A DNA stretch of 55,366 bases from Phycisphaeraceae bacterium. Its GTDB lineage: Bacteria; Planctomycetota; Phycisphaerae; Phycisphaerales; UBA1924. Location of the stretch: the NCBI GenBank assembly GCA_007693725.1, contig REDD01000149.1, positions 1 through 55,366 on the forward strand, in the 5' to 3' direction. Each line of letters begins with the position of its first letter. Positions within the stretch are counted from its first letter, which is position 1. Below are positions 1-55,366 of this stretch, piece by piece. The position numbers and the translations under genes are program-made. The notes under the pieces were generated by a model, which ran no database searches, had not been told where the DNA came from, and saw only the letters and a list, made by a program, of their open reading frames with translations.

Positions 1-665
1 TCGACGATGGCGGTCTTGCCGACGCCGGGCTCGCCGATGAGGACGGGGTTGTTCTTGGTCTTGCGGGAGAGGATGCGGATGGCGCGTCGGATCTCGGCAT
101 CGCGTCCGATGACGGGGTCGAGCTTGCCGTCGCGGGCGGCCTTCACGAGATCGATGCCGTAGCGGGAGAGGGCCTCGTAGGTGTCCTCGGGGTTGGCGGA
201 TTGGACCCGCTGGTTGCCGCGGACAGCGGTCAACGCACCGAGGAAGGCGTCGCGGGTGATGCCCGCGGACTTGAGGATCTTCCCTGAGTCGGTCTTGTCA
301 CCCTCGCCGATGAAGGCCAGGGCGAGGTGCTCGACGGAGACATACTCGTCCTTGAGGCGCTGGGCCTCGCGCTCGGCGGCGAGGAGGAGTTGGCTGAGGC
401 GCTGCGAGATATAGACCTTGCCGGGTTCGCCCGCGGGGCCCGCGACGGAGGAGCGCCGGTCGAGCGCGGACTCGATGTTGCTCTGGATAAGGGCGGGGTT
501 CACCTCGAGTCGCGCGAGGAGGCGGGGAAGGAGCCCGTCCTGCTGCGTGACGAGGGCCAGGAGGAGGTGTTCCCCATCGACCTCGACATGACCGCGCGAG
601 ACAGCAAGTCCCTGTGCCTGCTGGAGGGCTTCCTGTGATCGCTGGGTGAGTCTGTTGAGGTCCAT
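1..665 (-). CDS. clpB: ClpB disaggregase, N-terminal part (3' end outside window)
   Basis: ATP-dependent protein disaggregase of the Hsp100/ClpB family, cytosolic, which works with DnaK to dissolve aggregates. Only the first 221 codons are in the window and the frame is still open at base 1. The start is the ATG at 665 ([18 protein letters not shown]), typical of ClpB. The N-terminal Clp repeat domain fills roughly residues 1-145 and contains the usual EHLLLAL and [10 protein letters not shown] stretches. NBD1 follows, with [18 protein letters not shown] and the Walker A motif GEPGVGKT near the window edge. It is divergent from two Hsp20 genes, so the 319-base gap probably holds a shared heat-shock control region. 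Family assignment is firm; ClpA/ClpC are less likely because of the N-terminal sequence and the small heat shock neighbours. Confidence 0.95.
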
Positions 666-984
666 GTCTGTTTCCTTCCGGCCCCGGGGGCACTTTGCCT
701 GTTGCCGGGTGATGGTGCAACTGGGGTGCCACGCAAACGCGACGCGGACAGGGGTTTGGGCGGCTTCAGGGGATGGTTTCCCCCAAAGTGGGTCTGGGGG
801 CCATTCGGACTGTCAGGATGGCGGATCTGGTTGCCAACTTGACAGTCTCGACCCCACCGGGAACCGCGAGCGGGCGTGGTTCGCACTGGCACGGAGGTTG
901 CAACTTTCCCAGTACCCCCGCCCGGACAAGCCACGGGGCGTGTCGGTCGGGGGCAGAGAAATGGATCAAGAAGGGAGGCGTGCC
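666..984. promoter_or_regulatory. Divergent clpB / hsp20 intergenic region
   Basis: A 319-base gap between the divergent starts of clpB and the first Hsp20 gene. No convincing ORF lies in it. I did not see a CIRCE element (TTAGCACTC-N9-GAGTGCTAA). It does contain an 8-base perfect inverted repeat, listed separately, and two similar copies of GGTTGC(C)AACTT at 829-840 and 896-906. Promoters for both heat-shock transcripts must lie here, but I cannot assign boxes with confidence. Confidence 0.5.
808..847. repeat. Inverted repeat GACTGTCA-N24-TGACAGTC
   Basis: Perfect 8-base arms at 808-815 and 840-847 separated by 24 bases, midway between clpB and hsp20. This could be a two-half-site operator for a stress regulator or a stem-loop. 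It is not a known heat-shock operator that I recognise. Confidence 0.45.
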
Positions 985-1434
985 ATGTTGACCCGTACAC
1001 GCAATCCGTTTGACGCTTTGTATGACCTCAGGAGCGAGTTTGATCGCATTTTCCAGGAGTTCGCACCGGAAGCGCGTTCCTTGCTTCCCGGGCGTGCCTT
1101 GGTCGCACGGGCGTTCCCGCTGATGAATCTGCACGAGAGCGATGAGGCGCTCGTGATCGAGGCGGAGTTGCCCGGCTTCACGCTGGACGAGATCGAGCTG
1201 AGTCTGCTCGGGCGTGAACTGACGATCCAGGGCAGGCACGAGATGGCGCAGGAGCGTGACGGCGATGCCCAGCGGACGGAGCGCCCGTCGCTGTCGTTCA
1301 GCCGGACGATCACACTGCCCTACGAGGTGAACCCTGATCGTGTGGAGGCCCGTCTGACGGACGGCATCCTTCGCGTGACCATGCCCAAGGCCGAGTCCGC
1401 GCGTGCTCGCAGGATTCAGGTTCGCGGCGAATGA
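985..1434 (+). CDS. Hsp20/alpha-crystallin small heat shock protein (first of pair)
   Basis: ATP-independent holdase chaperone, 149 aa, cytosolic. I chose the ATG at 985 (MLTRTRNPFDALYDLRSEF) because GGGAGG at 973-978 sits at ribosome-binding distance; an in-frame ATG at 961 would add eight residues and lacks such a site. The alpha-crystallin domain spans about residues 45-145. It has the typical N-terminal strand (VIEAELPGFTLDEIEL), LLGRELTIQG, and a C-terminal block ending DGILRVTMPKAE. It is followed 64 bases later by a second Hsp20 gene and is divergent from clpB, so the three form a heat-shock locus. Confidence 0.93.
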   Translation: MLTRTRNPFDALYDLRSEFDRIFQEFAPEARSLLPGRALVARAFPLMNLHESDEALVIEAELPGFTLDEIELSLLGRELTIQGRHEMAQERDGDAQRTERPSLSFSRTITLPYEVNPDRVEARLTDGILRVTMPKAESARARRIQVRGE

Positions 1435-1498
1435 GAAACATTTGATTTCCCGGGGCTGATCGAGCCATCGGGGTTGAAGGAGATAAGGAGACAGACCC

Positions 1499-1927
1499 AT
1501 GACCACCACCAAGCAAGCAAACTGCAACGCCATTCAGGAGCAGTCACGATCGGGCGGGCTCTCGGAGGTTCGTCTTCGTGAACAGTTGCCGGTTCGTCGC
1601 CCGAACATCGATATTCGCGAATCGGAAGACGCTTTCCTGATCGAAGCGGAGATGCCGGGCGTACGGGCATCCGATGTCGAGTTGACTTTGGAAAATGGTG
1701 TCCTGACCGTCTCGGCGGTTGCCGGCGAGTCGGAAGGAACGCCGACCGGCGGCCGGTTCCTCGTGCGTGAGTTCGGACGGGCGCGTTTCGAGCGTTCGTT
1801 CCGTGTGCCGGATGTTGTTGATGTCGAGGCGATCGGCGCCGAGACCCGGCACGGCCTGCTGACGGTGAGACTCCCGAAGCGTGAGCAGGCAAGGAGCCGT
1901 CGGATCGAAGTCATTTCCGGTGGCTGA
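1499..1927 (+). CDS. Hsp20/alpha-crystallin small heat shock protein (second of pair)
   Basis: Second small heat shock protein, 142 aa. The start ATG at 1499 follows AAGGAG and AAGGAG-like sequence at 1477-1489. The alpha-crystallin domain runs from about residue 35 (RRPNIDIRESEDAFLIEAEM) to the C-terminal block HGLLTVRLPKREQARSRRIE. It shares the domain with the upstream gene but has a quite different N-terminal arm. Two different Hsp20 proteins in tandem often co-assemble or divide substrates; that is inference. The pair ends at a strong terminator 28 bases downstream. Confidence 0.93.
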   Translation: MTTTKQANCNAIQEQSRSGGLSEVRLREQLPVRRPNIDIRESEDAFLIEAEMPGVRASDVELTLENGVLTVSAVAGESEGTPTGGRFLVREFGRARFERSFRVPDVVDVEAIGAETRHGLLTVRLPKREQARSRRIEVISGG

Positions 1928-1954
1928 GTCTCGACGATCGTGACAGGTGTTTGC

Positions 1955-1989
1955 GGCGGGACGGTCCGGAAGGGCCGCCCCGCCTTTTT
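1955..1989 (+). terminator. Rho-independent terminator after the hsp20 pair
   Basis: GGCGGG (1955-1960) pairs with CCCGCC (1979-1984). The inner part CGGTCC/GGGCCG also pairs around a GGAA loop, and TTTTT follows at 1985-1989. This separates the heat-shock genes from the efflux genes. Confidence 0.85.
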
Positions 1990-2157
1990 CATGCTCGGGT
2001 ATGGGGCATCGGGAATCGGGCGCGGTTGGAAACCCGAAGTGGGGTTGCCGAATAGACTCTTGGCCCCCGAACTGGTTCCGAAACCCGACCCCGTCAGACC
2101 CGGCACTCTGTCAGCACCACTCCAGAGTTTCGGCAGGCATGGAAGCGGAGAGTTGCA

Positions 2158-3522
2158 TTGCGTCCGACGCCCCCCACTGCTCGTCCTCGCAGGAAGCTTG
2201 CGATCCTGATCCCCGTGCGGGTTGTGGCTGGGCTGATCGTGCTCGGGTTCGGCTTCGGCATCATGCACCTGCTCATCGCGACCCGGGAGGACCCGGCACG
2301 GGTGGAGGCCCCGGAGCGGGCGATCGTGGTCGAGACGGTCCGGGCGGAGCGGGTCTCGGTGCCTCGGGTGAGCACGGGGTTCGGGACGGCCCGTCCGAGG
2401 CATGCCGCGAACATCACCGCGGAGGTGTCGGGTCCGGTGCGGCTGCGTCCGAGCGGGATCGACCCCGGGCGATGGGTGGAGCGGGGCGAGTTGCTGCTGG
2501 AGATCGACCCGCGCGAATACGAGGATCGGCTCGCAGGGGCGACCCAGACGCTGGAAACGATCGCGGCACAGATCCGGGCGATCTCGATTGATGAGGAGTC
2601 GCTGCGTGAATCGCTCGCCCTGGCGGAAGAGGCGGTACGCCTGACGCAGAACGAACTGGAGCGGCGGGAGCAGGCGTTCGCTGACGGGAGCGTGAACCGG
2701 TTCGAGCTCGAGGTTGTCCAACGGGATCTGACGCGGGCGAAGCGCGAGGCGGAGACGCTGCGTCAGCAGGCGGGTCTGATTCCCATGCGGCGAGACCAGT
2801 TGCGAGCGCAGCTCGAGAGCCAGCGTGCAACGGTCCGGCTGGCGGAACTGGATGTGGAGCGGTGCAGCATCCGTGCGCCGTTGTCCGGGGTGATTCAGGA
2901 AGTGTCGTTCGAGCAGGGCGAGCGCGTGTCCGCGGGGACGCAGGTGGCGCGGATCGTGGATCTGCGCCGGATCGAGATCCCGCTCAGCATGCCGATGTCG
3001 TCGGGAAGTGTGCTGCGATTGGGTGATCCGGTGGATCTACAGCCGAGCGGCGCCGCCGGTGGACTGTGGAGCGGCCAGGTCAGTCGGCTCGCGCCCGAGG
3101 CGGATCCGGTGACGCGGACGATTACGGTGTATGTGGAGGTGGAGCAGGACATCGATGAGGCGAGGCAGGACCGGCGTGGGCAGTTGCTGCCGGGGCAGTT
3201 TGTGATGGCCCGGGTGCTGAGCCCGAGCGAAGGGGAGCGGGTGATCGTGCCGCGATCGGCGGTGGTGCGTGATCGGGTGCGTGTGGTCGGTGAAAACGGG
3301 CGTTTGAAGACGATGAGCGTGCGGTTGGCGTACCCGATCGAGCGGGTGTTCCCGACGATTCATCCGGTGGCGCGGGAGTGGTTCGTTCTGGAGAGCGGGC
3401 TGGAGGGCGGTGAGACGATCGTCGTGGCCGGGGCCGACGATCTTTCTGAGGGGACGCTCGTTGAGGCGGTGGATGCGGTTCGGGGGCGACGGGCGGAGAC
3501 CGACCCAGGGGGCCGGGGATGA
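2158..3522 (+). CDS. RND efflux periplasmic adaptor (membrane fusion protein)
   Basis: Periplasmic adaptor of a resistance-nodulation-division pump, 454 aa. The likely start is TTG at 2158 behind GCGGAGAG (2145-2152); a GTG at 2215 is an alternative. One N-terminal membrane anchor lies at about residues 20-41 (VVAGLIVLGFGFGIMHLLIA). The biotinyl-lipoyl half with the text VSGPVRLRPSGIDPGRWVERG follows. A long alpha-helical hairpin rich in Arg, Glu and Gln spans about 125-230. The second lipoyl half (RCSIRAPLSGVIQEVSFEQG) and the beta-barrel complete the fold. The stop overlaps the permease start by four bases (ATGA), so the two are translationally coupled. Substrate unknown. Confidence 0.92.
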   Translation: MRPTPPTARPRRKLAILIPVRVVAGLIVLGFGFGIMHLLIATREDPARVEAPERAIVVETVRAERVSVPRVSTGFGTARPRHAANITAEVSGPVRLRPSGIDPGRWVERGELLLEIDPREYEDRLAGATQTLETIAAQIRAISIDEESLRESLALAEEAVRLTQNELERREQAFADGSVNRFELEVVQRDLTRAKREAETLRQQAGLIPMRRDQLRAQLESQRATVRLAELDVERCSIRAPLSGVIQEVSFEQGERVSAGTQVARIVDLRRIEIPLSMPMSSGSVLRLGDPVDLQPSGAAGGLWSGQVSRLAPEADPVTRTITVYVEVEQDIDEARQDRRGQLLPGQFVMARVLSPSEGERVIVPRSAVVRDRVRVVGENGRLKTMSVRLAYPIERVFPTIHPVAREWFVLESGLEGGETIVVAGADDLSEGTLVEAVDAVRGRRAETDPGGRG

Positions 3523-6500
3523 GCATCACCGCCTTCGGGATCCGTAAACCGGTCGTGGTGAATCTGGCGATGCTGGCCATCATCGGCGCGGGGTTGATCT
3601 TCGGCCTCGGCCTCCGGAGAGAGTTTTTCCCGGAGGTCCGTCCCCTGCTGGTGCTGGTGTCGGTGCCGTATCCGGGGGCCTCTCCGGAAGAGGTCGAGAA
3701 GTCGCTCGCGATCAAGATCGAGGATGCGATCGCGAACAATCTGGACGACATCAAGGAGATCAACACGACCGTCGGCGAGGGGTTCGCTCGGCTGCTGATC
3801 GAGTTCGAGTCGGGTGTGGATATCTCCAAGGCGGTCTTTGATGTCAAGACGCGGATGGATGCGTTGCAGGATCTACCGCGGGAATCCGAGCGGATCCTCG
3901 TCAATTCATTCGAGCCGAACATTCCAACGATCAATGTGACTCTGTACGGCGGCACGGATGAGCGGCTGCTGAAGGACGCGATTCTGGAGATTCGGCAGGA
4001 TCTCCGGAGCATCCCCAACATGGGCGATATCGCGTTGTCCGGGGTGCGCTCGGACGAGATCGGCGTGGAGGTGATGCCTTGGGCGATGCTGGAGCATCGG
4101 CTCGGGTTGCCGGAGGTTTCGGCGCGGCTTCGGCAGTCTCTGATCGAGTTGCCCGGCGGGAGTGTCCGGGGGCAATCGGCGAATGTCGCTGTGCGCACAA
4201 TGGGGGTTGATGAGCAGGCGGAGGCGATTCGGGACATCGTTGTGAAGGCGGGAGGGTCGGGGCAGGCGCTGCGGGTCCGGGACATCGCGGAGGTCCACGA
4301 GGGATTCGAGGATGTCGATCTGATCTCGCGGCTGAACGGGGAGCCCGCGGTGTCGCTGACGGTGTTCAAGGTGGGCAAGAAAGACGCCGTGGAAATGGCG
4401 GAGAATGTCAAGGCGTATGTGGCGGGGCGGAACGGGGAGCCGCTGCGTCTGACGCTTTCTGAGCGTGTCAAGACGATCCTGCAGCCCCCGGCCCAGCGTG
4501 GTCAGCCGGTGTCGGTGCGTGTTCAGGCGTACGAGATCGGGTTTGCGAAATCACAACAGCCGTTGCCCGGCACGCTGACGACGACGACGGATCTGGCACG
4601 GTTCATCACCGGGCGTCTGGATCTGCTTGCGCGGAATGCTTTTCAGGGTGGCATTCTGGTGCTGCTAACGCTGGTTCTGCTCCTGAACTGGCGGGTGGCC
4701 TTCTGGGTTGCGACGGGACTGATCGTGGCGTTGCTGGGCACGCTGGTCATGATGCGGCTGACGGGGATCAGTCTGAATCTCCTGACGATGTTCGGGCTGC
4801 TGATCGTGATCGGGCTTCTGGTGGACGATGCGATCGTGGTGGCGGAGAACATCGTTGCACGGCACGAGCAGGGAGAGCCGGCGCTGGACGCGGCGGTGAA
4901 CGGCACGCGTCAGGTGACATGGCCGGTGATCGTGACGGTGCTGACGACGATCTGCGCGTTTCTGCCGCTGGCGCTGATCGAGGGCACGATCGGCGATCTG
5001 CTCGCATCGTTGCCCGCGGTGGTGGCGTGCGCGCTGGCGGTTTCGCTGTTTGAGTGCCTGTTCATTCTGCCGTCGCATCTGGGGCACAGTCTCATCAAGG
5101 TCGATCAGGCGCACGATCGGAAGAAGGGGACATGGTTCGGGCGGCTTGAGGGGCGCATGGATCATGCCCGTGACGCATTTGTGCACGGGCGTCTGATCCC
5201 GGCGTACGGGCGTCTGCTGGAGATGGCGTTGCGTGCGCGGTACTTCACGATGGCGTGCGTGCTGTGCATTCTGATGATCTCGATCGGGATGGTGCGTGGC
5301 GGGCATGTCCCGTTCAACTTCATTTCGAGCAGTGATGCCGAGACGGTGAATGTTTCGCTCCAGATGCCGGTGGGCACGCCGATCGAGGGGACGGAGCGGA
5401 TCGTCCGGCGGATCGAGGATGTTTCGCTGTCGCAGCCGGAAGTGACGGCAGTGTTCGCGAGCGTCGGATCGTCCGGATCTCTGGACGGTTCGAGTTCATC
5501 GCGGAGCACGCACCTGGGGCAGTTGATTCTGGAACTCGCACCGATCGAGGAACGGGATCGGTCGAGCGAGCAGGTGATTCTGGCCATCCGGGAGGAACTC
5601 GGTCCGCTGCCGGGGGTGAAGAGTCTGCGGATGGAAGAGATCGGCGGCGGTCCCGAGGGGCCGTCGATCACGCTTGCGGTGAGTGGCGAGAATGCACCGA
5701 CGCTTCGTCGGGTCGCGCGGAAGATTCAGGGACTGCTCGCGGATTTCGACGGCGTGTATGACATCTCGGACAACGACGACCTCGGTCGGCGGGAGATGAG
5801 AATCCGTCTGCTTCCGGGAGCGGATGAGCTGGGGTTCACGGTGGAGAATCTCGCGGTGCAGATCCGGGGGGCTCTCTTCGGGCTGGAGGCGCACACCTTC
5901 GCCGGACGAGAGGAGGATGTTGATGTCCGGGTGATGATGCCGGAGGACCAGCGGCGGAGTCTGACGGCGATTGAAGAGATGTATGTGTTGAGCCCGCTCG
6001 GGGATCCGGTGCCGCTGCGTGAGGTCGCGGTGCTCGAGGAGGCGGAGGGATATGCGACGCTGCGCCGGTTGAATCGGCAGCGGATCATCACGGTGACGGC
6101 GGAGGTGAACGACACGATCACCCGCACGGAGGCGGTGATGGCGGCGTTACGCCCTCAATTGAAGGAATTGATGGTCGATTATCCGGGGGTGCAGTTGCTG
6201 GAGCGGGGGCGGCAGGAGGATGTGCAGGACTCGTTCTCGACGCTGCCGTTGGGCATGGCGGTGGCGGTCGGGCTGATCTATGTCCTGCTGGCGTGGCTGT
6301 TCCAGTCGTATCTCCAGCCGCTCGTGGTGCTTATGGCGGTTCCGTTCGCGATCATCGGGGTGATCTGGGGGCACTTCCTGCTGGGATTCGACATGACGAT
6401 CCTCTCCCTGATCGGTTTCATCGCCCTATCGGGGGTGGTGGTGAACGACTCGCTGATCCTGATGCAGTTCTTCAACGAGAAACGGGCGGAGGGGAAGAGC

Positions 6501-6782
6501 ATGTTCGAGGCCTGTCTGAGTGCCGGGCGTGCTCGGTTGCGGGCGATCCTGCTGACGACGATCACGACGGTGCTGGGGCTGTTGCCGCTGCTGCTGGAGC
6601 AGTCGTTCCAGGCGAGATTCCTGATTCCGATGGCGATCACCATCTCGGGGGGGTTGATCTCGGCCACGGGGGTGATCCTGCTGGCCTTGCCGTGCCTGCT
6701 GATGATCTGCGACGACTGTGCTCGGGCGGCGGCGTGGCTGTGGCGCGGCGGGGTCGGCGAGGAGGTCGCGGAGGTGGCCTGA
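3519..6782 (+). CDS. RND efflux transporter permease (AcrB/MexB superfamily)
   Basis: Inner-membrane proton-driven efflux permease, 1087 aa, slightly longer than AcrB. It starts MSITAFGIRKPVVVNLAML with the first membrane helix. The porter loop (about 40-330) carries the family text PYPGASPEEVEKSLAIKIEDA. The transmembrane block has the paired proton-relay aspartates in GLLVDDAIVVAENI (D436/D437). The second half repeats the layout and ends with FIALSGVVVNDSLILMQF and GLISATGVILLALPCLLMI. It pairs with the adaptor just upstream. No outer-membrane TolC-like gene follows, so one must be supplied elsewhere. Substrate class cannot be read from sequence. Confidence 0.95.
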   Translation: MSITAFGIRKPVVVNLAMLAIIGAGLIFGLGLRREFFPEVRPLLVLVSVPYPGASPEEVEKSLAIKIEDAIANNLDDIKEINTTVGEGFARLLIEFESGVDISKAVFDVKTRMDALQDLPRESERILVNSFEPNIPTINVTLYGGTDERLLKDAILEIRQDLRSIPNMGDIALSGVRSDEIGVEVMPWAMLEHRLGLPEVSARLRQSLIELPGGSVRGQSANVAVRTMGVDEQAEAIRDIVVKAGGSGQALRVRDIAEVHEGFEDVDLISRLNGEPAVSLTVFKVGKKDAVEMAENVKAYVAGRNGEPLRLTLSERVKTILQPPAQRGQPVSVRVQAYEIGFAKSQQPLPGTLTTTTDLARFITGRLDLLARNAFQGGILVLLTLVLLLNWRVAFWVATGLIVALLGTLVMMRLTGISLNLLTMFGLLIVIGLLVDDAIVVAENIVARHEQGEPALDAAVNGTRQVTWPVIVTVLTTICAFLPLALIEGTIGDLLASLPAVVACALAVSLFECLFILPSHLGHSLIKVDQAHDRKKGTWFGRLEGRMDHARDAFVHGRLIPAYGRLLEMALRARYFTMACVLCILMISIGMVRGGHVPFNFISSSDAETVNVSLQMPVGTPIEGTERIVRRIEDVSLSQPEVTAVFASVGSSGSLDGSSSSRSTHLGQLILELAPIEERDRSSEQVILAIREELGPLPGVKSLRMEEIGGGPEGPSITLAVSGENAPTLRRVARKIQGLLADFDGVYDISDNDDLGRREMRIRLLPGADELGFTVENLAVQIRGALFGLEAHTFAGREEDVDVRVMMPEDQRRSLTAIEEMYVLSPLGDPVPLREVAVLEEAEGYATLRRLNRQRIITVTAEVNDTITRTEAVMAALRPQLKELMVDYPGVQLLERGRQEDVQDSFSTLPLGMAVAVGLIYVLLAWLFQSYLQPLVVLMAVPFAIIGVIWGHFLLGFDMTILSLIGFIALSGVVVNDSLILMQFFNEKRAEGKSMFEACLSAGRARLRAILLTTITTVLGLLPLLLEQSFQARFLIPMAITISGGLISATGVILLALPCLLMICDDCARAAAWLWRGGVGEEVAEVA

Positions 6783-6830
6783 CGGGTGTGGATGAGGGGC
6801 GCCTGGGCTTCCCAATGGTGTGGAATCGGT

Positions 6831-6836
6831 TAGACT
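6831..6836 (+). promoter_or_regulatory. Possible -10 element (TAGACT) for the cpaB operon
   Basis: TAGACT lies 45 bases before the cpaB start in a 99-base gap after the RND permease. No clear -35 box is visible 16-18 bases upstream. The same TA(T/G)ACT pattern recurs before rpmI, ispH and ispA. Confidence 0.3.
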
Positions 6837-6881
6837 CGCCCCCCGAGAGCGGATATCGGCTTGCTTCTCGGAGGATCGACC

Positions 6882-7697
6882 ATGCGAGGCAACTGGATCA
6901 TGATGCTCGTCGCGATTGTGGCGGGTGTAGTCGCCACCGGTCTGGCCTTTGTGTACCTGCAATCCGAGGGGCAGGCGGCACGGACGGAGCAGGTGGAGCG
7001 ACGGATTACGCTGCTAATGGCGAAGCAAGACCTCCCGGCCAACCACATTCTGGATCCGGATGAGGATTTGACGACGGTGGCCGTGCCCCAGCAGACATTC
7101 GCCTCGTTCGTGCAGATGGCGGCGAAGGAGTCCGAGCGGGAGTCCTTGCGTGGTCGGCAGATCACCCGCCCGATTCCGGCCGGGGAACCGATTCTGTACT
7201 CGCACTTAGTGAGCTTCTCCGAGTTGGACATCGGACCGGGGATGCGGGCGATGTCGATCCCGGTGGATCGGGCGAACGCGATGGACGGCATCCTGGTGCC
7301 GGGAGACCGGATCGACATCATCGTGAGCTACCCGAAGCCCGATCGGAATGATGGCGTCGGTGCTCGGATGCCGGCGTATGACCCGAACAATCCACAGGCG
7401 GCGATCGGGGCGATCTTCGGCCAGGTCATGTCCCGGTCGATGGCGCCGAACGAGTGGCAGGCGGAAGAGATTGTTTCCAATGTTCGTGTGCTTGCGGTCG
7501 GTCAGCGATTGACGATGAGTCGGCAACAGTTGCTCTTCGGCATGGAAACGGGGCTTGACGCTCTGGGCGGGGCGACGGTGCTCACGATTGAGGTGACACG
7601 GGATCAGGGGCTGGCGTTGATCGGTGCGACGGCGGGCGGTCAAAATCCGATCAATATCTGGATGCGTCCGGCTCCTGCCGGCTCGCCCATGCAGTAA
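6882..7697 (+). CDS. cpaB: Flp pilus assembly protein CpaB/RcpC
   Basis: Periplasmic, membrane-anchored Tad pilus assembly protein, 271 aa, of the CpaB/RcpC family, thought to support the secretin channel. The ATG at 6882 follows CGGAGG (6869-6874). A single N-terminal membrane segment (WIMMLVAIVAGVVATGLAFV) is followed by a SAF-like domain at about 35-110 (RITLLMAKQDLPANHILDPD, then GRQITRPIPAGEPILYSHL). The CpaB core has the characteristic AMSIPVDRANAMDGILVPGD stretch and a conserved DRIDIIVSY strand. It is the first gene of the plus-strand Tad operon. Confidence 0.9.
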   Translation: MRGNWIMMLVAIVAGVVATGLAFVYLQSEGQAARTEQVERRITLLMAKQDLPANHILDPDEDLTTVAVPQQTFASFVQMAAKESERESLRGRQITRPIPAGEPILYSHLVSFSELDIGPGMRAMSIPVDRANAMDGILVPGDRIDIIVSYPKPDRNDGVGARMPAYDPNNPQAAIGAIFGQVMSRSMAPNEWQAEEIVSNVRVLAVGQRLTMSRQQLLFGMETGLDALGGATVLTIEVTRDQGLALIGATAGGQNPINIWMRPAPAGSPMQ

Positions 7698-7736
7698 GTC
7701 CGGCCGTTTCATCGCGGTCTGCGTGGAGGAGACGAA

Positions 7737-9623
7737 GTGCGGGTCGTTGTTCAGGACACCATCAAGAACAAGCAGTGGGTCGCCTACGAGGGTCTGGCGG
7801 GCTTTACCGTCGGTCGGGACGACGACAACGCGGTGTGCCTCGGATCTTCGCGGTTTGTTTCGAGACGGCACTTCCGGGTGGATCGGGGAGAGGGCGGCTG
7901 GCTCGTCGAGGTGGATGGGCGCGGGGCGCCGCTGAATGTGGACGGCAGCACGCTCGCCGCCGGGCAGGCGGCATCGCTGAAACCGGTCAGCCGGATCCGT
8001 GTGGCGGAGTTCGTCCTGACGCTGATGCAGGATGTCGATGCAGGGGCATCTGAGCAGGATGCAGCGATCGAGGACATCAATGCGCTGCAGCGCGAGCTTC
8101 ATCAGGCGGTGCTTCGCCGGATGGATCTTCGGCGTGCCGGCACCACTGATGTTGAAGCGACCGGCGAGCGGCTGGAGCAGATCAACACGATCATCGACGA
8201 TCTGCTGCACCAGGAATTCCGCGAGCGGGTGTACGGCTCTGCGCTGACTCGGCAGCGGCTCCTGAGCATGATGTACGAGACGCGCTTGCTCCAGAGTCTC
8301 GGCAGCAACGAATCGGAAGTTCTGGAGATCGAGCGCATCGAGACGCCGGGGATCAACATCGCGCTGGAAGAGGCGGCCTCCGAGTTTGTGCAGCGATTGC
8401 ATCGGCGGCTTGGGCTCTCGGGACAGGATCGAGACGGCGCTGCGGATGTCGAGAAGGTGAATCTCGGGCTGAACAAGCATCTCCCGAGCATCATCAATGA
8501 GACGCCGGAGAACATCCAGTTCTATCTGATTGCGCGGCTGATCAAGAAGACGATCTGCGACATGATCTTCGGGCTGGGTCCGTTGCAGGATCTGCTGGAC
8601 ACACCGGCGATCTCGGAAATCATGATCGTCAGCCCCGAGCAGGTGTATGTCGAGCGGGGCGGGCAGGTCGTGCGTTCGAACCGGACTTTCCTCGGCGATG
8701 AGGCGCTGCTCTCGGTGATCGAGCGGATCGTCGCGCCTCTCGGGAGAAGGATCGATCGTTCGACGCCGCTGGTGGATGCTCGTCTGAAGGACGGCTCGCG
8801 TGTGAATGCGGTGATCCCGCCGCTGGCGCTGAAGGGTCCGTGCCTGACGATCCGCCGGTTTCCGAAGCATCGGATCACTGCGGAGGATCTGGTCAAGTGG
8901 GGTTCGCTCACCGATGCCGCGGTGGCGTTGATCGAGGGGGCGGTGATCGCTCGGAAGAACATCGTGATCGCGGGCGGCACGGGCTCGGGCAAGACGACGC
9001 TTCTGAATGTGCTGTCGGGGTTCATTCCTGAAGATGAACGAATCGTGACGATCGAGGATGCGGCGGAACTGCGTCTGAATCAGGAGCATGTGGTCGCGCT
9101 GGAAACGCGCCCCGCCAATGTGGAAGGAACGGGTGCGTACACGATCCGTGATCTTGTCAAGAATGCGCTTCGTATGCGTCCCGATCGGGTGATTGTCGGC
9201 GAGTGTCGCGGCGAGGAAGCATTCGACATGCTCCAGGCGATGAACACCGGTCATGACGGATCGATGACGACCGTGCATGCGAACAGTTCGTACGATGTGA
9301 TCTCCCGGTTGGAGACGATGTGTCTGATGGCGGTGGAGATTCCGCTCAGCGCGGTGCGTCGGCAGATCACACAGGCGGTGGACATGATCGTGTACATCCG
9401 GCGGATCAAGGGTGGACGCCGTCTGGTGACACAGATCACCGAAGTCACGGGGCTTCATCCGCTGACCGGCGATGTTGAGATGCACGATGTGATGGCGGTG
9501 GTGGGCGAGGCGAGGGGTGATGCCAAGCTGATTCCGACGGGGTACATGCCGACCTTCCTAGGCGATCTCGTGGATGCGGGTCTGATCGATCTGGAACGCT
9601 GGTTTGGAGTGGTCGAGAAGTGA
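7737..9623 (+). CDS. cpaF: FHA domain-CpaF/TadA ATPase fusion
   Basis: Secretion ATPase that powers Tad pilus assembly, 628 aa, well above the usual CpaF length of about 400-480. The extra length is an N-terminal FHA phosphothreonine-binding domain at about residues 22-96 ([11 protein letters not shown], then SRRHFRV). A helical linker follows, then the CpaF core: Walker A GGTGSGKT at 413-420 (K419), the Walker B region [19 protein letters not shown], and [15 protein letters not shown]. Start is GTG at 7737 behind GGAGGA (7725-7730). The stop overlaps the tadB start by four bases. A second CpaF gene without FHA lies at 19150-20277. The fusion suggests that ATPase activity or localisation responds to phosphorylation, probably by the kinase encoded four genes downstream. 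Confidence 0.93.
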
Positions 9624-10471
9624 GCCCCGAGATGCAGATTGTGGTGATCGCGCTTGCCACCGGTCTTACGATCGGGGCCTTTGTGTGGATCGCCCGCCAG
9701 CAACTCATCGCCCGCTGGGAACAGGACTGTGCATGGCTGGCGCACGCGATCTGGCGATTCTCGCCCGAACCGTTTGACCCGAAGCCGTATGTGGCCGGGT
9801 ACTACATCGGGGCGTTTCTGCTGCTGCTGTTCCTGCTGGCTCTGGTGCCTTCCAAGATCGTCGGGCTGGTGATCTGGGTGGTGCTGATTCTGCTGCCTCG
9901 AATGATCATCGACCGGCGCTGGGAGAAGCGACGGGCCCTGATCGATGAGCAACTCCCCGCGACCGTTCTTCAGATGTCGTCGAGCGTGGCATCGGGCATG
10001 TCGCTCGTTCAGGCGCTTGAACGGCTCTCGGAGCGTGCGCCCGAGCCGATCCGGACCGAGTTCCGGGTGATCACCAACCACTGGCGGATGGGCTCTGATC
10101 TGAGTGCGACGATTGAGGAAGCGAAGCGGCGGCTCCGATTGCAGAACTTCACGCTCTTTTCCTCGGCGATCCTGATCAACCAGCGGATGGGCGGAAACAT
10201 CACGCAGACCCTCGAACGCCTCGCACACGCGTTGGAATCCGTCGAGCGGATGCGTCGCGAGGTGTACTCGTCAACGAGCGAGGGGCGGACCAACATCAAA
10301 GTTCTGGTTGTCGCACCGTTCATCATGCTCGGTATCGTGGCCGTGATGGACCTGAAGGCGGTGATGCTTCTCTTCCAGCGGCCCCTCGGATGGATTCTTC
10401 TTGGAATTGCGGCGGTCTTTACTGCCGTGGGAACGCTCTGGGCATGGAGGATTGTGAACGCCGATGTTTAG
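9620..10471 (+). CDS. tadB: Tad inner-membrane platform protein TadB
   Basis: Polytopic membrane platform protein of the Tad pilus, 283 aa, type II secretion F (GspF-like) family. The GTG start at 9620 overlaps the stop of the FHA-CpaF gene. Membrane segments occur near residues 5-20, 60-95, 235-250 and 255-280. The central T2SSF domain carries ATVLQMSSSVASGMSLVQAL and the conserved LERLSERAPEPI stretch. It overlaps tadC by eight bases. TadB and TadC are expected to form a heteromeric platform that the ATPase rotates or remodels. Confidence 0.9.
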   Translation: MSPEMQIVVIALATGLTIGAFVWIARQQLIARWEQDCAWLAHAIWRFSPEPFDPKPYVAGYYIGAFLLLLFLLALVPSKIVGLVIWVVLILLPRMIIDRRWEKRRALIDEQLPATVLQMSSSVASGMSLVQALERLSERAPEPIRTEFRVITNHWRMGSDLSATIEEAKRRLRLQNFTLFSSAILINQRMGGNITQTLERLAHALESVERMRREVYSSTSEGRTNIKVLVVAPFIMLGIVAVMDLKAVMLLFQRPLGWILLGIAAVFTAVGTLWAWRIVNADV

Positions 10472-11411
10472 CGGGCAGGGGACAGGCGATTCTCTGGGTT
10501 TGATCGTGCTGATCGCGGCGTGCGCATTGGCCGGGGTCAGTATCGCCTTGTTGATCTTTGCGGTGGGCATGGCCGCGAGGCGTTCATCGGCCCAGATGAC
10601 CGCGATCATTGACGATGCCCAGCGGACACTGCGTCGCGAACGGGCAAAGAATGAGTCTGCCGGCGAGGGTGCCCTGATGGGAGCAGTGGCGATTCTGTTG
10701 CCCTTGGCGAAGGCGTTGCCGCTGGATTCGATCAGGCAATCACTGTCCGAGCGTTACGCCCGTGCCGGTTGGCCGGGTGGATACAGCGACGATGAGATCT
10801 TCACGATGAGTCTGCTTGTGGGGCTGGTGATCGCCGTGCCGCTGATGCTGATCATCGCTGCGGCGAATCCGCTCGCCGCCCCGCTCGGCTTGATCGGGAT
10901 TCTGGTCGGTCCGGGTCTCGTCAGTTCTCACTACAACAGCCGCGGAGTCGAACGGGAGAAGTCGATCGGCCGGACGATCCCGTTTGTTCTGGATCTGCTT
11001 GTGCTGACGATGCGGGCGGGGGCATCGCTCCAGATCGCGATGGAGCGTGTCACCATCGACTACGCCAAGCATCCCATCGGCGAGGAGTTCCGCTCGACGC
11101 TGCAGGACATCGAGTTGGGGGTGCCGACGAAGGATGCATTCCGGAACCTGGCCAAGCGCGTGCCGCTGCCGGTGATCCGGGGGTTTGTGGATGATCTGAT
11201 TCAATCGGAAGAGCTCGGGCGTCCGCTGGCGGACACATTGGAGCGGCTGTCGGATCAGGTGCGTGTGCGGCGTGTGCAGGATGCGGTGGACACCGCCGGC
11301 AAGAGCAAGGTGATGGTGCTTGTTCCGGGTATGCTTGTCTTCATCGCCACCCTGATCGTGCTCTTTGCGCCGTTTGTCATGCGGTTTGTGTATTCGGACG
11401 AGTTCAACTGA
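10464..11411 (+). CDS. tadC: Tad inner-membrane platform protein TadC
   Basis: Second platform protein, 315 aa, T2SSF family. Start ATG at 10464 overlaps the end of tadB. An N-terminal membrane helix (LIVLIAACALAGVSIALLIF) is followed by a paired helix near 105-150. The F domain starts at about 175 with PFVLDLLVLTMRAGASLQIA, and there is a C-terminal membrane helix (VLVPGMLVFIATLIVLFAPF). The order ATPase-tadB-tadC is the standard Tad order. Confidence 0.9.
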   Translation: MFSGQGTGDSLGLIVLIAACALAGVSIALLIFAVGMAARRSSAQMTAIIDDAQRTLRRERAKNESAGEGALMGAVAILLPLAKALPLDSIRQSLSERYARAGWPGGYSDDEIFTMSLLVGLVIAVPLMLIIAAANPLAAPLGLIGILVGPGLVSSHYNSRGVEREKSIGRTIPFVLDLLVLTMRAGASLQIAMERVTIDYAKHPIGEEFRSTLQDIELGVPTKDAFRNLAKRVPLPVIRGFVDDLIQSEELGRPLADTLERLSDQVRVRRVQDAVDTAGKSKVMVLVPGMLVFIATLIVLFAPFVMRFVYSDEFN

Positions 11412-11432
11412 CGAGGTGGAGGCACGCGTTCC

Positions 11433-12242
11433 ATGGCCTATCAGCTCTCCATCACGAGCGGTGTCGATGAAGGCAAGACCTTTGTCATGACACAGAAGGA
11501 GGCGGTGATCGGGCGTTCGCCCTCCGCCGACCTGATCTTGCGCGACGAGACCGTGGCCTGGGAGCATGCGCGGCTGAAGGACAACGGCGGGCGGCTGTAT
11601 GTCGAGAACCTCGCCGCGGTGGGGACCAAGGTGCGTGGGCTGCGCATCAAGGATGAAACCCGACTGAATCACGGCGACCAGATCCAGCTCTCCGATCGGT
11701 GTTCCGTGCTGGTCGAACAGCGCATGAGTTACGGCGGCGGCAAGAATCGGACCACGCTGCTGCTGCTTGCCGCGGCCCTGGTTCTGATCGTGCTGCTGGC
11801 GGGCGGGGGAATCTTTGCACTCTCGTCCTCCGAGTCCGGACCACCACCGGCCAGCGCGGTTCACTGGAGGACTGCCTATCAACGGTTGGACGAGCGGATG
11901 CAGGAGTGGGTCGAGCAGGGCCGTTTCCCCCGCGAGGGGCTCGTGATGTTCCGGGATGGATGGCGGTTTGAGAATGTCGGCGCCACGCCGCAGGCGGTCG
12001 AGCGGTGGGATCGTCTGCAATCGGTCATGCTTTCCCTGCATGCGCCTACGCTGGACGGACGGGTTCGGAATTTCCCCGAGGTTGCCGGGCCCGACGCATC
12101 CACGCTCAGTGTCATTATGGGAAGAACGCAGCCCAGCGCTGATTCGACAATGGACTGGAACTCGGACGAGCGTTATGCAGATGCGCTCGTGTGGTTTGTG
12201 AGGATGCGTGCGGAGCAAGCCCGGAGACGGGCCGGGAGTTGA
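11433..12242 (+). CDS. FHA domain membrane protein
   Basis: Protein of 269 aa with an N-terminal cytoplasmic FHA domain at about 23-93. It shows VIGRSPSADLILRDETVAWE followed by HARL, in which WEH replaces the usual SRxH block. One membrane helix at about 109-130 (LLLLAAALVLIVLLAGGGIF) leads to a periplasmic C-terminal half of about 140 residues that I do not recognise. It lies between tadC and a Ser/Thr kinase gene, separated from the kinase by only two bases. Inference: it is a phosphothreonine reader that couples kinase signalling to the pilus machine across the membrane. Confidence 0.8.
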   Translation: MAYQLSITSGVDEGKTFVMTQKEAVIGRSPSADLILRDETVAWEHARLKDNGGRLYVENLAAVGTKVRGLRIKDETRLNHGDQIQLSDRCSVLVEQRMSYGGGKNRTTLLLLAAALVLIVLLAGGGIFALSSSESGPPPASAVHWRTAYQRLDERMQEWVEQGRFPREGLVMFRDGWRFENVGATPQAVERWDRLQSVMLSLHAPTLDGRVRNFPEVAGPDASTLSVIMGRTQPSADSTMDWNSDERYADALVWFVRMRAEQARRRAGS

Positions 12243-12244
12243 AG

Positions 12245-14923
12245 ATGAAGAGCCGACTTGGTGATTTCGACATCCTCGATCGCATCGATCCGGGTGGTTA
12301 CACCGTCGTGTATCGCGCGTGGCAGGACATGGGCAAGGGTGTGCGTCGGCCCGCCGCGATCAAAATCCTGCAAGGGTGGAATCTGGACGACGAACGCCAG
12401 GTGCAGGATCTTGTGCGTGAGGTCGAACTGCTCGTCGAGATGTCTTCCTCCCCGAACATCGTCACGGTGTACGGATTCGGGATCGACGATGAGATCGGGC
12501 CGTGGCTGGCGATGGAGCTCGGAGGAAAATCGCTCAAGCACTACATCCGTGAAGAACCGACGGATCCGGAGCAGGTGCGGCTGTTGCTGCGCGACATCCT
12601 GCGAGCGTTGAGCTCCGTGCATGGTGTGACACCCCCCATTCTTCACCGGGACATTAAGCCGAACAACATCCTGTCCAGCCAGTTCGGTATCTGGAAACTC
12701 GCGGACTTCGGTCTCGCGACGCGTCAGGATTCGGACAGCACACTGCATCTCGCGACCGTCCAGTACGCCGCGCCGGAGATGCTCGACGGTTCTCTCGGCG
12801 CTGAGACTCCAAAGATGGATCTGTACTCCCTCGGGATGGCGGCGTATCACTACGCCTTGGGTGAGTCGCTGTACCGGAAGCAGTTCCCCTCGATCTTTGA
12901 TCCCTACGCCGGGCAGGATGACGATCCGACGCGGGATGACCGTCCGAAGTGGATGTACTGGCACACATCGTCACAGATGACCGTGCAGCCGCTGGCGGAC
13001 ATCATCGAGGGCTATCCCAAGGATCTGTCCGATCTCATCGCCTCGATGATTCGCAAAGACCCCGCCGATCGGATCGCCTCCGCGAGCGAGGCCCTCCAGC
13101 GACTCGGCAATGTTGACTCACAGATCGCGGTGCCGATCGTGAAGGCGGATGACCAGGACTCAGGCAGCGGTCTGCGAACACTGGCGCTTGGCTTGGTTGC
13201 GGTGGTGCTCCTGCTCGTGGTTTCCGCCGGGCTCTTCCTGCACATCGGCTCGGGGCCAACTCCTGCGATCCGAGTCGCGGAGGATGGAGTGATCGCCACT
13301 CGCGAGCCGAACTTGACCTTGACCGGACGAATCTCGAACTTTCCGAGCAACGGTAACGCCTCCATCATTTTGCGCAATTTGGCTCCAATCCCCGTAACGG
13401 TTGATTCTCAGGGCGTCTTCACGGCGCAGGTGCCCTTGGCGCGACTCGGACAGATCGACGGACAACTGATCGTGTTCCGCTCTGGCAGGGATGAACCGGT
13501 CGCTCGTCATGCCTTGCGATTGGAACGAGAGCCGCCGGAGCAGGTGCAACTGGCAATCTCGACGAGACCCCCCGCGATCGGAGCGACGATCGAGATCCGC
13601 GAGCGCGACCGCAGCGGTCCGCCGATCCGATTGACGACCGATTCCGAGGGCATGGCCGGGTCTCCGGTTGCGTTCGGACAGATCGATATCAGCGTGATGC
13701 ACCCGGGGTTCCGCGACATGCAGGTCACGCGCGCGACCGGGCACAACCCGCAGAGCCAGTTGCTGCTCGATCTCACTCCGCTCTCAGAGCAAGCCATCGA
13801 TCAACGCCGAGAAGTGCTACTCACCGAGTTGGAGGCGCTGTCCGATCGTGTTCAGCGCGGTGATCCCGCAGCGATCGCACGCATGGCCGAAATTCAGCGC
13901 GAACTCGGGCTTCTGGAGCCGATGTCGGGCGATGCCGCCGCCGCCCGCCGGGTTGCTCTCCAGCGTGAGCTTGCGGATGTGATCGAGCGGGCCAAGAGCG
14001 GCGATCCGGATGCAATCAGACGCCAACGGGAGATCATCGCCGAGTTGCGCGAACTTGCGGGCACGCCCGGCACCCGCACGGCGGAAGACGGCAGACAGCG
14101 TCCGACACCGGCGGACCCGGTCCGTGATCGTGCGGAGCGTCGGGCCGCCCTGATCCGCGAGATGGGCGATCTGGCGGCTCGGGCGGAGGCCGGGGATCCC
14201 GCTGCAATCGCCCGCCTGCGCGAAATCCGTACGCAACTGGCGGAGATTGAGGGCGAGGTCGAGGACAACTCCGCAATCGGTCGGCGTCGGCGCGAGTTGC
14301 TCGATGAAATGTCGATGGTCGCCGAACTCGCCGCGGCTGGTGATCCCGGGGCTCAGGCGAGGTTGGCCGCGATTCACCGTGAATTGGCGACGCTGTCAAC
14401 GATCGAGCAGGGCGCGGGCGACCCGACGCAGATGGCCGCGGCGGCCCAGCGCATGCTCGGGGATACGCCCGATCTGTCCATGATCGATCGTGCTGTGCTC
14501 ATGCAACTGCCGTTGGAGCAGTTCCGGGCGTTTGTGGAACTGAACATACCGTCCGGCACGCTTATTGCCGAAACGGTTCCGCACTCCACGCGTGTTCGTG
14601 TGCGCGGCGTGCTGTTCAATGATGACGAAATGGAGCGGGTAAAGACCCGTCTTGAGCCGGCGATGCCGCGGCTCATCACCGAAATACGAGTGGATCCCTG
14701 GGCGGTCTGCCGTCGGCTCCAGCGTGCACTTGAAAGCATGGGTGCTGAGGATGTGATCGTTCACGCGCATCTGACGCTGGGCGACAACCTCCTCTTCGTT
14801 GTGTTCCGTCGGCAGGACGGCATCGATGAGACGAGGGTGCGCCAGGCGACAAACCAATTCGTCATCGATCGTGATCTCATCGTGATCACAACGACATCAG
14901 CTGTATCCGCCCACTCCGAATGA
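12245..14923 (+). CDS. Membrane Ser/Thr protein kinase with periplasmic GDPxA repeats
   Basis: Eukaryotic-like Ser/Thr kinase, 892 aa from the ATG at 12245, two bases after the preceding stop. The kinase domain covers about residues 5-285: an ATP-lysine block AAIKIL, catalytic HRDIKPNN (H134-R135-D136), and DFGLA. A membrane helix lies at about 313-334 (LALGLVAVVLLLVVSAGLFL). The extracytoplasmic part begins with Ig/carboxypeptidase-regulatory-like beta segments (about 340-510). Four degenerate helical repeats follow, centred on GDPAAIARMAEIQREL-like text (about 522-560, 568-605, 633-670, 681-718). The C-terminal 150 residues look like one or two BON/ring-building folds (VRVRGVLFNDDEMERV). 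It closes the Tad operon with two FHA partners. Kinase assignment is firm; the periplasmic role is unknown. Confidence 0.85.
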   Translation: MKSRLGDFDILDRIDPGGYTVVYRAWQDMGKGVRRPAAIKILQGWNLDDERQVQDLVREVELLVEMSSSPNIVTVYGFGIDDEIGPWLAMELGGKSLKHYIREEPTDPEQVRLLLRDILRALSSVHGVTPPILHRDIKPNNILSSQFGIWKLADFGLATRQDSDSTLHLATVQYAAPEMLDGSLGAETPKMDLYSLGMAAYHYALGESLYRKQFPSIFDPYAGQDDDPTRDDRPKWMYWHTSSQMTVQPLADIIEGYPKDLSDLIASMIRKDPADRIASASEALQRLGNVDSQIAVPIVKADDQDSGSGLRTLALGLVAVVLLLVVSAGLFLHIGSGPTPAIRVAEDGVIATREPNLTLTGRISNFPSNGNASIILRNLAPIPVTVDSQGVFTAQVPLARLGQIDGQLIVFRSGRDEPVARHALRLEREPPEQVQLAISTRPPAIGATIEIRERDRSGPPIRLTTDSEGMAGSPVAFGQIDISVMHPGFRDMQVTRATGHNPQSQLLLDLTPLSEQAIDQRREVLLTELEALSDRVQRGDPAAIARMAEIQRELGLLEPMSGDAAAARRVALQRELADVIERAKSGDPDAIRRQREIIAELRELAGTPGTRTAEDGRQRPTPADPVRDRAERRAALIREMGDLAARAEAGDPAAIARLREIRTQLAEIEGEVEDNSAIGRRRRELLDEMSMVAELAAAGDPGAQARLAAIHRELATLSTIEQGAGDPTQMAAAAQRMLGDTPDLSMIDRAVLMQLPLEQFRAFVELNIPSGTLIAETVPHSTRVRVRGVLFNDDEMERVKTRLEPAMPRLITEIRVDPWAVCRRLQRALESMGAEDVIVHAHLTLGDNLLFVVFRRQDGIDETRVRQATNQFVIDRDLIVITTTSAVSAHSE

Positions 14924-14936
14924 CACACGAATCGGA

Positions 14937-15494
14937 TCAGAGCGGGGCACGAGACATCTTGAAGGCATCCGTGCGGCTCTTATTCAGGGTGGCGTTGTGT
15001 GCGGTCTTGAACCAGTCCACGATCTTGTTGCGCTCAAGAAGATCCTGAGTGTGTACCAGCGGAGCACCCGCCCATGTCCAGGAAGGTCTGATGATGTAGG
15101 CGCGCCGTTCCGTCGCCATGCTGCCCCGGAACAGATGGATACCGGCGCTGTAGTCGACTTCCTGGTACGCGCGTCCCTCGTTGGACGAATTCTTGAAGTT
15201 CTTGTAGCCGCGGAGGTTCTGGGGCGGATTCGGCGAGAGCGTGGGGATCGGCTCCGCCTTGGGATTGCGTCCCCAGATCGTTGGAATTGAGGGGAGATTG
15301 ATGAGGGTCGCGCCGCGAGCAAAGGTATCCCGATGTGACTCGACGCGCGTGTGCTGATCCGCCGCCCGCTGGAGCCATATGGCCGGCGCGAGCAGGAGGA
15401 AGAACAGCAGTACGATCATGACCATGGCTGCCTCGGCCATGACGACACCTCGCCTGTGACGAGTCGCTCCGTGCTCAGTGGCGAACCATGTCAT
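14937..15494 (-). CDS. TadE-like pseudopilin
   Basis: Membrane-anchored TadE-like minor pilin, 185 aa. I chose the ATG at 15494 because GGAG lies seven bases upstream; an ATG at 15506 is possible. It overlaps the end of the upstream gene by 20 bases. The N-terminal signature is RRGVVMAEAAMVMIVLLFFL, a class III prepilin-type sequence with Gly before the cleavage point and Glu at +5, followed by the hydrophobic helix. The rest is polar and extracytoplasmic and has no family I recognise. It is last in the minus-strand pilin operon and convergent with the kinase gene. Confidence 0.72.
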   Translation of the reverse strand: MTWFATEHGATRHRRGVVMAEAAMVMIVLLFFLLLAPAIWLQRAADQHTRVESHRDTFARGATLINLPSIPTIWGRNPKAEPIPTLSPNPPQNLRGYKNFKNSSNEGRAYQEVDYSAGIHLFRGSMATERRAYIIRPSWTWAGAPLVHTQDLLERNKIVDWFKTAHNATLNKSRTDAFKMSRAPL

Positions 15495-16752
15495 TGAAGT
15501 CTCCATATGAGCTGCTGCCGACCCCGATCTTGTTGAGGTGATTGCGCATCGTAGAGTCGCCCTGCATGGCATTCTGCAGTTGATCGAGCCGAGTCAGTCG
15601 CGGCTGCCATTGCCAACCCCATGTTGTCCAGACGCGGAACGGGTACGGCACATTGAACAGCAAGCTCACCCGTTCGCTGATGCCGTTGTAGGTCTCGGCC
15701 TGCGCCAGGCCGATCACGGTGTCCTGCGGGCTGATCGGATGCCGGAAGATGCCGGGCATCATCAAAATACCTTGGCTCGCCTTTGCTTCCGCCACCGTTG
15801 CGAGCACGGAAAAATTCTGGCGACTCGACAAACTGTCGGGTCCGAATTCGAGGATGGTGCTCTGTGTGGTCAGCACATGATGCTGTGAACCGTACAACAA
15901 GATCGAAACAAGGAGCCAAAGACCGGTGGATGTGTTCCATTCCCTGACGGCCTTGCCCTCTCTGATCTGCTTGAATCCGCTGTCCTTCGGCCACTTATTG
16001 TCCATGAGATAGAAGCGGAGCGCCAGTGGAGCCATCAGCGAAAGCATTGAACCTCTCTCAACCGGGAGATGGACCTTGCCGTCGCTCCGGCCCGGTTGGG
16101 TGTATCGGATAGTGGACTTGTAGTACTTCTCGAAGTGGTCCCGCTGTTTTTCAATCGTTGTCGGTATGGCATCAACCCATCCGCGCTGATAGTTGTAGAG
16201 ATCGCGGATACGGTTCTGGAATGTCCGCGCAGGGAATGTCTGGAGCGCGGTCGGCAGGGCCTTGGAAACAAAGTTCAAGTACGGTGGAAGCTCAACCGCA
16301 GCGATATACGCCGCTGCGGCCCCGGCACATATCGCATATGCCAAGGTGCACGCTTTGCCCGTGTCGTCGATGAACTTCGCCCAATTGATCGGGACCATGA
16401 TCGTCGTCCAGATCACGCCGAAGGCGATCACATCGGCGGAGGCGTTGCGCGTGATCAGCATGTTCGCGCCGGTGATGCTGTTGACGCCCCGGCTCATCCA
16501 CACCGCCGCGGAATAGGCGGAGGTGTCCGCGGCGACCTGGACATGCGTCTGGGCCGAGGTCGTGTGCCCGGTGTTCCACACCATCGCCGCACCGGCGTAG
16601 AAGAGCAGACCGAGCATGATGAAGAGGACGGTGATGTTGCCGCGATCGTTGCGATGAACCCGCCGGATCGATCGGGCGGTGAGCGGCGCCAGTTGGGAAC
16701 CGGACTGCTCCGAGCGATGCAGCACATCGAGGATTTCACGCGGACGCATCAT
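15475..16752 (-). CDS. TadG-like pilus assembly protein
   Basis: TadE/TadG-like Flp pilus assembly protein, 425 aa. The start is ATG at 16752, which overlaps the upstream stop (ATGA); longer upstream extensions of this frame overlap the neighbouring gene and are not credible. The N-terminus has NDRGNITVLFIMLGLLFYAG followed by AAMVWNTGHTTSAQTHVQVA, matching the putative Flp pilus-assembly TadG N-terminal family. The usual Glu+5 is replaced by Leu. There are additional hydrophobic stretches near residues 110-150 and 265-275. It sits between two TadE-like genes. Confidence 0.78.
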   Translation of the reverse strand: MMRPREILDVLHRSEQSGSQLAPLTARSIRRVHRNDRGNITVLFIMLGLLFYAGAAMVWNTGHTTSAQTHVQVAADTSAYSAAVWMSRGVNSITGANMLITRNASADVIAFGVIWTTIMVPINWAKFIDDTGKACTLAYAICAGAAAAYIAAVELPPYLNFVSKALPTALQTFPARTFQNRIRDLYNYQRGWVDAIPTTIEKQRDHFEKYYKSTIRYTQPGRSDGKVHLPVERGSMLSLMAPLALRFYLMDNKWPKDSGFKQIREGKAVREWNTSTGLWLLVSILLYGSQHHVLTTQSTILEFGPDSLSSRQNFSVLATVAEAKASQGILMMPGIFRHPISPQDTVIGLAQAETYNGISERVSLLFNVPYPFRVWTTWGWQWQPRLTRLDQLQNAMQGDSTMRNHLNKIGVGSSSYGDFNDMVRH

Positions 16753-17768
16753 GGGCGTGGATCTCCGCCGAGGAAAATGATCGGGTGGGCGACGCGTGCT
16801 CCCGTGGATTGCAGACGAACAGTCTGCTCGATGGTGAAGACGCGCCCGCTCACCCCTGCAGGAGCAGACTTGGTGATCCCCGGGAGCAACGAAATACCGG
16901 GAATCGTGATCAGGAAGTCGTAGGTGACCGTGACATCGACCTGCTTCGGCCCGAGGAAGTTGTTGATGCCGGGGTTCTGGAGCAAAGAGGTGAAGGGCAG
17001 CGAGAAGAGCATGTTGAAGAGCATTTCGGCGAGATTGCCCATACCCCCCTCGAAACCACCGGAACTCGTCGGCCCGAAGCCGCCAAAGGATGGCGTCTGA
17101 TTGTGCAGCAGACTGACCGGCGGATAGGAATCCTCGATGGTCACTGTGGTCGCGGCTTCGGCGTACCTGTATCTGCGGTGGAAATTCCGATCGCCCCACA
17201 TGCCGCCCTGCTGTTCAAAGACCCGCCGCATACCGAAAGCCCCGGGATCCGTGCCCGATGTTCTCGGCGAGAGTGCGCACAGCATCAGGATCGCGGTCTG
17301 CTCGACATTCTGGCGATTCGTGTTGTTGATCGTCTCTTCGAGCGTGAAGAACTGCTCACGCTCGAACTGCACGATGGCCGAACGGGCCGCCTTGAAGGCC
17401 GCCTGATGGACAACGAGCGATGCGTTGGCGAGCAGTGCGAGTTGCACCACCATCCCCATGATCAGCAGCACGATGGGCATCACGAGCGTGAACTCGACCA
17501 TGACGGTGCCGCTGACCAGTCGCGATCCCGTCTGCATGGCCTCGCGTCCCGCACACCACAAGCGGTGAATCAACAGCCCCGCGAGGGCAAGCAGCAGCCC
17601 GGAGGCCAGTGCGAAACAGCCGAGCAGCACCGTCGGCCCGGCCGTCGGGTCGAGACCTAGGCGAACGGCGGTGGCAGCGGGTGCAGTGGCGGATTTGAGG
17701 GCAAGAACGACCCATGCGCCGAGGAACGCACAGACGACCGCATCCCGGGCTATGCCGCGACCTGCCAT
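16749..17768 (-). CDS. TadE-family protein with extra N-terminal membrane segments
   Basis: 339 aa, starting at the ATG at 17768 right after the stop of the prepilin peptidase gene; a GTG at 17771 is possible. Two hydrophobic helices (about 8-25 and 45-68) precede a TadE domain that starts near residue 85 with SGTVMVEFTLVMPIVLLIMG. This is a prepilin-like segment (Gly, then Glu at +5, Phe at +6) placed unusually far from the N-terminus for cleavage. The remainder is extracytoplasmic and contains Pro/Gly-rich loops. Its stop overlaps the next gene, so translation is probably coupled. Confidence 0.75.
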   Translation of the reverse strand: MAGRGIARDAVVCAFLGAWVVLALKSATAPAATAVRLGLDPTAGPTVLLGCFALASGLLLALAGLLIHRLWCAGREAMQTGSRLVSGTVMVEFTLVMPIVLLIMGMVVQLALLANASLVVHQAAFKAARSAIVQFEREQFFTLEETINNTNRQNVEQTAILMLCALSPRTSGTDPGAFGMRRVFEQQGGMWGDRNFHRRYRYAEAATTVTIEDSYPPVSLLHNQTPSFGGFGPTSSGGFEGGMGNLAEMLFNMLFSLPFTSLLQNPGINNFLGPKQVDVTVTYDFLITIPGISLLPGITKSAPAGVSGRVFTIEQTVRLQSTGARVAHPIIFLGGDPRP

Positions 17769-17771
17769 CAC

Positions 17772-18536
17772 CTACAAATTTACCGCAAGAAGGACCTTGT
17801 GGACAGCGAAAAAGTGCTCCGAGACAAGCCCGAGCAGGAGGGCAACCCCAAAGGGCGCTTCCGTCTTCTTGAACGGGTACACCCGTTCGAGGGAGGACCG
17901 AGTCACCACCACCGCGATCAGGTTCCCCGCCAGGATCTGGGCTCGGGCGACCAACTCGCCCTTGAGTGCCCAGTTCACCAAGCCGATCGCCGCGGCGAAC
18001 AGAAGCGTGTTCAAGAAGACCCCAAGGAATGTCTCGAACCCGATCAGCACGGCAACCGCTCCCAGCAGCTTCACATCCCCCCCACCCAGACCCCGGAGAA
18101 TGAAGCTCGGGATACCGATCATCGCCGCGAGCGCGAAGCCGTAGACCGCATCCCGCCACCCCGGGGAGTTGATCCAGACGGTCGCATACTCAGGTCCGGT
18201 TGTCGTGAGCAGCGGGACGAGGAAGACATTGATCGCGAACCCGAACAGAATCGCGGGATAAGTCAGGACATTCGGGATTCTGCGTGTTGCGGCGTCGATG
18301 AAGGCCGCGGCGGCACAGATGACCGTCACGAAGACCGGGATGAAGTAACCGGAGTCACGCGTCGCGGTGAGGATCTGGATCGCGGAAGCGATGACCGCGC
18401 TGATGCAGAGCGCAAGCACCCAGTAAGAGACCACGCGCCCCGTATTGGGTGGCGACGGCTGCACGGACGGCTCGGAAGCCGGTGGAGGAGGGGCTTCGAG
18501 ACTCTCCGTCTGCTTTGGCTCGGGATCAGTCACCAT
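17772..18536 (-). CDS. A24 family prepilin peptidase (CpaA/TadV-like)
   Basis: Aspartic prepilin peptidase of family A24, 254 aa, polytopic inner-membrane enzyme that trims the Flp pilins. Catalytic aspartates are visible in AAFIDAATRRIPN and in GLGGGDVKLLGAV, the GxGD motif. At least six hydrophobic segments follow a Pro/Glu-rich N-terminal tail. The ATG at 18536 is the likely start, though no strong ribosome site is visible; a frame-consistent ATG at 18569 would add 11 residues. Immediately adjacent to the pseudopilin genes. Confidence 0.85.
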   Translation of the reverse strand: MVTDPEPKQTESLEAPPPPASEPSVQPSPPNTGRVVSYWVLALCISAVIASAIQILTATRDSGYFIPVFVTVICAAAAFIDAATRRIPNVLTYPAILFGFAINVFLVPLLTTTGPEYATVWINSPGWRDAVYGFALAAMIGIPSFILRGLGGGDVKLLGAVAVLIGFETFLGVFLNTLLFAAAIGLVNWALKGELVARAQILAGNLIAVVVTRSSLERVYPFKKTEAPFGVALLLGLVSEHFFAVHKVLLAVNL

Positions 18537-18626
18537 GAGAGCGCACAATAGCAACCGGGCCGCATACAAAGGAGAAAACGCAGCCCTAGCTCAACATCAC
18601 CATGCATGGAGCGGAACAGACAGATG

Positions 18627-18821
18627 TCAGTTCTGGAGGAACGGATCCTGCTCCACGGACTGCTGGCGCTGCTTGAACTGATTGATGACGAACTGAGCGA
18701 AGAGGAAGATCGCAACGAGCAGAATGAGGGCGATGATGATCAGCAGAACCCATTCAACGGTGTTGGGGCCGGACTCGTCTTCGTGAAGATCGAGCATGAC
18801 TCGGCGAGCGCGCTGCAACAT
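18627..18821 (-). CDS. Flp-type pilin 1
   Basis: Small prepilin, 64 aa, probably the major Flp pilin. The ATG at 18821 has GGAGA about eight bases upstream. A short basic leader (MLQRARRVMLDLHEDESG) is followed by PNTVEWVLLIIIALILLV. The Flp rule is Gly, cleavage, then Glu at +5 and Tyr at +6; here Glu+5 is kept and Trp replaces Tyr. The tail is polar and ends in Asn. The gene lies between the prepilin peptidase and a second pilin-like gene. Confidence 0.75.
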   Translation of the reverse strand: MLQRARRVMLDLHEDESGPNTVEWVLLIIIALILLVAIFLFAQFVINQFKQRQQSVEQDPFLQN

Positions 18822-18898
18822 GTGTTTCTCCGGGTCTGGGGTGCCAGACACTCATCGGCAACGAGGCCGATCATTCTCCAGATAACCTACCACATTCC

Positions 18899-19141
18899 TC
18901 ACGGGAATGGAAGGACGATTGTGCCTGCGATGCGGTAAAAGTAGATCCGCATCATGTTCATCGCGCCGGGCAGAAGGAGTCCGATCGGTATGACAACGGT
19001 CGCCGTGACCAAGGCCCACTCGGTGACCAATTGCCCCGCATCATCGCGGAACACTTCACGCCAGTTCCTCGGGGGCATCTCCGGAGGTATGTCCGGGGCG
19101 AGTTCCGGGGGTGTTCTCGGACTGCGGTTGGCCTCTCCCAT
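18899..19141 (-). CDS. Flp-type pilin-like protein 2
   Basis: 80 aa. The ATG at 19141 has a near-perfect AGGAGGTGG ribosome site that overlaps the stop of the upstream CpaF gene. A Pro-rich 45-residue leader ends DDAG, followed by QLVTEWALVTATVVIPIGLL, again Gly then Glu+5 and Trp+6. A second hydrophobic stretch closes the protein. The leader is longer than in Flp pilin 1, which suggests a minor pilin or initiation subunit; this is inference. Confidence 0.68.
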   Translation of the reverse strand: MGEANRSPRTPPELAPDIPPEMPPRNWREVFRDDAGQLVTEWALVTATVVIPIGLLLPGAMNMMRIYFYRIAGTIVLPFP

Positions 19142-19149
19142 GCCACCTC

Positions 19150-20277
19150 CTAGGACAAGATCTGCTTCGTCAAGCCTACCTTCTGCGCGAGGCCCCGCCA
19201 AGGAATTTCGGCGGCGAGTTGGGGGCGATGCCCCGACCACTTCAGTATCGGCTCCGCTTTGGTGGTGTCGAGGGCGAAGATGTCGTGAAGTCGGTAAGTG
19301 TTCGTACTTTCGTCGAAATCCACCTCGGAAATGTGGGTGATCAGGCGTCGCCCGCTGTGGAGTCGCGAGGTCTGCACGACCAGGTCGAGGGCGAGGGCGA
19401 TCTGTCTGCGGAGGGCGACGAGGGGCAGGCCGAGGTCCGCCATCAGGCACATCGTTTCGAGGCGGCCGCAGGCCTGCGAGGGGGTGTCTGCGTGGAGCGT
19501 CGCGAGGGAGCCGCGGTGCCCCGAGGTCATCGCCTGAATCATGTCGATGGCTTCGCCCCTCCGGACCTCGCCGACCACGATCCGATCCGGACGCATGCGC
19601 AGAGCCGTCACGAAGAGGTCGCGGACGGTGATCTGGCCCTTGCCGTAGGCGTCCGGGGGACGGGCCTCCATCTGGACGACATGCTCCTTCTGGATCTGCA
19701 ACTCGCGGGTGTCCTCGATCACGACAATCCGCTGGGTATCGTCGAACGAGGTCGAGAGGATGTTCAGGAGGGTGGTCTTGCCCGAGCCGGTGCCGCCGCT
19801 GACCACGATGTTGAGGCCCGCTTCGACCGCAAGTTGAAGAAACTCAAGACCTTCCGGCGTGAGGGCCCCCCGCTGGAGCAGGAAGTCGGGCGTGACGGCC
19901 TGACGGGAGAAACGCCGGATGTTGATCGAGGTGCCGTGGGCGGCGATCGGGTGCAGGACGATGCAGACGCGGGAGCCATCGGGGAGACGCCCGTCGAGGA
20001 TCGGCTCCTCCTCGTTGATCGACTTCCCGACGAACTGGGCGATGTTGTTGGCCGCGGCGAAGAGCGCGTGCTCATCCTCGAAGTAGGCACCCGACTTCTC
20101 GACCCTCCCCCCCCGTTCGATGTAGATGTCCCGGGGGCCGTTCACCATGATCTCGCTGACCGACTCGTCGTCGAGCAGCGGGAGGAGCGGCCCGAGGAAG
20201 TAGCGGACGCCCGCCTCGAATGCCCGATGGCTGCCGCCGAGTGTTGCAGCACCCTCAGTACCGGTTTCGGTGATCAT
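19150..20277 (-). CDS. cpaF: CpaF/TadA-type secretion ATPase (second copy)
   Basis: Hexameric secretion ATPase, 375 aa, without an FHA domain. Walker A is GGTGSGKT at 161-168. The Walker B and His-box region reads RPDRIVVGEVRRGEAIDMIQ and then TSGHRGSLATLHADTP. The N-terminal domain has LLDDESVSEIMVNGPRDIYI, as in CpaF. It starts at ATG 20277, divergent from the secretin gene, and heads the minus-strand pilin operon. Having two different CpaF-type ATPases in one Tad locus is unusual; one may extend and the other retract, or they may serve different pilin sets. Confidence 0.92.
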   Translation of the reverse strand: MITETGTEGAATLGGSHRAFEAGVRYFLGPLLPLLDDESVSEIMVNGPRDIYIERGGRVEKSGAYFEDEHALFAAANNIAQFVGKSINEEEPILDGRLPDGSRVCIVLHPIAAHGTSINIRRFSRQAVTPDFLLQRGALTPEGLEFLQLAVEAGLNIVVSGGTGSGKTTLLNILSTSFDDTQRIVVIEDTRELQIQKEHVVQMEARPPDAYGKGQITVRDLFVTALRMRPDRIVVGEVRRGEAIDMIQAMTSGHRGSLATLHADTPSQACGRLETMCLMADLGLPLVALRRQIALALDLVVQTSRLHSGRRLITHISEVDFDESTNTYRLHDIFALDTTKAEPILKWSGHRPQLAAEIPWRGLAQKVGLTKQILS

Positions 20278-20411
20278 GGGACCGCCTTTTCAGCATCGAA
20301 GTGGACCCCGAACGCTTGTCGGGAACCGCCTCCAGCGTACTACCCGAAGGGGGTGTGTACAACCGAGTCGTTGCGATTGCTCCGCGGAAGTGGCGTTGGT
20401 ATCTTCGAATC
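20278..20411. promoter_or_regulatory. Divergent control region between cpaF and secretin genes
   Basis: A 134-base gap between divergent Tad operons that must hold both promoters. TTGCGA at 20371 and TATCTT at 20400 are 23 bases apart, too far for a standard promoter. No operator-like repeat is evident. The plus-strand base composition changes from G-rich to C-rich here. Confidence 0.4.
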
Positions 20412-22352
20412 ATGACCAGATTGCTCCGCCGACGAGTCGGTTTGTTCGCCTCGATCGTCATGCTGGCTGGAGCCGTGCCCGCACTCGGCCAACCGGCCGC
20501 GCCGCAGGGCAACGCTTCGGCGCCCGGGGCGCGCGATCAACCTGTCCAACAGCCCTCCTCCGAGGTCCGTGTCTCCGAATACGGCACGGTCGACATCATC
20601 GTGCAGAACGACAACATCAGGAATGTGCTTCAGAAGCTCGCCGTTCAGGCGAGGAGGAACATCGTCCCCTCATTCACGGTCGATCGCACCATCTCGGCGA
20701 CGATCTACGGTGCCCCATTCTACGATGCGTTGGACGCCCTGCTGAACACGAACGGCCTGGGCTACATCGAGCGGGGAGAGTTTCTCTACATCTATACCGC
20801 GGAAGAGCTGGTCCAGATGCGAGTGCAGGAGCGTCGTGCTGTCACACGCATCATGCATCTCGATTATCTGCGGAGCGAAGATGCCCGCATGTTCGCGAGT
20901 TCGCTCCTCTCATCCATCGGCAGCATCGAGGCCACACGCGACATCGCCGGAGATTCCGGCGGCGGTGGTGGTGGCGGTGGACAGGCGGACCTGCTTACAC
21001 AGGCAAGCACGCGGAGCCAGACGGATCCGTACACGATCGGCACGGAGTCCTTCTCGCTCAGGAACGCCGTTGTAATCCGTGACTATCCCGAGCATGTCGA
21101 TGAGATCGAAGCACTGCTGCGGGAACTCGATACACGCCCGGCGCAGGTGCTCCTTGAGTGCACGATCCTGCAAACAACGCTGAACGAAGCCAACGCATTC
21201 GGCGTCGATTTTGCGATTCTGAGCGATGTGCAGTTCACGGATTTCTTCAACTTCCCCGCATCATTCAACCCGTTGAACTTCCTCCGCACGACCGGCGAGG
21301 ATGCCGACAACATCCCGAGCGTCAACAACCGTTCGTTCGTCGGCGCGACACCGGGCAACACCGGTCTCGGGCAGGCCAACATCCGAGGCGGTGTGGTGGC
21401 CGGTGATGTCGCGATCTTCATCCGTGCGCTGGATTCGGTCACGGATGTCACGCTCCTCTCGAATCCCAAGGTTCTCGCCCTGAACCGTCAGCGTGCTCGC
21501 GTGCTCGTCGGCACCCGCGTCGGCTACCTCGAAACCACGATCGTCGAGAATCAGATCCTCCAGACGGTGCAGTTTCTCGATACCGGCATCGGCCTTGACA
21601 TCCGTCCTGCCATCATGCGCGACGAACTGGTTCGCTTGGAGATCGCGCCGCGGGTCTCGCAGGTCGTCTTCCGCGAGATCCAGAGTGCGGACGGCATCAC
21701 ACAGGTGATCCCCGACGAGAACATCCAGGTCGTTACCACGCATGTCACGGTCCCCGGGGGGTACACGGCGGTCATCGGCGGTTTGTTCCGCGAAGATACC
21801 TCTCGAATGCGCAGTCAGGTGCCCATCCTCGGTGACATCCCGCTCATTGGTGCAGCGTTCAGCGGGTATGACAACCAGATGGAGCAGGTCGAGATCATCT
21901 TCCTGATCAAGCCGACCGTCATCGCCGATCGCCTCATCCGCGAGCACGGCGAGAAGGCCGTCGAGTACGCCGAGCGCGTCCGGATCGGATCGCGTCTCGG
22001 CTTGCTGCCGTGGAGCCGTGAGCGCCAGAGCGCCCAACTCAACCTCAAGGCGGAGCGGCTTGCATCAGAAGGGCGTATCAACGCCGCGAACTGGCACATC
22101 CGTCGGTCGCTCGAACTGCACCCCGTCCAACCCGATGCCATCCGCATCAGCGAGAGTCTGGCCGCGGGGAAGCGCTGGTGGCCCACCCGCTCCGTCCTGC
22201 ATCGCATCATTCACGACGAGTACCTCGACGCATTTGAGTTGGAACTGCCCGCTCCCGAAGCTCAGGAATTCGACCCGATGCTCGCGGAACCTCTCAACGA
22301 CGATGCCGTGGATGAAGATACGGATGCTCCGACTTCCCCCGGAGAACAATGA
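20412..22352 (+). CDS. Outer-membrane secretin of the Tad pilus (CpaC/RcpA-like)
   Basis: Outer-membrane secretin, 646 aa, with a signal peptide (MTRLLRRRVGLFASIVMLAG, cleavage near AlaLeuGly-Gln). The N-terminal STN/N0-like domain (VDIIVQNDNIRNVLQKLAVQ) and N1-like domains precede the secretin core. The core has the family signature VPGGYTAVIGGLFREDT and ILGDIPLIGAAF at about 448-478. A Gly-rich insert lies near residue 180. Beyond the secretin core the tail contains a TPR-like helix pair (RINAANWHIRRSLELHP). The overlap with the following TPR lipoprotein gene (ATGATG) indicates coupling, and the lipoprotein may act as pilotin. Confidence 0.9.
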   Translation: MTRLLRRRVGLFASIVMLAGAVPALGQPAAPQGNASAPGARDQPVQQPSSEVRVSEYGTVDIIVQNDNIRNVLQKLAVQARRNIVPSFTVDRTISATIYGAPFYDALDALLNTNGLGYIERGEFLYIYTAEELVQMRVQERRAVTRIMHLDYLRSEDARMFASSLLSSIGSIEATRDIAGDSGGGGGGGGQADLLTQASTRSQTDPYTIGTESFSLRNAVVIRDYPEHVDEIEALLRELDTRPAQVLLECTILQTTLNEANAFGVDFAILSDVQFTDFFNFPASFNPLNFLRTTGEDADNIPSVNNRSFVGATPGNTGLGQANIRGGVVAGDVAIFIRALDSVTDVTLLSNPKVLALNRQRARVLVGTRVGYLETTIVENQILQTVQFLDTGIGLDIRPAIMRDELVRLEIAPRVSQVVFREIQSADGITQVIPDENIQVVTTHVTVPGGYTAVIGGLFREDTSRMRSQVPILGDIPLIGAAFSGYDNQMEQVEIIFLIKPTVIADRLIREHGEKAVEYAERVRIGSRLGLLPWSRERQSAQLNLKAERLASEGRINAANWHIRRSLELHPVQPDAIRISESLAAGKRWWPTRSVLHRIIHDEYLDAFELELPAPEAQEFDPMLAEPLNDDAVDEDTDAPTSPGEQ

Positions 22353-23482
22353 TGCAGCTTCGAGACTCATTCACACGATTCGTTCTTCTGGCGACCCTCA
22401 TCGCCGCAACGACCTCCCTCGGTTGCGCCTCGGGCAAGTATGGACGCCACACCAACGAACTCCGCCAGCAGTCCCGTGAGCAGGCCAACCGTTTCCGTGC
22501 GGCGACCGAGTGGGATGTCGCTCAGCAGCATTTCCAGACCGGAGACATCAAGACCTCACTGGAACACGCGAAAAACGCCGCACGCCTCGATCCCGAAAAC
22601 CCCCTGAGCCGCGTCCTGCTTACCCGCATCTACATCGAGCAGGCCGACATCACAAGAGCACTCGCAGCATCACAGGAAGGGCTCGATATCGAGCCAAACC
22701 TCGCGGACTTGTGGTACTACCGAGGCGTCGCGTTCGAGCGAGGCCAGTCGCTCGACAACGCGCTGCAGTCCTATCAGAACGCGGCGGAACTCGATCCCGA
22801 CAATCCGCATTACGCACTGGCCGGTGCGGAACTCCTCATCGAGTTGAACCGGCTCGAAGATGCACGCCAGTATCTTCTGAGCCGCTCGGATCAGGTTCGC
22901 TTCACCCCCGCCTTTCGCGCTACGCTGGCCCACATCGAGTTGATGGAGGGACGCGTTCCCGAGGCGGTCGCCCTCTTCCGCGAAGCATCGATTCTCGCTC
23001 CGCAGGACGACTCGATCCGCGAAGACTTGGCCCGAACCCTGATCCTCGCCCAGCGATTCGCCGAGGCGGAGCCTCTCCTGGCCCACCTCTGCGCCACCAC
23101 AAACGGGCGGATGCGCCGCGACCTCCAAGTCATGCACGCACGATGCCTCCTGGAGTTGGAGCGTCCGGTCGATGCACGCCGCATCGCGCTCGCACTCACC
23201 AGCAACAACGCCGATCGGAGCGATCCGGATCTCTGGGCACTCGTCGCGGATGTCGCGATCACGCTCGGAGACAACAACCTCCTCTTCCGTGCCGCCTCGC
23301 GGATGATCGCGCTGAATCCCTCCGCCGACGACGGGCACATCGCGATGGCCATTTACCACCGTCGGACAGGCAATCTGGATCGCGCCTACGCCAGCGCTCA
23401 GAACGCGGTGGCCCGCTCCAACGGAGATGAATCCGCCTCCAGATTGCTGGAGTTGCTCCGGCGTGAGCGCGAGGGCTCGTAA
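22349..23482 (+). CDS. TPR lipoprotein (TadD-like)
   Basis: Lipoprotein of 377 aa with a signal sequence and a lipobox at SLGC (about residue 26), so it is membrane-anchored in the periplasm. It then consists of tandem tetratricopeptide repeats, for example FQTGDIKTSLEHAKNAARLD, LWYYRGVAFERGQSLDNALQ and MAIYHRRTGNLDRAYASAQN. It overlaps the secretin stop and has GGAG at 22341. TadD is a TPR lipoprotein needed for Tad assembly, and position and architecture fit that role. Confidence 0.82.
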   Translation: MMQLRDSFTRFVLLATLIAATTSLGCASGKYGRHTNELRQQSREQANRFRAATEWDVAQQHFQTGDIKTSLEHAKNAARLDPENPLSRVLLTRIYIEQADITRALAASQEGLDIEPNLADLWYYRGVAFERGQSLDNALQSYQNAAELDPDNPHYALAGAELLIELNRLEDARQYLLSRSDQVRFTPAFRATLAHIELMEGRVPEAVALFREASILAPQDDSIREDLARTLILAQRFAEAEPLLAHLCATTNGRMRRDLQVMHARCLLELERPVDARRIALALTSNNADRSDPDLWALVADVAITLGDNNLLFRAASRMIALNPSADDGHIAMAIYHRRTGNLDRAYASAQNAVARSNGDESASRLLELLRREREGS

Positions 23483-23553
23483 TTCCGCGGCGGACCGGAC
23501 ACAGCCCCCAAAACCCGTGACGCTGGCGTGGAACGCGAACCGGGAGTCTCCTG

Positions 23554-23559
23554 TATAAC
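23554..23559 (+). promoter_or_regulatory. Possible -10 element (TATAAC) for the S9 peptidase gene
   Basis: TATAAC in the 142-base gap after the TPR lipoprotein gene, 65 bases before the start codon. There is no matching -35 hexamer, so confidence is low. Confidence 0.3.
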
Positions 23560-23624
23560 CCACGAGTGCCGAGCTTACCGAGTCGTTCGCTTCGGCAAGG
23601 CCGTACTTCATTGGGAGGATCCGC

Positions 23625-25715
23625 ATGTCCTTGACCAACCTGGTTCTCGTTGGCGCTGTCACGATTGCATCAGTAGGCGTGCTGCCAATGACCACAAACG
23701 CACAGCACCACGATGTTCCTCTGATTCCGCGGGAAGTCCTCTTCGGGAACCCGGACCGCTCCTCCGTCCAGTTGAGTCCGAACGGCGAGAAGATCGCCTG
23801 GCTCGCTCCTCGCGATGGAGTCATGAACATCTGGGTCGCCAGCCCCGATCGACTCGAAGATGCCCGCCCGCTCACGGACGATCGCCACCGCGGGATCCGA
23901 GTCTACTTCTGGGCGTACACCAACGACACGATCCTCTATCTCCAGGATGAAGGCGGCGACGAGGACTGGCGGCTCTTTTCGGTCGACATCCGCAGCGGCG
24001 AGTCGCGGGATCTCACGCCCTTCGACTCGATCCCGGATCCCCGAACGGGCGAGCCAATGACCGATCCCGTGTCGGGAAGGAAGCTTCGCCCAACCGCCCA
24101 GATTCAGCATGTCAGTCACATCACTCCCGATCAGATTCTCATCGGACTGAACAACCGCGACCCCCGTTTCCACGACGTCCATCGTCTCGATCTCCGCACG
24201 GGTGACTTGTCGCTGATCGAACGGAATGAGCAGGGCTTCGGCGGATATGTCACGGACGACCAGTACCAGATCCGGCTCGCGGTCCGCCCACGCATGGATG
24301 GCGGCCAGGATGTGCTCCGCAAGGCCGAATCCGGCGACTGGGAAATCTTCACCGACATCCCGTTCGATGACACGCTGACCACACAGCCCCTCGGCTTCGC
24401 GAAGGATGGACAGACCGTCTACATGACCGACAGCAGGGACCGAAACACCGCTGCGCTCACCGCGGTCGACCTCCGTTCGGGCGAGCGCACGGTGCTCGCG
24501 ACCGATCCCCGCGCGGACATCGGCGGAGTGGTCATCCACCCGACCGAGCGAACGGTGCAGGCCGTCTCCGCAAATTACCTGCGTCGCGAGTGGAAGATCC
24601 TCGATGCGAACATCGCGGACGACTTCGCCTACCTGCGTACGGTCGCGGATGGCGACTTCTCGATCACCAGCCGAACGCTCGACGACAAGCGTTGGATCGT
24701 TGCATTCGTCCTCGACAACGAGCCGGTGCGGTACTACCTCTACGACCGCGAGCGACGCAGCACACGATTTCTCTTCACAAACCGCGAAGCCCTTGAAGGT
24801 CTCCCTCTGGCCACCATGCATCCGGTGGTGATCCCGGCCCGTGATGGGTTGGACATGGTCTCCTACTACAGCTTGCCGGTGTGGAGCGACACCTCGAACA
24901 CGGGCAAGCCCGCGGAGTCTCTCCCGATGGTCCTGCTTGTCCACGGCGGGCCGTGGGCTCGCGATGCCTGGGGCTACAACCCGTTGCATCAATGGCTCGC
25001 CAATCGTGGCTACGCCGTCCTCTCCGTGAACTTCAGAGGATCCACGGGCTTCGGAAAAGCATTCATCAACGCGGGCAATCAGGAGTGGGCCGCTGCCATG
25101 CACACCGATCTGCTCGATGCGGTGGACTGGGCGGTCCGTCAGGGAATCGCTGATCCTGATCGCATCGCGATCATGGGTGGTTCCTACGGCGGCTACGCAA
25201 CACTCGTCGGCATGACCTTCACGCCCACAACATTCGCCTGCGGCGTCGCCATCGTCGGACCCTCCAACCTGATCACCCTGCTCGAATCGATCCCACCCTA
25301 CTGGGCGGCATTCCGAGATCAGCTCCGCAAGCGGGTCGGAGACATCGACACCCCGGAGGGACGAATCCTCCTCCGCTCGCGCTCACCGCTGACCCATGTT
25401 GAGGAAATCCGCCGCCCGTTGTTGATCGGCCAGGGGGCCAACGACCCGCGCGTCAAGCAGCAGGAATCCGATCAGATCGTCCACGCGATGCAGGAGAAGG
25501 GGCTGCCCGTCACCTATGTCCTGTACCCCGACGAGGGACACGGATTCGCGCGCCCGCAGAACCGCCTCTCCTTCTACGCCGTGACCGAGGCATTTCTCAG
25601 CCAGCATCTGCACGGCGTCTACGAGGAGATCGGAAATGACTTCGTGAGTTCCTCGATCACAATACCCGTCGGTGCGGACGATGTGCCCGGCGTCAGCGAA
25701 GCAATCGAACGCTGA
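23625..25715 (+). CDS. S9 family prolyl oligopeptidase-like exported peptidase
   Basis: Serine peptidase of the S9 (dipeptidyl aminopeptidase / acylaminoacyl peptidase) type, 696 aa. The start ATG at 23625 has GGGAGGATC upstream. An N-terminal signal peptide (LVLVGAVTIASVGVLPMTTN) predicts export. Residues about 30-420 form a beta-propeller with repeated strands such as VQLSPNGEKIAWLAPRDGVM. The alpha/beta hydrolase domain contains the nucleophile Ser520 in GGSYGGY, Asp607 in GANDPRV, and His639 in DEGHGF, a complete triad. Monocistronic, convergent with the deiminase gene. Substrate probably short peptides in the periplasm. Confidence 0.93.
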   Translation: MSLTNLVLVGAVTIASVGVLPMTTNAQHHDVPLIPREVLFGNPDRSSVQLSPNGEKIAWLAPRDGVMNIWVASPDRLEDARPLTDDRHRGIRVYFWAYTNDTILYLQDEGGDEDWRLFSVDIRSGESRDLTPFDSIPDPRTGEPMTDPVSGRKLRPTAQIQHVSHITPDQILIGLNNRDPRFHDVHRLDLRTGDLSLIERNEQGFGGYVTDDQYQIRLAVRPRMDGGQDVLRKAESGDWEIFTDIPFDDTLTTQPLGFAKDGQTVYMTDSRDRNTAALTAVDLRSGERTVLATDPRADIGGVVIHPTERTVQAVSANYLRREWKILDANIADDFAYLRTVADGDFSITSRTLDDKRWIVAFVLDNEPVRYYLYDRERRSTRFLFTNREALEGLPLATMHPVVIPARDGLDMVSYYSLPVWSDTSNTGKPAESLPMVLLVHGGPWARDAWGYNPLHQWLANRGYAVLSVNFRGSTGFGKAFINAGNQEWAAAMHTDLLDAVDWAVRQGIADPDRIAIMGGSYGGYATLVGMTFTPTTFACGVAIVGPSNLITLLESIPPYWAAFRDQLRKRVGDIDTPEGRILLRSRSPLTHVEEIRRPLLIGQGANDPRVKQQESDQIVHAMQEKGLPVTYVLYPDEGHGFARPQNRLSFYAVTEAFLSQHLHGVYEEIGNDFVSSSITIPVGADDVPGVSEAIER

Positions 25716-25717
25716 TC

Positions 25718-27361
25718 TCAGAGCGAGCAGCCGAAATCACCGGCAAGGATGATGAAATCATCCAGATCGACCGCTCCATCTCCGTTCAGATCGCCATCGG
25801 TAAGACCTGCTCCCTCCGTCATGCCGAAGTTGCCGGCGAGGATGATGAAGTCATTGAGATCGGTCTTGAAATCACCGTTGATGTCGCCCACGCACGGATT
25901 GGGGATCATCCCATTGATGGTAATGAAGCCGTCGCCTTGATCCGTGCCGCTATTTCCATCCGCATCCCATGCGACAACGCGAATCACACCTTCCTCGGTG
26001 TAAAGGTCCGGAACAGTCCAGACGAATGTCCCGTCCTTCTCGGTCAATCCGCTCGCGAGCACGGTGTCGAAGGTGTCCCCGCCATCGATGGAGAGCAGCA
26101 CATCGATCGCCGTAACGCCCAGATCATCATCGCTGATCCACTCGATCACGACGACATCGTCGGGATCGAAGGCCTCGCCGCCACGAGGGGTGCGGAGATG
26201 CGCGACGGGGTTCTCGCCGCCGGAATTCGCCGGAACATGCTTGACGATGCAGTGCATGACGCCCGCGGCAGTCACAATCGCCTGGCAGTTGATCTGCACG
26301 ATCGTCTTACCGGGCGCTGCCGCCTGCCACACCGCCAACGCTTGCGCATTGTAGGGCGAAACCGTCGAGTTTGTATAGCTCGGGATCAGGATCAGGTCGT
26401 TGCAGATCACCGAATTCGTGTAGGTGTAATGCACACCGCTGACCGTCCTCGCTGGCGTACGGAAAACCGTATATCCAAGCCCCTGCATGGTCGAAGCAAA
26501 GGCATTGCAGATATTCGCCTGAACGGTCCCCGGCTGCGCTGGCCACTCCGACACGATGATCGTCGTATCCGAAACCGGGATCATCCACATATCGATGTGC
26601 TGCGTGGAGTCGACCGAGGTCGGGAACGCACTCGTCAGTGTCGTCGCCATGTTCTGGTACTGCTGCCAGATCGCGATGATCTGCGACTGACTCAGCCCGG
26701 GGTTCTCATCGTCGATGAGCACCGTCGCGAAGCCGGGATCCTCTGAAAAAAGATGGTAGTTTCCCCCGCCGTGAATCAGGGGCAGGTCGTAACGGATGAT
26801 GTCCCGCTGCGCTGCGTACGATGTCGGCATCGCATTGTCCTGCGGCCGCGGACGGTTGTATGTGTGATCCACGATCGTCCGGACACCGCCCTCGTAGATG
26901 AACCTTGGCCCGTAATCACGCACCCAGATCGAGTTCAGACTGATCGGGAAGTACTTCACGCGCGACATGTTCGCGCCGGCATTCGTGAGCCGCGACTGCG
27001 CATCATTCCGCGCTGCCGTCGAGCCGTGAATCACATGCAGGTCCGCATCGCCCACGGTCGTGATCTGGGCTCCCATCTGGGCGAGAATGTTCAACCAACC
27101 CGTGGTCCCCGTCCATGAAACGATGATGGCTTCCGTCGCTACATACTCCCCCGGCGTGACGACGGGACCGACCGGAGCCCCCGTCCGAATCGCCGGAATC
27201 TGAATCGGCTCGACTTCAATGAGTGCCTTTTCCCGCGCCGTCATGTTGCGAGGCAGCGCCTCGCCGTCATCCACGAGAAACGAGTCCGCAGCAGGCAACA
27301 GCGAGCAGCACAGAGCCACCGCAAGAACCGAATACGCCGAACGCCACAATCTGCTGGTCAT
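25718..27361 (-). CDS. Secreted agmatine/peptidylarginine deiminase-type enzyme with C-terminal dockerin
   Basis: Predicted secreted guanidine-modifying enzyme, 547 aa. The ATG at 27361 has GGAGAG upstream and gives a signal peptide (RSAYSVLAVALCCSLLPAAD). The catalytic domain (about 70-385) matches the agmatine deiminase/PPAD family: WVRDYGP with D149, GGGNYH near 198-203, HIDMW with H255 and D257, and the nucleophile Cys371 in VMHCIVKH. After that comes a beta-sandwich-like linker (VVVIEWISDDDLG). Two dockerin type I repeats (DINGDFKTDLNDFIILAG and DLNGDGAVDLDDFIILAG) end the protein. Whether it acts on agmatine, free arginine or protein arginine cannot be told; secretion and tag favour an extracellular substrate. 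Confidence 0.88.
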   Translation of the reverse strand: MTSRLWRSAYSVLAVALCCSLLPAADSFLVDDGEALPRNMTAREKALIEVEPIQIPAIRTGAPVGPVVTPGEYVATEAIIVSWTGTTGWLNILAQMGAQITTVGDADLHVIHGSTAARNDAQSRLTNAGANMSRVKYFPISLNSIWVRDYGPRFIYEGGVRTIVDHTYNRPRPQDNAMPTSYAAQRDIIRYDLPLIHGGGNYHLFSEDPGFATVLIDDENPGLSQSQIIAIWQQYQNMATTLTSAFPTSVDSTQHIDMWMIPVSDTTIIVSEWPAQPGTVQANICNAFASTMQGLGYTVFRTPARTVSGVHYTYTNSVICNDLILIPSYTNSTVSPYNAQALAVWQAAAPGKTIVQINCQAIVTAAGVMHCIVKHVPANSGGENPVAHLRTPRGGEAFDPDDVVVIEWISDDDLGVTAIDVLLSIDGGDTFDTVLASGLTEKDGTFVWTVPDLYTEEGVIRVVAWDADGNSGTDQGDGFITINGMIPNPCVGDINGDFKTDLNDFIILAGNFGMTEGAGLTDGDLNGDGAVDLDDFIILAGDFGCSL

Positions 27362-27545
27362 CTGCAAACTCTCCATATTGGACCCGGATGAATGATCTCG
27401 CCCTCTCAGGGGAAAATATGCCACACAAGGGTGGCCGGTTCCAGCCCACGCCCTCCAAGTCAGCAAAACGGACCGATCAGCCACCCACATTCGCCAAAAT
27501 CACCCCAGAATCGTCGGACCGGATTCGGGCACGCCCGCAATCGGT

Positions 27546-28691
27546 TCACGCGGCCTCGACCGCCTCTTTCTTCAGCGGCTTGCCCTCGATGGTCAGCCCG
27601 AGGTGCGCCAAGGGACCGTGCGGCTTAGTCTTCTCGACCTCCAGGCGCGATTTCGCCCCGGGATTGGCATAGATGTTGAAGATCATCGCCTTTATCGTCC
27701 CCCACAACCCGCCGAACGATGCAAAGGTGTGATCGACGGCCGTCGGCTCGTAGCCACAGTGCACCATGCACTGCTGGCAGGAAGGATTGCCCGAGGCGCG
27801 GCCGTAGTTCTCCCACTGGGTCCCGCTCATCAGTTCCTCGAAGGTGTCGACATACCCATCCTGCAGTAGATAGCACGGCTTCTGCCAGCCGAAAATGTTG
27901 TAGGTCGGATTCCCCCAGGGCGTGCACTCGTACTCACGCTTGCCCATCAGGAACTCAAGGAACAGCGGCGACTGGTTAAACCGCCAGCCCTTCTTGCGAT
28001 TCGAGAGGATCATCTCGAACAGCTCATTCGTCTTCCGTCGCTCCTGAAGAAACGACTTCTGATCCGGCGCCTTCGGGTACGCGTAGCCGGGGGAGACCAT
28101 CATCCCCTCGACGCCCAACTCCATCATTTCATCGAAGAACTTCCGCACCGAATTCGGATCGGCGCCGTCGAACAGAGTCGTATTCGTCGTCACCCGGAAC
28201 CCGCGCTCCACCGCGAGACGAATCCCCTCGACGGCCTTCGTATAGGTCCCCTCGCGACAGACCGCAAAGTCGTGATGCTCTTCCTGCCCGTCCATATGCA
28301 CGCTGAAGGTCAGATACTTGCTCGGCTCGAACAAGCCCTCCTCCAGCTTCTGCTTCAGCAGCAGCGCATTCGTGCAGAGGTAGATGTACTTCTTCCGAGC
28401 GATCAACCCGTCAACGATCTCGCGGATCTGCGGGTGCAGCAGCGGCTCGCCGCCGGGAATCGAAACCATCGGCGCCGGACACTCGTCGACCGCCTTCATC
28501 GCCTGCTCGACGCTCAGGTCGCGCTTCAGGATGTGTGCAGGGTACTGGATCTTCCCGCAGCCCGCGCAGGACAGGTTGCACCTGAACAGGGGTTCGAGCA
28601 TCAGCACCAGCGGATACCGCTTGCGCCCGCTGAGACGCTGCTTGAGCACATAACTCGCCACCGTGTACATCTGGCTGACCGGAACGCCCAT
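27546..28691 (-). CDS. hpnH: HpnH, radical SAM adenosyl-hopane synthase
   Basis: Radical SAM enzyme, 381 aa, that adds adenosyl to diploptene to start the extended hopanoid side chain. The start ATG at 28691 follows AGGAGG. The SAM cluster cysteines are in CNLSCAGC (C38, C42, C45), unlike the more common CxxxCxxC spacing only in side residues. HpnH family text includes RYPLVLMLEPLFRC, SIPGGEPLLHPQI, SPGYAYPKAPDQ, and GWQKPCYLLQDG. It lies 3 kb from the hpnCDE operon and suggests the organism makes bacteriohopanepolyols; the cyclase gene is not in the window. Confidence 0.93.
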   Translation of the reverse strand: MGVPVSQMYTVASYVLKQRLSGRKRYPLVLMLEPLFRCNLSCAGCGKIQYPAHILKRDLSVEQAMKAVDECPAPMVSIPGGEPLLHPQIREIVDGLIARKKYIYLCTNALLLKQKLEEGLFEPSKYLTFSVHMDGQEEHHDFAVCREGTYTKAVEGIRLAVERGFRVTTNTTLFDGADPNSVRKFFDEMMELGVEGMMVSPGYAYPKAPDQKSFLQERRKTNELFEMILSNRKKGWRFNQSPLFLEFLMGKREYECTPWGNPTYNIFGWQKPCYLLQDGYVDTFEELMSGTQWENYGRASGNPSCQQCMVHCGYEPTAVDHTFASFGGLWGTIKAMIFNIYANPGAKSRLEVEKTKPHGPLAHLGLTIEGKPLKKEAVEAA

Positions 28692-28883
28692 GAAACCTCC
28701 TGCTCGTCCGTGAATCTGGCTGCGATCCTAGCGGGAGCGGCCCACATCCTCCAATATGGGACCGGCGCCATCGTCAGACCCCCTCCCGCCGCTCCCTCTC
28801 GCCCCCCATGCATACACTCCAAACGCCTTGACCCGCAACGAGAACCCGTGTCGTCGGAATATCACCGGGGAGAGAGCCGCCCG

Positions 28884-29570
28884 ATGCTGCCTCACGAAGA
28901 CACCCGCTCGGATGAAGAACTCGTCGACGACTATCTCGACGGCGATATGGGTGCGTTCCGACTCCTCATCGAGCGCTACCACGACCCCCTGATCCGATAT
29001 CTCACCCGCCTGATGGGGGAACGCAGCGCCGCCGAGGACGCCTTCCAGGACACATTCCTCCAGATCCATCAGTCCCTCGAGCACTTCGACTCCTCCCGCA
29101 GGTTCAAGCCCTGGCTCTTCACCATCGCGACCAACAAGGGGCGAGACGCCCTGCGAAAACGCCAGCGACGCCCCGCCGTCTCCCTCTCCGCACCCATCTC
29201 CGACAGCCGCGGCCGGGCATTCGTCGACCTCATGGAGATGGAGATGCCCGATATCTCCAGCGACATGGAGCGTGCCGAACTCTCCGCACTGGTCCAGAAG
29301 GCCGTGGATGAACTCAGCCCCCGCCTCCGGGAGATCCTCCTCCTCGCGTACTTCCAGAAGATGTCCTACGCCCAGATCGCCGAGGTCGTCGGGATCCCAC
29401 TCGGCACCGTGAAATCTCGCCTCCACGCCGCCGTCGCTGCTTTCGCCAAAGCATGGCAACTCCAGCTCGACGCCCGAGAACAAGCACAGGCCCGCGCCAA
29501 AGAGGGTCACCGCGCCACGGGCACCGAACCCTTCTCCTCCCATGGGCGTACCACCCCCGATGACGACTGA
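28884..29570 (+). CDS. ECF-type RNA polymerase sigma factor
   Basis: Sigma-70 family extracytoplasmic function factor, 228 aa. The start ATG at 28884 follows GGGGAGAG (28867-28874); a GTG at 28849 would extend it by 12 residues. Region 2 is at about 14-80 (MGAFRLLIERYHDPLIRYLT, DAFQDTFLQIHQSL). Region 4 is at about 133-190 (LSPRLREILLLAYFQKMSYA, then QIAEVVGIPLGTVKSRLH), a helix-turn-helix. The C-terminal tail is long and charged. The stop overlaps the start of the following membrane gene, the usual place for an anti-sigma factor. Confidence 0.92.
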   Translation: MLPHEDTRSDEELVDDYLDGDMGAFRLLIERYHDPLIRYLTRLMGERSAAEDAFQDTFLQIHQSLEHFDSSRRFKPWLFTIATNKGRDALRKRQRRPAVSLSAPISDSRGRAFVDLMEMEMPDISSDMERAELSALVQKAVDELSPRLREILLLAYFQKMSYAQIAEVVGIPLGTVKSRLHAAVAAFAKAWQLQLDAREQAQARAKEGHRATGTEPFSSHGRTTPDDD

Positions 29571-30789
29571 TCCCTCCCCCGCTCCGCCCCCGCTCCCCAC
29601 CGACGATCAGGCCGCGATTGATCTCCTGATCGAAATGGGCGGCAATGCGCAGGCAGCACTCCGCCGCGCCCCCCACCTCTCCACCAGAATCACCCGAGCG
29701 GCGGACCTCCTCCGCCTGCTCGATGTGCCGCAGGACAGCGGAGATCGTGACCTCCTCGTCAATCTCACCTACCTCCGCATCCTCCGCGACCGCGACGAGC
29801 GATTCGCACACCGCGCATCGCGTGGCTCGCTCCCTCCGGGACTCTCCGAAGCAGATGCCCAGTCGATCGACCAACTCGTGGCCTCCGGCTGGGAATCCGG
29901 GCAATCCGAATCCAGATCGACGAAGGCCGCCAAACTCCTCACCCTCCTCGATTACGATGACCCCGCCCACGCCCAGCAGAAGTCCTCACTGATCGACCGG
30001 ACCATGACGGCCGTCGTCACTGAGGCCGAGCGGAGTCGCAAGCGGCTCCGCCTGCACCCCGTGGATGGGGGATCACTCGAAATCGGACGCCGATCCGTCG
30101 CCTGGCGCGATCTCATCGCGGTGGCGGCGATGATCATGCTCGGTCTCGGTGTCGTCCTGTCCGTGGTCGATGGCGCCCGCTTCGGCTCGCAGCAGATGGC
30201 TGGCGCCTCGGGCCTCAGCCGTGCCTCTCTCGGCATCGGGCTCTTCGCCAACGATCACGACGGCCGCCTGCCCGTCGCCCACGATTCCGGTCTGGCAGGA
30301 CGCTGGTGGGAAGTCGGAAACGCCGATCAGTCGCACTCGGCCCACCTCTACCTCCTCGTCCGTCAGGGCTACACCTCCATCACGGACCTTGCCTCCCCCG
30401 GCAATCCCAACGCAAGAATCGTGGTCGACCCGACCGCCCGCGACTGGGCCAAACCCTCCGAACTCTCCTATTCGATGCAGCTCTACGGCGTCCAGGCGCC
30501 CCGCCTCAACCTCAGTGCCCCGAGCCCCAGCATCCTGCTCGCCGACCGCTCGCCGGTTATCGAACGAGCCCGGCGCGGAGAGGCCTTCGACCCGACCGCC
30601 GGATCATCGAACTTCCGGGGTGTTGGGCAGAACGCCCTGTTCTCCGATGGCTCGGTCGTGTTCCTGAGGAGCCCGATTCTCGACAGCGGGGACAACATCT
30701 GGCTGCCCCGCCAGGCCGAGCAGGGTCGCCTCCACCTGACCGGGCGCGAGGCCCCGGCCCCCGACGGCGACATCTACCTCGGCCCCTGA
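29560..30789 (+). CDS. Putative anti-sigma factor with H-X9-DG-like C-terminus
   Basis: 409 aa. ATG at 29560 overlaps the sigma factor stop. The N-terminal 185 residues are helical and charged, with Arg/Leu-rich helices (TRITRAADLLRLLDVPQ). One membrane helix lies at about 190-210 (DLIAVAAMIMLGLGVVLSVV). The rest is extracytoplasmic. It carries LGIGLFANDHDGRLPVAH and later GVGQNALFSDGSVVFL, which resemble the C-terminal H-X9-DG part of planctomycete DUF1559 pilin-like proteins. No zinc-binding anti-sigma motif (HxxxCxxC) is visible. By position it is the likely anti-sigma factor; the fusion makes it a candidate surface sensor. Confidence 0.6.
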   Translation: MTTDPSPAPPPLPTDDQAAIDLLIEMGGNAQAALRRAPHLSTRITRAADLLRLLDVPQDSGDRDLLVNLTYLRILRDRDERFAHRASRGSLPPGLSEADAQSIDQLVASGWESGQSESRSTKAAKLLTLLDYDDPAHAQQKSSLIDRTMTAVVTEAERSRKRLRLHPVDGGSLEIGRRSVAWRDLIAVAAMIMLGLGVVLSVVDGARFGSQQMAGASGLSRASLGIGLFANDHDGRLPVAHDSGLAGRWWEVGNADQSHSAHLYLLVRQGYTSITDLASPGNPNARIVVDPTARDWAKPSELSYSMQLYGVQAPRLNLSAPSPSILLADRSPVIERARRGEAFDPTAGSSNFRGVGQNALFSDGSVVFLRSPILDSGDNIWLPRQAEQGRLHLTGREAPAPDGDIYLGP

Positions 30790-30833
30790 TTCGGGTGGTG
30801 TCGCGCCGGAAATCGGCAGAAAATCGCCCCATC

Positions 30834-30861
30834 TTGCCCGGATTCGAGGCGTCGCTATACT
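30834..30861 (+). promoter_or_regulatory. Promoter for rpmI-rplT (TTGCCC-N16-TATACT)
   Basis: TTGCCC at 30834-30839 and TATACT at 30856-30861, 16 bases apart, in the gap before rpmI. Transcription would start near 30868 and leave a leader of about 80 bases. No infC lies upstream, so L35-L20 has its own promoter here. Confidence 0.6.
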
Positions 30862-30945
30862 GCCCGGCTCGATTCACCAGACCACGAACCAGAATCCGCA
30901 CTCGGGGATCGTTGAGATCCCGGGTCACTGCATACGGACTTTGCC

Positions 30946-31239
30946 ATGCCGAAGAGTAAGACACACAAAGCCCTGCTGAAGCGCATCCGGATCACCAAGA
31001 CCGGGAAGGTTCGGCACGCCACCGCCGGATTCAAGCACCTTCGCTCGAGCAAGAGCTCGAAGCGGAAGCGCCGCATGCGTGGCGGCTCCTACATGTCCGC
31101 ATCCGACACCGGGCGTCTGAGCAAGCTGCTGTTCCGTCGCCTGCGTGGCGCCAATCAGCCGCGTTCGTCCATGCGTCGCAATCCCTCTCCCGAGGAGCGT
31201 CGTGCAGCGCGCGAGGCCGCGAAGGCCGCCGCCAACTAA
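30946..31239 (+). CDS. rpmI: 50S ribosomal protein L35
   Basis: Large-subunit ribosomal protein bL35, 97 aa, with the standard opening MPKSKTHKALLKRIRITKTG and a very basic composition. It is longer than the usual 64-66 aa because of a C-terminal extension after residue 65 (GANQPRSSMRRNPSPEER) rich in Arg and Ala. The extension resembles lineage-specific tails and may bind rRNA. It is followed by rplT after 117 bases. Confidence 0.95.
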   Translation: MPKSKTHKALLKRIRITKTGKVRHATAGFKHLRSSKSSKRKRRMRGGSYMSASDTGRLSKLLFRRLRGANQPRSSMRRNPSPEERRAAREAAKAAAN

Positions 31240-31356
31240 GCCGCAGATCTCGAAAAATTCGACACCGGTCCTGACCGGAACAACCGACTCGCCGTCCGGG
31301 ACTCAAAGACGCCGATTCATTCGACGCCCCGTCCGGCCCAGCAACGGAGACATTCC

Positions 31357-31734
31357 ATGCCTCGTACAAAGAAGAGCACCGCGCGCCGGCGCAAGCACAA
31401 GAGAGTGTTGAAGGAAGCCCGCGGCTACTTCGGCACAAAGTCACGCCACTATCAGCAGGCCAAGGTCGCCCTTATGCGGGCCGGCAACTATGCGTGGCGC
31501 GACCGTCGGGCTCGCAAGCGCGACATGCGCCGCATCTGGATCGTGCGTATCACCGCGGCCTGCCGGATGCGCGGCACCCGCTACTCGCTGTTCATGAACG
31601 GCCTGAAGATGGCAGGCGTCCTGCTCAACCGCAAGATGCTCAGCCAGCTCGCCATCCACGACCCCGCGGCATTCGATCGTCTCGTCGAGGTCGCCACCAA
31701 GGCGACGACGGCCACGCCCGCACGGATCGACTGA
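31357..31734 (+). CDS. rplT: 50S ribosomal protein L20
   Basis: Large-subunit protein bL20, 125 aa, essential for early 50S assembly. It shows the family text RRKHKRVLKEARGYFG, YAWRDRRARKRDMRRIWIVR and LLNRKMLSQLAIHDPAAF. Start is ATG at 31357 after AACGGAGA. It is directly downstream of rpmI and followed by a strong terminator. Confidence 0.97.
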   Translation: MPRTKKSTARRRKHKRVLKEARGYFGTKSRHYQQAKVALMRAGNYAWRDRRARKRDMRRIWIVRITAACRMRGTRYSLFMNGLKMAGVLLNRKMLSQLAIHDPAAFDRLVEVATKATTATPARID

Positions 31735-31763
31735 ATCGACGAACCATTCCGAGTCCCCCACCG

Positions 31764-31790
31764 AACGCCCGCACTATGCGGGCGTTTTTT
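31764..31790 (+). terminator. Rho-independent terminator of rplT, overlapping the hpnE stop
   Basis: AACGCCCGC (31764-31772), loop ACTAT, GCGGGCGTT (31778-31786), then T to 31790. The minus-strand hpnE stop codon TAG is formed by the loop (31776-31774). AACG flanking the stem also provides a run of A on the left only beyond the arm, so termination in the minus direction is weaker. Confidence 0.85.
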
Positions 31791-33237
31791 CTGCCATGCC
31801 GAAGCGCTTCAGTTCGGCCTGACTCCCGGCCATGCCGACGATGACCGGGCGGCGATGCTGATCGCGGAGGCCCGGAGCCCCCAGCAGACGGACGAAAGCA
31901 CCGGGCGACAGCGAGGGCACGAGCATCGACTCCGGTTCGACCCCGAGCACTGCTCCCGCCGCCATGTACCCGGATCGCGCTGCACCCTCCATCGTCGCGG
32001 GCCAGCCCGTCCGCACCCAGTCCCCGGCAAGCACGATCCCGCTCTCTCCGGTGATGCCGGGACGCACACCCTCGAACTCCGGCGTCGGCGCGAAGGTCGC
32101 TCGCTTTTCCTTAACAGCGCGGGCCGTCAACAACCGTGCGTGCCGGCTGCCCGGTATGCACGCATGAATGTCCCGCAGCACCTTGGTCGCGATGTCTTCC
32201 TCATCGAGCGCGAGCCAGTCATCCGCCGCGCTGATGACGGCGTGGACCTGACGACCATCGCGATCCTTCCGGAAGAGCCACTGCGTCTGTCGATCGACAA
32301 GCACTGCGTTCGGTGTGGACATCACCGAGCGATCGAAAGTGAGATGCACGCCGAGGATCGGGCTGTGCCGGACCGATGCCGCCGCACGGATGCGAGCATC
32401 CCTCTCGCCGATCTCCGGGTCGACATACTTGACGAGACGCTCGGCGGGCAGCGCACTGATGATCCGCTCCGCGCCGAGTTCCTCTCCATCGCTCGTGGTC
32501 ACGGAAGTCTCGGTGATCCGGTTGACGCTGACGCCGAGACGGATACGCCCCCCCGCGGCCTGTATGGTCGCCTCCGCCGGATCGTAGAGCTCCACGAGCG
32601 GCACCGATGAGACACCCATCAGCGCCGATCGTCGTGTCGCGAGAAAGCCCTCCTGAATCACATGCAGGGCGCTGCTCGCGCTGACGCGATCCGGCATCAG
32701 ATTGCACGCGCTGATGATGACCGGAGCCCAGAACTTGCTGATCGCGCCCGCGGGCTGCGAAGTTTGGCCCAGCCACTGCTCAAAGGTCAGCGTGCCGATT
32801 TCCGGAGCCGTCCGATCCTGACGCAGAATCCGCAGCATCGCCCGCGCGATGGCGAGTTTCTCGCCCGTCGTCAGGAAGCGGGCGCTCAGGAACGAGCCCG
32901 AGAAGTGCCCCGGAGCGGGGAGTATTCCCGGGCGCATGACGCTTGTGCGACCGCCTGCCTCGATCCACCAGATCGACTCGTGCCATTGGACTTTGTGATC
33001 CACCCCCATGCGTCGGCACAGATCGACATAGTTCGTGCAGCAACCCAACGCGACATGCTGGCAATTGTCGATCGTCAGCCCTGTCCGGACATCCTGAAAC
33101 GAGGTCGCCCGTCCGCCGAGCTTCCTGCGCGTCTCCAGCAGGAGCACGCGGACGCCCTGCTCGGCGAGGCGCAACGCCGCGCTGATCCCGGCGATCCCGC
33201 CCCCCACCACGATCACATCCGCCGCCGACCGGTTCAC
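31774..33237 (-). CDS. hpnE: HpnE, hydroxysqualene dehydroxylase
   Basis: FAD-dependent amine oxidase-type enzyme, 487 aa, that reduces hydroxysqualene to squalene in the HpnCDE route. The start is GTG at 33237, overlapping the hpnD stop (GTGA); longer upstream extensions of the frame overlap hpnD. The dinucleotide-binding motif VIVVGGGIAGISAALRLAEQ is at about 7-26. Later text includes KLGGRATSF and IVLAGDWVRTGWPATMEGAA near the C-terminus, which binds the flavin. The last codons lie inside the rplT terminator. Third gene of the hpnC-hpnD-hpnE operon. Confidence 0.93.
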   Translation of the reverse strand: MNRSAADVIVVGGGIAGISAALRLAEQGVRVLLLETRRKLGGRATSFQDVRTGLTIDNCQHVALGCCTNYVDLCRRMGVDHKVQWHESIWWIEAGGRTSVMRPGILPAPGHFSGSFLSARFLTTGEKLAIARAMLRILRQDRTAPEIGTLTFEQWLGQTSQPAGAISKFWAPVIISACNLMPDRVSASSALHVIQEGFLATRRSALMGVSSVPLVELYDPAEATIQAAGGRIRLGVSVNRITETSVTTSDGEELGAERIISALPAERLVKYVDPEIGERDARIRAAASVRHSPILGVHLTFDRSVMSTPNAVLVDRQTQWLFRKDRDGRQVHAVISAADDWLALDEEDIATKVLRDIHACIPGSRHARLLTARAVKEKRATFAPTPEFEGVRPGITGESGIVLAGDWVRTGWPATMEGAARSGYMAAGAVLGVEPESMLVPSLSPGAFVRLLGAPGLRDQHRRPVIVGMAGSQAELKRFGMAEKTPA

Positions 33238-34205
33238 GCCCTGCTCCGTCGCGCACGCACGAAGGCCCGCAGACCGATGGCCGCCTTCTGGTATCCGGCG
33301 AGCCGGATGCGTTGGCCGGAGAAGAGCCGGGATGGATCGCGCAGGATCACTTCGAGCAGGTCGGAATAGATCCGCGTCATAGCCCACATGGCCGGAACAC
33401 TCTCCGGATGCAGCATCCTTTCGAGCGATTGCGACCCTTCATACGATCGACGCGCCCAGGCGCCGACATCGTGCACCAGCGCTTCGCAACGCTCGGGATG
33501 CCTCCAGGCGACCAAGTCTTCCGGGGTCAACCCGTGCTCATCGAAGACCTCGCCGGGGATGTACACCCTCCGGATCGCGAAGTCCTCGGCGAGATCGCGC
33601 AGGATGTTCGTGAGTTGAAACGCGAGGCCGCGCCGGATCGCGAGCGTTCGCACCTCGTCGAAGTCGGCCCCCTCCTGCACCCCCCAGATCCGCACGCAGA
33701 TGAGCCCGACCGTCGAGGCGACGGAGTAGCAGTACGCCTCCAGTTCCTCGCGTGTGCGGTAACGCGGGGCCAGCGGGGTCGTTCCGTCCGAGTCGGTCTC
33801 GATGTCGTCCGTCAGTCCGGTGAAGACATCGTGGAAATCCGCCGGATCGAGGCGATACGCCTCGACAGCCGCCCGGAACGCCTGCCACAGGCGCGGATCC
33901 CATGCCCTCGTCGCGTCCGGCTCGACCGGGAGTGCGCTGAAGACGGCATCGGTGCAACTCCGAAATTGATCGAGCGTCTCGCGCCGCTTCTCGCGGGAGA
34001 CATCCTCATCATCAACGATGTCATCCGCAGCGCGCATCCAGGCATAGACGGCGAAGATCGCCGACCGTTTCGGTTCGGGCGTCAGGCGCAGGCCGTAGTA
34101 GAAATTCCTCGCCTCCCGCCGAGTCACATCCCGGCACCACGCGAAGGCGGATTCCGCCTCCTGATCCATGGTGGCGTGCGAACTGACCACTGGCGTGCCG
34201 CTCAT
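33234..34205 (-). CDS. hpnD: HpnD, presqualene diphosphate synthase
   Basis: Squalene/phytoene synthase family enzyme, 323 aa, that condenses two farnesyl diphosphates to presqualene diphosphate. The ATG at 34205 overlaps the hpnC stop by four bases. The first aspartate motif is in WMRAADDIVDDED and the second in LTNILRDLAEDF; FYYGLRLTPEPKRSAIFAVY is typical of HpnD. It is longer than average (about 280) because of a C-terminal basic tail. Confidence 0.93.
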   Translation of the reverse strand: MSGTPVVSSHATMDQEAESAFAWCRDVTRREARNFYYGLRLTPEPKRSAIFAVYAWMRAADDIVDDEDVSREKRRETLDQFRSCTDAVFSALPVEPDATRAWDPRLWQAFRAAVEAYRLDPADFHDVFTGLTDDIETDSDGTTPLAPRYRTREELEAYCYSVASTVGLICVRIWGVQEGADFDEVRTLAIRRGLAFQLTNILRDLAEDFAIRRVYIPGEVFDEHGLTPEDLVAWRHPERCEALVHDVGAWARRSYEGSQSLERMLHPESVPAMWAMTRIYSDLLEVILRDPSRLFSGQRIRLAGYQKAAIGLRAFVRARRSRA

Positions 34206-35218
34206 GTCGCCGGACACCTCCGCGCACGCTGGGAGCGGAAACGGATGGATGCCGCGAGCAACAAGCGAAGCTGATCCAGCTTGGTGAGCCGGGGCCGACG
34301 CCAGAGCGTCGTGCAACCGATGCGAAGCACCGATCCCAGCACCGCCTCACCACCTGCTCCGAAGAGCCACACGACCGGGCTCAATTCATTGTCGAGCGTC
34401 TTCGGGAGCTCCCTCCCCTCTTCGAACAGCCGCTCCGTGCGGTCACAGAGGTGGCGGATCGCCTTGATGTAGCGAACGCGGTCTTCCGGTCGCGCGCCCC
34501 GCGGGTCTCTGGCCCACTGATCGAGCTCATCCGCCGCGATCCCCGTTTCTTCCGCCGGGAGATAGATGCGGTCCCGCTCGAAGAGATCGCGCCGGACATC
34601 CTGCCAGAAGTTCGTGAGTTGCAGGGCGGTGCAGGTGGCATCCGACATCCGGAACAGGTCGGAGTGCGCCGGGTTGCTCATGTCGTACCCGCCGATGGCG
34701 AGCACCAGTCTCCCGACGGGATTCGCGCTGTTCGCGCAGTACTCGATCAACTGTCCCCAGGTCCGGTAGCGCGTGATGTGCTGATCCTGCTCGAAGGCGG
34801 TGATCAGATCCTCGAAGGGTCGCTTCGGGAGTCCGCGCCGCCGGATGCTGTCCACCAAGGCGACGAACACCGGGTGACGCGGCGGATCCGCAGCATCGCC
34901 ATCCGCGGCGTAGCGGAAGCAGGCATCCAGTTCGCGCCGCCACCAGCCGAGCAGTTCGAGAGAACGCTGCTTGGCCTCGTCATCGCACCCCGTCTCGTCC
35001 CCGAGGTCATCCGCCCAGCGGCAGTAGGCGTAGACCGCCGCGAAGTCCGGACGCAGCCGCTCGGGGACCAGTCGGCTGAGGACGCTGAAATTCTCGTAGT
35101 GCTCGGTGGTCAGGGCGGTGACATACGCCCGCGCCTCGACCTGGGTCGCCCCCGGCTTGGCGGAATCCGGGCCGTACTCCTCCAGCAGGTTCATCGGTTT
35201 GAGTGTCGTCACTGTCAT
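34202..35218 (-). CDS. hpnC: HpnC, hydroxysqualene synthase
   Basis: Squalene/phytoene synthase family, 338 aa, which converts presqualene diphosphate to hydroxysqualene. HpnC-type text: ENFSVLSRLVPERLRPDFAA, CRWADDLGDETG as first aspartate motif, and LTNFWQDVRRDLFERDRIYL as the second. The ATG at 35218 is the first start in frame; no strong ribosome site is visible and the ATG at 35194 is an alternative. First gene of the operon, divergent from ispH. Confidence 0.92.
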   Translation of the reverse strand: MTVTTLKPMNLLEEYGPDSAKPGATQVEARAYVTALTTEHYENFSVLSRLVPERLRPDFAAVYAYCRWADDLGDETGCDDEAKQRSLELLGWWRRELDACFRYAADGDAADPPRHPVFVALVDSIRRRGLPKRPFEDLITAFEQDQHITRYRTWGQLIEYCANSANPVGRLVLAIGGYDMSNPAHSDLFRMSDATCTALQLTNFWQDVRRDLFERDRIYLPAEETGIAADELDQWARDPRGARPEDRVRYIKAIRHLCDRTERLFEEGRELPKTLDNELSPVVWLFGAGGEAVLGSVLRIGCTTLWRRPRLTKLDQLRLLLAASIRFRSQRARRCPAT

Positions 35219-35285
35219 TGCAAGCCAGCCGAACCGTCAAAAATGAGCCGTGCGGACGGAATACAGGGCGCGGTGCCGATGCGGA

Positions 35286-35291
35286 TATACT
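35286..35291 (+). promoter_or_regulatory. -10 element (GGATATACT context) for ispH
   Basis: TATACT 81 bases before the ispH start in the 154-base hpnC/ispH divergent gap. No clear -35 hexamer at the right distance. It matches the TATACT boxes before rpmI and ispA. Confidence 0.4.
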
Positions 35292-35372
35292 CCGAACAAC
35301 GGCAGGGCCTTCCAAGCCCAGAGTGTACACATCCACCCCCGCAGAGGCGGGTTTCCACCACGGGAAGAGCAC

Positions 35373-36413
35373 ATGCGGATCGTTCTCGCCAATCCACGCG
35401 GTTTCTGTGCCGGGGTCCACATGGCCATCGATGTGGTCCAGCAGCTTCTCGAGCTCTGCCCCGGCGAGGACATCTATGTCTACCACGAGATCGTCCACAA
35501 CAAGCATGTCGTCCACCGCTTCCGCGAACGCGGTGTCGCCTTTGTCGAGGACATCGATGAAGTCCCCGAGGGCAAGATTGTCGTCTTCAGCGCTCACGGA
35601 GTTTCACCGGCGGTGCGCCAGGCCGCGGCGGAACGCAACCTGACCTCCGTCGACGCCACCTGCCCCTTGGTCACGAAGGTGCACATGGAAGCCATCCGCT
35701 ATGCACGCCAGGGCTACCAGATCCTCCTCGTCGGCCACGCGGACCATCAGGAGATCGTCGGAACACGCGGCGAGGCGCCCGACTCGATCCAGGTTGTCGA
35801 GCGCCCCGATGACATACCCAACCTCAACATCATCGATCCGAACAAGCTCGCCTACCTCACCCAGACCACCCTCAGCACCGACGATGCCGATGTCATCATC
35901 TCCGCACTGAAACGGGCCTTCCCCAACATTAAGGAACCGCCCGGCGGCGACATCTGCTACGCCACCACCAACCGCCAGCGAGCCGTCCGCCAGATCGCGC
36001 CCGAGTGCGACCTCACGCTCGTGATCGGAAGCAGGAATTCCTCGAACTCCGTCCGCCTCACCGAGATCTCGCAGAATGTCGGCACGCCCGCGCGGTTGCT
36101 CGACGATGTCTCAGAGTTGCAGGACGACTGGTTCACCGGCATCGAGCGTGTGCTCGTCACCGCCGGGGCCAGCGCTCCCGAGGATCTGGTCGCTGGCGTC
36201 GTCCGTCGTCTCGTCGAGACCTACAGCGCCGAAATTGAGATCGCGGATGTCTTCGATGAAGATGTCGAATTCGCCATCCCGGCGACTCTGAAGCGCATCA
36301 TGCGTGAGAACGGAGTCGATCCCTCGCAGCGGAAGATCCGCTTCACCAAACCGGACATCACAGAATCACTGTACGGAGCGGTGCCCCTGACCGTGAGCGC
36401 CGGACACCACTAA
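35373..36413 (+). CDS. ispH: 4-hydroxy-3-methylbut-2-enyl diphosphate reductase IspH
   Basis: Iron-sulfur enzyme, 346 aa, last step of the MEP isoprenoid pathway, producing IPP and DMAPP. The three cluster cysteines are C12 (PRGFCAGV), C97 (DATCPLV) and C195 (GGDICYATTN). Other family signs are YHEIVHNKHVV, FSAHGVSP and SRNSSNSVRL. I chose ATG at 35373; the upstream in-frame extension from 35250 lacks conservation. It sits opposite the squalene operon and 16 bases before rlmN. Confidence 0.96.
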   Translation: MRIVLANPRGFCAGVHMAIDVVQQLLELCPGEDIYVYHEIVHNKHVVHRFRERGVAFVEDIDEVPEGKIVVFSAHGVSPAVRQAAAERNLTSVDATCPLVTKVHMEAIRYARQGYQILLVGHADHQEIVGTRGEAPDSIQVVERPDDIPNLNIIDPNKLAYLTQTTLSTDDADVIISALKRAFPNIKEPPGGDICYATTNRQRAVRQIAPECDLTLVIGSRNSSNSVRLTEISQNVGTPARLLDDVSELQDDWFTGIERVLVTAGASAPEDLVAGVVRRLVETYSAEIEIADVFDEDVEFAIPATLKRIMRENGVDPSQRKIRFTKPDITESLYGAVPLTVSAGHH

Positions 36414-36429
36414 TCCCGCAGACCGGCGC

Positions 36430-37566
36430 ATGAAGCATCCCCGCGCACACATCTTCCAGCACACGCCGGACTCCCTCCGAGAGTGGTGCGCGGAGCAAGG
36501 CTGGCCCGCCTTCCGCGCCAGGCAGATCCTCGAATGGGTGTACGCGAAGGGCGAGATCAATCCCGGCGCGATGACCAACCTGAGCAGCCGTGAGCGCGAA
36601 GAGCTCGCCCGCTCGATGGCCTTCCTCTCCGGAGACACCCTCGCGCACCAACGGGCCTCCGACGGCACCCAGAAGCTCCTGATCCAGTGGAGCGACGAGC
36701 CCGCCCCCGACGCCGCGCCGCACCCTCTCAAGATCCTGCACCCCGAGCACGACCCGGCGCGTCAGACCGAGTGCGTCATGATCCCATCCGAATCGCGACG
36801 CACCGCCTGCATCTCCTCACAGGTCGGATGCCCTGTCGGCTGTCGATTCTGTGCCTCCGGACTGGGTGGCCTCGACGGCAACCTCTCCGCCGGGCGCATC
36901 ATCGAGCAGGTCTGGCGGCTCTCACGCCTCCCCGAGGTCGGACGCATCACCAATGTCGTCTTCATGGGCATGGGCGAGCCGCTCTCCAACTTCGGACCGG
37001 TCATGCACGCCGTCCGCACGCTCGCCTCGGATTGGGGACTGGGCATCAGCGCCCGCAAGATCACCATCTCGACCGTCGGACTCCCGAAAGCCATCGAGCG
37101 CCTCGCGGTGGAACTCGATCTCCCCGTCACGCTCGCCCTCTCGCTGCACGCCCCGAACGATGAACTCAGACGCCGGCTCATCCCCTGGGCCGAGTACACC
37201 ACCGTCGCCGAACTCCTCGATGCCTGCCAGCAGTGGTTCCGGAAGACCGGGCGCGAGATCACCCTTGAGTACATCCTCCTCGGCGGAGTGAACGATCAGC
37301 CCGAACACGCCCGCCAACTCGCGAAGATCGCCCGCACCATCCGGGCCAACATCAACCTGATCCGCTACAACGAGGTCGACGGCCTGCCCTACCGCCGCCC
37401 CGAGACCGGCGATGTGCATGCATTTCAGGAGATTCTCCGGGAGAACGCCGTCAACGCCCACATCCGCGCGAGCCGCGGACGCGACATCAGCGCGGCCTGC
37501 GGCCAACTCCGCCACGAAAAATCCATCACCGGCACCGAAGCCGCATCCCCGCACACAGCGACATGA
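36430..37566 (+). CDS. rlmN: 23S rRNA/tRNA adenine-C2 methyltransferase RlmN
   Basis: Radical SAM methyltransferase, 378 aa, that methylates A2503 of 23S rRNA and A37 of some tRNAs. The cluster motif is CPVGCRFC (C134, C138, C141). The two catalytic cysteines are C127, seven residues before the motif, and C357 in RGRDISAACGQL. Other text: VFMGMGEPLSNF and LALSLHAPNDELRRRLIP. It overlaps the next start by four bases (ATGA). Confidence 0.96.
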   Translation: MKHPRAHIFQHTPDSLREWCAEQGWPAFRARQILEWVYAKGEINPGAMTNLSSREREELARSMAFLSGDTLAHQRASDGTQKLLIQWSDEPAPDAAPHPLKILHPEHDPARQTECVMIPSESRRTACISSQVGCPVGCRFCASGLGGLDGNLSAGRIIEQVWRLSRLPEVGRITNVVFMGMGEPLSNFGPVMHAVRTLASDWGLGISARKITISTVGLPKAIERLAVELDLPVTLALSLHAPNDELRRRLIPWAEYTTVAELLDACQQWFRKTGREITLEYILLGGVNDQPEHARQLAKIARTIRANINLIRYNEVDGLPYRRPETGDVHAFQEILRENAVNAHIRASRGRDISAACGQLRHEKSITGTEAASPHTAT

Positions 37567-38210
37567 TCCTCGATCCCGATCAACTCAGCACCACGGACCG
37601 CTACAAGCTCCTCATCGGCGCGATCGTCCCACGCCCCATCGCGTGGGTCTCGACCATCAGCCCCGACGGGAAGCTCAACCTCGCGCCCTTCTCCTTCTTC
37701 AACGGCATCGGCTCCAACCCCATGACCCTCCTCTTCTGCCCCGTCAACAACGACGACGGCACCGAGAAGGACACACTCCGCAACGCCAAGCCCAAGTCCG
37801 AGGGAGGTGTCGGCCAGTTCGTGGTCAATGTGGCGACCGAAGCCATGGCTCGTCAGGTCTCCGCCACCTCCGAGCCGCTGGACTACGGCAGCAGCGAGTT
37901 CGAGCTGGCCGGTCTGACGCCGACACCCTCGACAAAGGTCCAACCGCCCCGAGTCGAAGAGAGTCCGATCTCGTTCGAGTGCGAGACCCTCCAGATCGTC
38001 CGGACCAATCCCGGAGCACCCGGCGGCGGCAACATCGTCATCGGACGCGTCCTGCTCGTCCACGCCAAGGACGGCCTGATCGATGCGCGCCACCGCGTGG
38101 ACCCCGAAGCGCTCCGCGCCATCGGGCGGATGGGCGGCCCCACATACTGCACCACCCGCGACCGTTTCGATCTCCCGCGCGGAAGCGCTGCCCTCGACAA
38201 CGATCGCTAG
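37563..38210 (+). CDS. Flavin reductase-like domain protein
   Basis: FMN-binding split-barrel protein, 215 aa, flavin reductase-like/DIM6-NTAB family. It has IVPRPIAWVSTISPDGKLNL then APFSFFNGIGSNPMTLLF, the FMN-contacting region. VGQFVVNVATEAMARQVSAT and a C-terminal IGRMGGPTYCTTRDRF are also typical. It is coupled to rlmN by a four-base overlap. The stop codon shares a CTAG palindrome with the purF stop on the other strand. Physiological substrate unknown. Confidence 0.85.
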   Translation: MILDPDQLSTTDRYKLLIGAIVPRPIAWVSTISPDGKLNLAPFSFFNGIGSNPMTLLFCPVNNDDGTEKDTLRNAKPKSEGGVGQFVVNVATEAMARQVSATSEPLDYGSSEFELAGLTPTPSTKVQPPRVEESPISFECETLQIVRTNPGAPGGGNIVIGRVLLVHAKDGLIDARHRVDPEALRAIGRMGGPTYCTTRDRFDLPRGSAALDNDR

Positions 38211-39697
38211 CAGTTCTTCGACATCACATCCTTGTGAAACAAGGGGTCGGGCTCGATCGGATACTTCCCCGAGTAGCACGCCGTGCAGTAGTGCTCCGAA
38301 CCGACGGGCCCGCGTCCGACCTCTTCGAGCAACCCTTCGAGCGACAGATACGCCAGCGAATCGACGCCCAGCAGCTTCCGGATCTCCTCGACGCTGCGCT
38401 CGTGCGCGACCAGATTCTCCCGATCGGGAAAATCCACACCGAAGTAGCACGGATGGCGGATCGGCGGGCACGAGATACGCAAGTGGATCTCCTTCGCGCC
38501 CGCCGCGCGCACCTGGTCCATCTTCGCGCGCGTCGTAGTTCCCCGCACGATCGAGTCGTCCACGATCACGATCCGCTGCCCGGTCACGATCTCGCTGATG
38601 ATGTTCAGCTTCAGCCGCACCGCCGCGTGACGCTCGGCCCCCGTCGGCTTGATGAAGGTCCTGCCCACATACCGGTTCGGGATGATCCCCTCCGAGTAGC
38701 GCATCCTCGCCTCGCGGGCAAAGCCCGTCGCCGCGGATCGCCCGGAGTCCGGCATCGGAATCACCATGTCAGCATCCGCGGGCGATTCGCGCGCCAACCG
38801 CTCACCCAGCCGCTCGCGCACCGACTGAACCGTGCTCCCGAACACCACCGAGGCCGGGCTGGCGAAGTAGACATGCTCGAAGACGCAGTGCGCCATCGGT
38901 GTCGCCGCCGCTGCAAACCGGCGCGAGAGCATCCCCTCGTTGCACAGCGTGACGATCTCGCCCGGCTCCACCTCGCGAACGAAGTCCGCTCCGATCACAT
39001 CCAGCGCGACCGTCTCGCTCGCCGCCACATAGCCCCCGCTGGGCATCTTGCCGATCACCAGCGGCCGCCAGCCGTGCGGGTCGCGCGCCACCTCCACCCG
39101 ATCGTGATGCAGGATCACCAGCGAGTACGCGCCCCGCAGTGCTGCCAACGCCGCCGCCAGCGGATCGTCCGCCCCCTCGTGGCTCGCCTCGGCGACCAGA
39201 CTCAGCAGCACCTCCGTATCCGTCGTCGAGTAGAAGACCCGCCCCTCCTGCTCGAGTCGGTCCCGTAGTGCGGAGGCATTCACCAGATTGCCGTTGTGGG
39301 CGATGGCCACCTGCCCCTCCCGGAAATGCCCCACAAACGGCTGTGCGTTCTCGGGACGCGAGGCCCCGGTCGTCGAATACCGATTGTGGGCAACCACTCC
39401 CAGAGGCGATCCCCCCGCCACTGCTTCCAGCCCGACGAGATCCTCCTCGCTGAACGCACGGGAAACCAGCCCCATCCCCGTGTGCCGATGGACCCCCTGC
39501 CCATCCGTGACCGCGATACCCGCCGATTCCTGCCCCCTGTGCTGGAGTGCGAACAGGGCCAGATACGCGAGGTGAGCCGGCTGTGCGATCCCCCAGCCGG
39601 CGAAGACGCCGCACTTTTCCTTCGGCTGATCCCCATCCGGGCCTCCCCCACAGGGACCGAGCACGGGCAACGCCACACGGGTCGGAAAGTCTCGCAC
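38207..39697 (-). CDS. purF: Amidophosphoribosyltransferase PurF
   Basis: First enzyme of de novo purine synthesis, 496 aa. I chose GTG at 39697 because GAGGAG lies nine bases upstream; a TTG at 39730 is possible. A 28-residue propeptide precedes catalytic Cys29 (KCGVFAGWG), which must be exposed by processing. Glutaminase text: LQHRGQESAGIAV, NRYSTTGASRPENAQPF, AHNGNLVNA. The PRPP site is IVDDSIVRGTTT. Cysteines in MAHCVFEHVYF, ISCPPIRHPC and YCTACYSGKYP match the 4Fe-4S, Bacillus-type enzyme. Its stop overlaps the convergent flavin reductase gene. Confidence 0.96.
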   Translation of the reverse strand: MRDFPTRVALPVLGPCGGGPDGDQPKEKCGVFAGWGIAQPAHLAYLALFALQHRGQESAGIAVTDGQGVHRHTGMGLVSRAFSEEDLVGLEAVAGGSPLGVVAHNRYSTTGASRPENAQPFVGHFREGQVAIAHNGNLVNASALRDRLEQEGRVFYSTTDTEVLLSLVAEASHEGADDPLAAALAALRGAYSLVILHHDRVEVARDPHGWRPLVIGKMPSGGYVAASETVALDVIGADFVREVEPGEIVTLCNEGMLSRRFAAAATPMAHCVFEHVYFASPASVVFGSTVQSVRERLGERLARESPADADMVIPMPDSGRSAATGFAREARMRYSEGIIPNRYVGRTFIKPTGAERHAAVRLKLNIISEIVTGQRIVIVDDSIVRGTTTRAKMDQVRAAGAKEIHLRISCPPIRHPCYFGVDFPDRENLVAHERSVEEIRKLLGVDSLAYLSLEGLLEEVGRGPVGSEHYCTACYSGKYPIEPDPLFHKDVMSKNC

Positions 39698-39755
39698 TGG
39701 GCCTGTCTCCTCACGGCTCGGGTCGGGCAAGATCGTAGCGATCCGAGAGCGACGG

Positions 39756-39784
39756 TTGACATCACGCGTCCGGGGTGGTTGACT
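39756..39784 (+). promoter_or_regulatory. Candidate promoter elements for rpsD (TTGACA / TTGACT)
   Basis: TTGACA at 39756-39761 and TTGACT at 39779-39784 lie in the 238-base purF/rpsD divergent gap. Each could be a -35 box; -10 partners are poor (TGATTT at 39801 is 16 bases after the second). The remaining leader up to 39935 shows no other recognised element. Confidence 0.35.
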
Positions 39785-39935
39785 ACCCGGCTCGAAATCC
39801 TGATTTGACCGGATCCTTCGGCCGCGTGGCCGAGCCCCGGGCCGCAGTCGCGGACGCCCGCCGGCATGGATCGCTTCCCAAACCCCCGAAGCACCCCGGA
39901 TCGATGCACTCGAATCCCGGGAGACGGAGTATCAC

Positions 39936-40535
39936 ATGGCCCGTTACATCGGTCCCAAGGTTCGCTTGTCTCGTCGTGTCGGCGTCCCCGTCGCGGACAT
40001 CCCCAAGCACACAGCCAAGCGCCAGCTCACACCCCCCGGCATGCACGGTTATCGCGGACGCCGTCTGCGTGACTACGGCGTGCGACTCAACGAAAAGCAG
40101 AAGGTCCGCTACTACTACTCGGTCCTCGAGAAGCAGTTCCGGCGCTACCTCGAACGCGCCCAGCGATCGAAGGGCAACACCGGCGAACGACTCATGCAAC
40201 TCCTCGAGCATCGCCTCGACAATGTCGTGCGCCGCTCCGGAGCCGTCCGCACCGTCTGGGCCGCGCGCCAGATGGTTGTCCACGGCCATGTCCTCGTGAA
40301 CGGCCGCAAGGTCGATCGCCCCTCCTACGAGACACGCGTCGGCGATGTCATCACCTTCAAGGAGAAGGTCCAGTCGCTCATCCGTGACAACATGGAGTCG
40401 ATCGTCGGCCACATCGTGCCCGACTGGCTCGAGTTCGTCCCGGCGGATCTCACGATCCGGGTCGTCTCCGAAGCCAACATCGACGGACTCCCCTTCGAGG
40501 TTAATCCGAACCTCATCATCGAGTTCTATCGTTAA
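39936..40535 (+). CDS. rpsD: 30S ribosomal protein S4
   Basis: Small-subunit protein uS4, 199 aa, early 16S rRNA binder. It starts MARYIGPKVRLSRRVGVPVA and has no N-terminal zinc cysteines, as in the zinc-free form. The S4 RNA-binding domain is at about 90-150 (RLDNVVRRSGAVRTVWAARQ, then VVHGHVLVNGRKVDRPSY). It is a stand-alone gene here, away from the usual rpsM-rpsK-rpoA cluster. Confidence 0.97.
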   Translation: MARYIGPKVRLSRRVGVPVADIPKHTAKRQLTPPGMHGYRGRRLRDYGVRLNEKQKVRYYYSVLEKQFRRYLERAQRSKGNTGERLMQLLEHRLDNVVRRSGAVRTVWAARQMVVHGHVLVNGRKVDRPSYETRVGDVITFKEKVQSLIRDNMESIVGHIVPDWLEFVPADLTIRVVSEANIDGLPFEVNPNLIIEFYR

Positions 40536-40552
40536 TCCTGCATTCGCGTGGT

Positions 40553-40592
40553 ATCAGCGGTGTGTTGTCGATATCGCCGACACACCGCTGAT
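40553..40592 (+). terminator. Hairpin after rpsD, probable terminator
   Basis: ATCAGCGGTGTG (40553-40564) is exactly complementary to CACACCGCTGAT (40581-40592), a 12-base stem with a 16-base loop. It starts 18 bases after the rpsD stop. The T-rich sequence that follows is weak (CTCTTTC), so it could also be an mRNA-stabilising structure. Confidence 0.6.
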
Positions 40593-40644
40593 GCCTCTTT
40601 CTGATTTCCACGCCCACGGATCCATCCGGACGGAGTAGGGAACT

Positions 40645-42537
40645 ATGCTCAGGTTCTTCAGAAAGTACAACACCATCATCCTCGTCTTCGGCGGGGCCTT
40701 CCTGATGGTGGTCTTTCTCGTGCCACAGGCCATCACGCAGCTCGGCGGCGGCAGCCCGACTTCCATCGTCCACTTCGAAGCGGGCGGCCAACGCTTCCGA
40801 CTCGCCGACATGCAGCGTGCGCAGGACGATCTACGCATCCTCGGCGTCATCGGCAGTTCCGGCGGCATCGGAATGGCCCTCCCCGCCGGGCTCCCGCTCT
40901 CGCCCGACGATATGATCGTGCATTGGTTGCTCCTCACGCTCGAAGCCGATCGCCTCGGCTTCGTCAGCGGCCCCGGCGATGGTGTCCAGTACATCGACGA
41001 CCTGCAACGACGCCAGGACTCCACGATCCAATCGCCGACACAGCGATTCGATTCGATGCTCATCGCACGCGACGAACTCGCACAGAGCGGCTACAGCTAC
41101 GACCAGATCGACGGCGCCCTCGCCCGCGCACGCGGCGTCACGCGACTCTTCAACACCATGGGAACCGCTTTGCAGGTATCCCCCTGGGAGACCGCATATT
41201 TCGCCGAGCGCTCCGCCGAGACGGTCATCGGACAGGTCTCTCTGATCCCCGCCGCCGCGGTCATCGATCTCGTCGCCGATCCCGACGAGGACGAACTCCT
41301 CGCACACTTCGAGCAATATCGGGATCAACGCGCCGAGGACAATCCCTTCGCCATCTCCTATCGCCAGCCCGCCGCCGTCCGCGTGCAAACCCTCACGATC
41401 GATCGCAACGCGATTCGCAATGCGATCACACTCGATCCGGTCCGCGTCCGCGTCTTCTGGCAAAGAAATCAGGAACGCTTCGGCAACGACTTCTCCGCAG
41501 CCCGTTCCCGCGTCGAGAACGCACTCCGCGATGAACGCGCCAACGCCATCATGCGAGAACTCGAATCCGCAGTGCGAAGCGAGATCGTCCGTTCCCGTCG
41601 CGGCCTCCCAGAGTCCGACGGTTACTTCGAGCTCCCCGAAGACTGGGATGCACGCAAGACCGACATGGAGGCGCTGGCCCGCCGCCTCGAAGAGATGCTC
41701 GGTGAGAACGCCCCCGCCGACGGCTCGGGCATCGCCCTCGATGCAACACGCAACGAGTGGTCCACCATCGCCGACCTCCGCCAGTTGACGCCCCGATTCG
41801 CGCGCACCGACATGACCTTCACCGGCTTGTCATTCCCGCAGGTGGCGCTCAGCGTCCGCGAACTGAACCCCGAGGTCGCCCCGCCCTTCTCCGCGCAGGT
41901 CGGAATGATCATGGGGCCGCTCACCGACTTCAACCAGTCGCTCCACTTCGTGCGTGTGAACGCCGTCCGTCCCGAGGGGCCGGCCCCGTCCCTCGATGTG
42001 GTGCGCGAGCGCGCCGTCGAGGATCTCCGATCCATCCGCGCCTTCGAACTCCTCCAGGGAAGAGTCGAGACGATCCGCCGGACCGTCGCGGATGCGGGCA
42101 CCGTCGCCGTGCTCTCCGCCACCTACCCCGAGGCGGAAGTCGTCCCGCGGGCGGAGTTCCAGCGCGCCGCCGTCCGGAATCCCGAGGACGGCTCGCCGAT
42201 CGCCCGTCTCAACATCGAGTCGCTCCGCAACGCCGTCATCGATGCTGTCGAGGGCTGGGCGCCGACGCAGTTGCCCTCGGATGCCTCCGCATCCGAGCGA
42301 ACCGTCGTCATCGCCTCTCCCTCCAACAAGGCCATCTTCGCGGTCTACATGACCGCTCGCTATCCCGCGACCATGCAGTGGGTCCGCGCCAACGACATGA
42401 ATCTCCAGCGAAACATCGCGGCGGAATACGGCACCATGAACCTCCCCCAGATGTTCACCTTCCGTGCGATGGCCTCCCGCCTCAACTACAAGCCCTTCCA
42501 GACCGCTCGCGAGGACGAGTCCGACGCCGACTCATAA
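40645..42537 (+). CDS. SurA/PpiD-like membrane-anchored periplasmic chaperone
   Basis: 630 aa. N-terminal anchor at about 10-32 (TIILVFGGAFLMVVFLVPQA) followed by a long periplasmic region. The layout resembles PpiD/SurA N-terminal domains: a single anchor, then a helical substrate-binding domain with a strand FEAGGQRFRLADMQRAQDDL. A typical PPIase parvulin signature is not evident, so it may be a chaperone without isomerase activity. ATG at 40645 is the first start after the rpsD hairpin. It is probably transcribed alone. Confidence 0.6.
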   Translation: MLRFFRKYNTIILVFGGAFLMVVFLVPQAITQLGGGSPTSIVHFEAGGQRFRLADMQRAQDDLRILGVIGSSGGIGMALPAGLPLSPDDMIVHWLLLTLEADRLGFVSGPGDGVQYIDDLQRRQDSTIQSPTQRFDSMLIARDELAQSGYSYDQIDGALARARGVTRLFNTMGTALQVSPWETAYFAERSAETVIGQVSLIPAAAVIDLVADPDEDELLAHFEQYRDQRAEDNPFAISYRQPAAVRVQTLTIDRNAIRNAITLDPVRVRVFWQRNQERFGNDFSAARSRVENALRDERANAIMRELESAVRSEIVRSRRGLPESDGYFELPEDWDARKTDMEALARRLEEMLGENAPADGSGIALDATRNEWSTIADLRQLTPRFARTDMTFTGLSFPQVALSVRELNPEVAPPFSAQVGMIMGPLTDFNQSLHFVRVNAVRPEGPAPSLDVVRERAVEDLRSIRAFELLQGRVETIRRTVADAGTVAVLSATYPEAEVVPRAEFQRAAVRNPEDGSPIARLNIESLRNAVIDAVEGWAPTQLPSDASASERTVVIASPSNKAIFAVYMTARYPATMQWVRANDMNLQRNIAAEYGTMNLPQMFTFRAMASRLNYKPFQTAREDESDADS

Positions 42538-42819
42538 ACGCCCGCAGAGCACATCGTCGATCTCCGGATAACGCCGACGGACGCTCGCGGCATCCAGCCG
42601 CTGCGGTATCACGCCCTCCGGCGCTCGCTCGATGAGATATTCCATGACCCGCTGAACAACCTTCGCGGGCGAGCACGCGCCCCCGCTCCAATAGTCGTGG
42701 TCCACCCACGACAGCCCGACGGCGTGCTCGGTGGTCTCCGCCTCCCCCCGCGTGATGCGGACGCGGAACACCCACCCCGCCGCCGCCTCTCGCTCATCAA
42801 GCACCTCGACTCGGGCCAT
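42532..42819 (-). CDS. Hypothetical protein (95 aa)
   Basis: Small acidic protein of unknown family. The ATG at 42819 has GGAGG about nine bases upstream, which favours it over earlier in-frame starts. Sequence: MARVEVLDEREAAAGWVFRV then EHAVGLSWVDHDYWSGG, ending in a helical EYLIERAPEGVIPQRLD region. No signal peptide or membrane segment. It runs against the chaperone gene and its stop overlaps that gene's stop by six bases. Coding character and ribosome site make it a likely real gene. Confidence 0.6.
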   Translation of the reverse strand: MARVEVLDEREAAAGWVFRVRITRGEAETTEHAVGLSWVDHDYWSGGACSPAKVVQRVMEYLIERAPEGVIPQRLDAASVRRRYPEIDDVLCGRL

Positions 42820-42895
42820 CACATTCGCCTCCATCCCGGATTGCATAGCATCGCACATCCCGCCCGATACGCAACGCAGGAGCATTCACCCCGCC

Positions 42896-44209
42896 ATGTC
42901 CTTCTTCCTTGAGATCATCCGTCTCGGACTGAACAACCTGCGGTTGCACCTCCTCCGCTCGATCCTCACCGCCCTGGGCATCATCCTCGGCGTCGCCGCC
43001 GTCATCACCATGGTCTCCATCGGCGAGGGCTCCACGCGCCTCGCACTCGAACAGATCGAGCGCCTCGGAGCGCGAAACATCATCATCCGTTCCATCAAGC
43101 CCCCCGAGGCCAGCGATGCCGGACAGAGCGGCGGCCGCTCGTGGCAGGTCACCTACGGCCTCAAGCGCGAAACCCTCGCCGCCATCGAAGAGAACTTCGC
43201 CGACGCCCGACACATCGTTCCCCTCAAGGCCATCGGCAGCGAAATCCTCCGCAACGAGATCCGTCAGACGAGCCAGGCATTCGGAACACTCCCGGAGTTT
43301 CAGGAAGTCGCCAACATCAACATCGCCCGCGGCCGCTTCCTGACACGCGAGGATGTCGAGCAGCGCGCAGGCGTTGCCGTCCTCGGGCACCAGGTCGCGC
43401 AACGCCTCTTCCCCATCGAGGATCCCCTCGGCAGAACCATCCGCATCGACGACCATGTCTTCGAGGTCGTCGGCATCACCACACCCGTCGGACTCTCAGG
43501 CGGCGCGGGCGCGGCCCTCATCGGGCGCGACCTCAACCACGATGTCTACCTCCCGATCACCACCGCGGCGGCGCGCTTCGGCGACCTCATCACCCGGCGC
43601 GTCGCTGGACAGTTTTCCGCCGAGCAGGTCGAGGTCTCCGAGATCTACATCGAGGCGCCCACCCGAAACTCCGTCCGCATCTTCGCGAGCCGGCTCCAGC
43701 GCGTCCTCGAAGTCCGACACCCCAACCTCCGCGATGTCGATCTCATCGTCCCCTTCGAGCTCCTCGACACCGCAGAGCGCACCCAGATGCAGAGCAACAT
43801 CGTCTTCGGCTCCATCGCCGGCATCTCGCTCCTCGTCGGCGGCATCGGCATCATGAACATCATGCTCGCCTCGGTCACCGAGCGCACGCGCGAAATCGGT
43901 GTCCGGCGCGCCCTCGGCGCAACGCGCGACCACATCGTCTATCAGTTCGTCGTCGAGACCGGCGTCCTCTCCGCCGTCGGCGGCATCATCGGCGTTGCCC
44001 TCGGCATCGGCGTCACCTTCGCCATCGGCTACGCCGCGCCATACCTCTCCGAGATGCTCAATACGGATGCCCAGATCGCAACCGCCCTCACCATGTGGTC
44101 GGTCGTTCTTTCCTTCGCCGTCGCAACCCTCACCGGCCTCGTCTTCGGCATCTACCCCGCCGTGGTCGCGGCACGCCAGGATCCCATCGTCGCCCTCCGC
44201 CACGACTGA
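42896..44209 (+). CDS. MacB-type ABC transporter permease
   Basis: 437 aa FtsX/MacB-family permease. An N-terminal membrane helix (ILTALGIILGVAAVITMVSI) is followed by a large periplasmic MacB-PCD domain (about 50-270). Three C-terminal helices include GIMNIMLASVTERTREIGVR, the typical coupling region with RRALGAT, and VVLSFAVATLTGLVFGIYPA. Start ATG at 42896 follows CAGGAG. There is no ATPase or adaptor gene next to it, so its ABC partner must be encoded elsewhere. Confidence 0.9.
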   Translation: MSFFLEIIRLGLNNLRLHLLRSILTALGIILGVAAVITMVSIGEGSTRLALEQIERLGARNIIIRSIKPPEASDAGQSGGRSWQVTYGLKRETLAAIEENFADARHIVPLKAIGSEILRNEIRQTSQAFGTLPEFQEVANINIARGRFLTREDVEQRAGVAVLGHQVAQRLFPIEDPLGRTIRIDDHVFEVVGITTPVGLSGGAGAALIGRDLNHDVYLPITTAAARFGDLITRRVAGQFSAEQVEVSEIYIEAPTRNSVRIFASRLQRVLEVRHPNLRDVDLIVPFELLDTAERTQMQSNIVFGSIAGISLLVGGIGIMNIMLASVTERTREIGVRRALGATRDHIVYQFVVETGVLSAVGGIIGVALGIGVTFAIGYAAPYLSEMLNTDAQIATALTMWSVVLSFAVATLTGLVFGIYPAVVAARQDPIVALRHD

Positions 44210-44299
44210 TCCGCACGCCATACCATCCCCCGGACCGGCCGCATCGCGCGACCCGTAGCACTTTTCCACACACCACACCGCAGCCGGAGCACCACGCTC

Positions 44300-45724
44300 A
44301 TGCCAGCCCCCCGCAAGCCGTTCAATCGCGGCGGAGGTCCACCCTCCCGACCCGGACGCCCCGGACAACGCCCCCCTCAGCAAGGCCGCACCCGCAGACC
44401 ACCCCCGCGCCAGGCCTCCGCACGCGAACGCGTCCTCGAACTCGTCGCACGCCAGACAGCCCGCTATCCCGATCTCCTCGTCACCGAGCCCGAAACCAAC
44501 GGCCTCGACCGACGCGACGGCGCCCTCGCCCACGCCATCTACGACATCATCACCCGCCGCTGGCTCACCATTGAACACATCGCCCGCCGAATCCTCCGAC
44601 GCCCCTGGGAAGACTCCCACCCCGCGTTCCGCGCCACCATACTCGTCGGAGCCGCCCAGATCCTCTTCCTCGACCGTGTCCCTCCCCACGCCGCCGTCAG
44701 CGAGGCCGTGGACTGGGCCAAGGACCACGGCGGTCTCGCCGCCTCACGCGCCATCAACGCCGTCCTCCGCCAGTTCGTCGACCTCGCCGGAGAACGCGAG
44801 CGACGCCCCACATGGACCGACCAACTCGACGAGCTCCCCCTCTCCGACGGCACCGCCCTCGTCCTCACCGAGCCGATCCTCCCCAACGACCCCATCGACC
44901 GCCTCGCCGCAGCCACCAGCCACGCCCCCTCGCTCCTGCGATCCTGGCTCCGCTCCATGCCGCTCCGCGAAGTCCGCGAGGTCGCTCTCCACGGCATCGC
45001 TCACCCCCCCATCATCCTCAACACCGCCCACGCCCAGTCGCCCCTGCCCGAGACCGCCGTCCCCCACACCGTCCCCGGACACCATGTCTTCACAGGCACC
45101 CACGAGGAACTCCTCGACACCCTCACGCAGCGCTCGGACCTCTGGGTGCAGGACCCCGCCTCTTCCCTCGCCGTTGGCAGCGTGGCCGACCTCCGCCCCC
45201 GCGTCATCATCGACCCCTGCGCCGGGCTCGGGACCAAGACCCGCCAGCTCCAGGCCACCTTCCCGGATGCCTCGATCATCGCAAGCGATGTCGATCGTCT
45301 CCGCTACGCCACGCTCTCCAAGGTCTTCAGCGCCAGCAATCAGGTACGCGTAATCCCTTACGAGCGACTCCGCGAACACGCCGGGACCGCCGAGCTCATC
45401 CTTCTCGATGTCCCCTGCTCCAACACCGGCGTCCTCGCCCGCCGCCCCGAGGCCCGTCACCGCTTCGACCGCGAGCGGCTCGAATCACTCACGGGCGTGC
45501 AGCGCCAGATCATCGCCGACTCCATCCCCCTGCTCTCGAATGCGGGGCGGATCCTCTACTCCACATGTTCGCTGGACGCCGCCGAGAACGAGGAGCAGGC
45601 CAAGTGGGCCGCCCGCTGGCACTCGCTCTCGGTTTCCCGCGAGTCGCGCCGTCGTCCCGAGGGCGGCCCCGGACAGCCCCCGGAGCGCTACACGGATGGG
45701 GCCTATTCCGTCCTCATCGCCTGA
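44300..45724 (+). CDS. rsmB: 16S rRNA m5C967-type methyltransferase (RsmB-like)
   Basis: 474 aa RNA cytosine-C5 methyltransferase. A basic Pro/Arg-rich tail (1-40) precedes a NusB-like domain (about 45-170, FRATILVGAAQILFLDRVPP, then HAAVSEAVDWAK). The SAM domain has motif I DPCAGLGTKTRQL, motif IV LDVPCSNTGVL and motif VI YSTCSLDAAENE, so both cysteines of the Nol1/Nop2/Sun family are present. Target inferred to be 16S rRNA by similarity to RsmB; RsmF-type is an alternative. Confidence 0.88.
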   Translation: MPAPRKPFNRGGGPPSRPGRPGQRPPQQGRTRRPPPRQASARERVLELVARQTARYPDLLVTEPETNGLDRRDGALAHAIYDIITRRWLTIEHIARRILRRPWEDSHPAFRATILVGAAQILFLDRVPPHAAVSEAVDWAKDHGGLAASRAINAVLRQFVDLAGERERRPTWTDQLDELPLSDGTALVLTEPILPNDPIDRLAAATSHAPSLLRSWLRSMPLREVREVALHGIAHPPIILNTAHAQSPLPETAVPHTVPGHHVFTGTHEELLDTLTQRSDLWVQDPASSLAVGSVADLRPRVIIDPCAGLGTKTRQLQATFPDASIIASDVDRLRYATLSKVFSASNQVRVIPYERLREHAGTAELILLDVPCSNTGVLARRPEARHRFDRERLESLTGVQRQIIADSIPLLSNAGRILYSTCSLDAAENEEQAKWAARWHSLSVSRESRRRPEGGPGQPPERYTDGAYSVLIA

Positions 45725-45819
45725 TTCGCAAACTTCATGCACCACGCCCATGCTTCGCCTATCATCCCCGATCCGTTTCGGAACCAATCATCACACAGTG
45801 ACTTTCCGCGAGATTCAGC

Positions 45820-46284
45820 ATGAATCTGCTTGATATTCTCGATCCCGCCAGCATCAAGGTGCCCCTCCAGTCCGCGGACAAGAAGGGCATCGTCGATGAA
45901 CTCGTCGATCTCCTCGCCGCGAACGGCAAGGTCAACGATCCCAAAGCGCTCAAGGAAGCCGTCTGGATGCGCGAAACCACGCGCACCACAGGCATCGGGT
46001 ACGCCCTCGCCATTCCCCACGGCAAGTCCGAAGGCGTCCCCGACCTCGCGATGGCCATCGGCAAGCCCGCAGAGCCCGTCGATTTTCAATCCATCGACAA
46101 TCGGCCCGTCAAGCTCGTCGTGCTGCTCGCCAGCCCGCTCGACCGCACCAGCGATCACATCCAGGCACTCGCGCGCATCAGCCGGCTCATGACCGTCGAG
46201 GAATTCCGCAACCGCATCTACGATGCAGCCACCGCCGAGGAGATCTACGACCTGCTCCAGCAGCAGGAACCCGCCGGCGCATGA
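45820..46284 (+). CDS. PTS system fructose/nitrogen-type IIA protein
   Basis: 154 aa PTS EIIA-2 domain protein (fructose IIA/PtsN-like). Phosphorylation histidine is H67 in ALAIPHGKSEGV. Text EAVWMRETTRTTGIGYALAI and VVLLASPLDRTSDHIQALAR is characteristic. No IIB/IIC genes are near, so a regulatory, PtsN-like role is more likely than sugar transport. It is convergent with the exbB-like gene. Confidence 0.9.
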   Translation: MNLLDILDPASIKVPLQSADKKGIVDELVDLLAANGKVNDPKALKEAVWMRETTRTTGIGYALAIPHGKSEGVPDLAMAIGKPAEPVDFQSIDNRPVKLVVLLASPLDRTSDHIQALARISRLMTVEEFRNRIYDAATAEEIYDLLQQQEPAGA

Positions 46285-46297
46285 CCACCCGGCGTGC

Positions 46298-46906
46298 TCA
46301 CTTATCCTTGGTCAGCCGCATACTCTGAATCGAACTCGCCAGCGCATCGATCGTGCTCAGGCATCGCGTCGTGTGCGAGCGAAACCCCATATACGGAAAC
46401 AGCGTCACGAGCGCCACGATCAGCCCGAACGCCGTCGTGATCAACGCCTGAGCAATACCACCCGCAACCGCCGAAATGTCCGTCACGCCGTTCTCGCTCC
46501 CCAGCAGGTCGAACGACTCGATGATCCCCAGAATCGTCCCCAGAATCCCCAGCAGCGGCGCCGCCGTGATGATCGTCGAGAGCGTCGCCCCGAATCGCTC
46601 GCACTCGTGCCTCGCCTCCTCGAACACCGAGCCCACATCCCGATTCGCCAGCAGCGCCTCGGCGGCACGGGCGTAGACCGAGCCATCCCGCGTCACGAGT
46701 GCCTTCGCCGCCGGAACATCCCCCTCCGCGATCCGGTCGAACAACCCCCGGAGCCACCTCCGACGCCTCCCGCCATGCATCCGTACCCAGTACACACCCC
46801 GCTCGATGCTGATCCCCACCGAGATCACGCTCATGATGAGCAGCGGCCACATCACCGGCCCGCCGGCGGAGAAGATCTCCAGAAGTCGATTCCATGCTCC
46901 GCCCAT
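46298..46906 (-). CDS. MotA/TolQ/ExbB-family proton channel
   Basis: 202 aa inner-membrane protein. Start ATG at 46906 gives MGGAWNRLLEIFSAGGPVMW and a first helix (PLLIMSVISVGISIERGVYW). The MotA/TolQ/ExbB core has ATLSTIITAAPLLGILGTIL, the classical TAPLLGLLGTV-like block, and AGGIAQALITTAFGLIVALV. It would energise TonB- or Tol-type machinery, but no ExbD/TolR gene follows. Length is that of a minimal ExbB. It is divergent from ispA. Confidence 0.88.
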   Translation of the reverse strand: MGGAWNRLLEIFSAGGPVMWPLLIMSVISVGISIERGVYWVRMHGGRRRRWLRGLFDRIAEGDVPAAKALVTRDGSVYARAAEALLANRDVGSVFEEARHECERFGATLSTIITAAPLLGILGTILGIIESFDLLGSENGVTDISAVAGGIAQALITTAFGLIVALVTLFPYMGFRSHTTRCLSTIDALASSIQSMRLTKDK

Positions 46907-46939
46907 TGTGGGCACAGGATAGCCCGTCCGGGGCGTGGT

Positions 46940-46969
46940 TTGTGGCCGCTTACCCCCAGTTCGTATACT
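46940..46969 (+). promoter_or_regulatory. Promoter for ispA (TTGTGG-N18-TATACT)
   Basis: TTGTGG at 46940-46945 and TATACT at 46964-46969 in the divergent exbB/ispA gap. Predicted start near 46976 leaves a leader of about 38 bases with GGGAGG before the GTG. Confidence 0.5.
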
Positions 46970-47013
46970 CACCGGATTGTGAATCGGTCAGGAGAAAGAG
47001 GGAGGCCCCCCGG

Positions 47014-47931
47014 GTGACCACCGTGACGACCAACGAATCCGTACTCAGCGACGCTCTGACGGCCCCCGTCTCGGAGGTTGAGAGCCACATGGCACGCATC
47101 ATTGACGAGCGTGCCCTGCCCTCCAACCTCGACGAGGCAGTCCGTTATGCCGCGCTCGCAGGGGGCAAGCGCCTCCGCCCGCTGCTCGTGATCCATAGCT
47201 GCGCTGCCGTCGGCGGCGAACTCGAACACTGCCTCCCCTCCGCGTGCGCCGTCGAGATGATCCACGCCTTCTCACTCGTCCATGACGATCTCCCCGCACT
47301 CGACAACGACGACCTCCGACGCGGACGACCGACCCTCCATGTCGCCTACACCGAAGCCATGGCCATCCTCGCCGGTGATGCCCTCATGTCCATCGCATTC
47401 CAGGCCATCGGCGATGACCGACACGAACCCGCCACCGCGGGCCTCCTCCTCCGGGAACTCGCCACCGGCACGACGGACATGATCGCCGGACAGGTCTACG
47501 ACACGCTCGGCGGATTCCCCGACGACCTCACCGAGGAGCAGCGCCTCCGCCTCGTGCACGGCAACAAGACCGGCGCACTCATTCAGGCCTCGTGCCGCAT
47601 GGGAGCGATCAGCGGCATGCTCGGCGCGAAGCATCGCCTCGACTCGGCCATGCTCGCACGCATCACCGAATACGCCGAGGCCATCGGCCTCATGTTCCAG
47701 GTCGTCGACGACCTCCTCGATGTCGAGCAGACCACCGAGCACCTCGGCAAACGCGCCTCCAAGGACGAGGATGCGGGCAAGCTCACCTACCCCGGCGTCC
47801 TCGGCGTCGAGGGCTCCCGCGCCATCGTCAAGGAACTCGAGAACAAGGCCCTCCAGGCCATCGCCCCCTTCGACAAGCCCGCAGAACCACTCCGCCAGAT
47901 TTGCAGATATCTGGCGACACGGACACGCTGA
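47014..47931 (+). CDS. ispA: Polyprenyl synthetase, farnesyl diphosphate synthase-type (IspA)
   Basis: Trans-prenyltransferase, 305 aa, GTG start at 47014 behind GGGAGG (47000-47005). The first aspartate motif is HDDLPALDNDDLRRGRPTLH, the IspA signature, and the second DDLLDVEQTTEHLGK. GGKRLRPLLV is the IPP-binding region. It probably makes FPP from IPP/DMAPP; geranylgeranyl diphosphate is an alternative product. dxs follows after 174 bases, a common arrangement. Confidence 0.93.
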   Translation: MTTVTTNESVLSDALTAPVSEVESHMARIIDERALPSNLDEAVRYAALAGGKRLRPLLVIHSCAAVGGELEHCLPSACAVEMIHAFSLVHDDLPALDNDDLRRGRPTLHVAYTEAMAILAGDALMSIAFQAIGDDRHEPATAGLLLRELATGTTDMIAGQVYDTLGGFPDDLTEEQRLRLVHGNKTGALIQASCRMGAISGMLGAKHRLDSAMLARITEYAEAIGLMFQVVDDLLDVEQTTEHLGKRASKDEDAGKLTYPGVLGVEGSRAIVKELENKALQAIAPFDKPAEPLRQICRYLATRTR

Positions 47932-48105
47932 CCCCGATCTATCAAGGAACCCCCGGAAACCCCCTGCCCCCCCGGAACGCGGAACCCGGACACCTGAGAA
48001 CCCTTCCCCGAGATACCGGACCTCAAATCTCCCCCTTCCCCGATCACACGGGGCCGAACCGACTGAATACGATTTTCAACTTTGACTGAAACTGACTGGA
48101 GCACA

Positions 48106-50076
48106 ATGCCCCTGCTCGAAACCATAAAAACCCCGGCCGACCTCAAGCGCCTCCCGCTCGAACAGCTCCCGGCGCTCGCACAGGAAATCCGCGAGGCCAT
48201 CTTCCAGCAGGTCTCCAAGACCGGCGGCCACCTCGCGCCCAACCTCGGCGTCGTCGAGCTGACCATCGCCCTCCACTATGTCTTCGACTTCGGGCACGAC
48301 CGCTTGCTCTTCGATGTCGGCCACCAGTGCTACCCCCACAAGCTGCTCACCGGGCGCTACCCCCTGCTCTCCAACCTCCGCACCCGCACCGGCATGGCCG
48401 GTTTCCCCGAGCCGAACGAGTCCGCCTACGACCTCTTCAGCGTCGGCCACGCCGGAACCGCCATCTCGACCGGCGTCGGCATGGCGCACGGCGATGCCAT
48501 CAACGGTGAGGCCTTCGAGCCGCACAACAACCCCGACGGACGGCGCGTCGTCACCCTCATCGGCGACGCCTCCATCGTCAACGGCGTCGCGATGGAAGGT
48601 CTCAACAACGCTGGCACACTCAAGCGACAGTTCCTCGTCATCCTCAACGACAACGGCATGTCCATCAGCCGTCCGCAGGGCGGCATGGCCTCGCAATTCG
48701 ATCGCTTCCGGCTCAACCCGATCTACGGCGACATGAAGCGCCGCGCCAAGAGCGTGCTCTCACGCATGCCCGGCGGACACCTCCTCAGCGACACCTACCA
48801 CCGTCTCGGCGAGATGGCCAAAGCCGCCATCGCAGAGAACACATGGTTCGAGCACTTCGGCCTCGTCACCGTCGGCCCCATCGACGGCCACGACCTCCCG
48901 ACGCTCGTCGAGTTCCTCGCCGAGGCGCGCGACTTCGACCGCCCGATGGTCCTCCATGTCAAGACCGTCAAGGGCAAGGGCTACGAGTTCGCCGAGGGCG
49001 ATGCCACAACCTTCCACTCGCCCTCCGCGTTCACATGGGATCCCGACTCCTGCCGCGTCGAGCTCAAGGGCGGCGGTCGCTCGTTCACCAGCGCCTACGC
49101 CGATGCCATGTGCGAGATCATGGACGCCGACGACTCGGTCCTCGCGTGCACCGCGGCCATGCCCGGCGGCACCGGTCTCGATGTTGTCATGGAGCGATTC
49201 CCCAAGCGCGTCTTCGACACCGGCATCTGCGAATCGCACGCCATGGACATGATGGCGGGTCTGGCGAAGACCGGTTTCAAGCCCTTCTTCGCCGTCTACT
49301 CCACATTCCTCCAGCGTGCTTTCGATCAGGCCTTCCAGGAAGTCGCGTTGCAGGGCCTGCCCGTCCGCCTCTGCCTCGACCGCGCCGGACTCGTCGGCGG
49401 CGACGGCGCTGTCCACCACGGCTTCTGCGATGTCTCCATCCTCCGCGTGCTGCCCAAGGCCGCGATCATGGGCGTCGCGGACGAGCCCTCCCTCCGCGCG
49501 GCCCTCGCGTTCATGCGCGACTACGACGCGGGGCTCTCCGCAGTCCGCTACCCGCGCGACTCCGTCTCCGACAAGCTCGCCAAGTACGGCGAGTGCCCGC
49601 CCTTCGTCCTCGGCAAGGCACGCCCGATCATCGAACACGACAACCCCGACATCGCCGTGCTCGCCTTCGGTGTCATGACGCTCAGCGCCCTCGATGCCGT
49701 GGAGCGTCTCGGTCCCGAGCACCGCGTCTCCGTCTACGACGCACGCTTCGCCAAGCCGGTCGATGAAGCGATCATCCGGTCGCTCCTCGAACGGAACATC
49801 CCGATCGTGACCATCGAGGACCACGGCCCGCACGGCGGATTCGGCGCTGCCGTCATCGAGGCCGCCGCACGCCTCGGACTGAACGCCGGACTCATCACGC
49901 CCATGTCACTCCCCGATGCGTGGATCTATCAGGACAGCCGCGGCGCTCAACTCGAAGAGGCCGGGCTCGACCCCGCCAGCATCGCGCAGACCATCCGCGA
50001 GGCGTACGAGCGTGTGCGCCCCGGCGATGCAGCCCCCATACAGGTACGCCGAACCGGACCCTCCGTCTCGGCCTGA
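48106..50076 (+). CDS. dxs: 1-deoxy-D-xylulose-5-phosphate synthase
   Basis: Thiamine diphosphate enzyme, 656 aa, first step of the MEP pathway, condensing pyruvate and glyceraldehyde 3-phosphate. The ATG at 48106 has GGAG just upstream; a TTG at 48082 is the next alternative. Text: FDVGHQCYPHKLLTGR, the TPP-binding GDASIVNGVAMEGLNNAG (about 153-170), and the pyrimidine domain DTGICESHAMDMMAGLAKTG. The C-terminal transketolase domain has TIEDHGPHGGFGAAVIEAA. It fits with ispH and ispA in the same window. Confidence 0.96.
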   Translation: MPLLETIKTPADLKRLPLEQLPALAQEIREAIFQQVSKTGGHLAPNLGVVELTIALHYVFDFGHDRLLFDVGHQCYPHKLLTGRYPLLSNLRTRTGMAGFPEPNESAYDLFSVGHAGTAISTGVGMAHGDAINGEAFEPHNNPDGRRVVTLIGDASIVNGVAMEGLNNAGTLKRQFLVILNDNGMSISRPQGGMASQFDRFRLNPIYGDMKRRAKSVLSRMPGGHLLSDTYHRLGEMAKAAIAENTWFEHFGLVTVGPIDGHDLPTLVEFLAEARDFDRPMVLHVKTVKGKGYEFAEGDATTFHSPSAFTWDPDSCRVELKGGGRSFTSAYADAMCEIMDADDSVLACTAAMPGGTGLDVVMERFPKRVFDTGICESHAMDMMAGLAKTGFKPFFAVYSTFLQRAFDQAFQEVALQGLPVRLCLDRAGLVGGDGAVHHGFCDVSILRVLPKAAIMGVADEPSLRAALAFMRDYDAGLSAVRYPRDSVSDKLAKYGECPPFVLGKARPIIEHDNPDIAVLAFGVMTLSALDAVERLGPEHRVSVYDARFAKPVDEAIIRSLLERNIPIVTIEDHGPHGGFGAAVIEAAARLGLNAGLITPMSLPDAWIYQDSRGAQLEEAGLDPASIAQTIREAYERVRPGDAAPIQVRRTGPSVSA

Positions 50077-50081
50077 GCATC

Positions 50082-50990
50082 ATGGGCAGACGCGTCCTTG
50101 TCGTCGTGAATCGATCCAAGCCGCGCGTCGTCGAGGCCGTGCAGCGTGTTCGCAGCGTGATCGAGAAACACGCTGTCTTCGTTGGCGACTGTGATGCCTT
50201 TGCGGATGGACCGCCGCCCAACCTCTCCGAAACCGATCTCATTCTCGTGCTCGGAGGCGACGGCACACTCCTCGCGCAGGCCCGACGCTTCGTGGCGCAC
50301 GGTCTGCCGCTCATCGGCGTCAACATGGGCTCGCTCGGTTTCCTCGCGGAGTTCGACCTCGACGCCTTCGAGCGACAGGCGCCGTCGCTCCTCGCGGCAC
50401 AGACGCCCCTCGCCACACACGAGCGCATGCTCATCGAGGTCGCCACATACAACAACGGCGCCCCCAGCCCGTCGCACACGGAAGTCGCCCTCAACGATGC
50501 GGTCATCACCGCAGGCCCCCCCTACCGCATGATCGAACTCGCGCTCTCGATCAACGGTGTCGATGCAGCACGGATCAAGGGCGACGGCGTCGTCGTCTCG
50601 ACGCCCGTCGGCTCCACCGGGTACGCCGTCTCCGCGGGCGGTGCCATCGTCTCGCCCGACCTCCAGGCGATGTCCGTCACCCCCATCGCGGCACACTCCC
50701 TCGCCTTCCGACCGCTGGTCGTCCCCGGGGACTCCACCATCGAGATTCGCGTCCTCCGGGCCAACCAGCTTCGCCCCCGCAATGGCCTCCCGAAGGGCAC
50801 CCACGGCACCACCCTCGTCCTCGACGGCCAGCGCCTCCACGATCTCGCAGCGGGAGATCGGGTCGTCCTCAGACGCCACCAGCACCCCGTCCACCTTGTC
50901 AAGAACCCCGAGGGGTCCTACTGGAAGACCCTCGTCCGGAAAATGCACTGGGGTCTGGCGCCCGGCGAACAGGGTGAAAACGCCCGATAA
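50082..50990 (+). CDS. nadK: NAD kinase
   Basis: ATP-NAD kinase, 302 aa, making NADP. The nucleotide motif LVLGGDGTLLAQARRF, then GVNMGSLGFLAEF, and the substrate loop STPVGSTGYAVSAGG are all present. It starts five bases after dxs and is probably cotranscribed, although no ribosome site is visible before the ATG. Confidence 0.95.
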   Translation: MGRRVLVVVNRSKPRVVEAVQRVRSVIEKHAVFVGDCDAFADGPPPNLSETDLILVLGGDGTLLAQARRFVAHGLPLIGVNMGSLGFLAEFDLDAFERQAPSLLAAQTPLATHERMLIEVATYNNGAPSPSHTEVALNDAVITAGPPYRMIELALSINGVDAARIKGDGVVVSTPVGSTGYAVSAGGAIVSPDLQAMSVTPIAAHSLAFRPLVVPGDSTIEIRVLRANQLRPRNGLPKGTHGTTLVLDGQRLHDLAAGDRVVLRRHQHPVHLVKNPEGSYWKTLVRKMHWGLAPGEQGENAR

Positions 50991-51046
50991 CCGCTTGGTC
51001 GCCCCCCTGCCTCGGTGGTCATCTGCCCTTCCTTTCGCGCAAACAC

Positions 51047-51075
51047 TTGGCATTTGGCCATCTCCGTGGTAAGTT
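51047..51075 (+). promoter_or_regulatory. Sigma-70-like promoter of the structured RNA
   Basis: TTGGCA at 51047-51052, a 17-base spacer, and TAAGTT at 51070-51075. Start would be near 51082, just before the first hairpin. It is the cleanest -35/-10 pair I found in the window. Confidence 0.6.
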
Positions 51076-51081
51076 TCACTG

Positions 51082-51335
51082 AGTTGGTAGGAGGGAGTCC
51101 ACGGCTTTGTCGTGGCAATCCTCGGAGGGAAGGCCTGCTCTGCAGGCAACACGTCAGGCCCGATTCGTCGGGCCAAGGGAACCGAGCCGGTTGGTCACTG
51201 GTTCGAGAAACATGTCACGAGCAGTCTTCGGACGGCTCGTTAGGGGAATTGGTGGCAGACCACCACCGACTTCGCACGAGAATCTTCTCGTGTGGCAGAA
51301 GCCCGATCCATCGAAAGATGGCTCGGGCTTTTTTT
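51082..51335 (+). ncRNA. Structured RNA of about 250 nt with own promoter and terminator (unknown class)
   Basis: The gap between nadK and serS holds a chain of hairpins instead of a gene. Stems include CCACG/CGTGG (51099-51115), GCCTGC/GCAGGC (51133-51147) and GGCCCGA-TTCG-TCGGGCC (51157-51174). ACGAGC/GCTCGT with an inner C(TTCG)G tetraloop lies at 51217-51240, GGTGG/CCACC at 51251-51264 and CACGAGA/TCTCGTG at 51275-51292. A terminator ends it. CTCGG (51121-51125) can pair with CCGAG (51182-51186) to enclose two of them. I checked for T-box, tmRNA, RNase P, SRP and 6S signatures and saw none. It is either a stand-alone RNA or a serS leader. Confidence 0.65.
51299..51335 (+). terminator. Strong rho-independent terminator before serS
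   Basis: AAGCCCGA (51299-51306) pairs with TCGGGCTT (51323-51330), and CCATC/GATGG (51308-51312/51317-51321) pairs around a GAAA loop, with one internal T/C mismatch. A run of seven T (51329-51335) follows. It lies 26 bases before the serS start, so it either ends the RNA or acts as an attenuator. Confidence 0.9.
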
Positions 51336-51361
51336 CTGCCCCTCCCGCTACCATCCCCGCC

Positions 51362-52768
51362 ATGATCGATCTCAAGGCACTCCGTGAGGATCCGGACCGC
51401 TACCGCGAGGGAGCCCGCAAAAAGCGGATTTCTGTCGATATTGACCGGATTTTGGTCCTCGACGAGCGGCGTCGGGCCATCCAGCACCAGCAGGATGAGA
51501 TCCGGGCCGAGCAGCGTCGGCTGGAGAAAGAGGCAGGCCCCAGAATCGGGGGGCTGATGGGCAAGCTCAAAGCCGCGCAGGGCGAGGAGAAGGCGCGCCT
51601 CGAAACCGAGGTCGCCGAACTGCGGGCCAAGCCGGCAGCGCTCAAGGAGAAAATCCAGGCGCTGGAGGCCGAGGGCGCCGAGGCGAATGCGGCCCTCTCC
51701 GAGGTGCTTCTCACGGTTCCGCAACCCCCCGATTCCGAGGTGCCCGTCGGCGCTTCGGCGGAGGACAACATCGAGGTCCGCCGGTGGAATCCCCCCCACT
51801 TTGATCCCGCCCGCTCGTTTTCCGAGCAGCGCGGCTTCGAAGCCAGGAGCCACGAGGAACTGATCAAGGCGCTTGGGATCGTGGATTTCGAGCGGGGTGT
51901 GAAGGTCGCCGGGTCGCGGTCGTACATGCTGGTGGGCGATGGCATGCGCCTGCACAACGCCGTGCTGCGGTACGCCTTCGACTTCATCACGGAGAAGCAC
52001 GGGTTCACGCCGGTGTCGGTGCCGGTGGTGGTGCGCGAGGAGTGCATGATCGGCACGGGGTTCTTCCCGGCGGGGAAGGACCAGACCTATCTGGTGGATG
52101 AGCAGTCGCGCGGGAGCGCGCACGACCTGTACCTCACGGGGACGGGCGAGGTCGGGCTGATGGCGCGCCACATGGAGGAGATTCTGGACGAGTCGATGCT
52201 GCCGCTGAAGCTGGCGACGGTCAGCCCGTGTTTCCGGCGCGAGGCGGGGGCGGCGGGGCGCGACACGGCGGGGCTGTACCGGATCCACCAGTTCGACAAG
52301 GTGGAGCAGGTGGTCATCTGCCGCGCTGATGAAGCGGAGAGCAAGCAGTGGCACAAGGCGATGATCGGGATCGTCGAGGAGCTGCTGCAATCGCTGGAAC
52401 TGCCCTACCGACTGCTGCAATGCTGCACGGGGGATCTCGGGCCGAAGAACGCGGACATGATCGACATCGAGTGCTGGATGCCCAGCCGCGGCGCGCTGGA
52501 TGGGCAGGGACGGGCGTCGGGCGAGTACGGCGAGACGCACTCGGCGAGCCGGTTGTACGACTTCCAGTGCCGTCGGCTGAACCTCCGGTACAAGGGGGAG
52601 TCGACGGGCGGGAAGCCGGTGTTCTGCCACTCGCTGAACAACACGGTGGCGGCGAGCCCGCGGATCCTGATCCCGATTCTGGAGATGTACCAGCGTGCGG
52701 ACGGGACGGTGGAGGTGCCGCGGGCGCTGCGACCCTATATGGGGGGGCGGGAAGTCATCGGCGGTTGA
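51362..52768 (+). CDS. serS: Seryl-tRNA synthetase
   Basis: Class II aminoacyl-tRNA synthetase, 468 aa. The N-terminal coiled-coil arm covers about 1-110 (QQDEIRAEQRRLEKEAG). The catalytic core follows: motif 2 CFRREAGAAGRDTAGLYRIH and motif 3 ASPRILIPILEMYQRADGTV. It is somewhat longer than the 420-430 aa norm because of a longer arm and linker. ATG at 51362; no ribosome site is visible. The plus strand changes from C-rich to G-rich around the start of this gene. Confidence 0.95.
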   Translation: MIDLKALREDPDRYREGARKKRISVDIDRILVLDERRRAIQHQQDEIRAEQRRLEKEAGPRIGGLMGKLKAAQGEEKARLETEVAELRAKPAALKEKIQALEAEGAEANAALSEVLLTVPQPPDSEVPVGASAEDNIEVRRWNPPHFDPARSFSEQRGFEARSHEELIKALGIVDFERGVKVAGSRSYMLVGDGMRLHNAVLRYAFDFITEKHGFTPVSVPVVVREECMIGTGFFPAGKDQTYLVDEQSRGSAHDLYLTGTGEVGLMARHMEEILDESMLPLKLATVSPCFRREAGAAGRDTAGLYRIHQFDKVEQVVICRADEAESKQWHKAMIGIVEELLQSLELPYRLLQCCTGDLGPKNADMIDIECWMPSRGALDGQGRASGEYGETHSASRLYDFQCRRLNLRYKGESTGGKPVFCHSLNNTVAASPRILIPILEMYQRADGTVEVPRALRPYMGGREVIGG

Positions 52769-52793
52769 GCCCCCGGAATGGCCCCGGAAGCGA

Positions 52794-52809
52794 TGTTCCA
52801 CGCGGAACA
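52794..52809. other. parS-like 16-base palindrome
   Basis: TGTTCCACGCGGAACA has 15 of 16 bases in common with the parS form TGTTCCACGTGGAACA that ParB proteins bind. Arms TGTTCC and GGAACA are perfect. It lies 26 bases after serS. parS sites cluster near replication origins in most bacteria. Confidence 0.55.
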
Positions 52810-53004
52810 GTTGCAGGGTTTGTGCGCGCCCAGCCCCCGGACCCCGGGATCGCTCGGAAGCTCTCGGGGACCATAACTCCTGCGCAGGCGTCACAGACGG
52901 AAGGATTCCACAGGGACGGGTGGGGGAAATGTGACCCGCGGCCGGGTTGCCTCCGACGATGTGTGAGGACAGACCCGCACGCGATTATGGAGGGCAGGCC
53001 CGAG

Positions 53005-53394
53005 ATGCTCTGGATGCGCCCGTTCGGCGAACGCAATCATGATGACCGCAGGCACTGCGGGCGTCTGAAGACGGAGTTTCTCCACTCGAATCTGGGGCGG
53101 GTGGTGAATCTGTCGGCCTCGGGCATGCTGGTGCTTTCGACGCGGTGCATGACTCTGCGGGTGGGGAAAGAGATCGATGTCTGGATGCGGGCGCACGGCC
53201 AGGAATGCCTTGTGCGGTGCACCGTCGCCCGCTCTGAGCGGATCGGTTTTCGGAGGCACATGGTCGGGCTGTCGCTGGTCGAGGATGGCAGCGATGCGCG
53301 GGGGCGGATCAATGCGTTGATCCAGAATGTGGTGTGGGAGCCGGGGCTTGGGAATCAGCGTGCCGCGGAGTTTGAGAAGGGGATCGCGGCGTAG
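53005..53394 (+). CDS. PilZ domain protein
   Basis: 129 aa cyclic-di-GMP receptor candidate. Start ATG at 53005 follows GGAGGG (52989-52994). The PilZ signature is split as RHCGR (R16 to R20, the RxxxR motif) and NLSASG (N35 to G40, the (D/N)xSxxG motif). The rest forms the expected beta-barrel (VVNLSASGMLVLSTRCMTLR, FRRHMVGLSLVEDG). Stand-alone PilZ proteins relay c-di-GMP to motility or adhesion systems; the Tad locus at the left of the window is a possible client, by inference only. Confidence 0.75.
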   Translation: MLWMRPFGERNHDDRRHCGRLKTEFLHSNLGRVVNLSASGMLVLSTRCMTLRVGKEIDVWMRAHGQECLVRCTVARSERIGFRRHMVGLSLVEDGSDARGRINALIQNVVWEPGLGNQRAAEFEKGIAA

Positions 53395-53658
53395 GGGGCG
53401 AGTGGTTCTGGGGGTCACAACTCCAGTTGAGCTTTTCGCAGCCCAGATCGGATTTTGGGGCTTGGAAACGCGGAACCTTGCTTGACAGGGATGTCCGCTG
53501 GCACGAGAGACCCCACTCAAATCGGACGGACGCTTCGTTCGTCGTAGACATCGGCCGCGCAGTCGAGCGGCTTGCCGCAGAACATTTGCAATAACTGGGA
53601 CGCCGCGGTTGATCTTCCGTTAAAAAGCAAGATGCAAGCAACCCGAGCTCGTCGCGTA
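53395..53658. other. Intergenic region without supported gene
   Basis: 264 bases between the PilZ gene and the accessory gene. I see no credible ORF, hairpin or promoter. GC content falls towards 53600, marking the left edge of the AT-richer accessory gene. Confidence 0.5.
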
Positions 53659-54933
53659 TCATTCAATTAGCGTCGAGTTTCGGAGAATCGTTCGCTCTGC
53701 AACAAACCGGAGCAGGGGGAGTTCTTTTGCAAGTGCATGGTCGTCAACAAATGGAGTGTATTTCGCTTTGTCACCGTCCTTGCTGTGAACAAGCGCATTT
53801 CGCGTAGAGTAAATACGCTTTGCGAGCGATTTAAAAATGGCATCCAAATCGACTGATCGCAGATCGACCTCGCATGCGTTCGAGAACTCCACCTTGTTGT
53901 CGCGGTAAAAATCAATAATTTTTGAATCGTAGTTGTCGAGATCACTGACAAGGTCAGGAACCTCCACAAAACTCGCCAGAGTAAGGCGAAGGGCCTGCTC
54001 TTCAGAAAATGTTATAGTGTCGTTTTGTATTTTAAGCGATCTACGAATCGTCTTGATTAGCGCCTTAATGTCCTTCTTTCGGCGATATGAAAAGGCTGGC
54101 TCAGTAATTTGGCCTTGAATTGTCGTGATCAAGTCGTCTTGAAATACGGCTTCATAGAAATGCTCAAGCACATGGTAGTGTGATAGATATTCGACAACAG
54201 GATTGTCCGTGGAGATCGCCATCAGATAATGATGGGTCAGGTCCTCGCTGTATGTCCTTCTCGGCGGGTCGATCTCAGAGGGACGACTCCGACGCATGCG
54301 GGAGATGCGGCCCGAACGTGAAAGCGCGTCTAGCTCGCGCTGCGGAACCAGTGCAATGTCAGTGTTGAACGCCATTTGGAAGAGAAATGCATTTGCTAGT
54401 GACGATAAACGTGTTGGCGAAGCCTTCGCGTCAGTTCTGATGCGAACTACTGTGGCGATGCGAAGGTACATCATTCGCACTAGTTCAAATACGGACAATG
54501 GCGATTCCTGATCTGTCAAGCGGCGCTCCAGCAATGAACTAGGATAGCCACGCAAGAACAACCTCGCATCCGAATGTCGGGAGATCGCATCAAGGAAAAA
54601 TAAAATATATGCATCACTAGCCGAAGAGATCTCGTATGTAACGCCATTGTCGTCATCCCTGACAACAAGATTTCCGAGACGAAATGCGCGATTTAGCGAA
54701 GAGCTTTCCTCACGAACGAGAATCTCCATGCTGTTCTCGTCACAGAGCCATAGCGACAGATAAGTTGATTTCTGATTCAGCTCATTGATTGTGGCGGCAA
54801 GAGCGGTCTTTGCAATGGAGACGGTATGACCGTTGGCTCGCCGGCTCACTGCGAACGCGTAGCCGTCCTCGTTTTCCTCAGCGTTGCAGCTGAAAACATT
54901 GGCGAGAATCTGAACTGCGCGTGATTCGTCCAT
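53659..54933 (-). CDS. Accessory protein with C-terminal HEPN-like RX4H motif
   Basis: 424 aa, no family recognised with certainty. ATG at 54933 has AGGGA upstream; a TTG at 54960 would add nine residues. The N-terminal half is mixed alpha/beta (FAVSRRANGHTVSIAKTALA). The C-terminal 150 residues are helical and contain TRNALVHSKDG, an RX4H motif (R378, H383), followed by FVAERTILRN. This is the layout of HEPN-type proteins, many of which are RNases in toxin-antitoxin or anti-phage systems (for example ApeA). The gene is clearly more AT-rich than its neighbours, consistent with transfer. No partner antitoxin gene is visible. Confidence 0.6.
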   Translation of the reverse strand: MDESRAVQILANVFSCNAEENEDGYAFAVSRRANGHTVSIAKTALAATINELNQKSTYLSLWLCDENSMEILVREESSSLNRAFRLGNLVVRDDDNGVTYEISSASDAYILFFLDAISRHSDARLFLRGYPSSLLERRLTDQESPLSVFELVRMMYLRIATVVRIRTDAKASPTRLSSLANAFLFQMAFNTDIALVPQRELDALSRSGRISRMRRSRPSEIDPPRRTYSEDLTHHYLMAISTDNPVVEYLSHYHVLEHFYEAVFQDDLITTIQGQITEPAFSYRRKKDIKALIKTIRRSLKIQNDTITFSEEQALRLTLASFVEVPDLVSDLDNYDSKIIDFYRDNKVEFSNACEVDLRSVDLDAIFKSLAKRIYSTRNALVHSKDGDKAKYTPFVDDHALAKELPLLRFVAERTILRNSTLIE

Positions 54934-55106
54934 CAGCAAAGCGTCCCTGATATGTGACAATCATTTAAATAAATTTTTATGTGTCTGTGCTCACCAGTCA
55001 TGCCGCACGGAGTTTCGCGTAACGATAGATTAGCCGTGTTGTACGGAAAGTGCAATAGCCGTTCCGATCGCGGCGGCCGGTCGTCAACTATCACCATCGG
55101 TCGCGA
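54934..55106. promoter_or_regulatory. AT-rich region upstream of the accessory gene
   Basis: The segment 54961-54985 is very AT-rich (ATTTAAATAAATTTTTAT) and would supply -10 sequence for the minus-strand accessory gene. No clear hexamer pair can be assigned. The rest up to 55106 holds nothing recognised. Confidence 0.35.
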
Positions 55107-55166
55107 GGGATGCGGCTTGACAAGACATGACCAGGTAGCCAAGGCAATTGCGGTGGGTACTCGCCG
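55107..55166 (+). repeat. 60-base direct repeat, copy 1
   Basis: Starts GGGATGCGGCTTGACAAG and ends GCCG. About 80% identical to copy 2 at 55216-55275, with a period of 109 bases. Each copy contains TTGACA. Function unknown; probably a dispersed genomic repeat. Confidence 0.75.
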
Positions 55167-55204
55167 TCAGGTCAGGGTGACAGGATTTCCACCCGCGCCC
55201 TTCG

Positions 55205-55215
55205 CCCCCCCCCCC
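55205..55215 (+). repeat. C homopolymer (11 bases)
   Basis: Eleven C immediately before repeat copy 2. Possible slippage or assembly artefact together with the longer tract that follows. Confidence 0.7.
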
Positions 55216-55275
55216 GGGATGCGGCTTGACAAGCCCAGCCCACGTAGCCCAGGCAAATGCGGTGCGTACACGCCG
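55216..55275 (+). repeat. 60-base direct repeat, copy 2
   Basis: Second copy of the repeat at 55107-55166. The first 18 bases are identical, then about ten substitutions are scattered through the rest. Confidence 0.75.
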
Positions 55276-55326
<51 letters not shown>

Positions 55327-55341
55327 AGCGGCCACACCCCC

Positions 55342-55360
55342 GACAGGCGGGACGCCTGTC
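55342..55360. repeat. Palindrome GACAGGCG-GGA-CGCCTGTC
   Basis: Perfect 8-base arms (55342-55349 and 55353-55360) around GGA, six bases from the window end. It resembles dispersed palindromic repeats that stop assemblies. It may be the true reason the contig ends here. Confidence 0.65.
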
Positions 55361-55366
55361 CCACCA

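Follow-up and report, generated by a model that had tools for sequence, protein, structure and literature searches.

What is encoded between the genes for NAD kinase (nadK) and seryl-tRNA synthetase (serS) in an uncultured Phycisphaeraceae bacterium (GCA_007693725.1, contig REDD01000149.1)? For positions 51047-51335 of the window, that is, of the whole 55,366-nt stretch of DNA analysed here, an initial annotation had proposed a compact multi-hairpin RNA, either a new stand-alone RNA or a serS attenuator. The features on which that proposal rested are indeed present, including the -35-like and -10 boxes, the TTCG loops of what we call hairpins H3 and H5, and a terminator (51297-51335) that ends with seven T, 26 bases before the serS ATG at 51362. 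On comparative evidence, the RNA is real and conserved: at least 20 genomes carry it, all from a single bacterial family, and Rfam contains no family to which it belongs. We consider it likely that these RNAs form a new family of stand-alone, trans-acting structured RNAs, folded into hairpins H1-H7, a terminator and a kissing-loop contact; this estimate covers the stand-alone trans-acting family with this fold, and not the step involving CsrA discussed below.

Boundaries and fold of the RNA

A simple consensus scanner run on the window flagged neither the promoter, the TAAGTT of which agrees with the -10 consensus at only 3 of 6 positions, nor the terminator of the RNA. Despite the silence of the scanner, comparison indicates that the promoter is real, because a TAnnnT -10 box precedes the RNA in each of the 20 relatives; the terminator, likewise missed, is rescued by the covariation of its stem. 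On comparative grounds, both boundaries of the RNA are established (Table 1), and it would be transcribed as a discrete molecule, starting at about 51083 from the conserved -10 box and stopping at the conserved intrinsic terminator.

Folding of 51070-51340 yields -130.5 kcal/mol, compared with -97.0 +/- 5 kcal/mol for 200 dinucleotide shuffles, none of which equals the native value (z = -6.7). At least six hairpins had been read from the sequence, and the homologues back at least eight, namely H1-H7 and the terminator. From 5′ to 3′, the common plan is GUUGGUAGGAGnGGAAGC, H1, GGAGGGAAG, H2, ACACGUC, H3 (accompanied in many relatives by an extra hairpin, H3b, at the same position), GGGAA, H4, ACACGUC, H5 (missing from three relatives), GGGGA, H6 (GGUGG/CCACC), H7, GUGUGGCAGAAGC and the terminator. 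An alternative pairing that had been suggested, of CTCGG at 51121 with CCGAG at 51182, is unsupported: the strand 51183-51186 belongs to H4, which covaries in relatives. The loop CCUAGGAAA, with the palindrome CCUAGG inside, caps H3 in locus L006 but H5 in L106 and L111.

Table 1. Positions of the RNA gene, its parts and its neighbours in the window
Feature	Position	Strand	Remarks
nadK (NAD kinase), upstream neighbour	50082..50990	+	Pfam NAD_kinase and NAD_kinase_C
-35-like box TTGGCA	51047..51052	+	from sequence only; 17-nt spacer to -10
-10 box TAAGTT	51070..51075	+	TAnnnT 6-13 nt 5′ of RNA start in 20/20 members
Structured RNA gene	51083..51335	+	about 250 bases; start placed by conservation and -10 box, end at terminator
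5′ linker M0 GUUGGUAGGAGGGAG	51083..51097	+	conserved G(U)UGGUAGGAGnGGAAGC-like start; GGA in 20/20
Hairpin H1 (inner stem 51099-51115)	51091..51123	+	own fold -15.6 vs chimera mean -10.3 kcal/mol
Linker M1 GGAGGGAAG	51124..51132	+	unpaired motif, conserved
Hairpin H2	51133..51147	+	own -9.3 vs chimeras -4.5
Linker S1 ACACGUC	51149..51155	+	near-invariant, flanked by variable hairpins
Hairpin H3, TTCG loop	51157..51174	+	own -20.6 vs chimeras -16.0
Linker M2 AAGGGAA	51175..51181	+	GGGAA conserved
Hairpin H4, loop UGGUC 51192-51196 kissing H6	51183..51205	+	stem z ~12 in anchored scan; kissing-loop tests
Linker S2 AAACAUGUC	51208..51216	+	second motif copy; ACACGUC in most relatives
Hairpin H5, TTCG loop	51217..51240	+	own -12.0 vs chimeras -6.2
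Linker M3 AGGGGAA (GGGGA)	51242..51248	+	conserved in 20/20
Hairpin H6 GGUGG/CCACC	51251..51267	+	both-sided changes in 4/6 pairs; loop GACCA 51258-51262 pairs with H4 loop
Hairpin H7	51273..51295	+	89% of cells paired; both-sided changes in 3/8 pairs
Near-invariant GUGUGGCAGAAGC	51290..51302	+	H7 3′ strand and terminator foot
Intrinsic terminator	51297..51335	+	96% of cells paired; both-sided changes in 10/14 pairs
serS (seryl-tRNA synthetase), downstream neighbour	51362..52768	+	Pfam tRNA-synt_2b and Seryl_tRNA_N

The fold is, by comparison, well established. In a model-guided alignment, which is biased towards its own structure, 93% of cells pair, both-sided changes affect 17 of 28 pairs, and the covariation score is 0.414, versus 0.202 +/- 0.014 for shuffled alignments and at most 0.10 for controls with slid partners; an unguided alignment agrees (0.400 vs 0.202). 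Furthermore, H1-H7 and the terminator each fold better than chimeras joining halves from different species, with a small margin for H6 (-9.1 vs -8.2), the stem of which is nearly constant. Hairpin lengths vary, so that whole-RNA RNAalifold on a MAFFT alignment recovers no more than H7 and the terminator; it was replaced by anchored tests.

The loops of H4 and H6 are complementary over 5-7 bp in all 20 members, through sequences as varied as UGGUC/GACCA in the window, CGGGCGA/UCGCCCG in L092, GGGUCG/CGACCC in L096 and GACCC/GGGUC in L170. This contact, originally spotted by eye, scores 15.2-15.5 with its own partners against 11.4-11.8 with permuted ones, under rule-set loop limits and with L111, a near-duplicate of L106, omitted; in 20,000 permutations, no score was as high. 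It is also the sole long-range contact among the top matches of an anchored scan, the anchors of which include the H4 loop and H6. Comparison thus demonstrates a covarying kissing contact through which the RNA, folded into H1-H7 and the terminator, would acquire a compact core. Between the 5′ end and the linker joining H6 to H7, base pairing is only suggestive, 21 of 5000 permutations scoring as high. Overall, the picture of a folded RNA drawn by the initial annotation is borne out by the folding energy and by 20 homologues with strong stem covariation that extends to a loop-loop contact.

Distribution and descent

Sixteen members came from a DNA search, serS neighbourhoods and sequence patterns. 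A covariance model built on the 3′ domain of the RNA finds members (E <= 3.5e-10) in 20 of the 163 family genomes, representing 19 genera with one copy each; run over 400 genomes of the order, it returns the same 20 and none in the approximately 237 genomes outside the family. In the rest of the phylum, screened with sequence patterns only, the extra matches are unlike the hairpin of this RNA. Because sensitivity is limited by the first-look step of these searches, the absence of the RNA elsewhere should be taken as provisional; within the family, 39 genomes lacking the RNA were searched more leniently, and no member was added. Weaker matches to the model, with E of about 1e-5 to 0.5, were set aside; G068:C78, the best among them, resembles the end of an open reading frame (ORF) followed by a terminator. 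Also discarded were matches in protein-coding stretches to the strict pattern GCACGN{3,25}CGTGTGGCAGA.

Within the genomes searched, the RNA appears restricted to a single subclade within one Phycisphaerales family. In a serS tree, the 17 carriers for which a placement was possible all fall into one group of 23 rows (SH-aLRT 92); of the remaining rows of this group, four lack the RNA and two have a diverged candidate. The simplest reading is one origin followed by vertical descent. The two candidates, in genomes G067 and G111 (loci L105 and L108) inside the carrier clade, are structured stretches of approximately 195-200 nt, located about 190-400 bases 5′ of serS, with an H6-like GGUGGAGAGAGACCACCGA and a terminator, and with neither ACACGUC nor H7; the models give no match, and a diverged or minimal form of the RNA is possible. 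Three genomes inside the carrier group, G005, G013 and G027, have no RNA even by the more lenient search, which could reflect loss, relocation or assembly gaps; G027 retains nadK and serS with a 68-base gap.

Independence from serS

The neighbourhood of the RNA bears directly on whether it is a cis-acting leader of serS, that is, an attenuator or riboswitch that responds to a signal by allowing transcription to continue past the terminator into the gene. Such a role would fit the intrinsic terminator that closes the element and the same-strand serS that begins 19-109 nt past it in 15 of 20 members. However, serS was not found downstream in the other five, all of which keep nadK upstream, and, judging from ORF lists only, the next ORF in L005 and L169 is apparently on the opposite strand. 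Given that relatives without the RNA commonly have nadK and serS side by side, separated by a short gap (in most, 2-190 nt), this arrangement around the RNA is expected by descent; nadK is just upstream in 17 of 20 members, and at least one of the two genes is present in every one. Nor did a covarying antiterminator appear among the top matches of the anchored scan, although near-invariant strands escape such a scan. We therefore regard the RNA as stand-alone and not mainly as a serS attenuator, a role that we rate as very unlikely. Of the two possibilities raised at the outset, the stand-alone class is upheld, whereas attenuation is unsupported as a general function; the distribution of neighbours argues that the RNA is independent of serS, even if a local role could exist in some of the lineages in which the two are adjacent. 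A T-box leader would share with this RNA the position upstream of serS (15 of 20) and the terminator before the gene, but here there is no Rfam match to T-box, the RNA has its own putative promoter, and in 5 of 20 members no serS was found downstream.

Relationship to known RNA families

The earlier impression that known families do not match is confirmed: searches against Rfam 15 (4227 models) with permissive filters returned no match to the RNA at E values up to 5, nor, up to E = 1, to the RNA of ten further members. The single listed match among relatives, to sR53 (0.032), lies at the edge of L001, beyond the RNA itself. A divergent housekeeping RNA (RNase P, SRP RNA, 6S RNA or tmRNA) might be suggested by the compact, terminated, single-copy form and by a part of M1 that resembles the RNase P motif GAGGAAAGUCC by eye. 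Yet separate genes for RNase P RNA (on C281, 222 bits), SRP RNA (on C117, 54 bits) and 6S RNA (G000:C8:495-673, 51 bits) lie elsewhere in this genome, so that the RNA is not a degenerate copy of any of these; RF00010, RF00169 and RF00013, respectively, do not match it, and in the window ARAGORN found no tmRNA and no tRNA was detected. This reading is largely refuted and retains next to no probability. 6S RNA forms a single long hairpin that has a bubble in its middle; our RNA is likewise stand-alone, single-copy and of similar length, but consists of a row of separate hairpins in a genome that has its own 6S. As a separate observation, the 6S RNA of this genome exceeds the Rfam cut-off and those of the tested relatives score below it, indicating that the Rfam model covers 6S of this family poorly.

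A protein-coding function was rejected, there being no reading frame common to the members, the lengths of which differ by non-multiples of three; so was an origin from a phage or plasmid, as neither kind of record gave a match. An open-literature search surfaced no matching description. Like the orphan structured RNA candidates obtained by comparative genomics (e.g., PMC2864571), this is a covarying intergenic RNA, but one that matches none of the 4227 Rfam 15 models and is found in one Phycisphaerales family among the genomes searched.

Possible functions

Most probably, the RNA acts in trans, its linkers being the parts that contact a protein or a second RNA. The working surfaces would be GUGUGGCAGAAGC and the repeated unpaired linkers, GGGAA-type before H2, H4 and H6 and ACACGUC behind H2 and H4. 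The GGGAA-type linkers are mostly unpaired in prediction (mean 0.69), and ACACGUC is less open (0.54).

The most specific guess, weakly supported and in our estimate rather unlikely, is titration of CsrA: the RNA would be a functional analogue of CsrB or RsmZ in which the GGA linkers between hairpins bind CsrA dimers and so draw them off mRNAs. This genome encodes CsrA, as do 22 of 23 genomes tested, mostly in two copies; linker GGA is retained in 20 of 20 members, and GGA, ANGGA and GGGA all exceed dinucleotide expectation. RsmZ binds its protein not only via GGAs in stem-loops but also via a single-stranded GGA between them (PMC4005645). However, ANGGA in a hairpin loop is the high-affinity, best-bound site (PMC4005645), whereas here no conserved GGA was seen in hairpin loops, the conserved copies lie in linkers, and the loops of H4 and H6 are engaged in the kissing contact. 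Moreover, the enrichment is modest (7-13 GGA per RNA; 9.6 vs 7.9 expected), ACACGUC and GUGUGGC are left unexplained, and CsrA occurs in carriers and non-carriers alike. Since the linker GGA of RsmZ is bindable but the loop ANGGA is bound best, we keep CsrA as a guess and do not file the RNA with the Csr/Rsm RNAs (CsrB, CsrC, RsmX/Y/Z). With these it shares the stand-alone, intrinsically terminated hairpin chain, the GGA in linkers and a genome with CsrA; it differs in its GGA outside loops, its longer conserved non-GGA motifs and its conserved kissing loop, and no Rfam family of the group matches it. Alternatively, the repeated, exposed ACACGUC might pair with GACGUGU-type sites in several mRNAs, consistent with two near-invariant, partly accessible copies between variable hairpins; but GGGAA and the kissing core would then be unexplained and ACACGUC is the less open of the two linker types, which makes such base-pairing quite unlikely. 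Finally, it is possible, if doubtful, that the kissing-loop core and the repeated GGGAA-hairpin-ACACGUC modules belong to a bacterial RNA, of the RNP or ligand-binding type, that is new in category and has a role unlike that of any known bacterial RNA; one planctomycete lineage would then have gained it a single time and retained it in nearly all its members.

To our knowledge, little is known of regulatory RNAs in Planctomycetota. The family described here is comparatively well supported, by 20 genomes, by its stems and by one tertiary contact, and is ready for expression, probing and testing; its tight link to one clade and its repeated modules around a kissing core offer starting points for function. 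With regard to these modules, the unit GGGAA-hairpin-ACACG(U)C seemingly occurs three times in series in the H2/H4/H6 region of 51083-51335, the third copy ending in the CACG of H7, which looks as if the RNA had grown by unit duplication.
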